Below are positions 1 through 64,000 of a stretch of 64,000 nt of DNA, in pieces. The stretch comes from Rhodothermus marinus (GTDB lineage Bacteria > Bacteroidota > Rhodothermia > Rhodothermales > Rhodothermaceae), in NCBI RefSeq assembly GCF_009936275.1, contig NZ_AP019797.1, positions 2,587,890 through 2,651,889 of the forward strand, read 5' to 3'. The position numbers were made by a program, and so were the translations under genes. Numbering within the stretch: the first letter of the stretch is position 1; every line of letters starts with the position of its first letter. Below the pieces are notes generated by a model that worked only from the letters and a program-made list of their open reading frames with translations, had not been told where the DNA came from and searched no databases.

Positions 1-735
1 TTCGGAAGCCAGGCCGTCCGACACGTCGATCAGCGCCCGGGGGCGCACCCCGCGATCACGCCAGTCGCGGATCACGTCGAGCCGCGCTTCGGGTAGCAGC
101 TGGCGCTGAATCACGTAGCGGTATGGCTCCAGATCGGGCTGGTAGTCCGGGCCTTTTTCCTTCAGAGCGCGGCGCTGCTCCAGTAGAATCTTCAGTCCGG
201 CGTACGCGGCGCCCAGATCGCCCGAGACGCACAGCAGATCGCCGGGACGGGCCCCGCGTCGGAAGATGACGTCTTCCATCCGGGCCTCGCCCACCACGGT
301 CACCGAAATACACAGCGTGTGGGCGGCCGTCGTGTCGCCGCCCACCAGCACCAGCCCGTACTTTTCACAGGCACGGCGGACCCCCCGGTAGAATGCCTCC
401 ATCATCTCGACGGAGATTTTCGCGGGAATGCCCACCGCGATCGTCGCATACCGGGGCTCGGCGTTCATCGCCACCACGTCGCTCACGTTGACCGCGATGG
501 CCTTGTAGCCCAGATGCTCCATGGGTGTCATCAGGCGGTCGAAGTGCACGCCTTCGAGCAGCGCGTCGGTCGTGATGACGTGCACGGTCTCCTCGTCGGG
601 CAGGCGATAGACGGCCGCATCGTCGCCGATGCCCATGATCAGATCGGGATCCGACAGATCCGCGACGATCGTCTGCAGCCGGTCGATCAGACCGAATTCG
701 CCGACTTCGTTGATAGGAGTAAAGGTTTCGCTCAT
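1..735 (-). CDS. thiL: Thiamine-monophosphate kinase ThiL (C-terminal end lies outside the window)
   Basis: ThiL phosphorylates thiamine monophosphate to the active cofactor thiamine diphosphate in the cytoplasm. The visible 245 codons start at the ATG at 735 (MSETFTPINEVGEFGLI) and stay open to the window edge, so the gene is partial at its 3' end. Family motifs are the early GEFGLI, the MGIGDDAA Mg-ATP loop, TTDALLEGVHFD, the NVSDVVAMN segment, VGGDTT and the SGDLGAAYAGL helix, in the order of the AIR-synthase/ThiL fold. It lies 12 bp downstream of anmK on the same strand and is probably the last visible member of that operon. The rest of the window's thiamine genes are 38 kb away. The identification is firm; only the C-terminus is unseen. 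Confidence 0.93.
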   Translation of the reverse strand, partial: MSETFTPINEVGEFGLIDRLQTIVADLSDPDLIMGIGDDAAVYRLPDEETVHVITTDALLEGVHFDRLMTPMEHLGYKAIAVNVSDVVAMNAEPRYATIAVGIPAKISVEMMEAFYRGVRRACEKYGLVLVGGDTTAAHTLCISVTVVGEARMEDVIFRRGARPGDLLCVSGDLGAAYAGLKILLEQRRALKEKGPDYQPDLEPYRYVIQRQLLPEARLDVIRDWRDRGVRPRALIDVSDGLASE

Positions 736-747
736 GGTCGTTTCGGG

Positions 748-1950
748 TCAGGCGGGAAGGCAGAGCTTGCCGAGCAGGGTCGGTCGGCGTGCTCCGGTCA
801 CGCTCGGAAGGTTCGTGGGCACGCCGTTCAGCAGCTCATGCGCCAGAACGGCAAAACAACACGCTTCCTTGGCGTCGGGATCCAGGCCGTAGTCGGACAC
901 CGAGCGTACCGGGATCGGCGAAAAGTACCGTTCGAGCAGCGCCATCAGCGTGCGATTGTGCACGCCCCCGCCCGATACGATCAGCACGTCGAAGGGGTGG
1001 GTTTCCCGCACATAGCGGGCATAGGCCTGATAGACCGAGGCGGCCGTCAGTGCCGTCAGCGTGGCGATCTGATCGTGCGGGTCGGTCACGCCCAGCGCCT
1101 CGGCCTTCTCTAAAAAAGCCGCGAGAAATACCTCGCCGAAGTATTCGCGGCCGGTGGATTTCGGCGGCGGCTTGAGAAAGTAAGGGTCGTAGAGCAGTTC
1201 GGCGAGCAGGCTTTCGTCGGGGCGTCCCTGAGCGGCGTAGCGGCCGTCCGGGTCGTAGGGCGCGCCGAAGCGCCGCTGCGCAAGCGCATCGATGAGCATG
1301 TTGCCCGGACCGGTATCGAAGGCACGCACGTCTTCCGGGCGGGCGTCGGCCGGCAGGACGGTCAGGTTGGCGATACCGCCGATGTTGAGCAGGCCGCGCG
1401 TTTCCGCCGGATGCGTGAAGTACACGTAGTCAAAATAGGGCACAAGCGGCGCGCCCTGCCCGCCCAGCGCCATGTCGGCCTGGCGGAAGTCGCCCACCAC
1501 GGGCACGCCCAGCAGGTTGGCCAGCACCGAGGGATCGCCAATCTGCAACGTGGTCGTCACGGCCGCGCCGGCACACTCGGTGGGTTCCGGGATGTGATGA
1601 ATGGTCTGGCCGTGCACGCCGACGAGGTCGAGCGCTTCCCGGGGGCGTCCGGCCTGTTCCAGTACGGCTTCGACGGCCTCGGCGTAGAGCTGTGCCAGTC
1701 GGGCGTTGAGCAACGCCAGCTCCCGCACCGAGGACGTTTCGGGCGTGCTGTTGCGCAAGAGCAACGTACGAAGCGCTTCGGGAAACGGGCGGTGGATGAA
1801 GGCTTCCAGCGAAAGGTGCAGGTTGCGGCCGCTTCCTTCCAGATACACCAGGGCTGCGTCGATGCCGTCCAGCGAAGTGCCGCTCATCAAACCCACGACA
1901 TGGCGGCCGGTGCTCCACCAGAGCCGCTGCCAGCGTTCCGGGATACTCAT
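748..1950 (-). CDS. anmK: Anhydro-N-acetylmuramic acid kinase AnmK
   Basis: AnmK opens and phosphorylates 1,6-anhydro-MurNAc to MurNAc-6-phosphate in peptidoglycan recycling. The 400-residue length is typical for the family. Near the N-terminus VGLMSGTSLDGIDAAL is the phosphate-binding signature; further in are GVHGQTIHH, GDFRQADMALGGQGAPLVP, LLNIGGIANLT, FDTGPGNMLID and a C-terminal SGGGVHN. The start at 1950 is chosen because the upstream TPR gene stops within it (ATGA, 4-bp overlap). A longer reading from 2520 would only translate that neighbour in the wrong frame. thiL follows after 12 bp. No MurQ etherase gene is in the window. Confidence 0.93.
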   Translation of the reverse strand: MSIPERWQRLWWSTGRHVVGLMSGTSLDGIDAALVYLEGSGRNLHLSLEAFIHRPFPEALRTLLLRNSTPETSSVRELALLNARLAQLYAEAVEAVLEQAGRPREALDLVGVHGQTIHHIPEPTECAGAAVTTTLQIGDPSVLANLLGVPVVGDFRQADMALGGQGAPLVPYFDYVYFTHPAETRGLLNIGGIANLTVLPADARPEDVRAFDTGPGNMLIDALAQRRFGAPYDPDGRYAAQGRPDESLLAELLYDPYFLKPPPKSTGREYFGEVFLAAFLEKAEALGVTDPHDQIATLTALTAASVYQAYARYVRETHPFDVLIVSGGGVHNRTLMALLERYFSPIPVRSVSDYGLDPDAKEACCFAVLAHELLNGVPTNLPSVTGARRPTLLGKLCLPA

Positions 1951-2621
1951 GGACTGGCCTGACCTGCTGCTTTTGCGCGCATTTTTGCGGCCTGCTCGCG
2001 GTAGTGGGCCGCTTTTTCGGGGTGCTGCAGCGCCAGCTTTTCGTAGACGCGGGCCGCCTCTTCGTACTGCTGTTGCGCCTCGTAGATGCGTGCCAGCGTC
2101 TCCGAAACCAGGTCGTCCACGTCGTTTTCCAGCTCCGGCGGCGGAATGTCGTCCAGGTCGGGACGTGGTTCGATGCGGGCTGATTCCAGTTCGGCGATCA
2201 GCCGATCCAGGTCCAGATCGTCCAGAGCGGGCCGGTCTGGTTCGGCCGAAGACACAGCGGCAGGGCCATCGTCCGGCTGCGATGCGCGCCCGGCCGCGCG
2301 GGCCAGTTCCTGCAGCGGATCCGGCAACGCGACCGAGGGGTCGGCCGTTTCTTCTGTCGTGACAGGCTGCACCACCCGACGAAGTGCCGTCCGGATGCCT
2401 TCCTGCACCACGGGACTGTCGGGAAGCCAGAAGGCCACGCGTTGCCACACGGTCAGCGCCTCGTCCCAGCGATCCACGGCCTGCAGTGCACGGGCCAGCA
2501 GCACCTGCACGGCGCCCCACGCCGGAAACTGCTCGGCCAGCTGGTAAAGCGTGGGAAGCACCTCGCGGGCCTCTTCCGTCTCGATTCGTCGGGCAATTTC
2601 CCTCAGCTCAGGAAGCGGCAT
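1947..2621 (-). CDS. Tetratricopeptide-repeat protein of unknown role
   Basis: A 224-residue, mostly helical and acidic protein with no signal peptide. Two regions read as TPR units: an N-terminal one (roughly residues 20-60, LARALQAVDRWDEALTVW) and a C-terminal one (roughly 165-205, ARIYEAQQQYEEAARVYEKL). The middle is low-complexity and rich in Pro, Asp and Glu, as in a flexible linker. The start at 2621 (MPLPELREIARR) is preferred over 2687 because the extra 22 residues look non-coding. Its stop overlaps the anmK start by 4 bp, so the two are translationally coupled. The function is unknown; a scaffold role fits TPRs but is inference. Confidence 0.75.
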   Translation of the reverse strand: MPLPELREIARRIETEEAREVLPTLYQLAEQFPAWGAVQVLLARALQAVDRWDEALTVWQRVAFWLPDSPVVQEGIRTALRRVVQPVTTEETADPSVALPDPLQELARAAGRASQPDDGPAAVSSAEPDRPALDDLDLDRLIAELESARIEPRPDLDDIPPPELENDVDDLVSETLARIYEAQQQYEEAARVYEKLALQHPEKAAHYREQAAKMRAKAAGQASP

Positions 2622-2701
2622 GGTTTCGGTGGTCGGATGGCGGACGCAAATCGCTTCGGTACCGGAGTGCAACGCTGAAAGATACAACGATTTTTCACCG
2701 G

Positions 2702-3203
2702 TTACCAGTTAGAAGTGGCCGCCGTGAAGATGTCGTCGGCCAGATTGCGAAGCACCAGCCGGGCCGTTTCTTCTTCGCCGGCCAGTCCCTGGGCTACGGG
2801 ATCGTACTCCTCGAAGGCCGAAAAACTCCGCTCCAGCAGCACCTGATCGTTGACCTGATCCACGTAGCGCACCGTGACGGTGATGGTCACCCGGTTACGC
2901 TCGGCGCGTTCGGCCCCGCCGACGGCCGTGGGCTCGTTCGTGTACCGATCGATGCGCACTTCCAGCAGGGCGTCGGCCGCCTCCGGATCCGGTTCGAGCG
3001 TCAGCCGCGTCTGGTTCACGAAGCGCTCGATAAGCAGCTCGGTGAGTTGTTGATCCAGGTTGGTAAACGGGCTGTTGCTCCGGTCTTCGACCAGCGGGAT
3101 GGCGATCGTCTGCAGATGCGACGGGATGGCGGCGCCGGTGAAGCTGTAGTAGGCGCACCCGCCGAGCGCGAGCCATCCGATCCACCAGAGCCACACCCAC
3201 CGC

Positions 3204-3217
<14 letters not shown>
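2702..3217 (-). CDS. lptE: LptE-like LPS-assembly lipoprotein
   Basis: A 171-residue predicted lipoprotein. The arginine-rich n-region and hydrophobic segment end in the lipobox LGGC (Cys about residue 21). Mature motifs such as IPLVEDRSNSPF, LTELLIERFVNQTRL and VTVRYVDQV match the short Bacteroidota LptE family, which plugs the LptD barrel and helps place LPS in the outer membrane. The first 14 bases overlap the end of the sigma-54 regulator upstream, so the two are co-transcribed. No lptD is visible. The family assignment rests on motif pattern, size and lipobox. Confidence 0.8.
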
Positions 3218-4532
<1,315 letters not shown>

Positions 4533-4693
4533 GGCTTAAGAGGGCACGCTGCAGGCTTGTTCGATTGCGTTTCCGGAAAAGCGCCGGCTTTCATCTCCAG
4601 ACCGGCCAGCCGGGCCAACCGTTCCCGTGTCCGGATAATACAAAACGGCGTCGCCGGAAATGGTTACAGCCCGGTAAAAGACCGACATGCTGC

Positions 4694-6142
4694 TCAGACC
4701 AGGGCCGGTTCTGTGTGGGCCGATTCGGCCAGCGTCGTGCGTCCCAGCGGCTCGCCGAAGAGCGTGGCCGACGTGCAGTCGGTGATGCGTACGCGCACAT
4801 AGTCGCCGGGACGGAAGTCATGGCGGTCGAAGACCACCATTTTGTTCGTATCGGTACGCCCGCAGAGCTGCTCCGGGCTTCGCTTGCTGGGGCCTTCCAC
4901 CAGCACCGTGTGCACGCGGCCGATCTCCTTGCGGTTGTTCTCCAGCGAGATGCGCGTCTGCAGTTCGATAATCTCCTGCAGCCGCCGCTTTTTCACCTCC
5001 AGCGGCACGTCGTCTTTGTACTTGCGGGCGGCATAGGTGCCGGGCCGCTCCGAGTACATGAACATGTAGGCGTGGTCGAAGCGGACTTCTTCCAGGAGCG
5101 AGAGCGTATCCCGGTGTTCTTCTTCGGTCTCCCCGCAGAAGCCTGCGATGATGTCGGTCGAGAGCGAGATGCCCGGCACGATGCGGCGTGCCCGCTCCAC
5201 CAGCGCCAGGTACTGCTCGCGCGTGTAGGTGCGGCGCATGCGACGGAGCACGTCGGTGTTGCCGTGCTGCACGGGCAGGTGGATGTAGTTGCACACGTTG
5301 TGCCGCTCGCGGTGCACGTGCAGCAGCTCGTCGGAGCAGTCCTTGGGATGGCTGGTCGAGTAGCGCACGCGCAGCTCCGGCGAGATCAGACTGACGCGGT
5401 AGAGCAGTTCCGGGAAGGTGACGACGGTGCCGTTTTCCGTGTAGCGGTACGAGTTGACGTTCTGGCCCAGGACGGTCACCTCCCGGTAGCCTTCCTCCAC
5501 CAGGCGGGCACATTCGTCCAGAATGCTCTGCACGGGGCGGCTGCGCTCACGTCCGCGCGTGAAGGGCACCACGCAGAAGGCGCACATGTTATCGCAGCCG
5601 CGCATGATCGACACGTAGGCCGTCACCCCGTTCGAGTCGTAGCGCACCGGGGCGATGTCGGCGTAGGTCTCTTCGCGCGAGAGCTGTACGTTGACGGCCG
5701 CCTGGCCGGTCGTTTCGGCCTCTTCCAGCAGACGCGGCAGGTCGCGGTAGGCGTCGGGTCCGACGACCAGATCGACGAGCTGCTCCTCTTCCAACAGCTT
5801 GTGCCGCAGGCGCTCGGCCATGCAGCCCAGCACGCCGATGCGCAGGCCGGGCCGCTGCTTCCGCTTATGCGCCCGGAAGATGTCGAGCCGATGCCGCACC
5901 TTCTGCTCGGCGTTTTCCCGGATGGCGCACGTGTTGAGCAGCACGACGTCGGCCTGCTCCGGGTCGCGCGTCAGCCCGTAGCCGTGCGCGCGCAGAATGG
6001 CCGCCACGATCTCCGAGTCGGAGACGTTCATCTGGCAGCCGTAGGTCTCGATGTACACCTTGCGCGCTCCCTCCGCCTCCTCGGCCGTCAGCCTGGGCGC
6101 GTCCAGATCGTCGAGAATTTCCAGGTCCTGAATCAGGTTCAT
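4694..6142 (-). CDS. miaB: tRNA-2-methylthio-N6-dimethylallyladenosine synthase MiaB
   Basis: MiaB is a radical-SAM methylthiotransferase that adds the 2-methylthio group to i6A37 in tRNAs reading UNN codons. The 482-residue protein has the full domain order. The N-terminal UPF0004 domain has the three auxiliary-cluster cysteines ([28 protein letters not shown]). The radical SAM core carries the CxxxCxxC motif ([13 protein letters not shown], near residue 200), and the C-terminal TRAM domain ends around 450. An N-terminal extension of about 25 residues precedes the first beta strand. It lies 13 bp downstream of ribE. A 161-bp gap separates it from the sigma-54 regulator, which may have its own promoter. 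Confidence 0.96.
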
Positions 6143-6155
6143 AACCCACCGCGTA

Positions 6156-6794
6156 TTAAGCGCTTTCCAGCGGGGAAGATGAACGCAGGGCGACGGCCTT
6201 CGGGTCCCGGCCGTGCATCAGCCATCCGATCACGTACTTGCCGATCATATCGAATTCGAGATTGACCGGCGTGCCCGGCTGCCAGGTCGAAACGTTCGTC
6301 TTCTGAAACGTGTGGGGAATGATGGCCACCGTGAGCGTCTCCTCTTCGAGCCGGGCCACGGTCAGGCTGATGCCGTCGATCGCAATGGAGCCGGTGGGAA
6401 TCAGGTACGGGCGAAACGCCCGGGGAAAGCGGATGCGGTAAAGGCGGTCGGTTTCCTCCACCTCGACGGATACCACCTCGCCGGTGGTATCGACATGGCC
6501 TTGCACGAAGTGACCGTCCAACCGGCCGTCGGCGGGCAGGGCCCGTTCCAGGTTGACGGGCATGCCTTCGGTCAGGCGTCCCAGCGTCGTCTTGCGCAGC
6601 GTCTCTTCCACTACTTCGACGGTGAACGTCTGCGCATCGGCCGCTACCACGGTCAGGCAGACCCCGTTGACGGCCACGCTCTGGTCAGGACGTAACGCGC
6701 CGGCAAAATTTGCCCGGATCGTCAGCCGACGTCCGCCGCCCAGCGGATCAATCCGGGCAATCTGTCCCACTTCTTCGATGATGCCGGTAAACAT
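6156..6794 (-). CDS. ribE: Riboflavin synthase, alpha subunit
   Basis: Riboflavin synthase dismutates two 6,7-dimethyl-8-ribityllumazine molecules into riboflavin and the pyrimidine precursor. The 212-residue protein has the canonical start [10 protein letters not shown] and the two tandem lumazine-binding barrels. The first contains [11 protein letters not shown]; the second contains [11 protein letters not shown] and IPHTFQKTN. The barrels are linked by the conserved GHFVQGHVD. It precedes miaB by 13 bp. ribD is 1.3 kb away but separated by a gene on the other strand. I see no FMN riboswitch fold in the 116 bases upstream. Confidence 0.96.
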
Positions 6795-6910
6795 CGCGAT
6801 CCGGGCATATTTATTGTTTGTCTGTCAGGTGTAGCGTTGGGGTACCGTAAGCGGTCGGGGAAGTTTCGGGTGCGTGTTTACCTGCCGGATAGATCAGTTT
6901 ATCGTGCACG

Positions 6911-8104
6911 ATGTCGAACGCGATTCCTGAATACATCTACGAAAGTGTCCGTTCGTTGCCACCGCTACCGGCCGCCGTCGAACGCCTGCTGGCCATGTCG
7001 CGGGAGCCGGAGGTAGATTTTCGGAAAGTATCGCAGGTCATCGAGTCGGATCCGGCGCTGACCGCTCGCATTCTTCGGGCGGCCAACTCGGCCTTCTATG
7101 GCGTTTCGCGGCGCGTGCAGACGGTGCGGCAGGCCGTCGTGCTACTGGGCCACGAAGTGGTAATCAACCTGGCGCTGGGCGTTTCGGTGCTCAACCTGAA
7201 GCGCAACCTGCTCAAGCAGTGGCCCGGTGATCCGGCCGCCTTCTGGCGGCACAGCCTGAGCGTAGCCTTGATGGCCCGCGAGCTGGCCCGCCAGCTCAAG
7301 CTGGCCGACACCGAAGGCGCCTTCGTGGCGGGTCTGTTGCACGACATCGGCAAACTGGTGCTGCTTTCCCACCACGGGGTCGTGTACGCACAGACGCTGC
7401 TGGCCGCCCGCCAGAGTTCCGATCCGCTCTACCTGCTGGAACGCGAACTGTTTGAAGTGGACCACGCCGCCGCCGGCTATGCGCTGTGCCAGCACTGGAA
7501 CCTGCCCGAAGCGCTGGCGCAGGCCGTTGCCGAACACCATGCCGACGAGCCGCCCGCCAGCGGCACCATTGCCGAACTCGTCTACGACGCCAACGAACTG
7601 ATCAAACGGCTGGGACTGGGCGACAGCGGCAATGCCTTTACCACCCTTCGAACCGGTCCCCTCCCGCCACATCGCCGCCTCACGTTCGATCGCCTGCAGG
7701 AGCTTGTCCGACAGCTCATTTCCGAGCTGGAACAAACCGAAGCCATTCTGGAAGGACCTTCCCATCGGGAGGCACTCCCCACGCTTCCGGCCCGCTCGCG
7801 CGGAACGGTCCACCTGCATCTGCGCGATCCGCAGATGGTTGACCTGCTGCGCGTGGTGCTCTGGGCGATGGGTTACGAAGCCGTCGTGATTGGCGATGCC
7901 GAGTCCTCTCCGGCTTCCTCCCCCCGTCTGCTGGGACTGATCGCCGACACGTCGATTCCGGCCACGCGACGCTTCGCCTACGAGCAGCACGGCATTCCGG
8001 TACTGACCGAGCTGTTTCCACCGCATACGCCGCACGTGGACCTTGCCGCGCTGCGTCGGCGGCTGGTGCAGGCCTTCAATCACCAGACCACCACGGCCTC
8101 CTGA
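6911..8104 (+). CDS. HDOD-domain signalling protein with receiver-like C-terminus
   Basis: A 397-residue cytoplasmic protein. Residues about 12-210 are an HDOD domain (LPPLPAAVERLL, SDPALTARILRAANSAFYG, QAVVLLGHEVV). Unusually for HDOD proteins, a complete HD pair is kept in LLHDIGKLVLL, so catalytic phosphohydrolase activity cannot be excluded. Residues about 290-390 look like a degenerate receiver fold (HLHLRDPQMVDLLRVVLWAMGYEAVV). The strand-3 Asp region there is ADTSIP, so normal phosphorylation is uncertain. It is transcribed alone, divergent from ribE, and ends 3 bp before the convergent ribD stop. HDOD proteins often act in regulatory pathways linked to second messengers or motility. 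The precise role is unknown. Confidence 0.85.
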   Translation: MSNAIPEYIYESVRSLPPLPAAVERLLAMSREPEVDFRKVSQVIESDPALTARILRAANSAFYGVSRRVQTVRQAVVLLGHEVVINLALGVSVLNLKRNLLKQWPGDPAAFWRHSLSVALMARELARQLKLADTEGAFVAGLLHDIGKLVLLSHHGVVYAQTLLAARQSSDPLYLLERELFEVDHAAAGYALCQHWNLPEALAQAVAEHHADEPPASGTIAELVYDANELIKRLGLGDSGNAFTTLRTGPLPPHRRLTFDRLQELVRQLISELEQTEAILEGPSHREALPTLPARSRGTVHLHLRDPQMVDLLRVVLWAMGYEAVVIGDAESSPASSPRLLGLIADTSIPATRRFAYEQHGIPVLTELFPPHTPHVDLAALRRRLVQAFNHQTTTAS

Positions 8105-8107
8105 GCA

Positions 8108-9214
8108 TCAGCCCGCGCGGCTATAGCCCAGAAACAGCAGGTCTTCGCCGACCTCCACCCATCGGTGCGTCTCGAAGCGCGGTCCTTCGTCCACCGCGCG
8201 CACGCCCAGATCGTTCAACAGCGGCACGCCCTCTCCAAAAAGACGCGGCGCGATGAACAGGAAAAAGCGATCGACCAGCCCCTGCCGGAACAGCGCCGTG
8301 GCCAGACGGGGACCGGCCTCGACAAGCAGGGATTGCAGGGGGCGGCCGTCGGGTCCGCCTTCGCGCCCCAGTCGCTCCAGCAGGGCCTCCAGATCGAGGT
8401 GCCCATCCCGAAGCGGGAGCGTCCAGACGCGGCCGCCTGCTTGCAGCAGCGAAGCGGCATAGGCCGGTCGCGCGCCGGGTCCGACGATGGCCAGCGTGCG
8501 GGCCGCCTGTTCGTCGGTAAAGAGCCGAAGCGTCGGCGGCAGACCGCCGGTCCGGTCCAGCACGATCCGCACCGGCTGGCGTCCTTCGACGTGCCGCACG
8601 GTCAGCGCCGGATCGTCGGCGGCCGCCGTACCACTGCCCACCAGCACGCCGTCGAGCACGGCCCGCCAGCGATGCACCAGCTTCCGTGCCCGTTCCCCCG
8701 AGATCCAGCGCGACTGACCCGTACGTGTGGCGACAAAGCCGTCGAGCGTCTGTGCCATCTTGAGCGTGACCAGCGGCCGCCCGGTCTCCACATGGTGCAC
8801 GAACGCCTCGTTGAACCGACGGCAGGCCGCCTCCAGCACACCCACTTCCACCTGTACCCCGTGCGCCCGCAGCCGGGCAATGCCCTGTCCGGCCACCTGC
8901 GGAAACGGATCGACCATGCCCACGACCACGCGGGGAATCCCGTGCGTGATGATAAAATCGGCGCAGGGTGGCGTTTTGCCGTAATGGGCGCAGGGCTCCA
9001 GATTCACGTACAGCGTGGCCCGGCGCAGTGCTTCGGGACCGTGGCACCGCAACGCTTCCTCGATGGCCACCCGCTCGGCATGCGGTCCCCCGTAACGGTC
9101 ATGCCAGCCTTCGGCCAGCACCTGCCCGTCGGGATCCACCAGCACGGCCCCCACCATGGGATTCGGGCTGACGCGGCCGGCGCCACGAAAGGCCAGCTCC
9201 AGGCAGCGCACCAT
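8108..9214 (-). CDS. ribD: Bifunctional riboflavin biosynthesis deaminase/reductase RibD
   Basis: RibD carries out the second and third steps of riboflavin synthesis: deamination of the pyrimidine product of RibA, then NADPH-dependent reduction of the ribosyl side chain. The N-terminal zinc deaminase has GGPHAERVAIEEA (zinc His and catalytic Glu) and EPCAHYGKTPPC (zinc cysteines). The reductase domain follows from about residue 145 (RPLVTLKMAQTLDG, GVLVGSGTAAADDP, SLLVEAGPRL). The start is uncertain: 9214 is the most conservative ATG, giving 368 residues. An upstream in-frame ATG at 9289 overlaps the previous gene, and a CTG at 9244 would give a more family-like N-terminus. It is probably cotranscribed with the two unknown genes upstream. 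Confidence 0.93.
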   Translation of the reverse strand: MVRCLELAFRGAGRVSPNPMVGAVLVDPDGQVLAEGWHDRYGGPHAERVAIEEALRCHGPEALRRATLYVNLEPCAHYGKTPPCADFIITHGIPRVVVGMVDPFPQVAGQGIARLRAHGVQVEVGVLEAACRRFNEAFVHHVETGRPLVTLKMAQTLDGFVATRTGQSRWISGERARKLVHRWRAVLDGVLVGSGTAAADDPALTVRHVEGRQPVRIVLDRTGGLPPTLRLFTDEQAARTLAIVGPGARPAYAASLLQAGGRVWTLPLRDGHLDLEALLERLGREGGPDGRPLQSLLVEAGPRLATALFRQGLVDRFFLFIAPRLFGEGVPLLNDLGVRAVDEGPRFETHRWVEVGEDLLFLGYSRAG

Positions 9215-9240
9215 GAAGCGCTCGGCCTCGGTGTGTGCCG

Positions 9241-9867
9241 TCAGATCTCCCGGATGTAGTCCGGCCGCGAGGGCCCATCCAGCATCCATTGTTCGAAATA
9301 GAAACGTTCTTCGGTGCGCGCCTTCTGATACGGCACCAGGAAACGCCGCACGCCCGGCACAGGATGCGCCCGCAATGCCGCCTCCAGTCGCTCCAGCAGC
9401 GGCTCCGGGGCAAACAGGTGCCAGTCGTACCCGTGATGGGCCGGCTCGCGCAGTGCCACCAGACAGCCGGCCTCCAGCAGGCGGCGCAGGAGTGGAAGCC
9501 GGCCCTGATCGTCCGCCGTGGCCAGCGGCGCCGGATCGACCGGCAACAGCTCCGAGGTAACGCCTACCAGCGCCGCCGTTTCGGCGGGCGCCTCGAGCAC
9601 CGTCGACAGCGTCTCGGCCGCAAGCGGCCGTACCGATCCCGACGGGGTCACCTGCCACCAATGCGGCCAGCGCTGCAATAGCGAAAGGAGCGCCGGGAGA
9701 AAGGCTTCCGGGCGCAGGGCCGTCAGCCCGATGCGCAGCGTATCCAGATCCGTTCCGGCCAGATAAAGGCGATAGTAGCGGGGGGTGTCGGGCGGCGCCG
9801 GCCAGACGAACGCGTCCGGTTCCAGCGCGGCCGGCTCCTCGTAGAACACTTTGAGGATCTGCGTCAC
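9241..9867 (-). CDS. Conserved-looking hypothetical protein, coupled to the upstream gene
   Basis: A 208-residue soluble protein with no signal peptide, membrane segment or motif that I recognise. It is rich in Leu, Pro and aromatic residues, including a WPHWW patch. The start is a GTG at 9867 that overlaps the stop of the upstream membrane-anchored gene (GTGA, 4 bp). Longer readings from 10041 are out of frame with that neighbour and look non-coding. The tight coupling suggests that the two proteins act together. ribD follows within about 30 bp. No function is proposed. Confidence 0.65.
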   Translation of the reverse strand: MTQILKVFYEEPAALEPDAFVWPAPPDTPRYYRLYLAGTDLDTLRIGLTALRPEAFLPALLSLLQRWPHWWQVTPSGSVRPLAAETLSTVLEAPAETAALVGVTSELLPVDPAPLATADDQGRLPLLRRLLEAGCLVALREPAHHGYDWHLFAPEPLLERLEAALRAHPVPGVRRFLVPYQKARTEERFYFEQWMLDGPSRPDYIREI

Positions 9868-10958
9868 GACGTCGGTGCGGTGGTGATTTCGGACGATTCC
9901 GGTTTGCGATCGGCCTGCAACCGGGCCATTACGCTGCGAGCCAATGCCGGCAGGTAGGCGTCGGAGCCGTCGGCAGCATGGCGCACGATGGCATGGCTGC
10001 GCGGAATCACCATGTCCACGCGCTCGACGCTGCAGAGCCACACGCGCACCTGCGTCGGATCGATTTCGGGGGGCAGGAGCAGATCGGCCGTGAAGCCCGG
10101 CGGAATCACACAGCCCATCGGCTGCTGCCAGTCGCCCGCCTCGATCTTCTGCACAAAAAGCATCTGGCGGCCTTCGTGGTGCACGCTCAGCCGACGACCT
10201 TCGAGCCGGATCTGCAGACCGTCGAGGCGCGCCTCGCCCGGTCGGTAGGGCGCCAGCGGCAGCGGGGCGGCATCGTAAGGCTGCGCGTAGGCATCGACGA
10301 TCTCCAGAAACTGGCTGGTGTAGTCCTTCAACCAGCCACAGTAGCTGACCGTGCGTCCCTGTCGGTTGACTTCGACCACCACCTGGCGGAACAGGTGGGC
10401 TTCCAGCAGCGGATCGAACGCATTGCCCACCTGTCCGATCACCTCGCTGGAGAGTGCCCGCACCTGCGCCTCCGGCGAGCCGCTCAGGACGGCCGCGCCG
10501 GGACGCCGCGCCCTGACCGCGCCGATGATCAGGCCAATTCCTTCCAGCAACGCATCGCGCACCATGCCCATCCAGTTGCGCAGCTGGCGTCCGATGCGCC
10601 GCCAGAGGCCGGGATTGACGGTTCGGGCGATGATGGCCTCCCGGCGCCGCTGCGCCTCGGGCGTCAGCCCTTCGGCATACCGGTAGAGCGCCTCCATCGC
10701 CTCAAATTGATCCCGGTAGAAGATGAAGGAGCGTTCCAGATGGCCGGCCGGTGCTACGACGGGCGTCTCGTATTCGATCTCGATGCCGGTGGGATAGACG
10801 CAGACCCGTCCCCACACCAGATCGCCGCCCTGCTCGGCCAGCGTCACGGTAAAGCCGTCGAAGTCGCGCAGGCAGCGATCGCGCCGCCGAGTCCGGACCA
10901 GCGCCAGCACCGTGGCCAGCGCCAGCAACGTAAGCAACGTCCACAGCGTGGCATCCAT
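9864..10958 (-). CDS. Membrane-anchored hypothetical protein
   Basis: A 364-residue protein with one N-terminal transmembrane helix (about residues 5-21, LWTLLTLLALATVLALV) followed by a basic stretch RTRRRDR, which predicts a cytoplasmic body. The first part (30-95) reads as beta strands (GRVCVYPTGIEIEYE). The middle holds an amphipathic or weakly hydrophobic stretch (around 130-150, LLEGIGLIIGAVRARR). The C-terminal part is mostly beta. It is the first gene of a probable operon with the GTGA-coupled gene and ribD. I recognise no family; an envelope-associated role is only inferred from the anchor. Confidence 0.65.
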   Translation of the reverse strand: MDATLWTLLTLLALATVLALVRTRRRDRCLRDFDGFTVTLAEQGGDLVWGRVCVYPTGIEIEYETPVVAPAGHLERSFIFYRDQFEAMEALYRYAEGLTPEAQRRREAIIARTVNPGLWRRIGRQLRNWMGMVRDALLEGIGLIIGAVRARRPGAAVLSGSPEAQVRALSSEVIGQVGNAFDPLLEAHLFRQVVVEVNRQGRTVSYCGWLKDYTSQFLEIVDAYAQPYDAAPLPLAPYRPGEARLDGLQIRLEGRRLSVHHEGRQMLFVQKIEAGDWQQPMGCVIPPGFTADLLLPPEIDPTQVRVWLCSVERVDMVIPRSHAIVRHAADGSDAYLPALARSVMARLQADRKPESSEITTAPTS

Positions 10959-11130
10959 GGCCCGCTCGGTTTATCCCGCGCGGCGCTGCACACGACACCC
11001 CGGGTTCAAGGTTCCTCCTTTCCGGCAACCGATTCGTTACGAGACAGACTCGGCCAAAACTGTATGAAGGTGGCCCATCGCGTCGGAACCTGATCCCCCG
11101 CCATTGCATTGTATGGCAGTGCTTTGCTAC

Positions 11131-11203
11131 TGCCCGGTAGCTTAACTGGCAGAGCACCTGACTCTGGATCAGGGGGTTGGAGGTTCGAGTCCTCCCCGGG
11201 CAG
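11131..11203 (+). tRNA. tRNA-Gln (anticodon CTG)
   Basis: A 73-nt cloverleaf. The acceptor TGCCCGG pairs with CCGGGCA, the D arm is GCTT/GAGC, and the anticodon stem CCTGA/TCAGG encloses loop CTCTGGA with anticodon CTG. The T arm is GGAGG/CCTCC with the TTCGAGT loop, and the discriminator base is G. The genome does not encode CCA after the discriminator (it continues with CCT), unlike the two other tRNAs here. A strong terminator follows 10 bp downstream. Confidence 0.93.
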
Positions 11204-11212
11204 CCTGAAAAG

Positions 11213-11256
11213 AAAAAGGCGACGCGCAATTTCGACGCGTCGCCTTTTTCTTTTTC
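11213..11256. terminator. Bidirectional rho-independent terminator between tRNA-Gln and bglX
   Basis: A perfect 9-bp GC-rich stem (AGGCGACGCG with CGCGTCGCCT) closes a short loop. It is flanked by an A-run on the left (11213-11217) and a T-rich run on the right, so it can terminate the tRNA on the plus strand and bglX on the minus strand. Confidence 0.85.
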
Positions 11257-11266
11257 GGATTTCGTC

Positions 11267-13786
11267 CTACTGCACGTCGATTTCCGTCTGCAACCGCAGG
11301 TCGCGGGAGGAAGCGCCCACGTAAAGCGGCCGGCGCCCGATGGCCTTCACCCAGGCATGGTCTTCGACCGACCAGTACGAAAGCGCGCGGCCGTCGATGC
11401 GCACGGCCACTTCCTGCGCCTCGCCGGGCGCGAGCGTCACGCGCCGGAAGCCCACCAACTGGCGCACGGCCATGGGCACGGGGGGATTTTCCGGCGGCCC
11501 CAGATAAACCTGCGGCACGTCGCTACCGGCCCGATCACCCGTGTTGCGCACCACGAAGCGCACGACGAAGCCGTCGCCGTCGGGCTCGACGCGCAGGTTC
11601 TCGTAGGCGAAGGTCGTGTAGGAAAGTCCGTGGCCGAAGGGGAATAGCGGTTCGATCTGCTGCGCGTCGTACCAGCGGTACCCTACGAAGATGCCCTCAT
11701 CGTAGCGCGCCGTCAGATCCACGCCCGGGTAGCGCTCCGGCGAAGCCGTCGGCGCATCTTCGGCGCGACGCGGGAACGTGACGGGCAACCGTCCTGCCGG
11801 ATTGGCGCGGCCGAGCAGCACGTCGGCCGTGGCCCATCCGCCTTCCTGGCCCGGATACCACATCAGCAGGATCGCACCAACGCGCTCGGCCCAGGGCATC
11901 AGCGTGGGCGCCCCTACGTTCATCACCACCGTCGTTCGCGGATTGGCCGCTGCCACGGCCTCGACCAGCGCGTCCTGGTCCGGGTGCAGCGCCAGCGTCT
12001 CCCGGTCACGCCCTTCGGTCCCTTCCTCATAGACGAACACGATCGCCGCGTGCGCCGCGCGGGCGGCCTCTGCCGCTTCCTCCAGAAAAGCCGCCCGCCG
12101 CTCTGGCGTCACCCAGGCCAGCCGCACCTGCACCGGATTCTGTCCGGCCGGCAGGAACGGCAGCGACGGCACCTGGCCCGAGATCTGCACCGTCAGCGAG
12201 AGCTGCTGCCCGGCCTGCAGTTCGATCCGATAGGTGGCGTTTTCCAGGCTGTCGGCCGTCGGGATCAGGCTGGCATCGCTGAAGAACATGCCCGTACGCA
12301 ACACCGGCTGGCCGTCGATCGACAGCGTGCCGACGCCCCCGGCCGTCTGCAGTTTGAGTTCATAGACACCGGCGGTCGGTGCCGTCAGCGTGCCGGTCCA
12401 GGTCCACTGCGATCCGGCCGGCAGCGCCCGCTCGCCGGTAAAGTCGATCAGGGAATCGACCTGCGTTGCGCCGTCGGCGCCCTGGCGGAGGAGTCCCGGC
12501 TGTCCGTCGGGCGTCCGGAGGGCCGAGGTGGGCACCGGCACACCGTCGAGGTCGATGCCCGGCACGTAGCGAATTTGGGCCTGTGGTCCGGCCAGTTCCT
12601 GCAGCGCCGCCAGCGTGGACGTGGTGCGGAAAGGCCGCACGCGGGAGCTCCCTCCACCGCCGATAAGCGGCCGCGTAGCCGTGGGGCCGATCACGACCAG
12701 GTGCTGCAGATCACGTTCGCTCAGCGGCAGCGTCTGGTTTTCGTTGCGGAGCAGCACGGCTCCGGCTTCGGCCACCTCGCGCGCGACGGCCGCATGCGCT
12801 TCGATGTCGATCTCCGGCGGAGTCGATTCGCCATCCAGCAACCCGAACTGCTCCATCTGCACCAGAATGCGCCGCACCGCCCGGTCCACATAGGCCTCGT
12901 CGATCCGCCCGGACTCGACGGCTGCCAGGAGTGAATCGGCGAAGACGGCCGGTGCCAGCGGCATGTCGAGCAAGCTGAACGGAATCGTGTAGCCCGGCAT
13001 TTCCTGATCCAGCCCGCGCACGAGCGATTCCAGGCTGTGCCCGGCGAACCAGTCCGTCATTACCCAGCCCTCGAAGCCCCACTCGTCGCGCAGGATGTCC
13101 GTGAGCAGCATTTCATTGTCGCAGACGTAGGGGCCGTTCACCCGGTTGTAGGCGCACATGACGGCCGCCGCGCCTGCTTTGATGGCCGCCTCGAAGCCCG
13201 GCAGGTAGATTTCCCTGAGCGTGCGCTCGTCCACCACCACGTTCACCCGCATTCGATCGTTTTCAAAGTTGTTGGCCACGTAGTGCTTGACCGTGGCCAT
13301 CATGCCGGCGTCCTGGATCCCCCGCACCTCGGCGGCCACCATCTCGGCCGAAAGCAGCGGGTCTTCGCTGAACGTCTCGAAATTGCGGCCCGCCTCGGGC
13401 ACGCGCACGATGTTGACCATGGGGGAAAGCAGCACCTCATGCCGGCGTGCCCGGCCTTCGATGCCCATCACGTGGCCGTAGCGATAGGCCAGCTCGGGAT
13501 CGAACGAAGCAGCCAGCGCGACCGGGGCCGGAAGCGCCGTGGCCGGATGGCGTGTGCGAATGCCGGCCGGGCCGTCGGTCAGCCGCATCGCAGGAATGCC
13601 CAGGCGAGGCACACCGGGCACATACCCGGCGCCCGCCTCGCCGGTCGGGTCGATCGCCCCGTGCAGCAACGAGATTTTTTCGGCCAGCGTCATGGCCGCC
13701 AGCAACGAATCCACGCGGGACGATTGCGCCCGCACGGCCGCGGCAAAAACCAGCCCGAAGAGCAGCGTCGTAACAAGATGCTTCAT
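11267..13786 (-). CDS. bglX: Secreted GH3 beta-glucosidase with PA14 insert
   Basis: A family GH3 beta-glucosidase-like enzyme (839 residues) that removes non-reducing-end beta-linked glucose or related sugars, probably in the periplasm. The signal peptide is residues 1-20 (cut after VRA). The N-terminal barrel has LTDGPAGIR, ATVKHYVANN and the catalytic nucleophile Asp245 in WVMTDWFAGH. A PA14 domain is inserted in the C-terminal sandwich at about 410-530. The second domain carries FVYEEGTEGRD and GQEGGWATADVLLG, and a fibronectin-III-like domain ends the protein (about 740-839). It is monocistronic and ends at the shared terminator. The exact sugar specificity cannot be read from sequence, so the symbol is by family resemblance. 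Confidence 0.92.
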   Translation of the reverse strand: MKHLVTTLLFGLVFAAAVRAQSSRVDSLLAAMTLAEKISLLHGAIDPTGEAGAGYVPGVPRLGIPAMRLTDGPAGIRTRHPATALPAPVALAASFDPELAYRYGHVMGIEGRARRHEVLLSPMVNIVRVPEAGRNFETFSEDPLLSAEMVAAEVRGIQDAGMMATVKHYVANNFENDRMRVNVVVDERTLREIYLPGFEAAIKAGAAAVMCAYNRVNGPYVCDNEMLLTDILRDEWGFEGWVMTDWFAGHSLESLVRGLDQEMPGYTIPFSLLDMPLAPAVFADSLLAAVESGRIDEAYVDRAVRRILVQMEQFGLLDGESTPPEIDIEAHAAVAREVAEAGAVLLRNENQTLPLSERDLQHLVVIGPTATRPLIGGGGSSRVRPFRTTSTLAALQELAGPQAQIRYVPGIDLDGVPVPTSALRTPDGQPGLLRQGADGATQVDSLIDFTGERALPAGSQWTWTGTLTAPTAGVYELKLQTAGGVGTLSIDGQPVLRTGMFFSDASLIPTADSLENATYRIELQAGQQLSLTVQISGQVPSLPFLPAGQNPVQVRLAWVTPERRAAFLEEAAEAARAAHAAIVFVYEEGTEGRDRETLALHPDQDALVEAVAAANPRTTVVMNVGAPTLMPWAERVGAILLMWYPGQEGGWATADVLLGRANPAGRLPVTFPRRAEDAPTASPERYPGVDLTARYDEGIFVGYRWYDAQQIEPLFPFGHGLSYTTFAYENLRVEPDGDGFVVRFVVRNTGDRAGSDVPQVYLGPPENPPVPMAVRQLVGFRRVTLAPGEAQEVAVRIDGRALSYWSVEDHAWVKAIGRRPLYVGASSRDLRLQTEIDVQ

Positions 13787-13999
13787 GACCGGTCAGCGTT
13801 TGATCAAATGGTTTGACGAGCATAGCCTACAAAGACACCGGTTAACCCGCAAGCCCGAAAAACATCCCTTTTCATGGACGGCACAATAAAGGCACGAGTG
13901 GCACCGGAGTCATGGCCTGGGCTTGCGTTTCGGGCGGGAAGGTTGTACCATTTCGACGAAGTTGCTCCTTTTTCCACCGACCAACAACCCTCTCCGACG

Positions 14000-15325
14000 A
14001 TGATTCGTCCCCGGTACATCGAAGACGTGATCGATCTGACCGATCCGGCGCTGAATCACATTCTGAACATGAGTGTCGAGGAGGCCCGCGCACGTGTGCG
14101 CTCGGGCGACCCGAAGGCGGTGCGGGCCATCGAAGGCTCGTTCGCACTGGTGGCCCGCGACGGCAAGACGGTACGCCTGGCCCGCTCGATGGACCGTCCC
14201 ATGCGCTACTTTCTGGCCAAGCGTGAGGACGGCCCCGCGCTGGTCGTGGCCCATCGCATTGAGGAAATTCACCGCTGGCTGCAATCGGTCGGTTTTGCCG
14301 ATCAGTTTCATCCGAGCTACACGCGCATGGTGCCCGCCCACTACGTGGTCACGCTGGAACTGATCGGCTGCCCGGATCCGGCGCCTGCCTACACGCGCTT
14401 CTTCGAAATCCCCACCGAAACGCTGCCCCCCGACATTCCCACCATCGGACGCTACTACATCGGCGCGCTCCAGGAGGAAATCCGGCGCTGGTTGCTGAGC
14501 ATTCCCGAAGACGAGCCCATCGGCGTGACGTTTTCGGGCGGTATCGATAGCGGTTCGGTCTTCCTGGTCACCTACCATACGCTGCTGGAGCTGGGCATGA
14601 ATCCCGGCCGACTCAAGGCCTTCACGCTGGACCTGGGTGACGGCCCCGACCGCAATCAGGCCTTTGCGTTTCTGCAACAACTCGGACTGGAGCTGTTCTG
14701 GGAGCCGGTAGAGGCGGGTCCGGAGCTGATTGACATCCGGGAGGTGGTGCGCATCGTCGAAGACTACAAGCCGCTCGACATCGAGTCGGCCGCCATGCAC
14801 TATGCGCTGGCCCGCGCCCTGCGCCGGCGCTACCCGAACTGGAAGTACCTGCTCGACGGCGAGGGCGGCGACGAAAACCTCCGCGATTATCCCATCGAGC
14901 ACAATCCGGAGCTGACCGTCTACAGCATCATCAACAATCATCTGCTCTACCACGAGGGCTGGGGCGTGGACAAATTCAAGCACTCGATCACCTACACGGG
15001 CGGCCTCAGCCGCGCCTACACGCGCACCTTCGCCATCAACCGGCACTTCGGCTTTGAGGGCTTCAGCCCCTACACGCGCCCGAACGTGATCGAAGTGGCC
15101 GAAAAGATTCCCTTTGCCGAGCTGACCGGCTACGACAAGGAAAGGCTCTATCGGCTCAAAGGCGAGGTGGTCTATCACGGCGTCCGAGCCGTCACCGGCT
15201 TCGAGATGCCCGTGTTCGAGAAGCGCCGCTTCCAACATGGTGCCCTGCCCGAAGCGCGCCTGCGCGAACTGATTCCGCCCGAGCGCCAGCTCCGGCGCAT
15301 GGTGGAGGACCTGTTCGTATCATGA
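14000..15325 (+). CDS. Asparagine-synthetase-like amide-forming enzyme lacking the glutaminase cysteine
   Basis: A 441-residue member of the asparagine synthetase B/beta-lactam synthetase superfamily. The C-terminal synthetase domain has the PP-loop TFSGGIDSGS (Ser179-Ser184) that binds ATP and the acidic motif LDGEGGDEN (285-293), so substrate adenylation is likely. The N-terminal part (about 40-120: EGSFALVARDG, LARSMDRPMRYF, MVPAHYVVTL) matches only the second half of a class II amidotransferase domain. There is no Cys at position 2, so glutamine cannot be the nitrogen source by the usual route; ammonia or another amine is expected, as in beta-lactam synthetase. The start at 14000 is chosen because upstream sequence looks non-coding. 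A possible promoter (TTG-N20-TACCATTT) is at 13923-13953. The stop overlaps the next gene by 4 bp (ATGA). Confidence 0.85.
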   Translation: MIRPRYIEDVIDLTDPALNHILNMSVEEARARVRSGDPKAVRAIEGSFALVARDGKTVRLARSMDRPMRYFLAKREDGPALVVAHRIEEIHRWLQSVGFADQFHPSYTRMVPAHYVVTLELIGCPDPAPAYTRFFEIPTETLPPDIPTIGRYYIGALQEEIRRWLLSIPEDEPIGVTFSGGIDSGSVFLVTYHTLLELGMNPGRLKAFTLDLGDGPDRNQAFAFLQQLGLELFWEPVEAGPELIDIREVVRIVEDYKPLDIESAAMHYALARALRRRYPNWKYLLDGEGGDENLRDYPIEHNPELTVYSIINNHLLYHEGWGVDKFKHSITYTGGLSRAYTRTFAINRHFGFEGFSPYTRPNVIEVAEKIPFAELTGYDKERLYRLKGEVVYHGVRAVTGFEMPVFEKRRFQHGALPEARLRELIPPERQLRRMVEDLFVS

Positions 15326-16290
15326 ACGAACTGACGCGCTGGGAAACGCTCTCGCCGCTGGCCCGCACGCGGTTGATCCGACGGCTACGGCCGCCCCGAG
15401 CCCCGGTCGATCCGGAGCGTCCCTACGGCTTCCACCACGAACAGGAGCGGGCGCCCGACGGCCGCCTGGAGCGCGTCAACGTGGTTTTTCTGACCAACCG
15501 GGAATGCCCGTGGACGTGCACCATGTGCGACCTGTGGCGCCACACCACCACGGCGCCGGTCACGGCCGACCAGATCCTGCGCCAGCTCGACCACGCCCTG
15601 GAGCGTCTGCCCGAAGCCGACGCCGTCAAGCTCTACAACAGCGGAAGCTTCTTCGATCGACTGGCGATTCCGCCGGCGGCCTACCGGGGCATTGCCGAAC
15701 GGCTGCGCGGCTATCGGCGCGTGATCGTCGAGTCGCATCCGGCCCTGCTGGGCCGTCGGACGCTCCAGTTCCGGGACCTGCTCGACGGCCGGCTCGAGGT
15801 GGCCATCGGTGTCGAGTGCGTTCATCCGGGCGTGCTCGATGCGCTCAACAAACGCCTGACCGTGGCCGACCTGGAGCGCGCCGTGGCCTGGCTGCACGAG
15901 CACGCGCTGCTCATCCGGGCGTTCATCCTGCTCCGGCCGCCGTTTCTACCGGACGCAGCCGCCCTCGACTGGACCTGCCGCACCGTGCAATGGGCCGTGG
16001 ACCGGGACATCCAGACCATCGTGCTCATCCCGACCCGCACGGGCAACGGCATCATGGAGCGGCTCCAGGAGGCCGGACGCTTTACGCCCCCCTCGCCCGA
16101 GGACATCGAAGCGGCCGCCGCCTTTCTGTTTGCGCAACCGGCTCCGGTGCGGCTGCTGGATACCTGGGACCTGGCGCGCTTTTATCCGTGCCCGGACTGC
16201 GCCCGGCTCCAGCAGGAACGCTTCGAACGCATGAATCGGACGCAGACCTGGGAAGCTGCCGTCCGCTGTCCGAACTGCACCGCGCCATGA
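15322..16290 (+). CDS. RaSEA-like (COG1244) radical SAM protein
   Basis: A 322-residue radical SAM enzyme. The 4Fe-4S/SAM motif CxxxCxxC is Cys62, Cys66, Cys69 (ECPWTCTMCDLW). Other segments match the pattern I know for the COG1244/RaSEA group, which includes the archaeosine-forming radical SAM lyase: KLYNSGSFFD, VIVESHP, LEVAIGVE and ILLRPPFLP. A C-terminal pair of CxxC knuckles (CPDC and CPNC, about 290-320) suggests a zinc or second metal site. It overlaps both neighbours by 4 bp (ATGA each side), so the three proteins are made together. The subfamily assignment is by recalled motifs and the substrate is unknown. Archaeosine itself is not expected in bacteria. Confidence 0.82.
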   Translation: MNELTRWETLSPLARTRLIRRLRPPRAPVDPERPYGFHHEQERAPDGRLERVNVVFLTNRECPWTCTMCDLWRHTTTAPVTADQILRQLDHALERLPEADAVKLYNSGSFFDRLAIPPAAYRGIAERLRGYRRVIVESHPALLGRRTLQFRDLLDGRLEVAIGVECVHPGVLDALNKRLTVADLERAVAWLHEHALLIRAFILLRPPFLPDAAALDWTCRTVQWAVDRDIQTIVLIPTRTGNGIMERLQEAGRFTPPSPEDIEAAAAFLFAQPAPVRLLDTWDLARFYPCPDCARLQQERFERMNRTQTWEAAVRCPNCTAP

Positions 16291-17822
16291 ACGACCGCTG
16301 CGATGTGGCCATCCTGGGCGCCGGCTTCGGTGGCGCGCTGCTGGCGCTGCTCCTGCGCCGCCGTGGCCTTTCGGTAGCGCTAATTGAAAAAGGTCGCCCG
16401 CGCTTTGCCATCGGTGAATCCTCGACGCCGCTGGCGAACCTGTACCTGGAGCAGATCGCGCAGGCATTCGATCTGCCCGAACTGCTACCGCTTACCAAAT
16501 ACGGCCGCTGGAAAGCCAAGCATCCCGAATTGCCGGTGGGCAAAAAGCGTGGCTTCACGTTCTTCTGGCACCGGCCCGGACGCACCTGGACGCCGCAGCT
16601 GGGCGACCACCCTGCCTACCTGCTGGTGGCCGCCTCACCACACGACGCCATCGCCGACACGCACTGGTACCGGCCCGCCTTCGACGCCCACCTGACGGCG
16701 CTGGCGCTCCGCGCCGGCGTCCATTACCTGGAGCCCGCCGTACCCGTGGCGGCCGAAGTGGAGGCTTCCGGCGTGCGTCTCCGCCTCGAAACACCCGGCG
16801 GCCCGTACACGCTGGACGCCCGCTTCGTGGTGGACGCCACCGGTCCGGCCGCCTGGCTGGCCCGGCGCCTGGGCCATCGCCCTGAGCCTCATCCCTACCT
16901 TCCGGAGCGCGTGGCCATTTTCGCCCATTTCCGCAACATGGCCCGCGCCGACGTCTGGCTCGACGACCGGCGGGATCGCTGGCCCTATCGGCCCGACGAT
17001 GCGGCCGTCCACCACCTGTTCGAAGAAGGCTGGGCCTGGGTGCTGCACTTCGACCATGGGATCACCAGCGCCGGCCTTTCGCTCCAGGCCGATCGCCTGC
17101 CCGCCCATGATCCCGACACCTGCTGGCGGCACGTGCTCGCCCGCTACCCTTCGCTCCGGGCCCTGTTCGCCCGTGCCACCCCGCTCTATCCACTGCGCAT
17201 GGTGCCCGAACGGCCGCTGTTTTTTCGAGAGCTGGCCGGGCCGGGCTGGGCCATGCTTCCGAGTGGTGCGGGCATCCTCGATCCGCTGCTTTCCACCGGC
17301 AATCCGCTGACATTGCTGGGCGTGTGGCGCCTGGCCGAACTGCTCACCCGATACCGGGCCATGCCACCCGCCGACGCCCTGCAGGACTATCGGCGGCAGA
17401 CGCTGCACGAACTCGACCAGACGGCCCGTCTGCTGGGCGCGCTATGGCGCGTGCTGGACCGCCCGGACCGATTCACGCTGCTCTCCAAGCTGTATTTCGC
17501 GGCGGCCAGCTTCCGCGAAACGCGCATCCGGCTCGAAAAAGAAACCGGCATTCCGGGGTTTCTTCTCACCGACCACGCCGGCTTCTGCCGGGTGCAGGAT
17601 CGGCTGCTGACGGCCATCGAGCGGGGGCAGGAGCCCGACGATGCCGACGTGCGGGCGGCACTGGAGCCGTTCGACGTGGCCGGCCTCTGCGCGGAACGGG
17701 ACGGGTTCTACGCGGCACGGGCCGAGGATGTGCTGAACGCCTGCCACAAGATCCCCGCCTCGCCCGAAGAGGTATGGGCCGGTCTGCAGCGAAGCGGATT
17801 CCTTGCGGCCGAGCCTGCTTGA
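16287..17822 (+). CDS. Halogenase-like FAD-dependent oxidoreductase
   Basis: A 511-residue flavoprotein of the tryptophan-halogenase/geranylgeranyl-reductase-like group. The N-terminal Rossmann motif is ILGAGFGGALLALLLRRRG with an acidic/basic end IEKG, followed by the GESSTPLANL signature. The segment VVDATGPAAWLA is the second FAD motif, and GPGWAMLPSGAGILDPLLSTGN is the conserved substrate/FAD-closing region. The halogenase WxWxIP motif appears as GWAWVLHF, with IP replaced by LH, so halogenation is doubtful and oxidation or dehydrogenation is as likely. It is the last gene of the coupled three-gene operon. No flavin reductase gene is adjacent. Confidence 0.82.
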   Translation: MNDRCDVAILGAGFGGALLALLLRRRGLSVALIEKGRPRFAIGESSTPLANLYLEQIAQAFDLPELLPLTKYGRWKAKHPELPVGKKRGFTFFWHRPGRTWTPQLGDHPAYLLVAASPHDAIADTHWYRPAFDAHLTALALRAGVHYLEPAVPVAAEVEASGVRLRLETPGGPYTLDARFVVDATGPAAWLARRLGHRPEPHPYLPERVAIFAHFRNMARADVWLDDRRDRWPYRPDDAAVHHLFEEGWAWVLHFDHGITSAGLSLQADRLPAHDPDTCWRHVLARYPSLRALFARATPLYPLRMVPERPLFFRELAGPGWAMLPSGAGILDPLLSTGNPLTLLGVWRLAELLTRYRAMPPADALQDYRRQTLHELDQTARLLGALWRVLDRPDRFTLLSKLYFAAASFRETRIRLEKETGIPGFLLTDHAGFCRVQDRLLTAIERGQEPDDADVRAALEPFDVAGLCAERDGFYAARAEDVLNACHKIPASPEEVWAGLQRSGFLAAEPA

Positions 17823-17825
17823 AAC

Positions 17826-17855
17826 AAAAAAACGGGCATCCGCTCAGGCGCCCGG
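17826..17855 (-). terminator. Terminator for the small minus-strand gene
   Basis: On the minus strand, CCGGGC and GCCCGT form a short GC stem around a 12-base loop and are followed by seven T residues. It sits between the convergent ends of the flavoprotein gene and the small gene at 17879-18169. The stem is short, so confidence is moderate. Confidence 0.55.
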
Positions 17856-17878
17856 TTGTGTCCTGAATTACGCTGGTT

Positions 17879-18169
17879 TCAGTTCACAAACAGTTTGGGT
17901 TTGTCCTCCTCGATCACCTCCAGGTCCTGAATGGCAAACCAGCCTTCGTTTTCCTCCCCGGCGCTGTTCCGATAGGGCACGTTCGGGTCGCCCGTGGTGA
18001 TGTCCACCACGTAGGCCAGGTCCTTCTTGATCTCGTTGCCGTAGGCGTCCTTCCCGACCGGCACGTCGGCCGCCACGTCGGCCACGCGGCCTTCGATGCT
18101 CCCCAGCAGCCAGCCTTCGCGCGTGTACAGATGCACCCGCACGCGTTTGCCGATCAGATCGTAGCGCAT
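17879..18169 (-). CDS. Small hypothetical protein, 96 residues
   Basis: A compact acidic protein that starts MRYDLIGKRVRVHLYTREG. Predicted mostly beta; the first half reads like a small SH3- or OB-like barrel (GKRVRVHLY, GWLLGSIEGRVADV, LAYVVDITTG). No signal peptide, cysteines or membrane segment. It is transcribed alone, converging on the flavoprotein operon, and followed by a terminator-like hairpin. I do not recognise a family. The protein-like composition and terminator support a real gene. Confidence 0.6.
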   Translation of the reverse strand: MRYDLIGKRVRVHLYTREGWLLGSIEGRVADVAADVPVGKDAYGNEIKKDLAYVVDITTGDPNVPYRNSAGEENEGWFAIQDLEVIEEDKPKLFVN

Positions 18170-18324
18170 GGCTTATGCTCGGCCCTTTATTTTCAGGTTC
18201 GGTGTAACGAAACGCAAAATCCTGCGCCGGAGATTCCGAAAGCCCTGCAACATGGTTGGAAACCCGTCGGTATCTTTCGTAAAATTAAGCAGCTTGCAGG
18301 GCCGATGCATCCGGAGTCATTCCC

Positions 18325-19104
18325 ATGGCGGTACGGATTCTGGACATCGACCTGGACTTCTTTCTCAACAAGGTGCAATTCTGGCCCGGTTTCGGGCGAC
18401 CGGTCGATCCTGAACTGCGGCCCTGGTCGCCCGAAGCGGTGCGCAACTTTCTGGAAAACCGCTGCGGTCTGCGGCGCGACCGGCCGCTGCCGGGATTGAT
18501 CGTGGACGAGCACCACGAGATCTTTTTCGACTGGCGGCGGCGCATTCAGGAGGGGTTGCTGCAACCGCCTTTCGAGGTGGTGCACATCGACGCGCACGCC
18601 GACCTGGGCTTCGGGGATGCAAGCGTGCCCTATGTGGTGACCGAACTGTTGAGTCTGCCGCCGGCCAAACGTGCCTTTCCGCGCGTGGGCGGCCGCGAAG
18701 GGCTGGGCCCCGGCAACTATTTGCTCTTTGCCATCGCCTGCCGCTGGATCAGCCGTCTGACCTACGTCTATCATCCGGGGCGCTACCCGGACCTTCCCGA
18801 ACGCATCGTGCAGCTGGACGCCCGCGGCGAGGGCAGCGTTCAGCTTCCCTGGTATGGCCCGCGTCCCCCCGAAGCGTTGCAGCAGCGCTGGCCAGACGAA
18901 CCGCTGGCCTGGGAGCCGTCGGTACCCTACCGCGAAGTGCCCGGCCCGACCTATCGCAACACCGAGGGCCCCTTCGACCTGCTCTACATTGCCCGCTCCC
19001 CCGCCTACACCCCCGCCGAAGCTGATCGGCTGCTGGAAATCTTCAGCGCGTATCTCCAAAGCCCCACCGTCTGCGCCTCCGTGCTATCAGGTCGGGCAGC
19101 CTGA
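18325..19104 (+). CDS. UPF0489 family protein
   Basis: A 259-residue protein with the UPF0489 (C5orf22-like) pattern: ILDIDLDFFLN at the N-terminus and VVHIDAHADLGFGD near residues 86-99. Asp and His residues in both motifs recall the metal site of the arginase/deacetylase fold. LLYIARSPAYTP near the C-terminus completes the pattern. The family has no established function that I know of; a metal-dependent hydrolase is an inference from the motif geometry. It ends 7 bp before the convergent ECF sigma gene with no obvious terminator between. Confidence 0.75.
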   Translation: MAVRILDIDLDFFLNKVQFWPGFGRPVDPELRPWSPEAVRNFLENRCGLRRDRPLPGLIVDEHHEIFFDWRRRIQEGLLQPPFEVVHIDAHADLGFGDASVPYVVTELLSLPPAKRAFPRVGGREGLGPGNYLLFAIACRWISRLTYVYHPGRYPDLPERIVQLDARGEGSVQLPWYGPRPPEALQQRWPDEPLAWEPSVPYREVPGPTYRNTEGPFDLLYIARSPAYTPAEADRLLEIFSAYLQSPTVCASVLSGRAA

Positions 19105-19111
19105 CCTGGCT

Positions 19112-19648
19112 TCAGGTCAATGGCTGCAGATACTGCGAGAGAAACCGGAGCGCACGTCCCATCTGCGTCTCAACGGTTTTTACCGAGATCCCCATCACCT
19201 CTGCGATCTCCCGGTACGACAGCCCGTGATAGCGACTCAGTAGAAAAATGGTGCGTCGTGTCTCCGGTAGCTGCGCCAGGGCCCGTTCAATGGCCGCTGT
19301 CAGTTCTGCGGCCTGAACGGCCTGTTCCGGCGAAGGACTCCAACGTGCAGCCTGCTCATGGAATTGTTCCAACCGGCGGCGTTTCATTTTCTGATGGGCC
19401 AGGTAATTCAAGGCCGCATTGCGAACGGATCGATAAAGATACAGGCGCGCCCGCTCGGTGTCGTCCCAGTCGATCTCTCGTTCCCAGGCCCGCACAAAAG
19501 CGCCCTGTACCAGATCTTCCACCTCATCCGGATCCTGCAGAAATCGTTGCGCAAAATCACACAGTTCGGCATAGTACTGCAAGAAAAACTGGCGAAAGAA
19601 CCGATAGCGGCTATGTGCAGGCTCCAGCGGCATACACGTCGCGCTCAA
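19112..19648 (-). CDS. ECF RNA polymerase sigma factor, Bacteroidota TonB/Sus type
   Basis: A 178-residue sigma-70 family protein. Region 2 is at about 25-95 (YYAELCDFAQRFL, DEVEDLVQGAFVRAWE, RLYLYRSVRNAALNYL). Region 4 follows at about 115-170 (IERALAQLPETRRTIFLL, GLSYREIAEVMGISVKTVETQM). Such sigmas normally sit beside a FecR anti-sigma and drive a SusC/TonB-receptor operon. Here it is the last gene of the minus-strand run that begins with FecR at 32726. An 85-bp gap separates it from the sugar transporter upstream, so an additional promoter is possible. The start may be 19648 or the internal ATG at 19633. Confidence 0.92.
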   Translation of the reverse strand: MSATCMPLEPAHSRYRFFRQFFLQYYAELCDFAQRFLQDPDEVEDLVQGAFVRAWEREIDWDDTERARLYLYRSVRNAALNYLAHQKMKRRRLEQFHEQAARWSPSPEQAVQAAELTAAIERALAQLPETRRTIFLLSRYHGLSYREIAEVMGISVKTVETQMGRALRFLSQYLQPLT

Positions 19649-19733
19649 CCCGTTTCGTTACAACAAGGTCCAGGCACCTTTCCCCGACCTCCGGAAAGCA
19701 TTGCTACATGGTTATGTGTTTGCCGGATAGCCT

Positions 19734-20993
19734 TCACAGGATCGTCTCGTCTTTTTGCCAGATCGTCTTGTTGGGGATGAGCGGGCGTGCCCAGAAGCTC
19801 ACGCTCAGGATGTAGCCGAACGTCAGGTACAGGAAGCACAGCCCACCCCGCAAGCCTAGCAGGTCGCCCAGCGTCCCGATGATCAGAGGCACGATGGCGC
19901 CTCCGGCAATGCCCGTCACCAGAATGCCCGAAAACGCCCCGTGGTGCGCCTCCACCGAGTTCAGCGCCAGCGAAAACACCACCGGCCACATCACCGACGC
20001 GAACAATCCGATCAGCGGAAACGCCCAGCGGGCCACCGGACCCGGACCAAAGAGCGCGGCCGTCAGGCAAACCAGCGCCGCCAGCGTGAAAAGCCGCAAC
20101 ACGATCCGGCTGTCGAGCAACTTCAGCAGCACCAGCCCCAACAGCGTCCCGACCGTCATCAAACCCCAGAACGAGGAGACCGCTCGTGCGCCGACTGTCT
20201 GCGGATCGTAGCCGTGGTAGCGCGCCAGAAACTCCGAAATCCAGTTGGCCACGCCCTGCTCCGAGCCCACGTAGGCAAAAATGCCCAGGAAAAACAGCCA
20301 GACGATCGGTTTGCGCAAAAGCTCCCGGTAGATCGCCAGCGTGCCGGCCTGTTCTTCGGCCGTGCGCTCCACGCGCGGAAGTCGCACCAGCGCCATCACA
20401 CCTACCATCCCCAGCGAGACGACCGCAAAAAGCCAGTACAGCGAAATCCAGGGCAGCTCGGGCGGCACCAGCCGATCCAGCAGCGCCAGCCAGAACGCTT
20501 CGGGCGGCTCCGGACGGCTCAGGTTCAGCACCAGATACGAATAGACCAGCGGGCTCAGAAACGAGGCCAGGCCGAAGCAGAGCTGCCCCAGCGTCGAGTT
20601 GAAGGCAAAGTGCTCCTCGCCGCCGGCCACGCGCAGCAGCGGGTTGATCGCCACCTGCAGAAAGGCCATGCCCGAGCCAATCAGAAACAGCGAGCCGACG
20701 GCCACCAGATAGTTCGGAAACAGCGCCAGCAATTGCGCACCCAGGTAGGCCACGCCGAAAGCCCCCACCAGCACAGGCTTTTCACCCACGCGCTCGATCA
20801 GAAACCCCGCCGGAATGGAAAACACGCCGTAGGCGATGAAAAACGCAAACGGCAACAGCGCCGCCAGCGTCAGGCTCAGCCCGAAGTCGTCGATGATCTC
20901 GGGAATGAGCGGTCCGATGATGTTCGTCAGAAACGAAATGACGAAAAACGTAAAGAGAATCAGGCCCACCAGGGCGTAGCTGCGCTGTCGCAT
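19734..20993 (-). CDS. FHS-family sugar:proton symporter (FucP/NagP-like MFS)
   Basis: A 419-residue inner-membrane protein with about 12 transmembrane helices. The early segment FLTNIIGPLIPEI, the loop GFLIERVGEKPVL and the helix GSGMAFLQVAINPLLR resemble the fucose/N-acetylglucosamine/glucose subfamily of the major facilitator superfamily. It is 3 bp downstream of nagB, which points to an amino sugar as cargo. The exact substrate is inferred from context, not visible in the sequence. Confidence 0.88.
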   Translation of the reverse strand: MRQRSYALVGLILFTFFVISFLTNIIGPLIPEIIDDFGLSLTLAALLPFAFFIAYGVFSIPAGFLIERVGEKPVLVGAFGVAYLGAQLLALFPNYLVAVGSLFLIGSGMAFLQVAINPLLRVAGGEEHFAFNSTLGQLCFGLASFLSPLVYSYLVLNLSRPEPPEAFWLALLDRLVPPELPWISLYWLFAVVSLGMVGVMALVRLPRVERTAEEQAGTLAIYRELLRKPIVWLFFLGIFAYVGSEQGVANWISEFLARYHGYDPQTVGARAVSSFWGLMTVGTLLGLVLLKLLDSRIVLRLFTLAALVCLTAALFGPGPVARWAFPLIGLFASVMWPVVFSLALNSVEAHHGAFSGILVTGIAGGAIVPLIIGTLGDLLGLRGGLCFLYLTFGYILSVSFWARPLIPNKTIWQKDETIL

Positions 20994-20996
20994 GGC

Positions 20997-21767
20997 TCAG
21001 TGCACGTCGAAGGGTTCCGAGATGCCGTCGTGGTGGTTGTACTCCAGCTCCGAGGCCGCCTCTTCGTCGAGCAGCACGTGCGCGTAGCGGTGCAGTTGCA
21101 CGATCGTGGCCGGCACCATCGCCGAAATCGGCCCTTCGAGCATCGCCCGCACCGCGCGCGCTTTGGCCCGTCCGCTGGCCAGCAGCAACAGCCGCCGTGC
21201 CTCCATGATCGTTCCGATGCCTATCGTGATCGCATGGCGGGGCACCGCCTCTTCACTCCCGAAAAAGCGCGCGTTGGCCTTAAGCGTGGCCCGCGAGAGC
21301 GTCTTGATGCGTGTGCGTGAGCCCAGCGACGAGCCCGGCTCGTTGAAGGCCAGGTGGCCGTTGGGACCGATACCCAGAATCTGCAGGTCGATGCCGCCCG
21401 CGCGCCGGATCTGCTCCTCGTACCAGTCGCAGTGCGCCTCGACGTCGTCGACCATCCCGTTGGGAAGGTGCACGTTCGAGGGGTTGATGTTGATGTGTTT
21501 GAAGAGGTTTTCCCACATGAAGTAGTGATAGCTCTGGGGGTGGGAGGGCGGCAGGCCCACGTATTCGTCGAGGTTGAAGGTGACGACCTTGGAGAAGTCG
21601 AGCTGGCCGCGGCGGTAGCCTTCGACGAGGCGGCGGTAGAGGCCCAGCGGTGTGCTGCCGGTGGCGAAGCCCAGTACGCAGTTGGGTTTGCGGCGGATGA
21701 GCGTGGCGACGAGCTCGTAGGCGCGTTCGCTCAATGCCTCGTAGTCCGTAAAAATCTCAACCAGCAT
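20997..21767 (-). CDS. nagB: Glucosamine-6-phosphate deaminase NagB
   Basis: NagB converts glucosamine-6-phosphate to fructose-6-phosphate and ammonia, linking amino sugars to glycolysis. The 256-residue protein has FATGSTPLGLYRRL (phosphate binding), VTFNLDEYVGL with the catalytic Asp, GIGPNGHLAFNEPGSSL with the His that opens the ring, and a C-terminal LEYNHHDG. It lies inside the Sus-like operon, 27 bp after the DASS transporter and 3 bp before the sugar symporter. No nagA is seen; the secreted PIG-L deacetylase may take that deacetylating role. Confidence 0.95.
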   Translation of the reverse strand: MLVEIFTDYEALSERAYELVATLIRRKPNCVLGFATGSTPLGLYRRLVEGYRRGQLDFSKVVTFNLDEYVGLPPSHPQSYHYFMWENLFKHININPSNVHLPNGMVDDVEAHCDWYEEQIRRAGGIDLQILGIGPNGHLAFNEPGSSLGSRTRIKTLSRATLKANARFFGSEEAVPRHAITIGIGTIMEARRLLLLASGRAKARAVRAMLEGPISAMVPATIVQLHRYAHVLLDEEAASELEYNHHDGISEPFDVH

Positions 21768-21794
21768 TCTCTCTGTGTTGTTGCGTTATAACAT

Positions 21795-23255
21795 TCAGGG
21801 TTGAGCCCATGTCGGGAGGCGCCCCACCTCTACTCCCAGCGTGAACGGGAGCAGGAGGAAAGCCAGAGCAGTCAGGAGCAGAATAAACAACAGATTCAAC
21901 CAGAAGCCTGCACGCGCCATCTCTGCCATGGTAATTCGCCCGGTGCTGTACACCACGGCGTTGGGCGGGGTAGCCACGGGCAACATGAACGCACAGCTGG
22001 CGCCCAGCGTAGCCGGAATCGCCAGCAGCAGGGGATTTTGCCCCAGTCCCACGGCTGCCGAGGCCAGCACCGGTAGAAAAGCGGCGGCTACCGCCGTATT
22101 GCTGGTGATTTCGGTCAGAAAGACGATGGTGCCGGTCGCCAGCAGCACGATCAAAAGCGGCGGCCATCCGGCCAGCCCACCCACCTGCTGGCCGATCCAG
22201 CGCGCCAGCCCCGTATCGGTGATCGCGTCGGCCATGCTGAGGCCACCGCCAAAGAGCAGCAGGATGCCCCAGGGCAGATGTCGGGCCGACTCCCAGTCGA
22301 GCAACCGCCGCCCCTGCCCGGCTGGTAGCAGAAACAGCATCAGCGCCGCCCCTATGGCGATGCCCGCATCCGAAAGCCCCGGCACCCATCGGCTCAGCAG
22401 CGGACGCACGATCCACAGCAGCGCCGTCACGGCAAAGACCCAGGCCACGCGGCGCTCGGCCGGCTGCACAGGTCCCAGTGCCGACAGTTCCGCCTGAATC
22501 AGCCCTATGGCTTCGACCCGAAGCCGCCGTCCTTCCGGGAACAGAACAAAGATCAGCAACAGGTAGGTCAGCAACAGACCTATCGCCACGATCGGCAGTC
22601 CCAGCGGCAGCCAGGCCGCAAAGCTCAGCTCATAACCGTAGGTCTCGCTCAGGAAGCCCGCCAGCAGCGCATTGGGCGGCGTCCCGATGAGCGTGCCCAT
22701 GCCGCCGATGTTGCAGCCGTAGGCAATGCCAAGCACCAGCGCCGCCTCAAAGGCCCGAAGCGCCGGCTGCCCGGCCACCCGCTCCTCCAGCAGTTCCAGC
22801 ACCGAGAGCGCAATCGGCAACATCATCAGCGCCGTGGCCGTGTTGCTGACCCACAGGCTCAGAAACGCCCCGGCCAGCAGAAAGCCCAGCACCAGCCGGA
22901 CCGGCCGCGTTCCAATGCGCCGGATGATGTGCAGCGCCAGCCGTCGGTGCAACCGCCAGCGCTGCATGGCCTGTGCCAGGAGGAATCCTCCCATAAACAG
23001 AAAGATGATGGGATGGGCATAGGGGGCCGTCGCTTCGCCAATCGAACGCACGCCCAGCACCGGAAACAGCACGATCGGCAAAAGCGCCGTGGCCGGAATC
23101 GGAAGGGCCTCCGTAATCCACCAGACGGCCATCCAGAGACTGACGGCTCCGGCATGCCAGGCCTCCGGGGAAAGCGCCGCCGGTTTCGGCCCCAGCCAGA
23201 AACTCAGAAAAACCAGCGGTCCCAGCACCAGTCCCAGACGCTGCCTGCGTGTCAT
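21795..23255 (-). CDS. DASS (SLC13) sodium-coupled anion transporter
   Basis: A 486-residue membrane protein of the divalent anion:sodium symporter family, which moves dicarboxylates, sulfate or related anions. It has about 11 helices and the two SNT signatures of the substrate site (LSLWVSNTATALMMLP and LTEITSNTAVAAAFLP), plus NIGGMGTLIGTPPNALLAG. Its start overlaps the end of the lyase-like gene by 4 bp (ATGA), so it belongs to the same operon. An acidic sugar product or sulfate from the polysaccharide would fit as cargo, but that is inference. Confidence 0.9.
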   Translation of the reverse strand: MTRRQRLGLVLGPLVFLSFWLGPKPAALSPEAWHAGAVSLWMAVWWITEALPIPATALLPIVLFPVLGVRSIGEATAPYAHPIIFLFMGGFLLAQAMQRWRLHRRLALHIIRRIGTRPVRLVLGFLLAGAFLSLWVSNTATALMMLPIALSVLELLEERVAGQPALRAFEAALVLGIAYGCNIGGMGTLIGTPPNALLAGFLSETYGYELSFAAWLPLGLPIVAIGLLLTYLLLIFVLFPEGRRLRVEAIGLIQAELSALGPVQPAERRVAWVFAVTALLWIVRPLLSRWVPGLSDAGIAIGAALMLFLLPAGQGRRLLDWESARHLPWGILLLFGGGLSMADAITDTGLARWIGQQVGGLAGWPPLLIVLLATGTIVFLTEITSNTAVAAAFLPVLASAAVGLGQNPLLLAIPATLGASCAFMLPVATPPNAVVYSTGRITMAEMARAGFWLNLLFILLLTALAFLLLPFTLGVEVGRLPTWAQP

Positions 23256-25879
23256 GGTTGTGTCGGGGTATGCTCCAGCCAGTATAACAACCAGGGCACA
23301 TTATAGGCATGCGTCCAGCCAAAGACACGCAGGCCGTTGGTGATCTTCCAGATGGCCGGCCGCCCGGTTGTGCTCTCGGGCAGGTGGCTGACCGCTTCGA
23401 GCGCCTCGGCCAGTTGCCGCTGGGTCATGCGCGCAAACGCATCCTCCGGCAACGCATCGGTCTTGAGCACCTCGGCCCGCCGCAGGGCTTCCTCCAGAAA
23501 GCTTTTCTCGCCGGTAAACTCGTAGCCCACCAGCAGGCTGTGAATGCTCGAAAGGTACGACTCCATCTCGTGGTTGAGCGGCGGCACGTCGCGCACGTAG
23601 CGAGCGTGCCGGATGAGCGCCTGTCGCACCCGGGAATCGCCCGTCAGCTGCCAGTAGCGGTAGAGCCCGTGCGAGGCGTACACCTGAGCGTAGCCGTAGC
23701 GATCCACCACCAGATTGCCTCCCTGCTCCTCCTGCAGCTGCAGCATGAGCCGCACGCGATCGCGCAGCTCGGCCTCGTACCGGGGGTCTTTGGTGGCGTC
23801 CCAGAGTTCGGCCAGGTTCCAGACCGACAGATACAGCCGCCGCCCCCGCAGGTCGTGCTCGCCCCAGATGCGCTTCAGGTAGGTCTCGCCGGTCAGCCGC
23901 GCCACGTCCAGCCCTCGATGGTAACCGGCCAGGTAATAGGCCGCCAGCCATCCGGGGAGCCACACATGCGCGCTGAGCAGCGCCGTCCAGTGCTGGCGGG
24001 CATGACGTCGTCCAATGCCCAGGTACGGCGTGCCCTTCGGCTGCTTTCGATAGCGCCAGTAGTCCAGAGCGCTGTTCGTCTCGCCGTGATAGACCGGATC
24101 GGCCGGCCAGTGGACGTTGTCCACGTCCATCGTATGGCGGCTGGCCGCCTCGGCCGTCAGATAGGCCGCGCGGGAACCCGTCCGCATAAAATGCAGCCAC
24201 CACATGAAGTCCACGGCCGGCTCGTTGTTGTTCCACATGAACCAGTCGTCCCGGAAGTAATAGGTCAGGCCGTCGCCGAAGTCGAACATGCCGTACCAGG
24301 GCTCCCAGTGCTGGTTGAAGCGCCACCAGGCGAACTTATAGGTCAGACCGCGTTCGAATTCCGGAAAGCGTTCAGACGCCGGCGCAAAGCGGCCGTACAC
24401 CAGACTTCCGGCATACCAGGAAGGATCGGCATGCGCCACGGGTGGATCGAGCACGTAGCCAAGCACCTGCCGCACGGAATCGGCAGGTACCGTGAGGCCA
24501 TGGAAAAACAGCACCAGCTCGGTCGTCTTGGTCAGCCCCTGGGCGAAGTTGCCCAGCATCTCCCCATCGAACTCTTCGGCCGACCAGCGGGCAAACTGCA
24601 TGGGTTCGACCGTCGGCGGCCACAGATAAGCGGTCAGGCGCGCTGTCGAGCCTTCGAGCGCCTTCGGGTACTCCTCGAAGAAAAAGCGGATGCCCCAGGC
24701 GATGCCGCCACGCGGGCCGCGCAGGTCCAGCCACCCCGCCGCACGCGCCACCGAACGGTCCAGACCGCTGAGCTGTGCCGTAAATCCTTCCAGGCGCAGG
24801 TCCGGTGTGCTGTTGGGAAGCGGCGGCATGCGCGTAGGGTCCGGTCCGTTCTGCAGCACACGGCACACCGGGGCGGGCGTGCTCTCCTGCAGTTGCTCCG
24901 GGCCGCGTTGCCACCAGGGTCCTTCGAAGTAGCCGGTCACGCAGCGCAGTGGCTCGCCCACGTGCGGCACAAGCGCCAGCCCGGCCCCGGCAATCCGGTC
25001 GTCCGGCTGCGTCCAGCCCGGATCGCCCCGGAGCTGCTGCTCGTCCAGGATGCTGTCGGCCGACGTGGCAATCAGCGCATACTGGCCGGGAAGACGCCGG
25101 TGTTTGTCCGGATTGCCCGTATAGGTGATCGTGTGCAGCAGGCGCACGTAGGACTGCCCGGCATAGGCGTGCAGGTAGGTAACGAACGGCGACGGGTTGT
25201 TGTCCGGCCGGTGGTAGCGGTATTCGCCTTCGATCTTCAGCACGGCATGGAGCGGGCCGGTCCCCCGTGCCTTCGTGATGCGAAGGATGACCGCCTCGGA
25301 GCTGTCCGGCCCCAGATCGTCGAGCAGATCCAGAAACGAGCCGCGCCCTTCGGGGCCCGTGGCGATCCGATCGTCTTCTTCGAAGCCGTCGCCCTCGGCG
25401 TCGAGCCAGACTTCTTTCAGAAAACCGCCCGAACCTTTCGCCACCACGAAGCGCAGCGGACCGGTCGTCACTTCGGCCCCGCCTCCTTCCCGCTGATTGT
25501 TGACCACGGTCACACGCGGCGTAAAAAGCAGCGTGCGTCGGACTTCCGGCCCGTACACCAGCCGGTACTGCGCCTCGCTTCCCGCAAAGAAAAAGACCCA
25601 GATCCACTTGAGGCTGCTGTCGGCCGGCTCCCAGGTGGTGACCTCGGTCACCTGCGAGGGGACTTCGCGTCCGGCCATATCTTCCAGGCGGACATGGTCC
25701 GGGCTGTAGAGCGCACCCCGTGGAAAAGGCAACCCCACCAGCACGGGTGCGCCAGGCCGCGGCTCCTCCAGGTGGAGCGTCAGATGCGCTGCGGATTGTG
25801 CCTGGGCCAGTTCTCCGGCCCATGCGAATAGCACAAACCAGAACAACCAGCCTGTTACAGAACCGAAAAAGCGAGGCAT
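23252..25879 (-). CDS. Secreted exo-rhamnogalacturonan-lyase-like (PcRGLX/YetA-like) protein
   Basis: An 875-residue exported protein (signal peptide about 1-27, ending AQA). The N-terminal beta domain (VGLPFPRGALY, VRLEDMAGREVPSQV, SLKWIWVFFF) matches the PcRGLX/YetA-like pattern I associate with the exo-acting lyase family PL26. The central domain includes LLHTITYTGNPDKHR. The C-terminal half is rich in aromatic residues and helices (FDFGDGLTYYFRDDWFMWNNNE, given here only as a region near 535-560; HTMDVDNVHWPADPVYHG; SSIHSLLVGYEFTGE), consistent with an alpha/alpha toroid. It is the only polysaccharide-cleaving candidate in the locus, between the deacetylase and the DASS transporter. The bond it cuts is unknown. 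Confidence 0.75.
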   Translation of the reverse strand: MPRFFGSVTGWLFWFVLFAWAGELAQAQSAAHLTLHLEEPRPGAPVLVGLPFPRGALYSPDHVRLEDMAGREVPSQVTEVTTWEPADSSLKWIWVFFFAGSEAQYRLVYGPEVRRTLLFTPRVTVVNNQREGGGAEVTTGPLRFVVAKGSGGFLKEVWLDAEGDGFEEDDRIATGPEGRGSFLDLLDDLGPDSSEAVILRITKARGTGPLHAVLKIEGEYRYHRPDNNPSPFVTYLHAYAGQSYVRLLHTITYTGNPDKHRRLPGQYALIATSADSILDEQQLRGDPGWTQPDDRIAGAGLALVPHVGEPLRCVTGYFEGPWWQRGPEQLQESTPAPVCRVLQNGPDPTRMPPLPNSTPDLRLEGFTAQLSGLDRSVARAAGWLDLRGPRGGIAWGIRFFFEEYPKALEGSTARLTAYLWPPTVEPMQFARWSAEEFDGEMLGNFAQGLTKTTELVLFFHGLTVPADSVRQVLGYVLDPPVAHADPSWYAGSLVYGRFAPASERFPEFERGLTYKFAWWRFNQHWEPWYGMFDFGDGLTYYFRDDWFMWNNNEPAVDFMWWLHFMRTGSRAAYLTAEAASRHTMDVDNVHWPADPVYHGETNSALDYWRYRKQPKGTPYLGIGRRHARQHWTALLSAHVWLPGWLAAYYLAGYHRGLDVARLTGETYLKRIWGEHDLRGRRLYLSVWNLAELWDATKDPRYEAELRDRVRLMLQLQEEQGGNLVVDRYGYAQVYASHGLYRYWQLTGDSRVRQALIRHARYVRDVPPLNHEMESYLSSIHSLLVGYEFTGEKSFLEEALRRAEVLKTDALPEDAFARMTQRQLAEALEAVSHLPESTTGRPAIWKITNGLRVFGWTHAYNVPWLLYWLEHTPTQP

Positions 25880-25894
25880 ATCAGCAAGCTCCTG

Positions 25895-26740
25895 TCATCG
25901 TCCGATTCCATCTGGAATGCCCCGGTAGTAGCGGAAGCACTCTACGGCGCGCCCGTCCTGATAGCGGATGCGTCGCCGGATGCGCTGCTCCATTTCCTGA
26001 AAGGCTTCCGGCGAAAGGGTCTCGGTGTACTTGTACCAGGCCGAGCTGAACTGGCTGATATACTGCGTGCCCGCCCGCACCTTCCGTTCGACGTAATCGT
26101 GGATGTCCACGCACACGTTCTGGTCCTCGGGCTCGTTGTCGAAAAAGAGGTATTCCTGAATCCAGTGGGCCTCCAGGCCGTCGTAGATGAGATGGCTTTC
26201 GAACAGGAGAGGCCACTCGGCGGCACGTGCCGCATCGACGGCCAGAAGCGACGCCGCTCGGTGGTCCGACTTGTGCCAGCGCTGCTCGCCCTTGCCCGGA
26301 TCGAATGCGAACAGCACATCGGGCTTCAGTTTACGGATGTAGTACACGACCCGTCGAATGAGTTCTTCCCGATGGTTGGTCGCATAATATTCGAGCCGTC
26401 CATCGTCATAGCCCAGGTTAATGTAGTGATCGGCCGGAATCCCGAGCACAGCCAGCGCATTGATCTCCTCCTGCTTGCGAATCCGGGCCAGTTGCGTGCG
26501 GGAAAGCGTGGTATCCTTGGTGCCCACGTTACCCATCGTCAGCAACAGCACATACACTTCGTTACCCTGCGCGGCCAGCCGGGCCAGCGTCCCGTGCGCA
26601 TAGGAGTCGTCATCGGGGTGGGCTCCGATGAGCAGGATGGTTTTTCCCTGCCACTGTTCTACGGGCACTTCGGGCTGACTCCAGGCCACCTGGGCACCAA
26701 ACAGCAGGGCCACCAGGCCCCAACGAGCATAGCGTACCAT
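25895..26740 (-). CDS. Secreted PIG-L/LmbE-family deacetylase
   Basis: A 281-residue zinc-dependent N-deacetylase-like protein. The signal peptide spans about 1-21 (cut near VAWS). The zinc motif AHPDDDSYAHGTLARL follows at about 36-52, and the distal metal His is in WHKSDHRAAS. The family removes acetyl groups from GlcNAc-type substrates. A strong ribosome-binding site (GGAGGA about 10 bases upstream) is visible, unusual in this window. Operon position between SusD and the lyase-like gene, with nagB downstream, supports action on an N-acetylated sugar outside the cytoplasm. The actual substrate is inference. Confidence 0.88.
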   Translation of the reverse strand: MVRYARWGLVALLFGAQVAWSQPEVPVEQWQGKTILLIGAHPDDDSYAHGTLARLAAQGNEVYVLLLTMGNVGTKDTTLSRTQLARIRKQEEINALAVLGIPADHYINLGYDDGRLEYYATNHREELIRRVVYYIRKLKPDVLFAFDPGKGEQRWHKSDHRAASLLAVDAARAAEWPLLFESHLIYDGLEAHWIQEYLFFDNEPEDQNVCVDIHDYVERKVRAGTQYISQFSSAWYKYTETLSPEAFQEMEQRIRRRIRYQDGRAVECFRYYRGIPDGIGR

Positions 26741-26760
26741 GTCGACGATCCTCCTCCGGG

Positions 26761-28152
26761 TTATTCGTGTTCGGGATTCTGCTGAAGCACGCCGTGCGAG
26801 ACGTCAATTTCACGCTGCGGGATGGGGAAGCACTGTTTGGGCCGGAATCCTTTCGCCTGCATGACGTCCATGGCCCGCCCGAAGCGGAGCAGATCGAACC
26901 AGCGGTGGTTTTCGAAAGCCAGCTCGACGCGACGTTCGTGCAGCAGCTTCTCTTCGAAGGTTCCGGGCGTATCCGGTCCGATAGGCGGAAGTCCGGCCCG
27001 CTGCCGTACCTGGTTGATCAGGGCGTAGGCCTCCGGGCTTTCACCCAGCGCTTCGGCAAGCATCAACAGCACATCCGCATAGCGAAAGACGATGAAGTTG
27101 TTTTCGGCGTCGAAGAGTGCAAAGGGCTGGCTGATGTACTTTTTGATGTACCGCGCCTGTTGTGTTTCGCCGTCGGCATCCACATAGCTGGTATCCATGG
27201 AAATCATGAAACGCAGATCTCCTTCCTCATACGCCTGCTGCATGTCGAGCGTCGGGCGGTTGCCTGTCTGTCCACTGGTTGCCGTACTCCAGGGAACGAA
27301 CTGATCCACGAACGGGCTGCCTTCTCCGAATCCACCCGCTTTGTACTGCACCTCGAAAATGGACTCGGGATTGTTTTCGTTTTCAGGTCCCCAGAGATCC
27401 GCATAATCAGGCACCAGCTGGTAGCCATAGTTGTCGATGATGCGGCGCAGCACGGTAGCGGCACGCCCCCGGTCGCCCACGATCAGATAGACCTTGGCCA
27501 GCAGCGTGGCGGCTGCTCCTTTCGTAGCACGCCCTTCCTGTCCCTGCGGATAGCGCACCGGCAACAGTTCTTCGGCGCGTGTCAGGTCTTGCATGAGCTG
27601 CGCATAGACCTCGCTGGCCGGCACCTGATTCACCGGCTGGTCGGGCGAGGTCGTTTCGTCGAGGATCAGGGGAATGTTGCAGAAGATCTGCGCCAGATAG
27701 TAATAAAAGAGCGAGCGCAGGAAGAGGGCCTCCCCTTCATACAGGGCCTTCAGATCGGCGGGCAGATCGGCCGCTGGCAGACGCGCCAGGATCACGTTGG
27801 CGCGGGCCACTCCCCGGTACGAATCGGCCCAGATCGCCAGCGCATAGTCGTTCGTGGGCAACTCATCGAACGTGTCGAGCGCGGCCAGCTGTGCGGCCAA
27901 CCCGGTCACGTCGTCGCCCGCATCCGTGTTGTCGGAGCGCATCTCGCCGGCGATCCAGTAGCCCATATTGAACGTTCCGCGCTGCTGCAGCGCATCGTAG
28001 ACCCCGAAGATCGCCTGCTGGAAATCCTCGGGCGTCTGGTAAAAGTCGGCCGCATTCTTCTGCGAGGGAGGCGCCAGCATCGTGAAATCCTCGCCGCAGG
28101 CGCTCAGGCCGCCGACCAGCAGTAACAGCGCAACAAAATGAATCGGTCGCAT
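26761..28152 (-). CDS. SusD/RagB-like outer-membrane glycan-binding lipoprotein
   Basis: A 463-residue lipoprotein that caps the SusC channel and binds the glycan. The signal peptide ends in the lipobox LSAC. The N-terminal TPR-like region (FYQTPEDFQQAIFGVYDAL, RANVILARL, FLRSLFYYYLAQIF) and the C-terminal motif LLHERRVELAFENHRWFDLLRFG are hallmarks of the SusD/RagB family. The start at 28152 is preferred over 28182 because it places a normal signal peptide at the N-terminus. It lies 29 bp after susC. Confidence 0.94.
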   Translation of the reverse strand: MRPIHFVALLLLVGGLSACGEDFTMLAPPSQKNAADFYQTPEDFQQAIFGVYDALQQRGTFNMGYWIAGEMRSDNTDAGDDVTGLAAQLAALDTFDELPTNDYALAIWADSYRGVARANVILARLPAADLPADLKALYEGEALFLRSLFYYYLAQIFCNIPLILDETTSPDQPVNQVPASEVYAQLMQDLTRAEELLPVRYPQGQEGRATKGAAATLLAKVYLIVGDRGRAATVLRRIIDNYGYQLVPDYADLWGPENENNPESIFEVQYKAGGFGEGSPFVDQFVPWSTATSGQTGNRPTLDMQQAYEEGDLRFMISMDTSYVDADGETQQARYIKKYISQPFALFDAENNFIVFRYADVLLMLAEALGESPEAYALINQVRQRAGLPPIGPDTPGTFEEKLLHERRVELAFENHRWFDLLRFGRAMDVMQAKGFRPKQCFPIPQREIDVSHGVLQQNPEHE

Positions 28153-28181
28153 GATTCCTACAGGTTTAATGGCAAGCAGCA

Positions 28182-31100
28182 TTAGAAAGTCAGGCTGACT
28201 CCCAGCGTGTAGGTTCGGGCCAGCGGATAGGTACCGTAGTCCAGACCAGGCGTCAACGCACTCTCGGCCCGCATGCTCACCTCCGGGTTGAAGCCCAGAT
28301 AGTTGGTCCAGGTGAACAGGTTGGTGGCGCTCAGATAAATGCGGGCCTGTGAAAGGTGACGTCCCAGCAACCGCTCCGGCAGCGTGTAGCCCAGCGTCAC
28401 GCTACGCAGCCGCACGTACGAGCCGTCCTCGACCTGGAAAGTGGAGGGGCGGTTGTTGTTGCCATGCAAATCGCTCTGCCGATCGGCACGCGGCACTTTG
28501 CCATTGCCGGGATTTTCTGGCGAACGCCACCGCTCGTTAAAGATGGCATAGCTGTTGAAATTGGCCTCGCCATTTTTCAGGTGGCGGCTGGTCAGGTTGA
28601 GAATCTCGTTGCCCTGCACGCCCTGGATAAAAATGGCCAGGTCGAAGTTTTTGTACCCGAACCGGTTGGTGATGCCAAAGGTATAGTCGGGGAAGTAGCT
28701 TCCGATGACGGTGCGATCGTCGTTGTCCACGTCGCCATCCCCATCGATGTCCTTGAAGCGAAAGTCACCGGGGCCCGGGTTGGGTGCCAGCCTATCGACC
28801 GGGGCCTGCGCAATTTCCTCTTCTGACTGATAGATGCCCTCCACCACGAAACCATAATAGCTACCGATCGGCGCCCCTACCTGGGTGACGTAGCGCAATC
28901 CGGCAATGTTGAGCGTATAGATAGGCGCATCATCTGGCCCCAGCGCCAGCACTTTGTTACGGTTCACGCTGAGATTGAAGTCGGTCTCCCAGGTGAACGC
29001 CCCCACCAGATTCCGGGACGTGAGGGAAAATTCGAAGCCCCGATTCCGAACCTTGCCGATATTCGTCAGGGCCGACTCGTACCCCAGCGCCGTCGGCACG
29101 TTGACGTAGAGCAGCAGGTCTTCGGTGATGCTGTTGTAGAACTCCGCCGTGAAGTAGATCCGATCGGCCAGCAGCCCTACATCCAGGCCGAGGTTGAACT
29201 GGCGGGTAGTTTCCCAGGTCAGGTTTTCGTCACCCAGCGTGGCCGGGGCCGCCCCCAGCACCACCTGATTGCCTACCACGTAGTTGGCCTGGTCCAGCAG
29301 GCTGATCGACGCATAGTTGGGAATCTGGAAGTTGCCCGTCACCCCGTAGCTGGTCCGCAACTTCAGTTCGCTCAAAAATCCGCGCACCGGCTGCATGAAA
29401 GGCTCTTCCTGGATGCGCCAGCCTACCGACACGGACGGAAACACACCGGTCTGGCGATTCCGGCCGAAGCGGGAAGACCGATCCGAGCGAATCGAAGCCG
29501 TCAGCAGATAGCGGTCGCGATAGCTGTAGCTGAGGCGCGCCAGCATCGACACCAGCGACCAGGCCTCCTGTACGCCGCTTCCTCCCGTGACCTGCCCGCC
29601 GCTGATGGTTTTCACCTTGTCGTCCGGGAAGTTACGGGCTTCCACCTGCGACAGGTCGATCGTCTCCTTCTGGGCCGTGTAGCCGGCCACTGCCGACAGA
29701 TAGTGCGCGTCGTTCAGGCTCACCTCGTACGAAAGCGTGTGCTCGATGAGCCAGTTCAAGCTCTGTGAAGCGTTGGCCTGACCAAAGGGTTCGCCCGTGC
29801 GCGCCGTGCGGTAGAGCAGCGAGTTGGCCCGGTAAAACGTTCGTTGATAATTGTTCAGATCAACCCCGAGATTCACGCGATAGACCAGTCCCGGACGCAG
29901 CGTGTAGTCAGCGCTCAGCGTCCCGAAAGTCCGATGGTTGTCCAGCACGTCCGTTACCGCCGCAATGATGGCCAGCGGATTGCTGGCAGATGTCGTGCCT
30001 CCACCCAGATACGACTGATTGTCCAGCTGATTGATGGAGCCATCCTCGTTGTATGGCTTGATGACGGGCGAATGCACCATGGCGGAATAGATAATGCCGG
30101 GGGGCCGGGCAAAGTACGGCGCATTGGCCGGCAGGCGATTGGTGCGCGTGAAGGCGGTATTGAGATTCAGATTGAGATGCAAGCGCTCGTGCGGATCGGC
30201 GTCGAGGTTGACGCGCAGGCTGTAGCGGGTCAGGTCGTTGGTGCCGTCGATCAGGCCTTCCTGCATCAGATAGCTACCCGCCACATAATAGCCCAGCTTA
30301 TCCACCCCACCCGAGACCGAAAGATGCTGGCTGACGGTCGGGGCCGTGCGAAAGATCAGATCCAGCCAGTCTGTATCCGTGCCGTCCCAGTTCACGTACT
30401 TTTCCGGAATCAACACGAAGTCGTCGTTGGGTCGGCCTTCATTGGTCCGCGGATTGGGCGGGTCCTGACCGTATTTTTCGCGATAATTGTTATTGCGCGC
30501 ATCGATCGTGTATTCGATCAGTTCGCGTGCATTCATCAGATCGGGTTTGCGCGCGACCTCCTGGAGCCCGACGTAGCCATTGTAGCGCACCTGAATGCTT
30601 CCATCACGCTGACCCTTCCGCGTTGTGATCAGAATGACGCCATTGGCTCCCCGCGAACCGTAAATCGCCGCCGCTGACGCATCCTTGAGCACTTCGACCG
30701 AAGCAATGTCGTCCGGATTCAGGCCAGCCAGTGGATTGATGGGGGGTGGCTGATAGAGTTCGTCGCGCAGCGCGATCGATCCCTGCAGGGCGGGATTGCT
30801 CGAGACCGGAAAACCATCGATCACGTAAAGCGGATCGTTGCCGGCCGTAATGGATCGCGTCCCACGGATGCGAACGGTCGGAGCGGCGCCGGGCTCTCCA
30901 CTGGTTTCCTGAATCTGCACCCCCGGCAGGCGTCCCAGAATCGCATTCTCAAAGCTGAACGTCGGGAGCTCGGCCACCTCCTCCATCTGGAGCGAAGTAA
31001 CCGAACCGGTCACACGCACACGTTGCTGGGTGCCATAGCCGATCACGACAATTTCTTCCAGTTCCTCCACCGCCGGAAGAAGCCGCACATCGATACGCGT

Positions 31101-31703
31101 CCGTCCGTCGATGGGTACTTCCGCGCTCCGGTAACCCACGAACGAAAAGACCAGCGTGTCTTCAGGCGAAGGCGCTTCCAGTGCATAGTAGCCGTCCAGA
31201 TCGGTCGTCGTCCCGATCATGGTTCCCTTGACCACCACGTTGACGCCGGGAAGCGGGTCGTCCGTTTCCGCATCGAGCACCTGCCCCTGCACGGTGTGCT
31301 GAGGAGCCGGCGCCTTTTCCGGAGCCCGGGGCGTCGGAACCAGCACCAGTTGTCCGCTGGGCGAAGCCCACACCGTCAGGTTCGTCCCGACCAGCAGGCT
31401 GTCCAGCGCCACCTCCAGCGGTACCGCCTGCAGCGAAACCCGGACCTGACGATCCGGCACCTGTGCCGAATCGTAAGTCAGACGCCCGCCCACCTGCGCC
31501 ACCAGACGCGCCAGCGCCTGCCGCAGCGACAGACTCTGTGCCTCGAGCGAAACCAGCCGCTCGTTGATTTTCTCGACGCTGTCACTGTACGCGTACCAGT
31601 GCAGCGGCGCGAAATGCCTCACCGGCTGCGGACGCTCGGCCGCTACCGTAGTCTGAACGGCCAGCACGCCGATCAAAAACAGACCTCGTAGCATCTCCTT
31701 CAT
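28182..31703 (-). CDS. SusC/RagA-like TonB-dependent transporter with STN signalling domain
   Basis: A 1173-residue outer-membrane receptor. Domain order: signal peptide (1-22); an STN domain at about 50-120 (LSLRQALARLVAQVGGRLTY, VPLEVALDSLL) that talks to FecR; a carboxypeptidase-like beta sandwich (about 135-210, GQVLDAETDDPLPGVNVVVKG); the TonB box region EEIVVIGYGTQ; the plug (LPGVQIQETSGEPG, VEVLKDASAAAIYGSRGANG, ILITTRKG); then the beta barrel ending in an aromatic residue. The STN domain means that ligand binding can signal through FecR to the ECF sigma. It lies 3 bp after fecR. Confidence 0.95.
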   Translation of the reverse strand: MKEMLRGLFLIGVLAVQTTVAAERPQPVRHFAPLHWYAYSDSVEKINERLVSLEAQSLSLRQALARLVAQVGGRLTYDSAQVPDRQVRVSLQAVPLEVALDSLLVGTNLTVWASPSGQLVLVPTPRAPEKAPAPQHTVQGQVLDAETDDPLPGVNVVVKGTMIGTTTDLDGYYALEAPSPEDTLVFSFVGYRSAEVPIDGRTRIDVRLLPAVEELEEIVVIGYGTQQRVRVTGSVTSLQMEEVAELPTFSFENAILGRLPGVQIQETSGEPGAAPTVRIRGTRSITAGNDPLYVIDGFPVSSNPALQGSIALRDELYQPPPINPLAGLNPDDIASVEVLKDASAAAIYGSRGANGVILITTRKGQRDGSIQVRYNGYVGLQEVARKPDLMNARELIEYTIDARNNNYREKYGQDPPNPRTNEGRPNDDFVLIPEKYVNWDGTDTDWLDLIFRTAPTVSQHLSVSGGVDKLGYYVAGSYLMQEGLIDGTNDLTRYSLRVNLDADPHERLHLNLNLNTAFTRTNRLPANAPYFARPPGIIYSAMVHSPVIKPYNEDGSINQLDNQSYLGGGTTSASNPLAIIAAVTDVLDNHRTFGTLSADYTLRPGLVYRVNLGVDLNNYQRTFYRANSLLYRTARTGEPFGQANASQSLNWLIEHTLSYEVSLNDAHYLSAVAGYTAQKETIDLSQVEARNFPDDKVKTISGGQVTGGSGVQEAWSLVSMLARLSYSYRDRYLLTASIRSDRSSRFGRNRQTGVFPSVSVGWRIQEEPFMQPVRGFLSELKLRTSYGVTGNFQIPNYASISLLDQANYVVGNQVVLGAAPATLGDENLTWETTRQFNLGLDVGLLADRIYFTAEFYNSITEDLLLYVNVPTALGYESALTNIGKVRNRGFEFSLTSRNLVGAFTWETDFNLSVNRNKVLALGPDDAPIYTLNIAGLRYVTQVGAPIGSYYGFVVEGIYQSEEEIAQAPVDRLAPNPGPGDFRFKDIDGDGDVDNDDRTVIGSYFPDYTFGITNRFGYKNFDLAIFIQGVQGNEILNLTSRHLKNGEANFNSYAIFNERWRSPENPGNGKVPRADRQSDLHGNNNRPSTFQVEDGSYVRLRSVTLGYTLPERLLGRHLSQARIYLSATNLFTWTNYLGFNPEVSMRAESALTPGLDYGTYPLARTYTLGVSLTF

Positions 31704-31706
31704 GGT

Positions 31707-32726
31707 TTACTCTGGTTGGGTCGGTTGAAAGATGATCGAATCTCCCCGGGCAAGTGGCCGCAGGTGAAGCGCCAGCCCTATTGCCTCGGCTATTTCCGCA
31801 ATGGGTTGCCTGAGCTGAAAACTCGCGGTTAGATGGGCCTGTCGATGCGTGGGCGGAAAAACGAAGTGTACGCCGAACCAGCGTAATAGCTGGCGCTGCA
31901 CCTCCTCGAGCGAGGCCGTCTGAAACACCAGCGTCCCCTGCATCCAGGAGAAATACGCGCGCAAATCCTGGTCGGACAGACGAAGAACCCGCAGCCGCGA
32001 TTGCTGCGCATCGTATCGCCCAAGCATACCCGCCGCAACCACCAGTGAGTCGGCCCTTGCAGCCGCCTGCATCGCTACCAATCCTTCCTCGACCACTACC
32101 TGCACCAACGCCTCCGGATGATCGGCGCGGACCAGAAATCGGGTGCCAATATCCCGAATGGTTACCGGCCCGGCCAGCAGACACACGCCGGACGCCTCGG
32201 CCACTTCCACGTAAACTTCCCCCCGCACCCTCAACGTGCGATGCTGCATATACGGTTGTTGCACATCTACCTGACTTTCGGGCGCCATCCAGATCCGCGT
32301 GCCGTCCGCCAGCCGCAGAATCTTCTGCTCGCCGGTGGTCGTCCGCCACGAATCCCAGGTAACCACTTCGGCGACCCGGGACGGCGCGGGCGAGGTCATC
32401 CGCCAGAGCAACACCCCCAGCGGAATCAGCAACAGCACCAGGACCAGCGCAACACGCACTCCATAAGGAAGCTTGCGACGCCGCGACCTGCGTGGTGGCC
32501 GCCCCGTCCCTGCTGCACGCACCTGACGTGCGACTTGCAGCCAGGCAGCTTCGGCATCCCAGGCCCCTGGCCGAGCAGGCGGCGTCCGCCAGATCACCTC
32601 CAGACGCTTCAGCAGGGCACGATGCGCAGGGTCGGCCGCACACCAGGCCTCCACACGCGCGCGCTCTTCTGGCGTAGTCGTTCCCTCCAGGTAACGGGCC
32701 AGCAGTGTCCAGTCAGGCTGTTGCAT
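31707..32726 (-). CDS. FecR-type anti-sigma factor/transmembrane signal sensor
   Basis: A 339-residue inner-membrane regulator. The cytoplasmic N-terminal domain (LLARYLEGTTTPEERARVEAW, about 5-60) binds the sigma. One transmembrane helix spans about 105-125 (VALVLVLLLIPLGVLLW). The periplasmic FecR beta domain follows (LADGTRIWMAPESQV, LRVRGEVYVEVA, FLVRADHPEA). The C-terminal 70 residues contain an STN-like fold (LEEVQRQLLRWFGVHFVF). The ATG at 32726 is preferred to a TTG at 32747. No sigma gene is next to it, which is unusual; the only ECF gene in the locus is at the other end (19112-19648). Confidence 0.93.
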   Translation of the reverse strand: MQQPDWTLLARYLEGTTTPEERARVEAWCAADPAHRALLKRLEVIWRTPPARPGAWDAEAAWLQVARQVRAAGTGRPPRRSRRRKLPYGVRVALVLVLLLIPLGVLLWRMTSPAPSRVAEVVTWDSWRTTTGEQKILRLADGTRIWMAPESQVDVQQPYMQHRTLRVRGEVYVEVAEASGVCLLAGPVTIRDIGTRFLVRADHPEALVQVVVEEGLVAMQAAARADSLVVAAGMLGRYDAQQSRLRVLRLSDQDLRAYFSWMQGTLVFQTASLEEVQRQLLRWFGVHFVFPPTHRQAHLTASFQLRQPIAEIAEAIGLALHLRPLARGDSIIFQPTQPE

Positions 32727-32794
32727 AAAAATCCAAGCTTTCAACAATTCTATATGGAATACAGATGAACCTGCGCCTACCCTGACAGCCGTTC

Positions 32795-32827
32795 AAAAAA
32801 AAGCAGGCCCCCGCCCGGGGACCTGCT
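32795..32827 (-). terminator. Rho-independent terminator after acnA
   Basis: On the minus strand AGCAGG and CCTGCT plus a CCCC/GGGG inner stem, with one bulged base, are followed by a run of seven or eight T residues. It separates acnA from the fecR operon, leaving about 70 bases for the fecR promoter. Confidence 0.85.
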
Positions 32828-32856
32828 TTTCTAATCCGGATAATTCGCGCGGCGGA

Positions 32857-35604
<2,748 letters not shown>

Positions 35605-35869
35605 GTGACCCTCGCCAATTGATTCCGTTGCCTGTTACAGTTATGACCGGCCTTCGCCACCACCCCACCCACGCCGGTCTGAAGGGAGAAAATGTACGGT
35701 GGAGGCCAGCTTTTTGTTTTCAGAAAGCCGAAACGTCACCGGGCAAGGCCGTGAAAAACCTGTAAACGAACGCATTAAAGCCGGCAAATCCGGACGGTAG
35801 TTTGCCAGCTTATGGAACAGCAAGACAGAAACGCTCGTTGATTGGACCGCTTGCGCACGCAGGCAACGT

Positions 35870-35945
35870 GGGGACATAGCTCAGTTGGTAGAGCGCTGCG
35901 ATCGCACCGCAGAGGTCAGGGGTTCGAATCCCCTTGTCTCCACCA
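35870..35945 (+). tRNA. tRNA-Ala (anticodon CGC)
   Basis: A 76-nt cloverleaf with encoded CCA. The acceptor GGGGACA pairs with TGTCTCC and contains the G3:U70 wobble, the alanine identity element. The anticodon stem CTGCG/CGCAG encloses ATCGCAC with anticodon CGC. The T loop is TTCGAAT. The discriminator is A. Confidence 0.95.
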
Positions 35946-35953
35946 GAGATTAG

Positions 35954-35993
35954 CCGCAAGCCTTTAATTTGAGGGGCTTGTGGTTATTTTTTT
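35954..35993 (+). terminator. Terminator after tRNA-Ala
   Basis: The arms CCGCAAGCC and GGCTTGTGG pair (one G-T) around a short AT-rich loop and are followed by TTATTTTTTT, a good rho-independent terminator on the plus strand. Confidence 0.8.
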
Positions 35994-36098
35994 ACGAGCC
36001 CTGTCCATCGCTCCGTCCCGGATGTCGGCTTTCTCCGCCGAGATCCCTTCGCCTGATGCACAGGTGATCTGGGGGGCTGTCGCCGCTTAACTGAAGCG

Positions 36099-38120
36099 TC
36101 AAGCCAGAAAGCGCACCACTTCGTCGAGGGTCTGCACGCGGCGGGCCGGCGGCAATGCGTCAAGGATCCAGCGGCCATAGTACTTGGTCTGAAGCCGGCC
36201 GTCCAGCAGCGCCACCACGCCCCGATCGGTGCGTGTGCGGATCAGTCGCCCGAAGCCCTGCTTGAGCGTCAGCAGCGCCTGGGGAAGTGCCTCCAGCTCG
36301 AACCAGTCGTCGCCCGCCTGTTCGTAGCGGGCCTGCCAGTAGGGATCTTCTCGCCCCGGAAACGGCAACCGATCGATGACCACCAGCGAGAGCGCTTCGC
36401 CGGGCACATCGACCCCCTCCCAGAAGGCGCGCGTGGCCACCAGCACCGAGGCCTGCGCTTTGAGCTGGCGCACCAGTCGGGCACGCGGCGCACTCCCCTG
36501 CACCAGTACCGGATAGCCGCAGTCCTGCAGCGCTTCGGCCAGGCGCTCCATCATGCGAAGGCTGGTGGTCAGCACCAGCGCCCGTCCCCGCGAGGCAGCC
36601 ACCAGCGCCTGCACTTCGCCGATGAGCGCCTCTTCGTAAGCCTGCTGCGTTCGGGCGTCTCGAATCCGCGTGGGATCCAGCCGGATCGGATCGGGTGGCA
36701 GGTACAGCAACGCCTGCCGTCGGTAGTCGAACGGCGCCGGCACGATCAGCTCCAGACCTTCTTCCGGAAAGCCGGTGCGGCGTCGGAAGTAGGCGAACGG
36801 TCCGTCGGACGCCTCGCCCGCCGCCGCGCGTCGACGGAGCGGCCGCGCCAGCGTGGTCAGCGTGGCACTCGTACAGACGACCGTGGGAAACGCCTCGAAC
36901 AGCACCTGCTGAAGCGTGCCGCCGGCATCCAGCGGCTGGCAGATCACGACCGGCTGGCGGCGCTCGCGCTGCACGTAGAGCACGTGCTCGGCCGCCTGCG
37001 CACGCCAGCGTTCGGTGATCACACCGGCATCGGCCGCCAGCCGCTGCAACCCGCGCAGCACCGCCTCGTACCGAGCTTGCAACTCCTGCTGCGTGCTTCC
37101 GCCGAAGCGCTGGAGCTGCAGGCGCATCATCTGTCCAACGAGGTCCTCCAGCACGCCGGCCCGGTCACGCAGGTTCAGCAGCACCACACTCAGCGCTTCG
37201 GTCAGCGGCGCGGCCGGACGTCCCGTCAGCGCCGCGTCGGCCTGGCGCTTCAGCTCGTCGGCCACCAGACCCAGCGCTTCCAGTTCGGCCCGCGTGCGGT
37301 GATCGATCCCGGGCAGCCGAAGCGCCTGCCGCCGCAGGCGCTCCACCCGATAGGGCGAGATGTAAACGCTCAACGCCCCCAGCGCCATTTCCTCGAGCCG
37401 ATGCGCCTCGTCGATCACCAGCACTTCCGCCTCAGGTAGCAGGTAGAGCGCCCCGCCGCTTCGCGCCCGCAGCATCAGGTCCTGCAACAATAGCGCATGG
37501 TTGACCACCACCACGTCGGCCCGCTCGGCCCGGCGTCGGGCTTCCATCAGAAAACAGGCATCGTAGAACGGACACTGTCGGCCGCCGCAGCCGTCCGCGT
37601 CCATGGTGACCAGCTCCCGCAACGCGGGCGTCACACGCCCCGGAAATTGCTCCAGATCGCCATCGGTATCCGAGCGGCGCGCCCATTCCAGCAGACGCCG
37701 AAACGCCTCGGCTTCGTCGCGCGTCTCGAAAACCGGTCGCTCCTCCTGGGTGCCGGCCTCCATTTTCAGCCGGCACAGATAGTTCTGTCGTCCCTTGAGC
37801 AGGGCCCAGGAGACCGGCCGATCCAGCAGCCCACCCAGCAGCGGCAGATCTTTGTGGACGAGCTGTTCCTGAAGGGCCTTCGTGCTGGTGGAAACGAGCA
37901 CCCGCGCCTCCGCGCAGAGCGCCGGAATCAGGTAGCCGAACGTCTTCCCCGTGCCGGTTCCGGCCTCGATTACGGCGGGCAGCCCCTCGGCGATCGCCCG
38001 GACGACCGTCTCGGCCATCTGGCGCTGGCCGGGCCGCGGTTCAAAACCGGGTTGCTGCTCCAGACGGGCCAGCAACTCCCGTACGCGCCCCCACAGCGCT
38101 CGGAGTGAAAGGCTCTCCAC
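36099..38120 (-). CDS. DinG/YoaA-family ATP-dependent helicase
   Basis: A 673-residue superfamily 2 Fe-S helicase, likely 5'-3' and acting in DNA repair, R-loop removal or replication-fork rescue. Motif I is EAGTGTGKT (about 53-61), motif Ia VSTSTKALQEQL, and the iron-sulfur cysteines are in NYLCRLK, CGGRQC and DACFLMEA (about 113-205). The DEAH box VIDEAHRLEE and later QGFGRLIRTRTDRG (motif VI) complete the set. It is monocistronic, between the two tRNA genes. Whether it is the functional equivalent of DinG or YoaA cannot be told from sequence. Confidence 0.93.
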   Translation of the reverse strand: MESLSLRALWGRVRELLARLEQQPGFEPRPGQRQMAETVVRAIAEGLPAVIEAGTGTGKTFGYLIPALCAEARVLVSTSTKALQEQLVHKDLPLLGGLLDRPVSWALLKGRQNYLCRLKMEAGTQEERPVFETRDEAEAFRRLLEWARRSDTDGDLEQFPGRVTPALRELVTMDADGCGGRQCPFYDACFLMEARRRAERADVVVVNHALLLQDLMLRARSGGALYLLPEAEVLVIDEAHRLEEMALGALSVYISPYRVERLRRQALRLPGIDHRTRAELEALGLVADELKRQADAALTGRPAAPLTEALSVVLLNLRDRAGVLEDLVGQMMRLQLQRFGGSTQQELQARYEAVLRGLQRLAADAGVITERWRAQAAEHVLYVQRERRQPVVICQPLDAGGTLQQVLFEAFPTVVCTSATLTTLARPLRRRAAAGEASDGPFAYFRRRTGFPEEGLELIVPAPFDYRRQALLYLPPDPIRLDPTRIRDARTQQAYEEALIGEVQALVAASRGRALVLTTSLRMMERLAEALQDCGYPVLVQGSAPRARLVRQLKAQASVLVATRAFWEGVDVPGEALSLVVIDRLPFPGREDPYWQARYEQAGDDWFELEALPQALLTLKQGFGRLIRTRTDRGVVALLDGRLQTKYYGRWILDALPPARRVQTLDEVVRFLA

Positions 38121-38143
38121 GCAGGCTCACTGGTTTCTAACAG

Positions 38144-38171
38144 AAAAGCCCGCACCGTGGAAGGTGCGGGC
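38144..38171 (-). terminator. Terminator after tRNA-Arg
   Basis: On the minus strand GCCCGCACC and GGTGCGGGC form a perfect 9-bp stem with a short loop, followed by TTTT. It lies just past the tRNA-Arg 3' end. Confidence 0.8.
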
Positions 38172-38175
38172 CAGG

Positions 38176-38252
<77 letters not shown>

Positions 38253-38322
38253 GCTTACTGCGGCTGGCTAAGATAAGGATGCGTCGTTTCGGACGCAAGC
38301 GCCAACCTTGGAAAGCATCCGC

Positions 38323-39180
38323 TTATACGCCGGCCGTTTTTTCGGGTTCTTCGGCGCCGATGGGAAATCCTTTGAAGGATTCCAGAAAATAGAAGTGGTG
38401 CGTGGGGCCGTGGCCGCCGCCGATGGGCAATGCATGGCGGATCGTCTCGGTCACGTACTGCTTGGCGCGACGCACGGCCTCGACCAGCGAAAATCCCCGC
38501 GCCAGGTTGGCGGCGATGGCCGAAGCGTAGGTGCAGCCGGTACCGTGCGTGTGCGGCGTGTCGATCCGGGGCGCGCGGAATTCCTCGAAGCGCTCGCCGT
38601 CGAAAAGCACATCGACCGCCACGGCCTCACGGCTCAGGTGCCCGCCCTTCACCAGCACGGCCTGCGGCCCCATGGCTTTGATGCGCCGGGCCGCCTCGTA
38701 GAGATCTTCGACCGTTTCGATCTTCAGGCCGGTCAGATGAGCGGCCTCGTGCGCATTGGGCGTCACCAGCGTGGCGAGCGGCAACAGCGCCTCGCGCAAC
38801 GTGGCAACGGCGTCGGGCTTCAGCAGCGGATAGCCACTTTTGGAAATCATCACCGGATCGACCACGAGCGGTCGCATCTGCCATTGTTCGGCCTTACGCG
38901 CCACCAGTTCGATGATGGCCGCCGACGAAAGCATGCCCGTCTTGACGGCCGCAACCGGCAGGTCTTCAAAGACCGCGTCGATCTGCGCTTCGATCAACTC
39001 CAGCGGTAGCTCGAAGGCGGCCGTCACGACCCGCGTGTTCTGCGCCGTCACGGCCGTGATGACCGAGGCGGCAAAAACGCCGTTGGCCTGCATCGCCTTG
39101 ATGTCGGCCTGGATGCCGGCGCCCCCGCCCGAGTCGCTTCCGGCGATCGTCAGCGCCACCGGTGGAATTTGTCGGTTCAT
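38323..39180 (-). CDS. thiD: Hydroxymethylpyrimidine/phosphomethylpyrimidine kinase ThiD
   Basis: ThiD phosphorylates the pyrimidine half of thiamine twice. The 285-residue ribokinase-fold protein has [20 protein letters not shown] at the N-terminus, [34 protein letters not shown] and the C-terminal anion-hole motif [16 protein letters not shown]. It is the last gene of the thiamine operon, 6 bp after thiE. Confidence 0.95.
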
Positions 39181-39186
39181 GGCCGT

Positions 39187-39813
39187 TTATCGATGGTACA
39201 ATGCGTTTTCGGTACGTGCTAAAAACTGCCGAACGGCCCCTTCAGGATCCGAAGCGTCCAGAATGGCCGAGACGACGGCCACGCCGTGGGCACCCTGCTG
39301 CAGGCAGGCCGAGACGTGCTCGGGCGTGATGCCGCCCAGCGCCAGTATGGGAATGGGAACCGCTCGACAGACCGCCGCCAGCGCCTCCAGACCGACTGCC
39401 GGTACGCCGGGCTTGCTGGCCGTGGGAAAAACCGGGCTGAAGAGCAGATAATCGGCCCCTTCATCGGCAGCCCGGCGGGCCGCGTCCAGATCATGCGCCG
39501 AGTAGCCCAGCAACGTCCCGGACCCGAGTCGCCGCCGGGCTTCGGCCACCGAGGGACCGCGCCGTCCGACGTGCAGTCCCAGCCCCAGACGCTGCGCCAC
39601 TTCCAGGTGCGTGTTGACCGAGAGCAGCAGGTCTGGATTTTCGGCCTGCAGGACCGGCACGAGCGCTTCGGCCGCACGGGCGAACGTGTCGGGATCGACC
39701 CGGTGGTCACGGAGCTGCACCCAGGGCACGCCGGCGGTTACTGCCCGGTGCACTACCCTGGTCCGATGCGGATCGGTAAAGCGATCGGCGATCAGCAGCA
39801 GACGGGGCAGCAT
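39187..39813 (-). CDS. thiE: Thiamine-phosphate synthase ThiE
   Basis: ThiE joins the pyrimidine and thiazole phosphates to thiamine phosphate. It is a 208-residue TIM barrel. [13 protein letters not shown] is the substrate Arg/Asp region, [19 protein letters not shown] carries the second site, [21 protein letters not shown] follows, [12 protein letters not shown] is the flexible loop and [27 protein letters not shown] is the phosphate site. It is 3 bp after thiG and 6 bp before thiD. Confidence 0.93.
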
Positions 39814-39816
39814 GCC

Positions 39817-40641
39817 TCAGTGTCCGACGCGCCCTTCCATCGGCGAGGACGGCCGTGCGTAGAAGCGCCGCGGCATGCGTCCGGCCCTGAAGGCCAGTCG
39901 GCCGGCCTCGACCGCGTGGCGGACGGCACGGGCCATTAGCACCGGATGCTCCGCCTGCGAGATGGCCGAGTTGACCAGCACCCCGTCGTAGCCCAGCTCC
40001 ATGGCCATTGCCGCGTCGCTGGCCGTCCCGATCCCGGCATCCACGATGAGCGGCACGTCGTCGATCATTTCCCGGATCAGGTGCAGGTTGTAGGGATTGA
40101 CCAGCCCCATGCCGCTACCGATCGGCGAGGCCAGCGGCATCACGGCCGCACAACCCAGATCGGCCAGCTTGCGGCAGGTGATCGGATCGTCGTTCGTGTA
40201 GGCCAGCACTACGAAGCCATCGTTGATCAACTCCCGGGCAGCTTTCAGGAGCTGCTCCACGTCGGGCAGCAGCGTTTCGTCGTCGCCGATGACCTCCAGC
40301 TTGATCAGGTTCGTTTCGAGCGCCTCGCGGGCCAGTTGCGCCACGAGCACGGCTTCGCGGGCCGTGTAGCAGCCGGCCGTGTTAGGCAGCACCCGGTAGC
40401 CGTGCCGTTCGAGCAGCGCCAGCAGACTCTCCTCGGAGCGATCCTTCAGGTTGATACGCCGGATGGCCACCGTCACCAGCTCGGCCCCGGCCGCTTCCAG
40501 CGCATCGAGCATGGTCTGCACGTTCGGATAGCCGCTCGAGCCCATCAGCAGCCGCGTGTGCAGCTCCAGCGGCCCGATGCGCAGCGGCTCGTCGTCCACC
40601 TGCACCTGCCAGCCCTTGCCGTCAACCACCTGCGTGCTCAT
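39817..40641 (-). CDS. thiG: Thiazole synthase ThiG
   Basis: ThiG builds the thiazole phosphate from 1-deoxy-xylulose-5-phosphate, sulfur from ThiS-thiocarboxylate and dehydroglycine. The 274-residue barrel has [29 protein letters not shown], here noted as the segment around residues 35-63; [14 protein letters not shown]; the catalytic Schiff-base lysine in [10 protein letters not shown]; and the phosphate loops [13 protein letters not shown] and [11 protein letters not shown]. About 20 extra residues precede the usual N-terminus. It is 18 bp after thiS. Confidence 0.95.
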
Positions 40642-40659
40642 AGCCTCTCGTGTGCGTTT

Positions 40660-40890
40660 TTATCCGCCCTGACGGGCCGTTACCACTTCCACGCGATCGC
40701 CTGCCTGGAGCCGGAGTTCGGCCCATTGCGAACGGCGCACGACCTCCTCGTTCACCGCCACGGCAATGCCGCGCGCCGTTTCCGGATCGATCTCCAGGCG
40801 GCGCAACAGCTCGGCCACCGTGGTGCCGGCGGGCACCTCGTAGGGCTCGCCGTTCAGCACAATTGCCAGGGTCCGGGTAGTTTCGGCCAT
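40660..40890 (-). CDS. thiS: Sulfur carrier protein ThiS
   Basis: A 76-residue ubiquitin-fold sulfur carrier. LNGEPYEVPAGTTVAELL is the N-terminal hairpin and helix, IAVAVNEEVVRRSQW the core strand, and the C-terminus ends in Gly-Gly, which is adenylated and thiocarboxylated to donate sulfur to ThiG. No ThiF adenylyltransferase is in the window; one elsewhere or a MoeB homologue must charge it. It is 4 bp after thiO. Confidence 0.93.
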   Translation of the reverse strand: MAETTRTLAIVLNGEPYEVPAGTTVAELLRRLEIDPETARGIAVAVNEEVVRRSQWAELRLQAGDRVEVVTARQGG

Positions 40891-40894
40891 CGTT

Positions 40895-42019
40895 TTACGA
40901 AGGGGTCGAAGCCGTCAGGAATCGCTCGGGTGAAAACGGAGCCAGCCACGGGGAAGTTTCTCCGGTAAGGATCAGGCGGGCCACCTCCTGCGCCGTGATG
41001 GGCGTCAGCAGAATGCCATGGCGGTAGTGCCCGGTAGCCAGCACGATGCCGGGAGCCCCGTAGCCCAGAATGGGCCGATTGTCGCGCGTGCCCGGACGCA
41101 ACCCGGCCCCGATCTCCTGCACGGGCAGATCGTAAATGCCGGGCACCAGTTCCCAGGCCCCTTCGAGCAGCTTGTAGAGTCCGCCGGCCGTCACGCGCGT
41201 GTCGAAGCCCATCTCTTCCATGGTGGCCCCCACGATCAGGCGACCGTCGCTTTTGGGCACCAGGTAGGCATCAGGGCCGCGCACCACGTAGCGCAGGCCA
41301 AACGGCGGCTCCATCGTGAGCAGAATCACCTGGCCCTTGATGGGACGCATGGGCGGCTTCCAGCCCAGCCCCTCGATCTGTCCGGACCAGGCACCCGCCG
41401 CAATGACCACCGTTTCGGCTTCGATGCGCTCACCCTCGGCCGTGCGCACGGCCGGCCGCGTCTCGTCGGGCTCGACGGCCACGACGGCCACCTGCTCACG
41501 AATCTCGCCACCGGCCTTCTCCAGTGCCACACGCAGCGCCTCGATCAGCCGCCGGTTGTCCACCTGATAGGTCTCCGGCGCGTGAATGGCACCGACCAGC
41601 CGCGGCGCCAGGAACGGTTCCAGCTCCAGTGCCTCGTCGCCCGTGAGCCACTCGACGTTCAGCCCCTGTTCTTTTGCGAAACGATAGATGCGGCGATAGG
41701 CTTCGGCGCTGTCGCGATCGGGCGCGACCATGAGTGCCCCTTCGGTACGCAGGTCCACCGAAACGCCGCTGGCGGCTTCCAGCGCCTGCGCATAGTCCGG
41801 CCAGCGTCGCAGGCTTTCTTTGCTGAACTGGTAGAGCTCGGGTTCTTCGAACTGAATTTCGGCATCGGGCGCCAGCATGCCGGCCGACACCCACGAAGCG
41901 GCGCGTCCGACCCGATCCCGCTCGAGCAGTAGCACCCGCTTGCCGGCACGGGCCAGCTCCCAGCCCAGCGCCAGCCCGATCACGCCGCCGCCGACAATGC
42001 AAACCGGCCGTGTGTTCAT
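40895..42019 (-). CDS. thiO: Glycine oxidase ThiO
   Basis: ThiO oxidises glycine to dehydroglycine for the aerobic thiazole pathway. The 374-residue D-amino-acid-oxidase-fold protein has the FAD motif CIVGGGVIGLALGWELARAG, WVSAGMLAPDAE, IAAGAWSG and the C-terminal PGTRDNRPILGYG with ATGHYRHGILLTPIT, a typical ThiO ending. It heads the operon thiO-thiS-thiG-thiE-thiD. The 86 bases upstream, shared with a divergent gene, show no TPP riboswitch. No thiH or thiC is visible. Confidence 0.93.
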   Translation of the reverse strand: MNTRPVCIVGGGVIGLALGWELARAGKRVLLLERDRVGRAASWVSAGMLAPDAEIQFEEPELYQFSKESLRRWPDYAQALEAASGVSVDLRTEGALMVAPDRDSAEAYRRIYRFAKEQGLNVEWLTGDEALELEPFLAPRLVGAIHAPETYQVDNRRLIEALRVALEKAGGEIREQVAVVAVEPDETRPAVRTAEGERIEAETVVIAAGAWSGQIEGLGWKPPMRPIKGQVILLTMEPPFGLRYVVRGPDAYLVPKSDGRLIVGATMEEMGFDTRVTAGGLYKLLEGAWELVPGIYDLPVQEIGAGLRPGTRDNRPILGYGAPGIVLATGHYRHGILLTPITAQEVARLILTGETSPWLAPFSPERFLTASTPS

Positions 42020-42105
42020 GGCGTTAAGGTGTGTTTTTGCGGACTGAGGACGCTTTAAAGCTAAAACGTCCCCTTCGGGAAGGGTTCGATCGCTACAGGA
42101 AAATC

Positions 42106-43152
42106 ATGCAACCTTCATCCAGGATTGCCATCGTCGGGGCCGGTCTGGCCGGTGCCTGCGCGGCGTTCGCGTTGCACCGACACGCTCACGTAGAGGTGTT
42201 CGAGGCCACCGAGGCGGCCGACCAGGCCTTTCGGGCGGCCGGGGGCTTGTTTCATCCGCTGATGACGCGTCGGGCGCGCCCCAACTGGCAGCATGACGCG
42301 GCGCTGGAAGCGCTGGAGCGGCTGCTGGCCGCCGTGGGCGACCGGGTGCCCGTCCGACGCGGGCTGCTGCGCGTGGCCTTTTCCGAAAAGCAGGCGCAGG
42401 ACTTCCGGGAGGCCGCCCGCACCTATCCGCGCTTTGTGCAGTGGCTGGCACCCGAGGAGGCGAAGGAACGCTTCCCCCAGGTGCAGGCCCCTTATGGTGC
42501 GCTCTGGATTCCGCAGGGCGGGGCCGTTTCGGCTGCACGGCTCATCGAAGTGCTGCTGGAACGAAGCGGCGTGCCGGTACATCGACCGGTCCGCGTCGTG
42601 GACTGGAAAGAGGAGCCCGACGGCGTGCGTCTGCATACCGATCGGGGCGCAGTGCACCGGTTCGACTATGCGATCCTGGCGCCCGGCTACGGCTACCAGG
42701 CGCATCCCGAGCTGGCCCGGCTGCCATTTCAGGCCGTCAAGGGCCAGGTGATCTGCCTGCAGCGACCTCCTTCACTCGACACCCTACCGCTGGTGCTGGC
42801 CAACGTGCACCTGGCGCCTTACGGCGATCAGATTTTCGTGGGAAGTACCTACGAGCCGACGTTCACGGACCTGGCGCCTTCCGAGGCGCAGACGCGCTGG
42901 CTGCTGGAAGAAGCCGCCCGCTGGGTGCCGGAAATCTCCGGAAGCACTGTCATTGCGGCCCTGACGGGCGTGCGCGTGATTCGTCCGTATCGTCCGTTGC
43001 CCGTGCTCAGTCCCCTGCCCGGCCGACGGCACCTGTGGCTGTTTGCGGCGCTGGGTTCGCGGGGACTGCTCTATGCCCCGCTGCTGGCTTCCTGGTTGCC
43101 AGAAGCGCTCGAATGCCCGGAGCGTCTGCCCGAGGCGGTACGTCTGGATTGA
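42106..43152 (+). CDS. FAD-dependent oxidoreductase of the DAO/MnmC C-terminal type
   Basis: A 348-residue flavoprotein related to ThiO. It has IAIVGAGLAGACAAFALHR at the N-terminus, AAGGLFHPLMTRRARPNW (the pattern of the MnmC oxidase domain, which processes cmnm5U34 in tRNA), VLAPGYGYQ and LGSRGLLYAPLLASWLPEAL at the C-terminus. There is no attached methyltransferase domain, so it would be a stand-alone MnmC1-like enzyme or an amine oxidase. The start at 42106 follows ACAGGA at a suitable distance; the longer reading from 42031 overlaps the promoter region. Transcribed divergently from the thiamine operon. Confidence 0.8.
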   Translation: MQPSSRIAIVGAGLAGACAAFALHRHAHVEVFEATEAADQAFRAAGGLFHPLMTRRARPNWQHDAALEALERLLAAVGDRVPVRRGLLRVAFSEKQAQDFREAARTYPRFVQWLAPEEAKERFPQVQAPYGALWIPQGGAVSAARLIEVLLERSGVPVHRPVRVVDWKEEPDGVRLHTDRGAVHRFDYAILAPGYGYQAHPELARLPFQAVKGQVICLQRPPSLDTLPLVLANVHLAPYGDQIFVGSTYEPTFTDLAPSEAQTRWLLEEAARWVPEISGSTVIAALTGVRVIRPYRPLPVLSPLPGRRHLWLFAALGSRGLLYAPLLASWLPEALECPERLPEAVRLD

Positions 43153-43234
43153 GCTTCCTCTGGAAGCGCCTTCCTTCATAATGGATTTGTAAAAAAGCGC
43201 TTCCACAGAATCGTTTTTATCTCTCCGGGCGTAT

Positions 43235-43242
43235 TATGTTTG
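43235..43242 (+). promoter_or_regulatory. Possible Bacteroidota -7 element for the aldolase gene
   Basis: TATGTTTG fits the Bacteroidota TAnnTTTG consensus and lies 41 bases before the start codon. The expected -33 element is weak (a T-run at 43214-43218), so this is only a suggestion. Confidence 0.35.
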
Positions 43243-43282
43243 AGCTAATCTTCAAGATCTTAAACCAAACCGGAAAAAGATC

Positions 43283-44365
43283 ATGGCCGAGGTTACCATT
43301 TCGCGCATCGCCGAACTCCTGGGCGACGAAGCCGAGTACCTGCTCGAACACAAGTGTACCACGATTCCCAAAGAGTTGCTGCACCTGCCGGGTCCGGATT
43401 TTGTTGATCGCGTCTGGAAGGACTCAGATCGCAATCCGCGGGTGCTGCGCGCCATGCAGGAACTGTTCAACACGGGGCGTCTGGCCGGAACGGGCTATCT
43501 GTCCATCCTGCCGGTCGACCAGGGCATTGAGCACAGCGCCGGTGCCAGCTTCGCGCCGAATCCGATCTATTTCGATCCCGAAAACATCGTCAAGCTGGCC
43601 ATCGAGGGCGGCTGCAACGCGGTGGCCACAACGTTCGGCGTGCTGGGCGCCGTCGCCCGCAAGTATGCCCACAAGATTCCGTTCATTCTCAAGCTCAATC
43701 ACAACGAGCTGCTCTCCTACCCGAACACGTACGATCAGGTCCTGTTTGCCCGCGTCAAGGACGCCTGGAACATGGGCTGCGTGGGCGTCGGTGCCACCAT
43801 CTACTGGGGCTCGCCGGAGTCGCGGCGGCAGTTGCAGGAGATCAGTGAAGCGTTCTCCTACGCCCACGAGCTGGGCATGGTGACGATCCTGTGGTGCTAT
43901 CTTCGCAATAATGCCTTCAAAGTCAACGGTGTCAACCATGAGACGGCGGCCGATCTGACCGGCCAGGCCAACCACCTGGGTGTGACGATTGAGGCCGACA
44001 TCATCAAGCAGAAGCTGCCCACCCATAACGGCGGCTACAAGGCGCTCAACACGGGCAGCAGCAGCTACGGCAAGCTGGACGAGCGCATTTACACGGAGCT
44101 GAGCACCGACCATCCGATCGACCTGACGCGCTATCAGGTGGCCAACTGCTACATGGGGCGCTGCGGTCTGATCAACTCGGGCGGTGCCTCGAAGGGCAAA
44201 GACGACCTGCGGGATGCCGTGCGTACGGCCGTCATCAACAAGCGGGCCGGCGGGATGGGCCTGATCTCCGGCCGCAAGGCGTTCCAGCGTCCCATGAAGG
44301 AAGGCGTCGAGCTGCTGCACGCCATCCAGGATGTGTACCTGAATCCGGAAGTCACCATCGCCTGA
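43283..44365 (+). CDS. fbaB: Class I fructose-bisphosphate aldolase (DhnA/FbaB type)
   Basis: Cleaves fructose-1,6-bisphosphate to the triose phosphates through a Schiff base. The 360-residue protein matches the DhnA-type class I aldolases rather than the zinc class II enzymes. It has [66 protein letters not shown] with the likely Schiff-base lysine, and [16 protein letters not shown] (phosphate site) near the C-terminus. It is a single gene followed by a strong terminator. It would complete the glycolytic route downstream of NagB. Confidence 0.94.
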
Positions 44366-44388
44366 GCAGCCTCCACCGCACGCAAGGG

Positions 44389-44423
44389 GCCCGGACGAAG
44401 CTTCGTCCGGGCTTTTATTTTTT
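44389..44423 (+). terminator. Terminator after fbaB
   Basis: The perfect palindrome GCCCGGACGAAG/CTTCGTCCGGGC is followed by TTTTATTTTTT, a clear rho-independent terminator. Confidence 0.92.
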
Positions 44424-44480
44424 GCATCTCTGAAAAGAAATCGGCGTACCAGTTTTCAAAACGCGCAAGCCCTGTTATCG

Positions 44481-46235
44481 ATGGCCCTGCCGAGCACAAC
44501 ATCCGCCGACGCATCGGTCGCTTACCCCGACTGGGTGCGCGAGCTGGCCCGCCGCTATTTCACGAAGACCTTCAATCAGTTCATTCTGCATGGCAACGTG
44601 CGGGATCTGGTCCCGCTGGTCGAGGCCGGTCAGGTACGCTACGTGCCCCTGCGGGATTTTCTGCGGGACGATCTGTTCGCGCCGCGCGATCTGGTGCTCT
44701 TCTACGACCGCTCGGCCGGGCTGCAGTTCGCCCGTCCGGACATGCGTCAGGATTTTCTCCGGGCGCTGGAAGGCTTCGACCACCTGCACGGCACGAACTA
44801 CACGCGCCAGATTCCACGCGATCCGGTGCGCGTCTTTTCGCTGCTGGAACGCTATTTCCGCCTGCGCCTGGCCGAAGGCCGACGCATCGCCTGCGTGATC
44901 GACTACGCCGAGACGATCGTCCCCATGGCCGAAGGCGCTTTCTCCAGCAGCGAAGATCGCGATGCGCTGGTGTTCCTGCTCAAGTGGTCCCACGATCCGC
45001 TGTTTCTGAAAAGCGACTTCACGGTCTGCCTGATCACGGAGAATCTGACCGATCTGCACCGCCAGCTCGTGCAGAATCCCTATACGGCAGCCATTCGGAT
45101 TCCGCTGCCCGACGAAGCCGAGCGGCGCCGGTTCATCGAAGCGTATCTGGGTGATCAGGCCGAGGCGTTCCGCGCGCGCTCCGAGATGTCGCCGGCCGTG
45201 CTGGCCCATCATACGGCCGGGCTGAACCTGGTGCAGCTGCGGACCATCCTCGCCGACGTACTGGAAAACCACACGCGGCTGACCTTCGAGCGTCTGTCGG
45301 CCACCAAAAAGGCCTTTATCGAAGCCGAGGCCTACGGCCTGCTGGAATTCATCGAGACCAACTACAACCTGGACATGGTGGCGGGGCACCGGCAGGCCAA
45401 AGCGCTGCTGCGGGCCGCCGCCGAAGCGCTGCGCCAGGGGCGCTACGACGTACTGCCCATGGGTTACCTGGTGACCGGTCCGGTCGGCACCGGCAAGACG
45501 TTCCTGATCACCTGCTTTGCCGGAGAGATCGGCATCCCCATGGTCCGCCTCAAGAACTTTCGTTCTCAGTGGCAGGGCGTGACTGAAGGCAACCTGGAAA
45601 AAATCCTGAACCTGCTGGAAGCCATGACGCCGGTGGCCGTCATGATCGACGAGGCCGACGCGGCGCTGGGTCACCGGGAGGCCGAGGGCGACTCGGGCGT
45701 CTCGAAACGCGTATTTGCCCAGATTGCCTCGTTCATGAGCAACCCGGCCCACCGGGGACGTATCCTGTTCTTTCTGCTGACGGCCCGCCCCGATCTGATG
45801 CCGGTCGATTTGAAACGCCAGGGCCGCGCCGAAGAGCACATCGCGCTGTTCTATCCCGACACGCAGGAAGAACGCGATGAGCTGCTTCAGGTGATGCTTC
45901 GACGTACGGGCATCGAGCTATCGCTGGACGAAGTGCCGGACGTGCTGCGAAACGGCGAGCGATCGTTCAGCGGCGCCGAGCTGGAAGCCCTGCTGACCCG
46001 TGCAAAATTCCGGGCGGCCGCTCAGGGACTGGACCGAGTAACACCGGAATTGCTCCAGGAGGTGGTGGACGACTTTCTGCCGCCCACCTACCCCCTGGAG
46101 ATCGAACTTCAGACGCTGGTTGCCGCACTGGAATGCACCAGCCGCACCCTGCTTCCCGAATCCTTGCGCAACATGGACCGGGAAGCCATGGTTGCGCGCG
46201 TGGAGACGCTCAAGCAGCTGCTGCAAATGCGCTGA
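44481..46235 (+). CDS. Two-domain AAA ATPase with a degenerate first domain
   Basis: A 584-residue soluble protein. The N-terminal half (about 30-290) reads like an AAA domain that has lost its P-loop: a Walker-B-like IACVIDYAETI (about 136-146) and VCLITENLTDL remain, with no Walker A. The second domain is intact: GPVGTGKT at 333-340, VAVMIDEADAAL at 385-396, a sensor-like LTARPDLMP, and SFSGAELEALLTRAKF in the lid. This architecture recalls classic AAA proteins of the Ycf46 type; I am not sure of the subfamily. Its stop abuts the convergent antitoxin-like gene with no gap. The function is unknown. Confidence 0.85.
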   Translation: MALPSTTSADASVAYPDWVRELARRYFTKTFNQFILHGNVRDLVPLVEAGQVRYVPLRDFLRDDLFAPRDLVLFYDRSAGLQFARPDMRQDFLRALEGFDHLHGTNYTRQIPRDPVRVFSLLERYFRLRLAEGRRIACVIDYAETIVPMAEGAFSSSEDRDALVFLLKWSHDPLFLKSDFTVCLITENLTDLHRQLVQNPYTAAIRIPLPDEAERRRFIEAYLGDQAEAFRARSEMSPAVLAHHTAGLNLVQLRTILADVLENHTRLTFERLSATKKAFIEAEAYGLLEFIETNYNLDMVAGHRQAKALLRAAAEALRQGRYDVLPMGYLVTGPVGTGKTFLITCFAGEIGIPMVRLKNFRSQWQGVTEGNLEKILNLLEAMTPVAVMIDEADAALGHREAEGDSGVSKRVFAQIASFMSNPAHRGRILFFLLTARPDLMPVDLKRQGRAEEHIALFYPDTQEERDELLQVMLRRTGIELSLDEVPDVLRNGERSFSGAELEALLTRAKFRAAAQGLDRVTPELLQEVVDDFLPPTYPLEIELQTLVAALECTSRTLLPESLRNMDREAMVARVETLKQLLQMR

Positions 46236-46493
46236 TTATTGCTGCTGCCCTTCGCTGCCGTTCGTGCTCTCCTTCTTCCGACTGCGGCGACGGCGCGTCG
46301 TCTGCACGGGCTCCGCCTGCTCACCCAGCAGCTTCAGGTACAGATCGTAGCTGATGAGCACCGCGTAGGGTTCGTTGTTCTTCTGAATCAGAATACCCCG
46401 CTCAATATTTTTGGCATGCTCAACCAGCTCCGACGTCTTCGACCGAAGTTCCGTAATGGTCGCAACGGCTTCAATTCCTTTCGTGCTATACAT
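46236..46493 (-). CDS. Phd/YefM-type antitoxin-like protein without a partner toxin
   Basis: An 85-residue protein. The first 60 residues fit the Phd/YefM fold, a DNA-binding antitoxin (VATITELRSKTSELVEHA, ILIQKNNEPYAVLISYDLYLKLL). The C-terminal 25 residues are basic then polar (RRRRSRKK followed by a Gln-rich tail), unlike a normal toxin-binding tail. No toxin ORF is adjacent: one side is the AAA gene end to end, the other is 280 AT-rich bases. It may be an orphan regulator that binds the TGTATC repeats upstream. Confidence 0.8.
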   Translation of the reverse strand: MYSTKGIEAVATITELRSKTSELVEHAKNIERGILIQKNNEPYAVLISYDLYLKLLGEQAEPVQTTRRRRSRKKESTNGSEGQQQ

Positions 46494-46549
46494 GACGTAT
46501 CTCCTGTTAAGTGGTGGGTTATAGCATGAAGTTAAGCAACAAGGTTAAC

Positions 46550-46630
46550 GATACACATCTTGATAGAGTTTCTTTCTGAATTATGTATCGCAGTTTAATA
46601 ATGTATCCTGCAGAGACCTCTCTGTTGCAG
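46550..46630. promoter_or_regulatory. TGTATC repeats and a palindrome upstream of the antitoxin-like gene
   Basis: GATACA at 46550-46555 is the inverse of TGTATC at 46584-46589 and 46602-46607. An imperfect palindrome CTGCAGAGA/TCTCTGTTGCAG follows at 46608-46630. The stretch is AT-rich compared with its surroundings. It lies 57 bases and more upstream of the antitoxin-like start, as expected for an autoregulatory operator, but binding is inference. Confidence 0.4.
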
Positions 46631-46773
46631 CGCGCTATACAAAAGTTACCAATAGCACATCCACATGCATGAACAGCTCAGGTTTTTCATAGCCGACACG
46701 CGCCGCCGCTGGACAGAACTGCAGGCGCATGTTATATTCCGTCAGTTGTTGTCCACGTATTGAAGCACGGCCC

Positions 46774-48522
46774 ATGCGACTCCGCTGTTTTGTTCTGACC
46801 GGTTTTCTTCTGGTAGCGCTTCCGCTTGAACTAAGCGCACAACAGCCCCCCGGGCAACAGGCCTCCACCCGAAATGACATCCCGACCATCACCCGGACCT
46901 ACGCCATCACCAACGCCCGCATTGTAGTCGCGCCGGGACGGGAAATTCCCCGGGGCACGGTCGTGCTCCGCAACGGGGTGATCGAGGCGGTCGGCCCGGA
47001 CGTGCCGGTGCCCACCGACGCCTGGGTGCTGGAAGGTGATTCGCTGGTGGTCTACGCCGGTTTCATTGACGGCCTCTCCCACGCAGGCGTGCCGGCACCA
47101 CGCCGCGACGAAAACCAGCAGGAAGAGCGCCGTCGCGTGCAGAATCCGGGCGATCCGCCTCCCGAACTGGCCGGACTGACGCCGGAGCGCGATGTGCGCA
47201 CGTTGCTGAAGCCCGATGACGCCTCCGTGGAAAAGCTGCGCCGCGTGGGCTTCACCATGGCCCACGTCGTGCCCCGCGGCCGCATGCTGCCGGGACAGGG
47301 CGCCCTGATCTTTCTGCGCGGCCAGACTCCGGCCGAAATGGTCTACCGGGGCGAGGTGTCGCTGTTTGCCCAGCTCGAACCGGCCCAGGGCGTCTATCCG
47401 GCCACCGACATGGCCGTACTGGCCCGCTTCCGTCAGCTCTACCGCGAAGCAGCCCGCCGCCGGCAACACACCACGCTCTACGCCAGCGATCCGCGCGGCC
47501 TGGAGCCTCCTCCCTACGATCCGGTCCACGCCGCCTTCTTCCCGGTGCTGGAAAAACGACAGCCGGTTTTCTTCTACACCGAAGATGCCCTGGACATTCA
47601 CCGGGTGCTGGCCCTGCAACAACAGCTCGACTTTCCGCTCCGACTGGCCGGACTTGCCCAGAGCTTCGACGTGCTGGAAAAACTCAAACAGGCAAATATT
47701 CCGCTATTTCTAACGCTGGACCTGCCTGAAGCCCCGAATGACACCAGCAAACTCGGCAAGCTATCGGACGATTCGCTGGCTGCTCGGTATCATACGTATT
47801 TGCACGTATCCAGCTATCGTGATGTGCCGGCGGAAATCGAAAATCTGAAGGCGCGTCAGGCAAAAGAGCGCATCAAATATTACAAAACAGCCGCGCTTCT
47901 GCACGAAGCCGGCCTGCGCTTTGGCTTCAGTACGCGCGATGCTGATCCTGACAAAATCCTGCGCAACCTGCGCACCATGATCAAATACGGGTTGCCCGAG
48001 GAGGCGGCGCTGGCGGCATTGACCATCGACGCGGCCCGCCTGCTCGGGATCGATCGCGCCACCGGCACAGTCGAGGCCGGCAAGCTGGCCAACCTGGTCG
48101 TAACGACCGGACCGCTTTTCGACGAAAAGACGCGCATCCGCTACGTGTTCGTGGCCGGCGAGCTGTTCGAGATCAAGGAACCGGCCCGGCGTCCGCGTGC
48201 GCGCGAGGAAGGTGCCACACCGGCCCGCGCCGACGGCACCTGGTCCTGCACGGTGGATTCGCCGGAAGGCTCCGTCGACACGACGCTGCGCATCGAGGGA
48301 CAATCCGGCACGCTTTCCAGTAGCGCCATCCCTCAGGAACTCCCGCTGGAAAACCTGACGCTGGAGGGTTCGCAGCTTTCCTTCAGTGTCACAACCAACG
48401 CCTACGGGCGCGTCAATGCGCGGCTGACGCTCAGCGGCAATGCGGCCGAGGGCACCATCGACGTGCCCGGCGTCGGCGCCCTGCCCATGCGCTGCACCCG
48501 TACTTCCGGACCTGAACGCTAA
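46774..48522 (+). CDS. Secreted amidohydrolase-fold protein with degenerate metal site
   Basis: A 582-residue exported protein (signal peptide 1-21, ending LSAQ) of the metallo-dependent amidohydrolase superfamily. The N-terminal beta sandwich is normal (YAITNARIVVAPG, VVLRNGVIEAVG), and the last part of the barrel is kept (AALAALTIDAARLLGIDRATGTVEAGKLANLVV). The family HxH motif after PGFID is replaced by GFIDGLSHAG, so the first His is lost. A C-terminal beta domain of about 100 residues (from near 480) is added. It is first of three tandem related genes. The start at 46774 gives a regular signal peptide. It is possibly a pseudoenzyme or works with the next gene product. Confidence 0.85.
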   Translation: MRLRCFVLTGFLLVALPLELSAQQPPGQQASTRNDIPTITRTYAITNARIVVAPGREIPRGTVVLRNGVIEAVGPDVPVPTDAWVLEGDSLVVYAGFIDGLSHAGVPAPRRDENQQEERRRVQNPGDPPPELAGLTPERDVRTLLKPDDASVEKLRRVGFTMAHVVPRGRMLPGQGALIFLRGQTPAEMVYRGEVSLFAQLEPAQGVYPATDMAVLARFRQLYREAARRRQHTTLYASDPRGLEPPPYDPVHAAFFPVLEKRQPVFFYTEDALDIHRVLALQQQLDFPLRLAGLAQSFDVLEKLKQANIPLFLTLDLPEAPNDTSKLGKLSDDSLAARYHTYLHVSSYRDVPAEIENLKARQAKERIKYYKTAALLHEAGLRFGFSTRDADPDKILRNLRTMIKYGLPEEAALAALTIDAARLLGIDRATGTVEAGKLANLVVTTGPLFDEKTRIRYVFVAGELFEIKEPARRPRAREEGATPARADGTWSCTVDSPEGSVDTTLRIEGQSGTLSSSAIPQELPLENLTLEGSQLSFSVTTNAYGRVNARLTLSGNAAEGTIDVPGVGALPMRCTRTSGPER

Positions 48523-48537
48523 CCCCTGCCTGTGGCT

Positions 48538-49923
48538 ATGTTTCGCGTGTATCTGCTTGCCTGCTGTCTGCTGCTGGGCCTGATCACAACGGCCCATGCC
48601 CAGCGGAAAGGCGACCTGTTCATCCGCAACGGGACGGTACTGACCGTCACCAACGGCACCCTGGAAAACACGGACATCCTGATTCGCAACGGCAAGATTG
48701 CGGCCATCGGACAAAATCTGAAAGTGCCCGATGGTGTCGAGGTGATCGATGCGACCGGTATGTACGTCATGCCGGGCATCATCGACGCCCACTCGCACAT
48801 CGCCATCTCCAACGTGAACGAGGCCACCAACCCGGTAACGGCCGAAGTCAGCGTAGGCGATGTGCTGGATCCCTACGACATCCGCCTCTACCGGGCGCTG
48901 GCCGGCGGCGTGACCATCTCGCACGTCATGCACGGCTCGGCCAACGTCATCGGCGGCCAGAACGAAACGATCAAGCATCGCTACGGCGAGACCGACCCGG
49001 ACGCCCTCCGCATGGAAGGCGCTCCCCGGACCATCAAATTCGCCCTGGGCGAAAACCCCACGCGCGTGCACGGACGCGGCCACAACGTTCCACCCCTGTC
49101 CCGCATGGGCGTGGAGTTCATCATCCGGGACGCCTTTCATAAGGCCCGGCGCTACATGGAGGCCTGGGACCGCTACGAGCAGGAACGCAAACGCAACCCG
49201 CGCGCTGTGCCCCCTCCCTACAACGAACGCCTGGAGGTGCTGGCCGACATTCTCCGCGGTAACATCCTCATTCACTGCCATTCCTACCGCGCCGACGAAA
49301 TCCTCATGCTGATGCGCGTGCTGAAGGACTTCGGCATCCAGCGCGTGGTCTTTCAACACGCCAACGAGGCCTTCAAGGTGGCGCCCGAACTGGCCGCCTT
49401 CGGCGCCATGGCTTCGGTCTTTTCGGACTGGTGGGCCTACAAGTTCGAGGTGTACTACTCCACGGCCTACAACGCGGCCATCCTGACCCGTAACGGCGTG
49501 ATCACCTCGATCAATTCGGACTCACCGGAACTGAACCGACACCTGTACCACGAGGCGGCCAAGACCATGAAGTACGGCGGACTGACCGAGGATGAGGCGC
49601 TGGCCCTCATCACGATCAATCCGGCCCGCCAGCTTGGTATCGAAGATCGCGTCGGCTCCATCGAGGTGGGCAAGGACGCCGATCTGGCCATCTTCAGCGC
49701 CCACCCGCTTTCGATCTACGCGGTCTGCAAGAAAACCATCGTGGACGGAATCGTCCGCTTCGATGCCGACCGCGATCCCGACGATATGCGCCTCCGCGTG
49801 GATCCCGAGCGTCCCGTGGAGCTGGCCATCCGCTGGGGCGACCACCAGCATGGCCATCGCTGTCTGGAAGGCATCGATCTGATCGAGTTTCTCACCGAAA
49901 CGCTACAGTCCGAGTGGCAATGA
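48538..49923 (+). CDS. Secreted metal-dependent amidohydrolase (intact active site)
   Basis: A 461-residue exported enzyme (signal peptide about 1-19, ending AHAQ). It keeps the complete set of metal and catalytic residues of the imidazolonepropionase/dipeptidase-like amidohydrolases: PGIIDAHSHI, LIHCHSYRADE, VVFQHANEAF and SINSDSPELN with the final Asp. Such proteins hydrolyse cyclic amides, iso-peptides or dipeptides; the substrate is not known. The ATG at 48538 is chosen over a GTG at 48532. It overlaps the next gene by 4 bp (ATGA) and lies 15 bp after the first. Confidence 0.9.
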   Translation: MFRVYLLACCLLLGLITTAHAQRKGDLFIRNGTVLTVTNGTLENTDILIRNGKIAAIGQNLKVPDGVEVIDATGMYVMPGIIDAHSHIAISNVNEATNPVTAEVSVGDVLDPYDIRLYRALAGGVTISHVMHGSANVIGGQNETIKHRYGETDPDALRMEGAPRTIKFALGENPTRVHGRGHNVPPLSRMGVEFIIRDAFHKARRYMEAWDRYEQERKRNPRAVPPPYNERLEVLADILRGNILIHCHSYRADEILMLMRVLKDFGIQRVVFQHANEAFKVAPELAAFGAMASVFSDWWAYKFEVYYSTAYNAAILTRNGVITSINSDSPELNRHLYHEAAKTMKYGGLTEDEALALITINPARQLGIEDRVGSIEVGKDADLAIFSAHPLSIYAVCKKTIVDGIVRFDADRDPDDMRLRVDPERPVELAIRWGDHQHGHRCLEGIDLIEFLTETLQSEWQ

Positions 49924-51251
49924 AACGCTTGCTTTTGCTCTGGATCATCGGCTGGCTGCTGAGCCTGCCGGCCGCACAGGCTACCGACGTACCGAAAGCT
50001 CGCCGGGGCGTCTTCGCCCTGACAAACGCCCGCATCGTCACTGTCACCCAGGGCGTCATCGAGCGCGGCACGCTGATCATCCGCGAGGACCGCATCGTAG
50101 CCATCGGCACGGACGTGGAAATCCCGCCCGAAGCGGAAGTCATCGACTGCACCGGGCTGGAGATCTATCCCGGCTTTATCGACAGCGGCACCCATCTGGG
50201 GCTGATCGAAATCGGCTCGCTGCCGGAAACGCGCGATTACCGCGAGCTGGGTGATCTGACGCCTCAGGTGGATGCGTTGACGGCCGTCAACCCGAATTCG
50301 GTGCTCATTCCCGTCAACCGCGTCAACGGCGTCACCACGGTCATCACCGAGCCCGAGGGCGGACTGCTTCCGGGCAAGGCTGCTCTGATCAACCTGTTCG
50401 GCTATACGCCCGAGCAGATGCACGTGGGCGGCGTGCGCCTGATGGTGCTCGACTTCCCGTCCAAAGGCCGGCGCGGCCCCTGGGATCGGCGCAAGCCGGA
50501 AGACATCGAAAAAGCCTTCCGCGAGGCGATGGACAAGCTGAACGAGGTCTGGGACCGCGCCGAACGCTACGCCCGGATCGACTCGGCCTACCGTGCCAAC
50601 CCGGAGAAGAACCCGAAGCCGCTTTACGTGCCGGAAATGCAGCCGCTGCTGCCGGTCATCCGGGGCGAAATGCCGCTCATGATCAAAGTGGATCTGGCAC
50701 CCGATATTCTGGAAGCCATCCAGTGGGTCAAAAAACGGGGCCTGAAGCGCGTGGTCTTCAGCGGCGTGGCCGAGGGCTGGCGCGTGGCCGACAAGATCGC
50801 CGAGGCCGGCATTCCCTGTCTGGTCGGTCCCGTACTCTCACTGCCCACCCGTGAATCCGACCGCTACGACAAAGCCTACGCCAACGCGGGGCTGCTACAC
50901 GCAGCCGGGGTCAAGATCGCCATCCGCACGGGCGAAGCCGAGAACGTGCGCAATCTGCCCTATCATGCCGGCTTTGCGGCCGCCTATGGACTGGGACGCG
51001 AGGCCGCGCTCCGCGCCGTCACCATCAACCCGGCCGAAATCTTCGGGGTGGACGATTTGATCGGCTCGCTGGAAGTGGGCAAAAAAGCCAACCTGTTTGT
51101 ATCCGACGGCGATCCGTTTGAACCAAAAACGCAGGTGCGGTACGTGTTTATCGACGGATATCTGATTCCGATGGACAACCGCCAGCTCAGGCTCTATCAA
51201 GAATTCCTCCATCGGCAGCCGGGTCTCGAGCTGCACCCGGCTACCCACTGA
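49920..51251 (+). CDS. Secreted amidohydrolase-fold protein, metal ligands lost
   Basis: A 443-residue exported protein (signal peptide about 1-22) paralogous to the two genes before it. The fold markers are kept (FALTNARIVTVTQG, IIREDRIVAIG, AALRAVTINPAEIFGVDDLIGSLEVGKKANL), but the HxH motif reads PGFIDSGTHLG, and the late Asp motif reads IRTGEAEN. It therefore lacks the usual metal site. The start ATG overlaps the stop of the active paralogue, so the two are made in a fixed ratio. A regulatory or scaffold role beside the active enzyme is inferred. Confidence 0.87.
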   Translation: MKRLLLLWIIGWLLSLPAAQATDVPKARRGVFALTNARIVTVTQGVIERGTLIIREDRIVAIGTDVEIPPEAEVIDCTGLEIYPGFIDSGTHLGLIEIGSLPETRDYRELGDLTPQVDALTAVNPNSVLIPVNRVNGVTTVITEPEGGLLPGKAALINLFGYTPEQMHVGGVRLMVLDFPSKGRRGPWDRRKPEDIEKAFREAMDKLNEVWDRAERYARIDSAYRANPEKNPKPLYVPEMQPLLPVIRGEMPLMIKVDLAPDILEAIQWVKKRGLKRVVFSGVAEGWRVADKIAEAGIPCLVGPVLSLPTRESDRYDKAYANAGLLHAAGVKIAIRTGEAENVRNLPYHAGFAAAYGLGREAALRAVTINPAEIFGVDDLIGSLEVGKKANLFVSDGDPFEPKTQVRYVFIDGYLIPMDNRQLRLYQEFLHRQPGLELHPATH

Positions 51252-51287
51252 CGGGCGTTCCAGAAAAGCCAGCGACCTCGCCTGCAC

Positions 51288-51380
51288 TCACAGCAGGTGG
51301 AAGACCGCATACACCAGCAGGCCCACGAGCCCGGCACTGATCGTCAGAAACCGGATGGCCTGGTCGATACGGTACCGCAT
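51288..51380 (-). CDS. Tiny single-span membrane protein (30 residues)
   Basis: A short ORF starting MRYRIDQAIRFLTISAG and ending VFHLL. The N-terminus is charged, and the rest (about residues 11-30) is one hydrophobic helix. An AGGA ribosome-binding site lies 7 bases upstream of the ATG at 51380, a spacing that few random ORFs show. It sits in the gap between convergent-free neighbours, antisense to the flanking operons. No function can be read. Confidence 0.45.
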   Translation of the reverse strand: MRYRIDQAIRFLTISAGLVGLLVYAVFHLL

Positions 51381-51445
51381 AACTTCCTGTTTTTTAATCA
51401 CACATGGCAGAGCAAGGCGGGGCAAGGAATATACCGGGGTTCGCC

Positions 51446-53308
51446 ATGAAATTTCACCGGTTCAAAAGGAAACAAAAGCGCTTTTATCTTGCGCTTCTGG
51501 CGCAGTGGTTACGTTTTGACTCATCCAGAGGTAACGTTAGATCCCAAATTACCCGCGACTTCTGTTATTTTCGTGCAAAGAAAAATCACTGGTGCTGGCC
51601 GCTTGCGCTGATCCTGCTGGTCCAGGTAGCCCGGGCACAGGTAGGCGACATCCCCCGCCCCTACCGGGCCTATCACGGGCTGGTGGTTTCGGCGCGTCCG
51701 GAGGCTTCCGAGGCCGGACTGGAGATGCTCCGACGCGGCGGCAATGCGATCGACGCAGCGGTTGCCACCGGCTTTGCATTGGCCGTGGTGCATCCGGTGG
51801 CCGGCAACATCGGAGGTGGCGGCTTCATGGTGATCCGCTTTGCCGACGGCCGCACCACCACGATCGATTTCCGCGAGACGGCTCCCCGGGCGGCCACCCG
51901 CGACATGTTTCTGGACGAAAACGGGCAGTTCGTGCCCGAACGCAGCCAGCAGGGCTACCTGGCCTCCGGCGTGCCCGGCTCGGTGGCCGGATTGCTCATG
52001 GCCCATGAGAAATACGGCCGCCTTTCCCGCACTGAGGTGCTGGAACCGGCCATCCGCCTGGCCGAAGAAGGCTTCCGCCTCACCCGCGAACAGGCCGCCC
52101 GCTTCAACGCCTTCCGCGAAGCCTTTTCACGCTATCCCTCTACCCGGAAATATTTCGTAAAAGACACACCCTTCCGGGAGGGCGAGTTGTTCGTGCAGAA
52201 GGACCTGGCCCGCACGCTCCGACGCATTCAGCAGTACGGGGCCGACGATTTCTACCGGGGCGAAACGGCCGACCTGATCGTGGCCGAAATGCAGCGGGGT
52301 GGCGGCCTGATCACGCACGAAGACCTGGCCTCCTACCGGGCCATCGAACGTCCCCCGGTCGTCGGCACCTACCGGGGGTATCGGATCATTTCGATGGGAC
52401 CGCCCTCCTCCGGCGGAATCGGCCTGATTCAACTTCTCAACGCCGTCGAGCCCTACGACATTGCGGAGATGGGCTTCGGCAGCAGCGCCACCATCCACCT
52501 GATGGCCGAGGCCATGCGTCGCGTCTACGCCGACCGCGCGCAGTGGCTGGGCGATCCCGATTTTGTGAAGATCCCCGTGCAGGGACTGCTCCGCAAGGAG
52601 TACATGCGCCAGCGCATGGCCGACTTCAACCCCTACCGGGCCGATACCAGCCAGCGCGTCACGCACGGCGATCCGTGGGCCTTCGAGTCGCAGGAAACCA
52701 CGCACTATTCGGTGGTCGACGACGAGGGCAACGCGGTCAGCGTGACCACCACGATCAACGGCGCCTACGGCTCGCTCGTGGTGGTCGATGGCGCCGGGTT
52801 TTTCCTGAACAACGAAATGGACGACTTCAGCGCGGCGCCCGGCGTGCCCAACATGTTCGGGCTGGTGGGCTCCGAGGCCAACGCCATCGCACCGGGCAAG
52901 CGTATGCTCTCGTCCATGACCCCCACCATCGTCGAAGATCCGGAAGGCCGGCTCTTTCTGGTGCTGGGAACGCCGGGCGGATCGACCATCATCACGACGG
53001 TCTTCCAGCTCGTGCTGAACGTGATCGACCACGGGATGAACATCCAGCAGGCCGTGCTGGCCCCGCGTATTCATCACCAGTGGCTACCCGATGTGCTCTA
53101 CTACGAACGCCGGGGCCTGCCGCGCGATGTGGTCGAAAACCTGAAGCGACGGGGCTGGAAGGTCGTCGAGCGCGACGGCACCAGCGGTCGGGCACACGCC
53201 ATCCAGGTAGTCTATGGACCGGATGAGCTGGCGCCCGTGCCCGGCGTGACCCGGGTCTACCTGGCGGGCGTCGATCCGCGTGGTGAAGGCGGCGCGGCCG
53301 GCTATTGA
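51446..53308 (+). CDS. ggt: Gamma-glutamyltransferase Ggt
   Basis: Ggt cleaves or transfers the gamma-glutamyl group of glutathione and other gamma-glutamyl peptides in the periplasm. The enzyme self-cleaves before the Thr of ETTHYSVVD to give two subunits. Other motifs are NAIDAAVATGFALAVVHP, GGGGFMVIR, FRETAP, MGPPSSGGIG and GKRMLSSMTPTI. From the ATG at 51446 it has 620 residues. The secretion signal (hydrophobic core WPLALILLVQVA, before RAQ) is about 50 residues in, and no ATG, GTG or TTG lies nearer in frame. A promoter-like pair at 51489-51518 lies inside this stretch, so the true start may be an ATT at 51548. The stop is 1 bp before the convergent purF end. Confidence 0.9.
   Translation: MKFHRFKRKQKRFYLALLAQWLRFDSSRGNVRSQITRDFCYFRAKKNHWCWPLALILLVQVARAQVGDIPRPYRAYHGLVVSARPEASEAGLEMLRRGGNAIDAAVATGFALAVVHPVAGNIGGGGFMVIRFADGRTTTIDFRETAPRAATRDMFLDENGQFVPERSQQGYLASGVPGSVAGLLMAHEKYGRLSRTEVLEPAIRLAEEGFRLTREQAARFNAFREAFSRYPSTRKYFVKDTPFREGELFVQKDLARTLRRIQQYGADDFYRGETADLIVAEMQRGGGLITHEDLASYRAIERPPVVGTYRGYRIISMGPPSSGGIGLIQLLNAVEPYDIAEMGFGSSATIHLMAEAMRRVYADRAQWLGDPDFVKIPVQGLLRKEYMRQRMADFNPYRADTSQRVTHGDPWAFESQETTHYSVVDDEGNAVSVTTTINGAYGSLVVVDGAGFFLNNEMDDFSAAPGVPNMFGLVGSEANAIAPGKRMLSSMTPTIVEDPEGRLFLVLGTPGGSTIITTVFQLVLNVIDHGMNIQQAVLAPRIHHQWLPDVLYYERRGLPRDVVENLKRRGWKVVERDGTSGRAHAIQVVYGPDELAPVPGVTRVYLAGVDPRGEGGAAGY
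51489..51518 (+). promoter_or_regulatory. Bacteroidota-like promoter inside the annotated ggt 5' end
   Basis: TTG at 51489-51491, an 18-base spacer, then TACGTTTTG at 51510-51518, close to the TTG-N19-TAnnTTTG consensus. If real, transcription starts near 51525 and translation must start downstream of that point. Confidence 0.4.
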
Positions 53309-53309
53309 A

Positions 53310-54803
53310 CTACCACTCGTTCTCCTCCTTCGTCACGCCCATCTCGACGGGCACCGGGTAGTCGGCCGTGAAGCAGGCGTTGCAGTAGTCCAGTCCGTTG
53401 GGATGGGCCGAGCGAACGGCTTTCATCAGTCCCTCGACCGACAGGTAGGCCAGCGAATCCACCCCCAGCCACTGGCGCATCTCCTCGATGCTGGCAAACT
53501 TGTTGGCCAGCAGCTCCTCGGCGCTCGGGAAGTCCATCCCGTAGAAGCACGGGCTGATCACCGGTGGCGAGGCGATCCGGAGATGCACTTCGCGCGCCCC
53601 CGCCTGTCGGATCATGTTGACCAGAAAACGCGAGGTCGTGCCGCGCACGATGGAATCGTCCACCACCACTACGATACGATCGCGCAGTACGCCTTCGACC
53701 GTGTTGAACTTGCACCGGACGCGCATTTCGCGTCGGTCCTGGCCCGGCGCGATAAAGGTGCGTCCGACGTAGTGGTTGCGGATCAGACCGATCTCGTAGC
53801 GGCAACGGTAGCCCAGCTTCTGGCATTCGGTGGTGTAGCCCAGCGCGATCGTATTGGAGGAGTCCGGGACCGAGATCACGATCGGCGGCTTTTCGTCCGG
53901 ACCGACCTCCGGCACCGGTGCCTCGTGCGCAAGCTGCTTGCCCAGCTTGCGTCGCACCTTGTCGACCATCTCGCCAAAGACTTTCGAGTCGGGCCGGGCA
54001 AAGTAAACATACTCGAAAATGCACTGGCTGATGCGATAGCGGCGCGGCAGGAAGTAACGCTCGAACTGACCCGTCTCGCAGCCCTTCTGATCGATGACCA
54101 GGATCTCGCCGGGCTCGATGTCGCGCACATACTCGGCACCGATCAGGTCAAACGCGCAGGTTTCGCTGGCCACGCAGTAGGCCCAGGAGCCGTCCTCGTT
54201 GCGCAACCGTCCCAGCGCCAGCGGCCGGAAACCGTTCGGATCGCGCACGGCAATCAGGCTGGAGTCGGTCAGGATCAGCAGCGAAAAAGCCCCTTCGAGT
54301 TGCGTGAGCGCGTCGATGATCTGATCGATCTGGCGCTGGCGACGGCTCTGGGCGATCAGGTGCAGGATGAGCTCGCTATCGCTGGTGGTGAGAAAAAGGG
54401 TGCCCCGTTCGCTGAAGGCCTGGCGCAGCTCGCGCGCGTTCGAGAGGTTGCCGTTATGTGCCAGCGCAATGTTGCCGTCGCGGTAGTGCACGACGAACGG
54501 CTGGATGTTGGCCGGATTGGTGGCCGAGCCGCTCGTCGAATACCGGTTGTGCCCGATCCCCGCCCGCCCCAGCAGCTTGGTCTCGAAAATGGACGGATCG
54601 TCGAACACGTCGAGCACCAGCCCGAAGCCCTTGTGTACCGGCATGACGGGACGCTGGCGCACCTCGTCGTAGGTGGACGTCACAATGCCGGCCGATTCCT
54701 GTCCCCGGTGCTGGAGCGCATGCAGGCCGTAGTAGATCAGACGCGCCGCGTTGGGGGCATTGTAAACGCCAAAAATACCGCAGTACTCTTTGATTTCACG
54801 CAT
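53310..54803 (-). CDS. purF: Amidophosphoribosyltransferase PurF
   Basis: PurF catalyses the first committed step of purine synthesis, moving ammonia from glutamine to PRPP. The 497-residue enzyme is the Bacillus-type with a short propeptide: MREIKEYCGIFG, where Cys8 becomes the N-terminal nucleophile. The glutaminase domain includes ALQHRGQESAGI and GIGHNRYST. Cysteines expected to hold a 4Fe-4S cluster are present (for example SPCFYGMDF and YCNACFTADYP). The PRPP loop is VVVVDDSIVRGTTS. It lies convergent with ggt, 1 bp apart. Confidence 0.96.
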   Translation of the reverse strand: MREIKEYCGIFGVYNAPNAARLIYYGLHALQHRGQESAGIVTSTYDEVRQRPVMPVHKGFGLVLDVFDDPSIFETKLLGRAGIGHNRYSTSGSATNPANIQPFVVHYRDGNIALAHNGNLSNARELRQAFSERGTLFLTTSDSELILHLIAQSRRQRQIDQIIDALTQLEGAFSLLILTDSSLIAVRDPNGFRPLALGRLRNEDGSWAYCVASETCAFDLIGAEYVRDIEPGEILVIDQKGCETGQFERYFLPRRYRISQCIFEYVYFARPDSKVFGEMVDKVRRKLGKQLAHEAPVPEVGPDEKPPIVISVPDSSNTIALGYTTECQKLGYRCRYEIGLIRNHYVGRTFIAPGQDRREMRVRCKFNTVEGVLRDRIVVVVDDSIVRGTTSRFLVNMIRQAGAREVHLRIASPPVISPCFYGMDFPSAEELLANKFASIEEMRQWLGVDSLAYLSVEGLMKAVRSAHPNGLDYCNACFTADYPVPVEMGVTKEENEW

Positions 54804-54844
54804 GACCTCGGAGGCCCGATCGCCTGGTTTACCGCGGGGAGGGT

Positions 54845-55228
54845 TTACAGGAAAATAAAACCGACGGCCAGGGCAATGCCCAGACCGTCCGCCACCAGAT
54901 CACGATAGCTGAAGCGCCGACTTGGACCCACTTTCCAGTCGTACAGTTCCTTGGCCAGCCCCACCGCGGCCGACGTACCGGCCGCCAGCGGCCAGGCCCG
55001 ACCCGGACGCCAGCCTGCCTTCTGCTCCAGGGCATACTGACTGCTGAGCGTCCAGAGAAAAGAAAACGTTACATGCTGCACCTTGTCGTAGCCCAGCCAC
55101 GGATCGACTTTCGCCGTTTCCCTGTCCTCAGGAACAGGCCCCGGAAGCAGGTCTCGTTCGGCATTCACCGACGTCTCGGACGCCTGCAGGCAGCAACCCA
55201 GACTGATGGCTACCAGCAGCCACGTCAT
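54845..55228 (-). CDS. YfiM-like (DUF2279) small membrane/lipoprotein-like protein
   Basis: A 127-residue protein with an N-terminal hydrophobic segment that contains a GCCLQA patch, possibly a lipobox. The body fits the DUF2279/YfiM pattern: YDKVQHVTFSFLWTL, AVGLAKELYDWK and SYRDLVADGLGIALAVGFIFL, with a second membrane helix at the end. The function is unknown. Its start overlaps the end of the CNNM/CBS gene by 4 bp (ATGA), so the two are coupled. Confidence 0.75.
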   Translation of the reverse strand: MTWLLVAISLGCCLQASETSVNAERDLLPGPVPEDRETAKVDPWLGYDKVQHVTFSFLWTLSSQYALEQKAGWRPGRAWPLAAGTSAAVGLAKELYDWKVGPSRRFSYRDLVADGLGIALAVGFIFL

Positions 55229-56628
55229 GACTCGGCTCCGTTCTTGCGGACGGCTACCGGCGTCGGTTCAACCCGCACCAGCACCTGGCCGATCCGGTGG
55301 TTGTCGACCGTCTCCACGCGCAGGTGCAGCGGGCCATACTGCACTTCGTCGCCCGGCTCCGGAATCACGCCGAGCAGGTGGAAGATCAGACCACCGAGCG
55401 TTTCGAAATCGAACGACTCCGTGTCCAGCTCGATGCCCAGCAGCTCAGCCAGATCGTCCAGGTTCATCCGGGCATCAACCCGGTAGGTGTATTCGTCGAG
55501 CTGCTCGTAAAGGACCGGCTCGCTTTCGTCGTGCTCGTCACGGATGTCGCCCACGATCTCTTCCAGCACGTCTTCCAGCGTCACCAGGCCGGCCGTCCCG
55601 CCGTACTCGTCCACCACGATGGCCATGTGCGTTTTGCGCCGCTGGAAGTCGCGCAGCAGATCGTCCAGCCGCTTGCTGAGCGGCACGAACATGGCCGGCC
55701 GGGCGATCTCCCGCCAGTTCAGCGGCCGGTCCAGCTCAGCCCGTCCCAGATACGGAAGCAGGTCCTTGGCATAGACGATGCCCAGAATGTTGTCGAGGTG
55801 TTCGGCGTAGAGCGGAAGGCGCGAGTGGCCGCTGGTGCGGATGCACTCGAGCACCTCGCCAAAGGTGGCCGTCTCGGGAATGGCGACAATGTCGAGCCGG
55901 CTCACCATGATCTCCCGCACCGTGGTTTCACCGAACTCCAGGATGGCGGCCAGCAGCTCGCGTTCGTCCTCGCCGAGCATGCCGTCCTGCGCCACCTCCA
56001 GCGCTTTCAGCTCATCCGGCGAAAGCGGACGCTCCAGAGCGCGGAGCCGTCGCTGCACGTGCGCGCTCAGCCGCACCAGCGCATCGGCCACCGGATAGAG
56101 CGCGCGTTGCAGCAGCCAGACCACGGCGGCCATGCGTCGGGCGAACGGCTCGGCGTAGCGTCCGGCCAGCAGGCGCGGTGTGATCTCCCCCACCACCAGC
56201 AGCACGAGCGCCACAACCAGCAACTCCGTCAGGAGCACGAGCGCCGGCGGCCAGTGGACCTGCCACGCCAGCCGCGCTGCCAGCACCACGGCCATCAGGG
56301 CCGCGCCCACGTTCGCCAGCGTGTTGAGCAGCTGGAGCGTCACGATCAGATGACGGGGACGGGCCAGCAGCTCCTGCAACCGGCGAACGGCCGGATCGGT
56401 CGCCTCACCGGACGTAAACCCGACCGTCCGCAGCGACAGCAGCGCCGCTTCCGAACCGGACAGCAGCGCCGAAATCAACAAGAACAACACAAAGAAAACG
56501 CCTGCCGTGACGAGCGCTGCCGGCTCTGAGGTCAGCTCAAAAGGAAACGTCAGCAGGTAAAAAACAGCACGAGATGGCGGTGCGTCTGCTTCCAAGGCCG
56601 TAGGGGCGTCAGGCCCCGGTTGGTTCAA
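55225..56628 (-). CDS. CNNM-transmembrane (DUF21)/CBS-domain CorC-HlyC family protein
   Basis: A 467-residue inner-membrane protein. The DUF21 region has four hydrophobic segments (about 38-180, with SALLSGSEAALLSLR and VGEITPRLLA). Two CBS domains follow (about 210-335: REIMVSRLDIVAIP, GHSRLPLYAEHLDNILGIVYAKDLL, THMAIVVDEYGGTAGLVTLEDVLEEIVGDI, listed as regions), then a C-terminal CorC_HlyC domain (YTYRVDARMNLDDLAELLG). Relatives act in Mg/Co efflux, and in Bacteroidota some are linked to gliding (GldE). Which of these applies here is not clear. Confidence 0.88.
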   Translation of the reverse strand: MNQPGPDAPTALEADAPPSRAVFYLLTFPFELTSEPAALVTAGVFFVLFLLISALLSGSEAALLSLRTVGFTSGEATDPAVRRLQELLARPRHLIVTLQLLNTLANVGAALMAVVLAARLAWQVHWPPALVLLTELLVVALVLLVVGEITPRLLAGRYAEPFARRMAAVVWLLQRALYPVADALVRLSAHVQRRLRALERPLSPDELKALEVAQDGMLGEDERELLAAILEFGETTVREIMVSRLDIVAIPETATFGEVLECIRTSGHSRLPLYAEHLDNILGIVYAKDLLPYLGRAELDRPLNWREIARPAMFVPLSKRLDDLLRDFQRRKTHMAIVVDEYGGTAGLVTLEDVLEEIVGDIRDEHDESEPVLYEQLDEYTYRVDARMNLDDLAELLGIELDTESFDFETLGGLIFHLLGVIPEPGDEVQYGPLHLRVETVDNHRIGQVLVRVEPTPVAVRKNGAES

Positions 56629-56745
56629 CGCTCAGGTTTCTTTACAATTTAGCACAAAAATGATCGAAGGCAAGGGATTGACGACGAACCCGCCTCCGGG
56701 TTCCACCCGACCTGTCCGCAACGTGGCAACAAGCACCGTGCCGCC

Positions 56746-58113
56746 TCAACCCAGATAGCCCCGGAAGACGTTCAGCAGAATGATGAAGATCACCACCGGG
56801 CAGACGTATCGGATGAAAAACTGCCACACGCGCACCAGTCCGGGTCCTACCCGACTGCCCTGCCGCAACTCTTCGGCCGCCCGATCGGCGCCCCAGACCC
56901 ACCCCACGAAGATACTGATCAGCAACGCCCCCAGCGCCAGTGCCAGGTTGCCCCAGATGGCGTCCATGATGCTCAGGAAGTCGTGCTGTCCGAGCAGGCC
57001 GTCCGCCCCGAACAACCAGTCCATGTTGCTCAGTCCCGCCACGGTGCCCTGGGACAGCGCCGAGGGCAATCCGATCAGGAACGTGAGCGCGCCTACCGTC
57101 CAGACCGACTTCTTCCGGCTCCAGCGCCGCTCGTCCACAAAGTAGGCGACCACCACTTCCAGCAGCGAAACGGTGGACGTCAGCGCGGCAATCGACAGCA
57201 GCAGGAAAAACAGGGCCCCGATCAGATTCCCCAGCGGCAGCGCCTGGAAGATCTCGGGCAGCACGATGAAGACCAGCGCCGGGCCACTGGCCGGATCGTG
57301 TCCCGTGGCAAAAACGGCCGGAAAGATCATAAAACCGGCCATCAGTGCGATGAGTGTGTCGAAAAGCGCCACGTAGGAGCCGGCCACTACCACGTCTTCA
57401 TGCCGCGACAGGTAAGAACCATAGGTGATCATGGCGCCCATGCCCAGGCTCAGCGAGAAAAACGCCTGCCCGAGCGCCGCCACGACCACCTCGCCCGTCA
57501 CCTTGGAAAAATCCGGCTTCAGGTAGAATGCCAGGCCCTTTTCGGCGCCGGGCAACGTCACCGAGCGCACGATCAGGACGATCATCAATCCAATCAGCAG
57601 CGGCATGAGCACCTTCGACCAGCGCTCGATCCCTTCCTCCACCCCGCCGAAAACCACCAGCATCGTCAGCCCCAGAAATAGCGCAAACAGTGGAATGACG
57701 ATCCACGGGCTGGCGATGAAGTGCCCGAAGTCCAGGTGTGCAAACAGCAGGTTTTTGAAGATGTAGCCGAACGTCCAGCCCGCAATGACCGCATAGTAGC
57801 TCAGGATGAAGACGCCGGTCAGCACGCACAGGCCGCCCACGAGCACCCAGGGCGAGCCGGGGCGGATGGTCCGGATGGCGCCCAGCGGATTTTTCTGCGT
57901 GTGTCGTCCCAGCACCAGCTCGGCAAACAGATAGGGCAGGCAGACCAGCGCCACGCAGGCCAGATAAATCACAACAAATGCGGCCCCGCCGCTCTGACCG
58001 GTGACATAGGGGAAGCGCCAGATGTTGCCGAGCCCGACGGCCGAGCCGGCGGCCGCCAGAATGAAGCCCACGCGGGAGCCCCACTGGCCCCGCTCTGCAC
58101 CCGGTGTGGCCAT
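56746..58113 (-). CDS. Sodium-dependent transporter of the NSS (SNF/LeuT) family
   Basis: A 455-residue sodium symporter with about 12 helices. RGQWGSRVGFILAAAGSAVG and LGNIWRFPYVTGQSGGAAF (helix 1 and its unwound site) are the family signature, listed as residues 8-46. FSLSLGMGAMITYGSYL (helix 6) and TSTVSLLEVVVAYF (helix 8) complete the site. Bacterial members carry amino acids or similar amines. The start at 58113 (MATPGAERG) is chosen because the upstream extension would add 17 residues not seen in the family. It precedes the CNNM gene by 117 bases. Confidence 0.92.
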   Translation of the reverse strand: MATPGAERGQWGSRVGFILAAAGSAVGLGNIWRFPYVTGQSGGAAFVVIYLACVALVCLPYLFAELVLGRHTQKNPLGAIRTIRPGSPWVLVGGLCVLTGVFILSYYAVIAGWTFGYIFKNLLFAHLDFGHFIASPWIVIPLFALFLGLTMLVVFGGVEEGIERWSKVLMPLLIGLMIVLIVRSVTLPGAEKGLAFYLKPDFSKVTGEVVVAALGQAFFSLSLGMGAMITYGSYLSRHEDVVVAGSYVALFDTLIALMAGFMIFPAVFATGHDPASGPALVFIVLPEIFQALPLGNLIGALFFLLLSIAALTSTVSLLEVVVAYFVDERRWSRKKSVWTVGALTFLIGLPSALSQGTVAGLSNMDWLFGADGLLGQHDFLSIMDAIWGNLALALGALLISIFVGWVWGADRAAEELRQGSRVGPGLVRVWQFFIRYVCPVVIFIILLNVFRGYLG

Positions 58114-58194
58114 AGGCGTGCGTTCTGTCCGTTGCGTTACAGAATGAACACGGAACGGCGCCAATAACCGGTTTTAACGGCAAAAAATCAAGGC

Positions 58195-60129
58195 TCACAT
58201 GCGAATCATGTGGGCCCCGTAGCGCATGGCAAGCGCTTCCTGCGCCTCCTGAATCATCGAAAAGACGATTTTGAGCATTTTGCGCTGCACGCCGCTGAGC
58301 TGCTCGGGCACGATGTGGTTATCGGGCGGCTGCCCCCCTTCGATCTGGCGCAGCTGATGATCCAGCCGCACCTCGGTCAGCAGGCGATAGGCTTCCTGCA
58401 GATTCTGGCAGGTCTGGCGAACCTCGGGGATCCGCTCGGCGGCCGCCTGGAGTCGGTCGAGCGTTCCGGTCGTGCGCAGGTAACCGGCTTCCAGCGCCAG
58501 AATTCGGGCCAGATCGACGATGGGCATCAGCCCGCGCAGCTTGATGTCGAAGCCGGGGCGCTGCTCGCCGGAACGATCCAGCACAAAACGTCGGAAAAAC
58601 GAAAGCGGCGGCCGGTTGCGCAGCGCATTGCGCATCATGAACGGCAGAAAGCCACGTTCTTCCTGCAGCGCCTGTTGCAGATCGTCCTTGAGCTGCTCGA
58701 CCAGCTCACCGGCGCCGTAGAGGGCCCGCAGGTCGAAAAAGATCGAAGCGTGCAACAGCGCCTTTTCGTCAGGTTCAAAGATCCAGCGCCGGAACGTGCG
58801 CTTCCATCCCCTGAGCGCCTGCCGCCATCGGGGATTGGAGGCCATCATGTCGGCCGGACAGCGCGGGAAGCCCACCTGCTCCAGCGCGTCGTTGGCCCGG
58901 CGCGCCAGCTCGCCGAACCACTCCTCGGCCCGACGTGCCCGCGTTTCGTCGTGCGGATCCGCATAGATGAGCGCGTTGTCCTGATCCGCCTTGAAACTCA
59001 TTTCCCGGCGCCCTTCGCTGCCCAGCGCCATCCAGACCCACGGCAGCTCCGGCGTCTGGTCGGGCCGTTCTTCCCGCAGTTGCGCTTCGACAAGCTCCAG
59101 CACGCGCACCGCCACCCGGTCGCTCAGCTCCGTGCTGATGCGCAGCAGATCGACGGCCGGAACGCCCTGGTGCCGGAGCTGGCGCAACAGCACGAACGTC
59201 TCCTCACGCAGCGCTGCCAGCACGGTCAGCGAGTCGGCCTGCTCGATGCGCTTGATGGTAGCCACCGGGTCGTGCCCGCGGGCGTGCGCAATGTCCTGCC
59301 CGGAGATGACGCCCACCACCGGGCTGGCGGCCGTGCCGTCTTCAGTGAGCACCAGGTGATGAAACCCGTGCCGCGCCATCAGCACCAGCCCCTCCAGAAT
59401 GGGGGCGTCGGCGGCAATCGTTACCGGCGGCGCACTCATCAGCGCCTCGACGGGCATGTCGGGCAGGCGCCCTTCGGCTACCACCTTGTCGCGCAGGTCG
59501 CTGTTGGTCAGAATACCCACAGGACGCCGATCGGCATCCATCACCAGAATGGAACCGATCCGCTCGGCCCGCATGATCCGGGCGGCTTCCTGCACCGGTG
59601 TTTCGGGCGCACATCCGACAGGTGGACGCCGGACCAGCGTTCGCAACGGCGTGTTCAGGAGCAGCGACGCCCCCACCGCATCGGCCTGCTCGCGACGTAG
59701 CCGTGCGGAAAACGCGGCCAGATCATTGTCAAAAAAAGCGGCAAAGGCACGATTGGAACGATACACCCGGAAAAAGGCCGCCTCCGGAATCAGCACGCAC
59801 TGGGTGGGCTCGATGGCCCGCGCCTCGTAGGGCAGCGGTCCTTCGCGCAGCAATGCGTAGTGCCCGAACACGGCCCCCTCGTCGCAGCGGTCGATCAGCC
59901 GCCCGCTTTCGGTGTCCGTCAGCTGCACCGCTCCGGAAACCACCAGATACAGATAGCGGGGATGCGCGGGCACCACACCCTGCGCCAGGATTTCCGTGCC
60001 GGGCTCGTAGAAGGCCAGCAGCGCTTCGTCGAAAAGCTGACGTCGCTCGGCGCCCGAGAGCACGTTGAACGGCGGGCTGTCGTCGAGCAGTTCTTCCAGG
60101 TGATCCAGGCTGACGGTTTCGCCTTCCAT
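58195..60129 (-). CDS. cNMP-binding/CBS/DUF294 nucleotidyltransferase-like regulatory protein
   Basis: A 644-residue multi-domain protein. In order: a cyclic-nucleotide-binding-like beta barrel (about 20-135, PGTEILAQGVVPAHPRYLYLVVSG); two CBS domains (about 155-275, AARIMRAERIGSILVMDADRRPVGILTNSDL and VEALMSAPPVTI); a GlnD-like nucleotidyltransferase (DUF294) with ALGSEGRREMSFKADQDNALIY, given here as its region near 395-415; and the DUF294 C-terminal helical domain. It is cytoplasmic. Relatives may transfer nucleotides to a target protein; the target is unknown. The start at 60129 follows the PabBC stop by 5 bases. Confidence 0.88.
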   Translation of the reverse strand: MEGETVSLDHLEELLDDSPPFNVLSGAERRQLFDEALLAFYEPGTEILAQGVVPAHPRYLYLVVSGAVQLTDTESGRLIDRCDEGAVFGHYALLREGPLPYEARAIEPTQCVLIPEAAFFRVYRSNRAFAAFFDNDLAAFSARLRREQADAVGASLLLNTPLRTLVRRPPVGCAPETPVQEAARIMRAERIGSILVMDADRRPVGILTNSDLRDKVVAEGRLPDMPVEALMSAPPVTIAADAPILEGLVLMARHGFHHLVLTEDGTAASPVVGVISGQDIAHARGHDPVATIKRIEQADSLTVLAALREETFVLLRQLRHQGVPAVDLLRISTELSDRVAVRVLELVEAQLREERPDQTPELPWVWMALGSEGRREMSFKADQDNALIYADPHDETRARRAEEWFGELARRANDALEQVGFPRCPADMMASNPRWRQALRGWKRTFRRWIFEPDEKALLHASIFFDLRALYGAGELVEQLKDDLQQALQEERGFLPFMMRNALRNRPPLSFFRRFVLDRSGEQRPGFDIKLRGLMPIVDLARILALEAGYLRTTGTLDRLQAAAERIPEVRQTCQNLQEAYRLLTEVRLDHQLRQIEGGQPPDNHIVPEQLSGVQRKMLKIVFSMIQEAQEALAMRYGAHMIRM

Positions 60130-60134
60130 AGATT

Positions 60135-61940
60135 TCAGAGGGTCGTGAGCACTGGTTCGGGCACCGCCAGCACGGCCGGTCGCCAGCCACGCACGGCGTT
60201 GCATACGTAGAGCGCCTCGGCCCGGCGCAGATCGGCCAGCGTTAGCACCCGTTCTTCGACGTCTGGACGCGTGCGCAGCACGTGCTGCCGATAGACGCCG
60301 GGCAGCAGCCCGCACGAAACCGGCGGCGTGTAGAGCCGCCCGTCGAGCTGCACGAACAGATTGGTGCGTGAGCCCTCGCAGACTTCATCCCGCGTGTTCA
60401 AAAACAACACTTCGTCGAAACCGGCCGCCTTCGCCTGCAGATAGGCCGCTTCATAATGGGCGCGGCGCGTCGTCTTGTGATAGCGCAGCGGATCGGAAGG
60501 GTCCAGCCGCTCCCGCGCCACGCAGAGCCGCCAGGGCCGATCCGGCTCCGGTTCCAGCTCGGCGGTGGTCAGCTGCGTCTGCCCCGACACCTCCAGCGTC
60601 AGACGCAGCCGCCACACCTTCGCAGGGTCCAGCGCCTGTTGCACCTGCTCCAGCTGAGCCCGCACCCGCCCTTCGTCCAGCGAAAACCCGAAATGCGCGG
60701 CGGACCGGCGCAGACGTTCCAGGTGCAGTTCCAGCAGCGGAATGCGTCCCTGTTCGCAGCGCATCGACTCGATCAGCGCAAACGGCTCGGCGGCCGCCCG
60801 CAGAAACTGCCCCTTCAACCAGCACTCCTCGTATTCCGCATCCGGATCGGAGTCCCAGACGATCCCGCTGCCCACGCCCATTCGCCCCTCTGCTCCGGCC
60901 AGCTCCAGCGTGCGAATGGCCACGTTGAACACCGCCTCGCCATCCGGCGCCGCGTAGCCGATCGCCCCGCAGTAGACGCCGCGCGGCGTCGGCTCCAGAC
61001 GCGCGATGTGCTGCATGGCCCGGAGCTTGGGCGCGCCGGTCACGGACCCCGACGGAAACAGCGCCCGGAACAGCTCGGCATAGCCCACCCCGGGCCGAAG
61101 CCGTCCCGTCACCGTCGAGGTCATCTGCCAGACCGTCGGATAGGCTTCGACGCGGAAAAGCTCGGAGACCGCCACCGATCCCGGCTCGCAGCAGACCGAC
61201 AGGTCGTTGCGCAGCAGATCGACGATCATCAGGTTTTCCGCCCGGTTCTTTTCGTCGGTGCGCAACGCCTCGGCCAGCCGGGCATCTTCCTCCGGGAGCG
61301 ACGAACGCCGCGCCGTGCCTTTCATCGGGCGCGTATAGATCTGTTCGCCGTTGCGCCGGAAGAAAAGCTCCGGCGACAGGCTCAGCACCAACCGCTCGCC
61401 CGTGTTGACAAAGGCGGCGTAGGGGACCGGTTGCTGGCGCCGCAGGGCCAGGTAAAACGCGATCGGATCGCCCTCGAAGCGGAAACGCAGCGGCAGCGTG
61501 AAGTTGATCTGATAGACCTCGCCTTCCCGGATCAGTGCGCGGATGTGCTGCACGCGCTCGCGATAGGCCTCGCGCGAAAGCGCCAGGTGCAGATCCCGCA
61601 CCGCATAATCGCCGGTCTCCCCTGCCAGCGCGGCCGTAGCCGCCGGTGCCAGCACGTGCGGCATTTCATAGACGCCAAACCAGGCAAGCGGCCCGGTTTC
61701 GTCCGGCACCTGGAGCGGCATGGGCGCCAGCGCATAGCCGGCCTCGTAGGCCATGTAGCCGGCCACGTAGTAACCGGCCGCAACGGCCCCGTCGAGTGCC
61801 CGCAGCAGCGCCGGCACCTGCTCCGGGGTGTCGGCCTGCAGTACCCGGACCGGCCGCATGAACAGCAGACTCCGGCGGTTTTCTTCGTCCGGTCGGGCGG
61901 TGTCGAGCCAGACCGTGCCCGGCAGCAGCAGTGGATGCAT
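60135..61940 (-). CDS. pabB: Aminodeoxychorismate synthase component I fused to 4-amino-4-deoxychorismate lyase (PabB-PabC)
   Basis: This bifunctional enzyme makes para-aminobenzoate for folate. Residues about 1-385 are the chorismate-binding PabB part (VYQINFTLPLRF, GTARRSSLPEEDARLAEALR, RAENLMIVDLLRNDLS, VTGAPKLRAMQHIARLEPTPRGVYCGAIGY as a region, GVGSGIVWDSDPDAEYEEC). Residues about 395-601 are a class IV PLP lyase (PabC) with the PLP lysine in YHKTTRRAHYE and EGSRTNLFVQLDG. The PabA glutaminase is not adjacent. The gene is immediately upstream of the regulatory cNMP/CBS gene. Confidence 0.94.
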   Translation of the reverse strand: MHPLLLPGTVWLDTARPDEENRRSLLFMRPVRVLQADTPEQVPALLRALDGAVAAGYYVAGYMAYEAGYALAPMPLQVPDETGPLAWFGVYEMPHVLAPAATAALAGETGDYAVRDLHLALSREAYRERVQHIRALIREGEVYQINFTLPLRFRFEGDPIAFYLALRRQQPVPYAAFVNTGERLVLSLSPELFFRRNGEQIYTRPMKGTARRSSLPEEDARLAEALRTDEKNRAENLMIVDLLRNDLSVCCEPGSVAVSELFRVEAYPTVWQMTSTVTGRLRPGVGYAELFRALFPSGSVTGAPKLRAMQHIARLEPTPRGVYCGAIGYAAPDGEAVFNVAIRTLELAGAEGRMGVGSGIVWDSDPDAEYEECWLKGQFLRAAAEPFALIESMRCEQGRIPLLELHLERLRRSAAHFGFSLDEGRVRAQLEQVQQALDPAKVWRLRLTLEVSGQTQLTTAELEPEPDRPWRLCVARERLDPSDPLRYHKTTRRAHYEAAYLQAKAAGFDEVLFLNTRDEVCEGSRTNLFVQLDGRLYTPPVSCGLLPGVYRQHVLRTRPDVEERVLTLADLRRAEALYVCNAVRGWRPAVLAVPEPVLTTL

Positions 61941-62008
61941 ACGTCAACTCGTTGCTTTCCGGGCTTGTACGCGGCACCTGCCGTTTTGCCCCCGAATAGC
62001 CCCTGCGG

Positions 62009-63493
62009 TTACGATGCCGGCGATTGCATCCGGCAATGCGTCTGAAACTGCTCGTAGACAAACTGCAGAAGCTTTTCAGCTTCTTTCTCGGGAAGGTCTC
62101 GGATTTGCGGGCCTCCGATAGCCGGCGCGCCGGCCATATCCACCTGCAGACTGGCCAGTCCCAGCCGGCGCTGAAACAGCGAGCGCGACAGCGAAAAGAC
62201 CTGCATTTTCTGATAGGGCAGGCACCAGATGCGGTGCCGGAAAACACCCTGCCGCACGAACAGGTAGGACGCTTCCACCGCGTAGCCATGACGGCGATAC
62301 TGCAGCCAGGCCAGCAACGGCGCCCCTGTGGGTAGCCCCAGCAGCAGCCAGCGCACTTCGGGCCAGATCCACCCCAGTCCCAGAAGCACTCCTGCCCCGA
62401 TCAGCAGGTAACGCACGGTGGCGCGGCGGATCATGCGCGGCGAGACGCGCTGCCAGCTCGCAGGAAGCGCGATCGGCCACACATGGGCGGCAATTTGCTG
62501 GATCTCGGACAGCCGCCCGAAAGGCACCAGCGTCTGTACGCCCTGCGTTTCGCGGTCCAGCCCGATCAGCTGCGCCTCCAGCGCATACCATCCGAAGTGC
62601 TGCATGAGCGGATTGGTCCGGATGACCAGGGCCTGAATCCGTCGCCGGGGCAGCGCGCTTTCCGCCACGGTAAACAGACCGCTGCGCCGGTAGAAGCGTT
62701 CCCCTTCCTGCCAGAGCTGAAAGCCGTAGAAGCGCACCACATGCACCACGATCCCGGCCACCCAGCCCAGCAGCGCCGCCAGCAGAAGCGTGGCCATGGT
62801 GGCCAGCAGCGGCGCCTGCTCGAAGGCCTCCTGCACCCAGTGCAGCCGCCCGCGCACCACCCAGTCGATCAGGTCCTCGGGCGTCAGGTCCAGGTACTCC
62901 ATGCCGGAAAACATACCGGCCAGGTACACCAGCGAAAAGTGAAATGCCCCGGAGCGCAGTAGCTGCGCGGGCGTCATGGCAAACAGCAGCGTGCGTGCCG
63001 GTTGCACCGGTTGCTCCGTCACCGGACCGCTCCGAAACGCCCGCACCTGTTCTTTCAGCCGCTGCGCTTCGGCCAGGCTGACGAAAGCGATCTCCCCTTC
63101 GGTTTCGGCGCTCCCGGCCGTCTCGATGCGCACGCGGGCCAGCCCCAGCAACCGCGCCAGCAGCGTCCGCTCGATCTGAATGTTCTGAATGCGATCGATC
63201 GGAATGCTGCGTCGCCGGTGCGTCAGCACGCCGCTTTCGATGAGCAGTTCGCGCGGCGTCAGCGCATAGCGAAAGCGCAGGTAATGTGCCAGAATCAACG
63301 GAAAGGCGAGCAGGCCGTACAGCATCAGGGTGATCAGCGTCCCCTGATCGATCGTCTGGCCCCGAAGCGCCGGCAGCAGCAGAATGAGGAGGGCCGGCAG
63401 ACTCATCAGCAGGCGCACCAGCAACGTCAACGGGTGCAGCCGGCGGAATTGCGGGGCTTTGGAGGATGGTTCGGACGCAGGCGAACGTTCCAT
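62009..63493 (-). CDS. YdbT-like membrane protein with bacterial PH (DUF304) domains
   Basis: A 494-residue membrane protein. Hydrophobic pairs near residues 25-75, about 210-270 and about 365-400 separate three PH-like (bPH2/DUF304) segments: RYALTPRELLIESGVLTHRRRSIPIDRIQNIQIERTLL (region about 75-115), ERFYRRSGLFTVAESALPRRRIQALVIRTNPL (about 275-310) and VRQGVFRHRIWCLPYQKMQVFSLSRSLFQRRLGL (about 425-460); all are listed only as regions. This is the YdbT architecture. Its function is unknown. The start overlaps the stop of the YdbS-like gene by one base (TGATG). Confidence 0.88.
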   Translation of the reverse strand: MERSPASEPSSKAPQFRRLHPLTLLVRLLMSLPALLILLLPALRGQTIDQGTLITLMLYGLLAFPLILAHYLRFRYALTPRELLIESGVLTHRRRSIPIDRIQNIQIERTLLARLLGLARVRIETAGSAETEGEIAFVSLAEAQRLKEQVRAFRSGPVTEQPVQPARTLLFAMTPAQLLRSGAFHFSLVYLAGMFSGMEYLDLTPEDLIDWVVRGRLHWVQEAFEQAPLLATMATLLLAALLGWVAGIVVHVVRFYGFQLWQEGERFYRRSGLFTVAESALPRRRIQALVIRTNPLMQHFGWYALEAQLIGLDRETQGVQTLVPFGRLSEIQQIAAHVWPIALPASWQRVSPRMIRRATVRYLLIGAGVLLGLGWIWPEVRWLLLGLPTGAPLLAWLQYRRHGYAVEASYLFVRQGVFRHRIWCLPYQKMQVFSLSRSLFQRRLGLASLQVDMAGAPAIGGPQIRDLPEKEAEKLLQFVYEQFQTHCRMQSPAS

Positions 63494-63960
63494 CAGAGCG
63501 TTTCCTCCAGCGGGTACCGCTTGATCGCATCCCGCAGCGCCTCGGCCTGTTCCTGGCGCAGGCCGGGTAGCACGACGGCGCTGTGCCGGGTACCGGCCGT
63601 GTGCAGCACGATGCGGGCCAGCCCGAATTCGCGCTCGATCAGGTCCTGGGCAATGTCCAGATGCTGCACGCGCCGCAGCGGCACGATCGTGCGCACGCGC
63701 ACCAGCACCCCCCGCTCCAGCACCAGTTCTTCGGGACCCAGCGCGTAGCGCCAGTAGCGATAGCGCAGCCGGGGCAACCACCAGCTCATCACACCGCCCC
63801 CGACCAGCACCAGCCCCAGCAGAGAACCCGGGGGCAACCACCGATCCGGCGCAAACAGATGGGTTACTTCATAGAAAACGACGGGAATCAGCACCAGCAG
63901 CGTCCAGAGCAGCAGCTTGATGCGCCAGACGGTACGAATGGCCGGATCCAGCGATTCCAT
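63493..63960 (-). CDS. YdbS-like membrane protein with PH (DUF304) domain
   Basis: A 155-residue protein. Two hydrophobic helices at about 13-35 and 45-62 precede a single bacterial PH domain (WRYALGPEELVLERGVLV, TIVPLRRVQHLDIAQDLIER, GLARIVLHTAGTRHSAVVLPGL). It pairs with the YdbT-like gene, as in many bacteria, with a one-base overlap. Its function is unknown. The 40 bases upstream to the window end show no further gene. Confidence 0.87.
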   Translation of the reverse strand: MESLDPAIRTVWRIKLLLWTLLVLIPVVFYEVTHLFAPDRWLPPGSLLGLVLVGGGVMSWWLPRLRYRYWRYALGPEELVLERGVLVRVRTIVPLRRVQHLDIAQDLIEREFGLARIVLHTAGTRHSAVVLPGLRQEQAEALRDAIKRYPLEETL

Positions 63961-64000
63961 GGGACAAAGGCCGGGTTCCTGCAGCAGTGCTGCTGGTATT

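Follow-up and report, generated by a model that had tools for sequence, protein, structure and literature searches.

Three tandem secreted amidohydrolase sisters in Rhodothermus marinus: one predicted enzyme and two probable pseudoenzyme partners

We describe an operon of three tandem genes in Rhodothermus marinus that probably encodes a self-contained secreted complex, in which the product of the middle gene (gene 2) would be catalytic while those of the flanking genes (genes 1 and 3) would be pseudoenzymes that bind it in a fixed hetero-oligomer. Judged from sequence, the data are best explained by a secreted hetero-oligomer in which one subunit is catalytic and two are not. A hetero-oligomer had been suggested in the first-pass annotation, and it gains indirect support from the fusion of genes 1 and 2, the conserved gene order and the presence of the three genes in identical sets of genomes, including those where gene 3 is unlinked. 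The ligand loss, purifying selection, conserved order, fusion and co-occurrence described below are direct observations.

Results

The trio lies head to tail on the + strand of a complete genome of 3.43 Mb; coordinates refer to the window, the whole stretch of 64,000 nucleotides that was analysed. Gene 1 (46774..48522, 582 aa) starts at an ATG at 46774, its open frame extending upstream to 46729, from where its residues are numbered. It is separated by a 15-base gap from the ATG of gene 2 (48538..49923), which has an alternative GTG start at 48532 that is used here for residue numbering. The stop of gene 2 and the start of gene 3 (49920..51251, 443 aa) share the ATGA overlap at 49920..49923 that had been seen in the first-pass annotation, and a spacing of -4 between these genes was estimated in 23 of 128 loci. 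The same annotation had called the genes tandem secreted amidohydrolase paralogues, and this description holds: the three ORFs are intact, each product carries a hydrophobic, signal-like N-terminal segment, and all are homologous over the barrel. Pfam Amidohydro_1 (PF01979) is reached by all three, with genes 1 and 3 over the cut-off (E 3.8e-12 and 1.4e-12). Among the fetched loci, the named genome closest to this one is a Rhodothermus metagenome-assembled genome (MAG), whose gene 2 is 93% identical.

Beyond the trio itself the neighbours are not conserved, and a widely shared gene cluster around it was not found. Upstream, at 43283-46235, an aldolase-like gene is followed by an AAA+ ATPase gene, a pair unrelated in function to the trio that occurs at many loci, mostly in Rhodothermia. 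Between the ATPase gene and gene 1 lies a small Phd/YefM-like antitoxin gene (46236-46493, - strand; Pfam E 8e-10), beside which no toxin gene was seen. Downstream, a gamma-glutamyltranspeptidase gene (51404-53308) holds its position within the genus only. We considered these neighbours as a clue to the substrate and rejected them, the transpeptidase being a genus-level feature and the ATPase/aldolase pair mostly confined to Rhodothermia; as the surroundings are not conserved, the context does not indicate a substrate.

Gene 2 is predicted to be an active amidohydrolase of the 3ooq/TM0814 type, combining homology over the full barrel with a full set of ligands. It matches the PDB entry 3ooq over the whole barrel (phmmer E 1.6e-68, residues 30-410 on chain positions 8-386), and this uncharacterised amidohydrolase, which we take to be TM0814 of Thermotoga, is the closest solved structure for all three gene products alike. 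A published function for 3ooq/TM0814 was not found. Every NCBIfam equivalog match listed for genes 1-3 is far below its curated cut-off (Xaa-Pro dipeptidase, for example, reaches 54 of 500 bits); imidazolonepropionase, dihydropyrimidinase, allantoinase and nagA are also among these matches. The motifs on which the first-pass annotation had based the activity of gene 2 are all present (GIIDAHSHI, LIHCHSYRAD, FQHANEAF and INSDSPEL), and the six superfamily ligand positions read HHKHHD in 138 of 139 orthologues, the remaining one having Arg for Lys. The predicted HxH metal ligands H87-S-H89 (48790..48798), the predicted ligands H250 (49279..49281) and H276 (49357..49359) and the predicted catalytic or metal Asp D330 (49519..49521), all on the + strand, are invariant. 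The sixth position is K148, the Lys of IGGQNETIK (48973..48975, + strand), a candidate carboxylated, bridging lysine.

Genes 1 and 3 have the barrel homology of a catalytic amidohydrolase but not its HxH/Lys/His/His/Asp set. Alignment with structural superfamily members, proposed in the first-pass annotation as a check, places all three proteins on 3ooq at full length (profile matches with E 2.6e-56 for gene 3 and 1.4e-38 for gene 1) and leaves genes 1 and 3 without the ligand set. The three genes align with one another at E 1e-44 to 7e-71, and these profile-profile alignments (hhalign) set the register used here. At the HxH region gene 1 has GFIDGLSHAG and gene 3 has GFIDSGTHLG, so that the two degenerate motifs noted earlier are real features of the ORFs; opposite H-S-H of the enzyme stand the codons for L-S-H in gene 1 (47074..47082, + strand) and for G-T-H in gene 3 (50187..50195, + strand). 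Opposite the whole HHKHHD set, gene 1 has L116/H118/F195/Y283/G308/R403 and gene 3 has G/H/N/K/G/G, the position of the bridging Lys being lost in both (F195 and N160). The late Asp, D330 in gene 2, had been reported as missing from gene 3, where a Gly is indeed found; its implied retention in gene 1 did not stand, as the corresponding residue is R403 in a column occupied by L/M/I/A/R/K across the family. The adjacent D404 was considered as a retained late Asp and rejected, because it is R403 that hhalign sets opposite the metal Asp, and conservation is lacking in both columns.

The loss extends to the whole families. Among 133 gene 1 sequences, 66 keep none of the six ligands, 57 keep one and 10 keep two; among 124 gene 3 sequences, 95 keep none, 25 one, 3 two and a single sequence three. 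The pattern of one live and two dead sisters is kept in more than 120 distinct orthologues of each gene and is therefore not due to chance. Neither family has a conserved His or Cys. A shifted metal site would need conserved ligands of its own and, as no conserved set with His or Cys exists, we reject this possibility. The earlier proposal that only the middle gene is catalytic is thus strongly supported at the sequence level by the family-wide ligand loss, the lack of a shifted His/Cys set and purifying selection.

AF2 models of both sisters are confident and have the strand/helix alternation of a barrel (gene 1: pLDDT 87.8, pTM 0.74; gene 3: pLDDT 87, pTM 0.84). The secondary structure of the gene 1 model includes a C-terminal beta domain of eight strands (48235..48507, + strand), which sits between the two barrels in fused Bacteroidota proteins according to HMM coverage. 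In the gene 3 model, loop 99-108 has low confidence; it was examined as an interface signal and rejected, since its mean conservation is 0.62 against 0.64; in this region E99, T106, D108, E111 and G113 alone stand out.

The arrangement was followed in loci retrieved with gene 2 as anchor, of which 80 came from named genomes and, with some overlap, 30 and 40 more from genome searches. The order 1-2-3 was found in 124 loci, and in 3 more whose frames are broken or overlap, so that practically all loci whose flanks are intact keep it; two loci of the split type are incomplete, with only two genes each, and both end at a contig edge. The medians of the estimated intergenic gaps are 13 and 12.5 bases, and 107 of 126 and 107 of 128 gaps lie between -30 and 50. 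Elsewhere in the Bacteroidota, many genomes encode genes 1 and 2 as a single protein of about 1000 aa, with gene 1 as the N-terminal and gene 2 as the C-terminal part. In all 20 fused loci examined, the C-terminal ligands are intact and the N-terminal ones lost, and gene 3 directly follows the fused gene in 14 of them. Two further candidates were discarded: a 983-aa "fusion" of genes 1 and 2 (locus L103) is merely a long open frame overlapping gene 1, and a 2531-aa frame with gene 1 (genome G007) enters a masked stretch and is no mega-fusion. On a plasmid of Hymenobacter volaticus (L161 2278-6696) the fused gene and gene 3 are split into several frames, which may reflect decay or sequencing errors.

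Presence was scored in 394 sampled Bacteroidota genomes with E cut-offs of 1e-60, 1e-40 and 1e-85 for genes 1, 2 and 3. Matches were obtained in 201, 213 and 197 genomes, respectively, and the identical 197 genomes, from many families, carry strong matches to all three. The four additional gene 1 genomes are G007, with its masked stretch at the locus, and three marginal matches near 1e-61, while the 16 remaining gene 2-positive genomes have a weak gene 2-like match only (1e-50 to 1e-62).

These weak matches proved to belong to another type of operon ("duo"), in which a live HHKHHD enzyme is followed by one dead sister, mostly with the ligand letters HVKTGG or RVKTGG. The duo arrangement is seen in 15 of 15 readable loci; the 16th ends at a contig edge. 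The genome of Rhodothermus marinus itself carries a further secreted two-gene operon of this kind at about 1.840-1.843 Mb (L157, C1:1836410-1846994), with ORFs at 5214-6551 (446 aa) and 3989-5194 (402 aa), both on the - strand; its live enzyme has DTHSH followed by K, H, H and D, and its dead sister has DAHSV and lacks the later His/Asp ligands. Two plasmids of sphingomonads (Sphingomonadales) also pair a live enzyme with a dead sister downstream that resembles gene 3, and in Qipengyuania citrea the pair again has a four-base overlap. There (L160 2108-6597) the pair follows a gene for a peptide MFS transporter, the only hint of a peptide-like substrate.

Five relatives with all ligands occur alone. 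No second amidohydrolase was seen in the stretches around the enzymes of Acetoanaerobium, Cytobacillus, Nonomuraea and Monoglobus (the last, L172 2494-4649, following a gene for FAD:protein FMN transferase), and TM0814 presumably also stands alone, without a second amidohydrolase partner. Four of these five relatives were examined in a simple hydropathy test, and none has a signal-like N-terminus. In this limited sample the solo enzymes thus look cytosolic, and the secreted ones appear to be accompanied by dead sisters.

A tree of 50 sequences has a single branch (100/98) that parts all live from all dead enzymes; gene 1 and gene 3 form one group each, as do the dead sisters of the duos and those of the sphingomonads. 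The residue opposite H276 is Gly in almost all gene 3 sequences (122 of 124), in most of gene 1, in nearly all duo dead sisters and in both sphingomonad ones. The split and this common replacement make one ancient loss of catalysis the simplest reading of a tree in which the root is not fixed and the dead lineages have long branches.

Discussion

We propose that the trio operon would give rise to a secreted, probably periplasmic enzyme complex. Its catalytic subunit, gene 2, would be a metal-dependent amidohydrolase of the 3ooq/TM0814 type that uses the HxH, His, His and Asp ligands, with the Lys perhaps bridging two metals as a carbamate; its substrate is probably a small amide or peptide-like compound, in which it would cleave a C-N bond. 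The products of genes 1 and 3, which share the barrel but lack a metal site, would be pseudoenzyme sisters. Most likely they bind gene 2 and help it to assemble, stabilise it, control access to its active site or regulate it, much as the dead dihydroorotase does for aspartate transcarbamoylase in Pseudomonas. What the sequences show is conserved dead paralogues linked to a live one; the physical complex, the metal content, the hydrolysis of an amide and the division of labour are inferred. Fusion and co-occurrence make a contact between genes 1 and 2 likely and a contact of gene 3 with that pair plausible. Two points count against a complex: genes for enzymes of successive steps that never make contact may also share an operon or be fused, and in several lineages gene 3 is located apart from the fused gene, at a distance of about 966 kb in one genome (G043; gene 3 at 1.915 Mb, fused gene at 0.948 Mb) and on different contigs in three others (G247, G283 and G341).

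The separate location of gene 3 in fused lineages would also fit a different role for the sisters, as periplasmic binding proteins or sensors whose dead barrels bind substrate or product and which share a pathway with gene 2 without forming a complex. Gene 3 does conserve non-metal residues at the mouth of the barrel, with E99, D108 and E111 at 99-100% and N160 as N or D in 104 of 124 sequences. We nevertheless consider such a role unlikely, as the fusion of genes 1 and 2 and the strict three-way co-occurrence exceed what a loose pathway link needs, and gene 1 has almost no conserved polar residues from which a binding site could be built.

It is even less likely that genes 1 and 3 encode enzymes with a new function, whose active site either needs no metal or holds it at shifted positions. 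Such enzymes would be under strong purifying selection, as both genes are, and several acidic residues of gene 3 (E99, D108, E111, D400 and others) are conserved at 80% identity. However, neither family has the conserved His or Cys of a new site, D114 and K452 are the only residues among H, D, E, C and K conserved above 80% in gene 1, and the six ligand columns vary freely or are fixed as Gly or Asn.

Four comparisons within the genus put dN/dS at 0.03-0.04 in gene 2, about 0.03 in gene 3 and 0.08-0.12 in gene 1; another pair, the fifth, is more diverged and gave 0.05, 0.10 and 0.15, synonymous sites being near saturation in distant pairs. By this sequence measure, genes 1 and 3 are functional proteins under purifying selection and not in decay. 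That they are decaying duplicates hitch-hiking with gene 2, as the several-fold faster evolution of gene 1 relative to genes 2 and 3 might suggest, is extremely improbable and already contradicted by dN/dS far below 1, open frames and an identical distribution across 197 genomes of many families.

The history of the proposed complex may reach back further than the trio. Tentatively, and with some doubt, we suggest that catalysis was lost once, long ago, at the origin of a pseudoenzyme lineage. From then on this lineage would have accompanied the family's secreted enzymes in Gram-negative bacteria, with a later doubling (genes 1 and 3) and a fusion to the live subunit. The dead sisters might then complete or gate the live active site, such that no secreted enzyme of the family would work alone.

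Dead enzyme partners have been described mostly as isolated cases. Here, one bacterial family combines solo enzymes, enzymes with one or two dead partners and fused forms, and so permits the experimental question of why enzymes acquire dead sisters and what these do. The data also carry a warning, in that two of the three "amidohydrolase" annotations in trio operons name proteins that are probably unable to work as amidohydrolases. A description of the trio system was not found in the open-access literature on amidohydrolase pseudoenzymes, TM0814 or 3OOQ, a search that does not cover most subscription journals; the enzyme-pseudoenzyme complex that the shared distribution and the fusions suggest would be old and is apparently undescribed.

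Among known systems, TM0814/3ooq has the HxH, Lys, His, His and Asp of gene 2 along its entire chain. It differs from the trio in the lack of a signal-like N-terminus in the aligned stretch and in being known here as a single protein, and from genes 1 and 3 in its metal site, which they have lost. The dihydropyrimidinase-related proteins (CRMPs), which were among the PDB matches of the profile search, are dead relatives of amidohydrolases that have kept the fold but, unlike the trio, are eukaryotic cytoskeletal proteins not encoded in an operon with a live sister. In enzyme-prozyme pairs, such as the AdoMet decarboxylase of trypanosomatids, a dead paralogue binds and activates the live enzyme; this eukaryotic system has another fold and a single dead partner. 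In Pseudomonas aeruginosa, an inactive subunit with the amidohydrolase fold, pseudo-dihydroorotase, is an obligate partner of ATCase; when the two are mixed 1:1, activity returns and the melting temperature rises to 77 C (PMC7053772). This precedent shows that an amidohydrolase barrel without activity can be an obligate subunit, although the Pseudomonas barrel serves an unrelated transcarbamoylase (PMC7053772), whereas in the trio two dead barrels stand beside their own live sister and are secreted.
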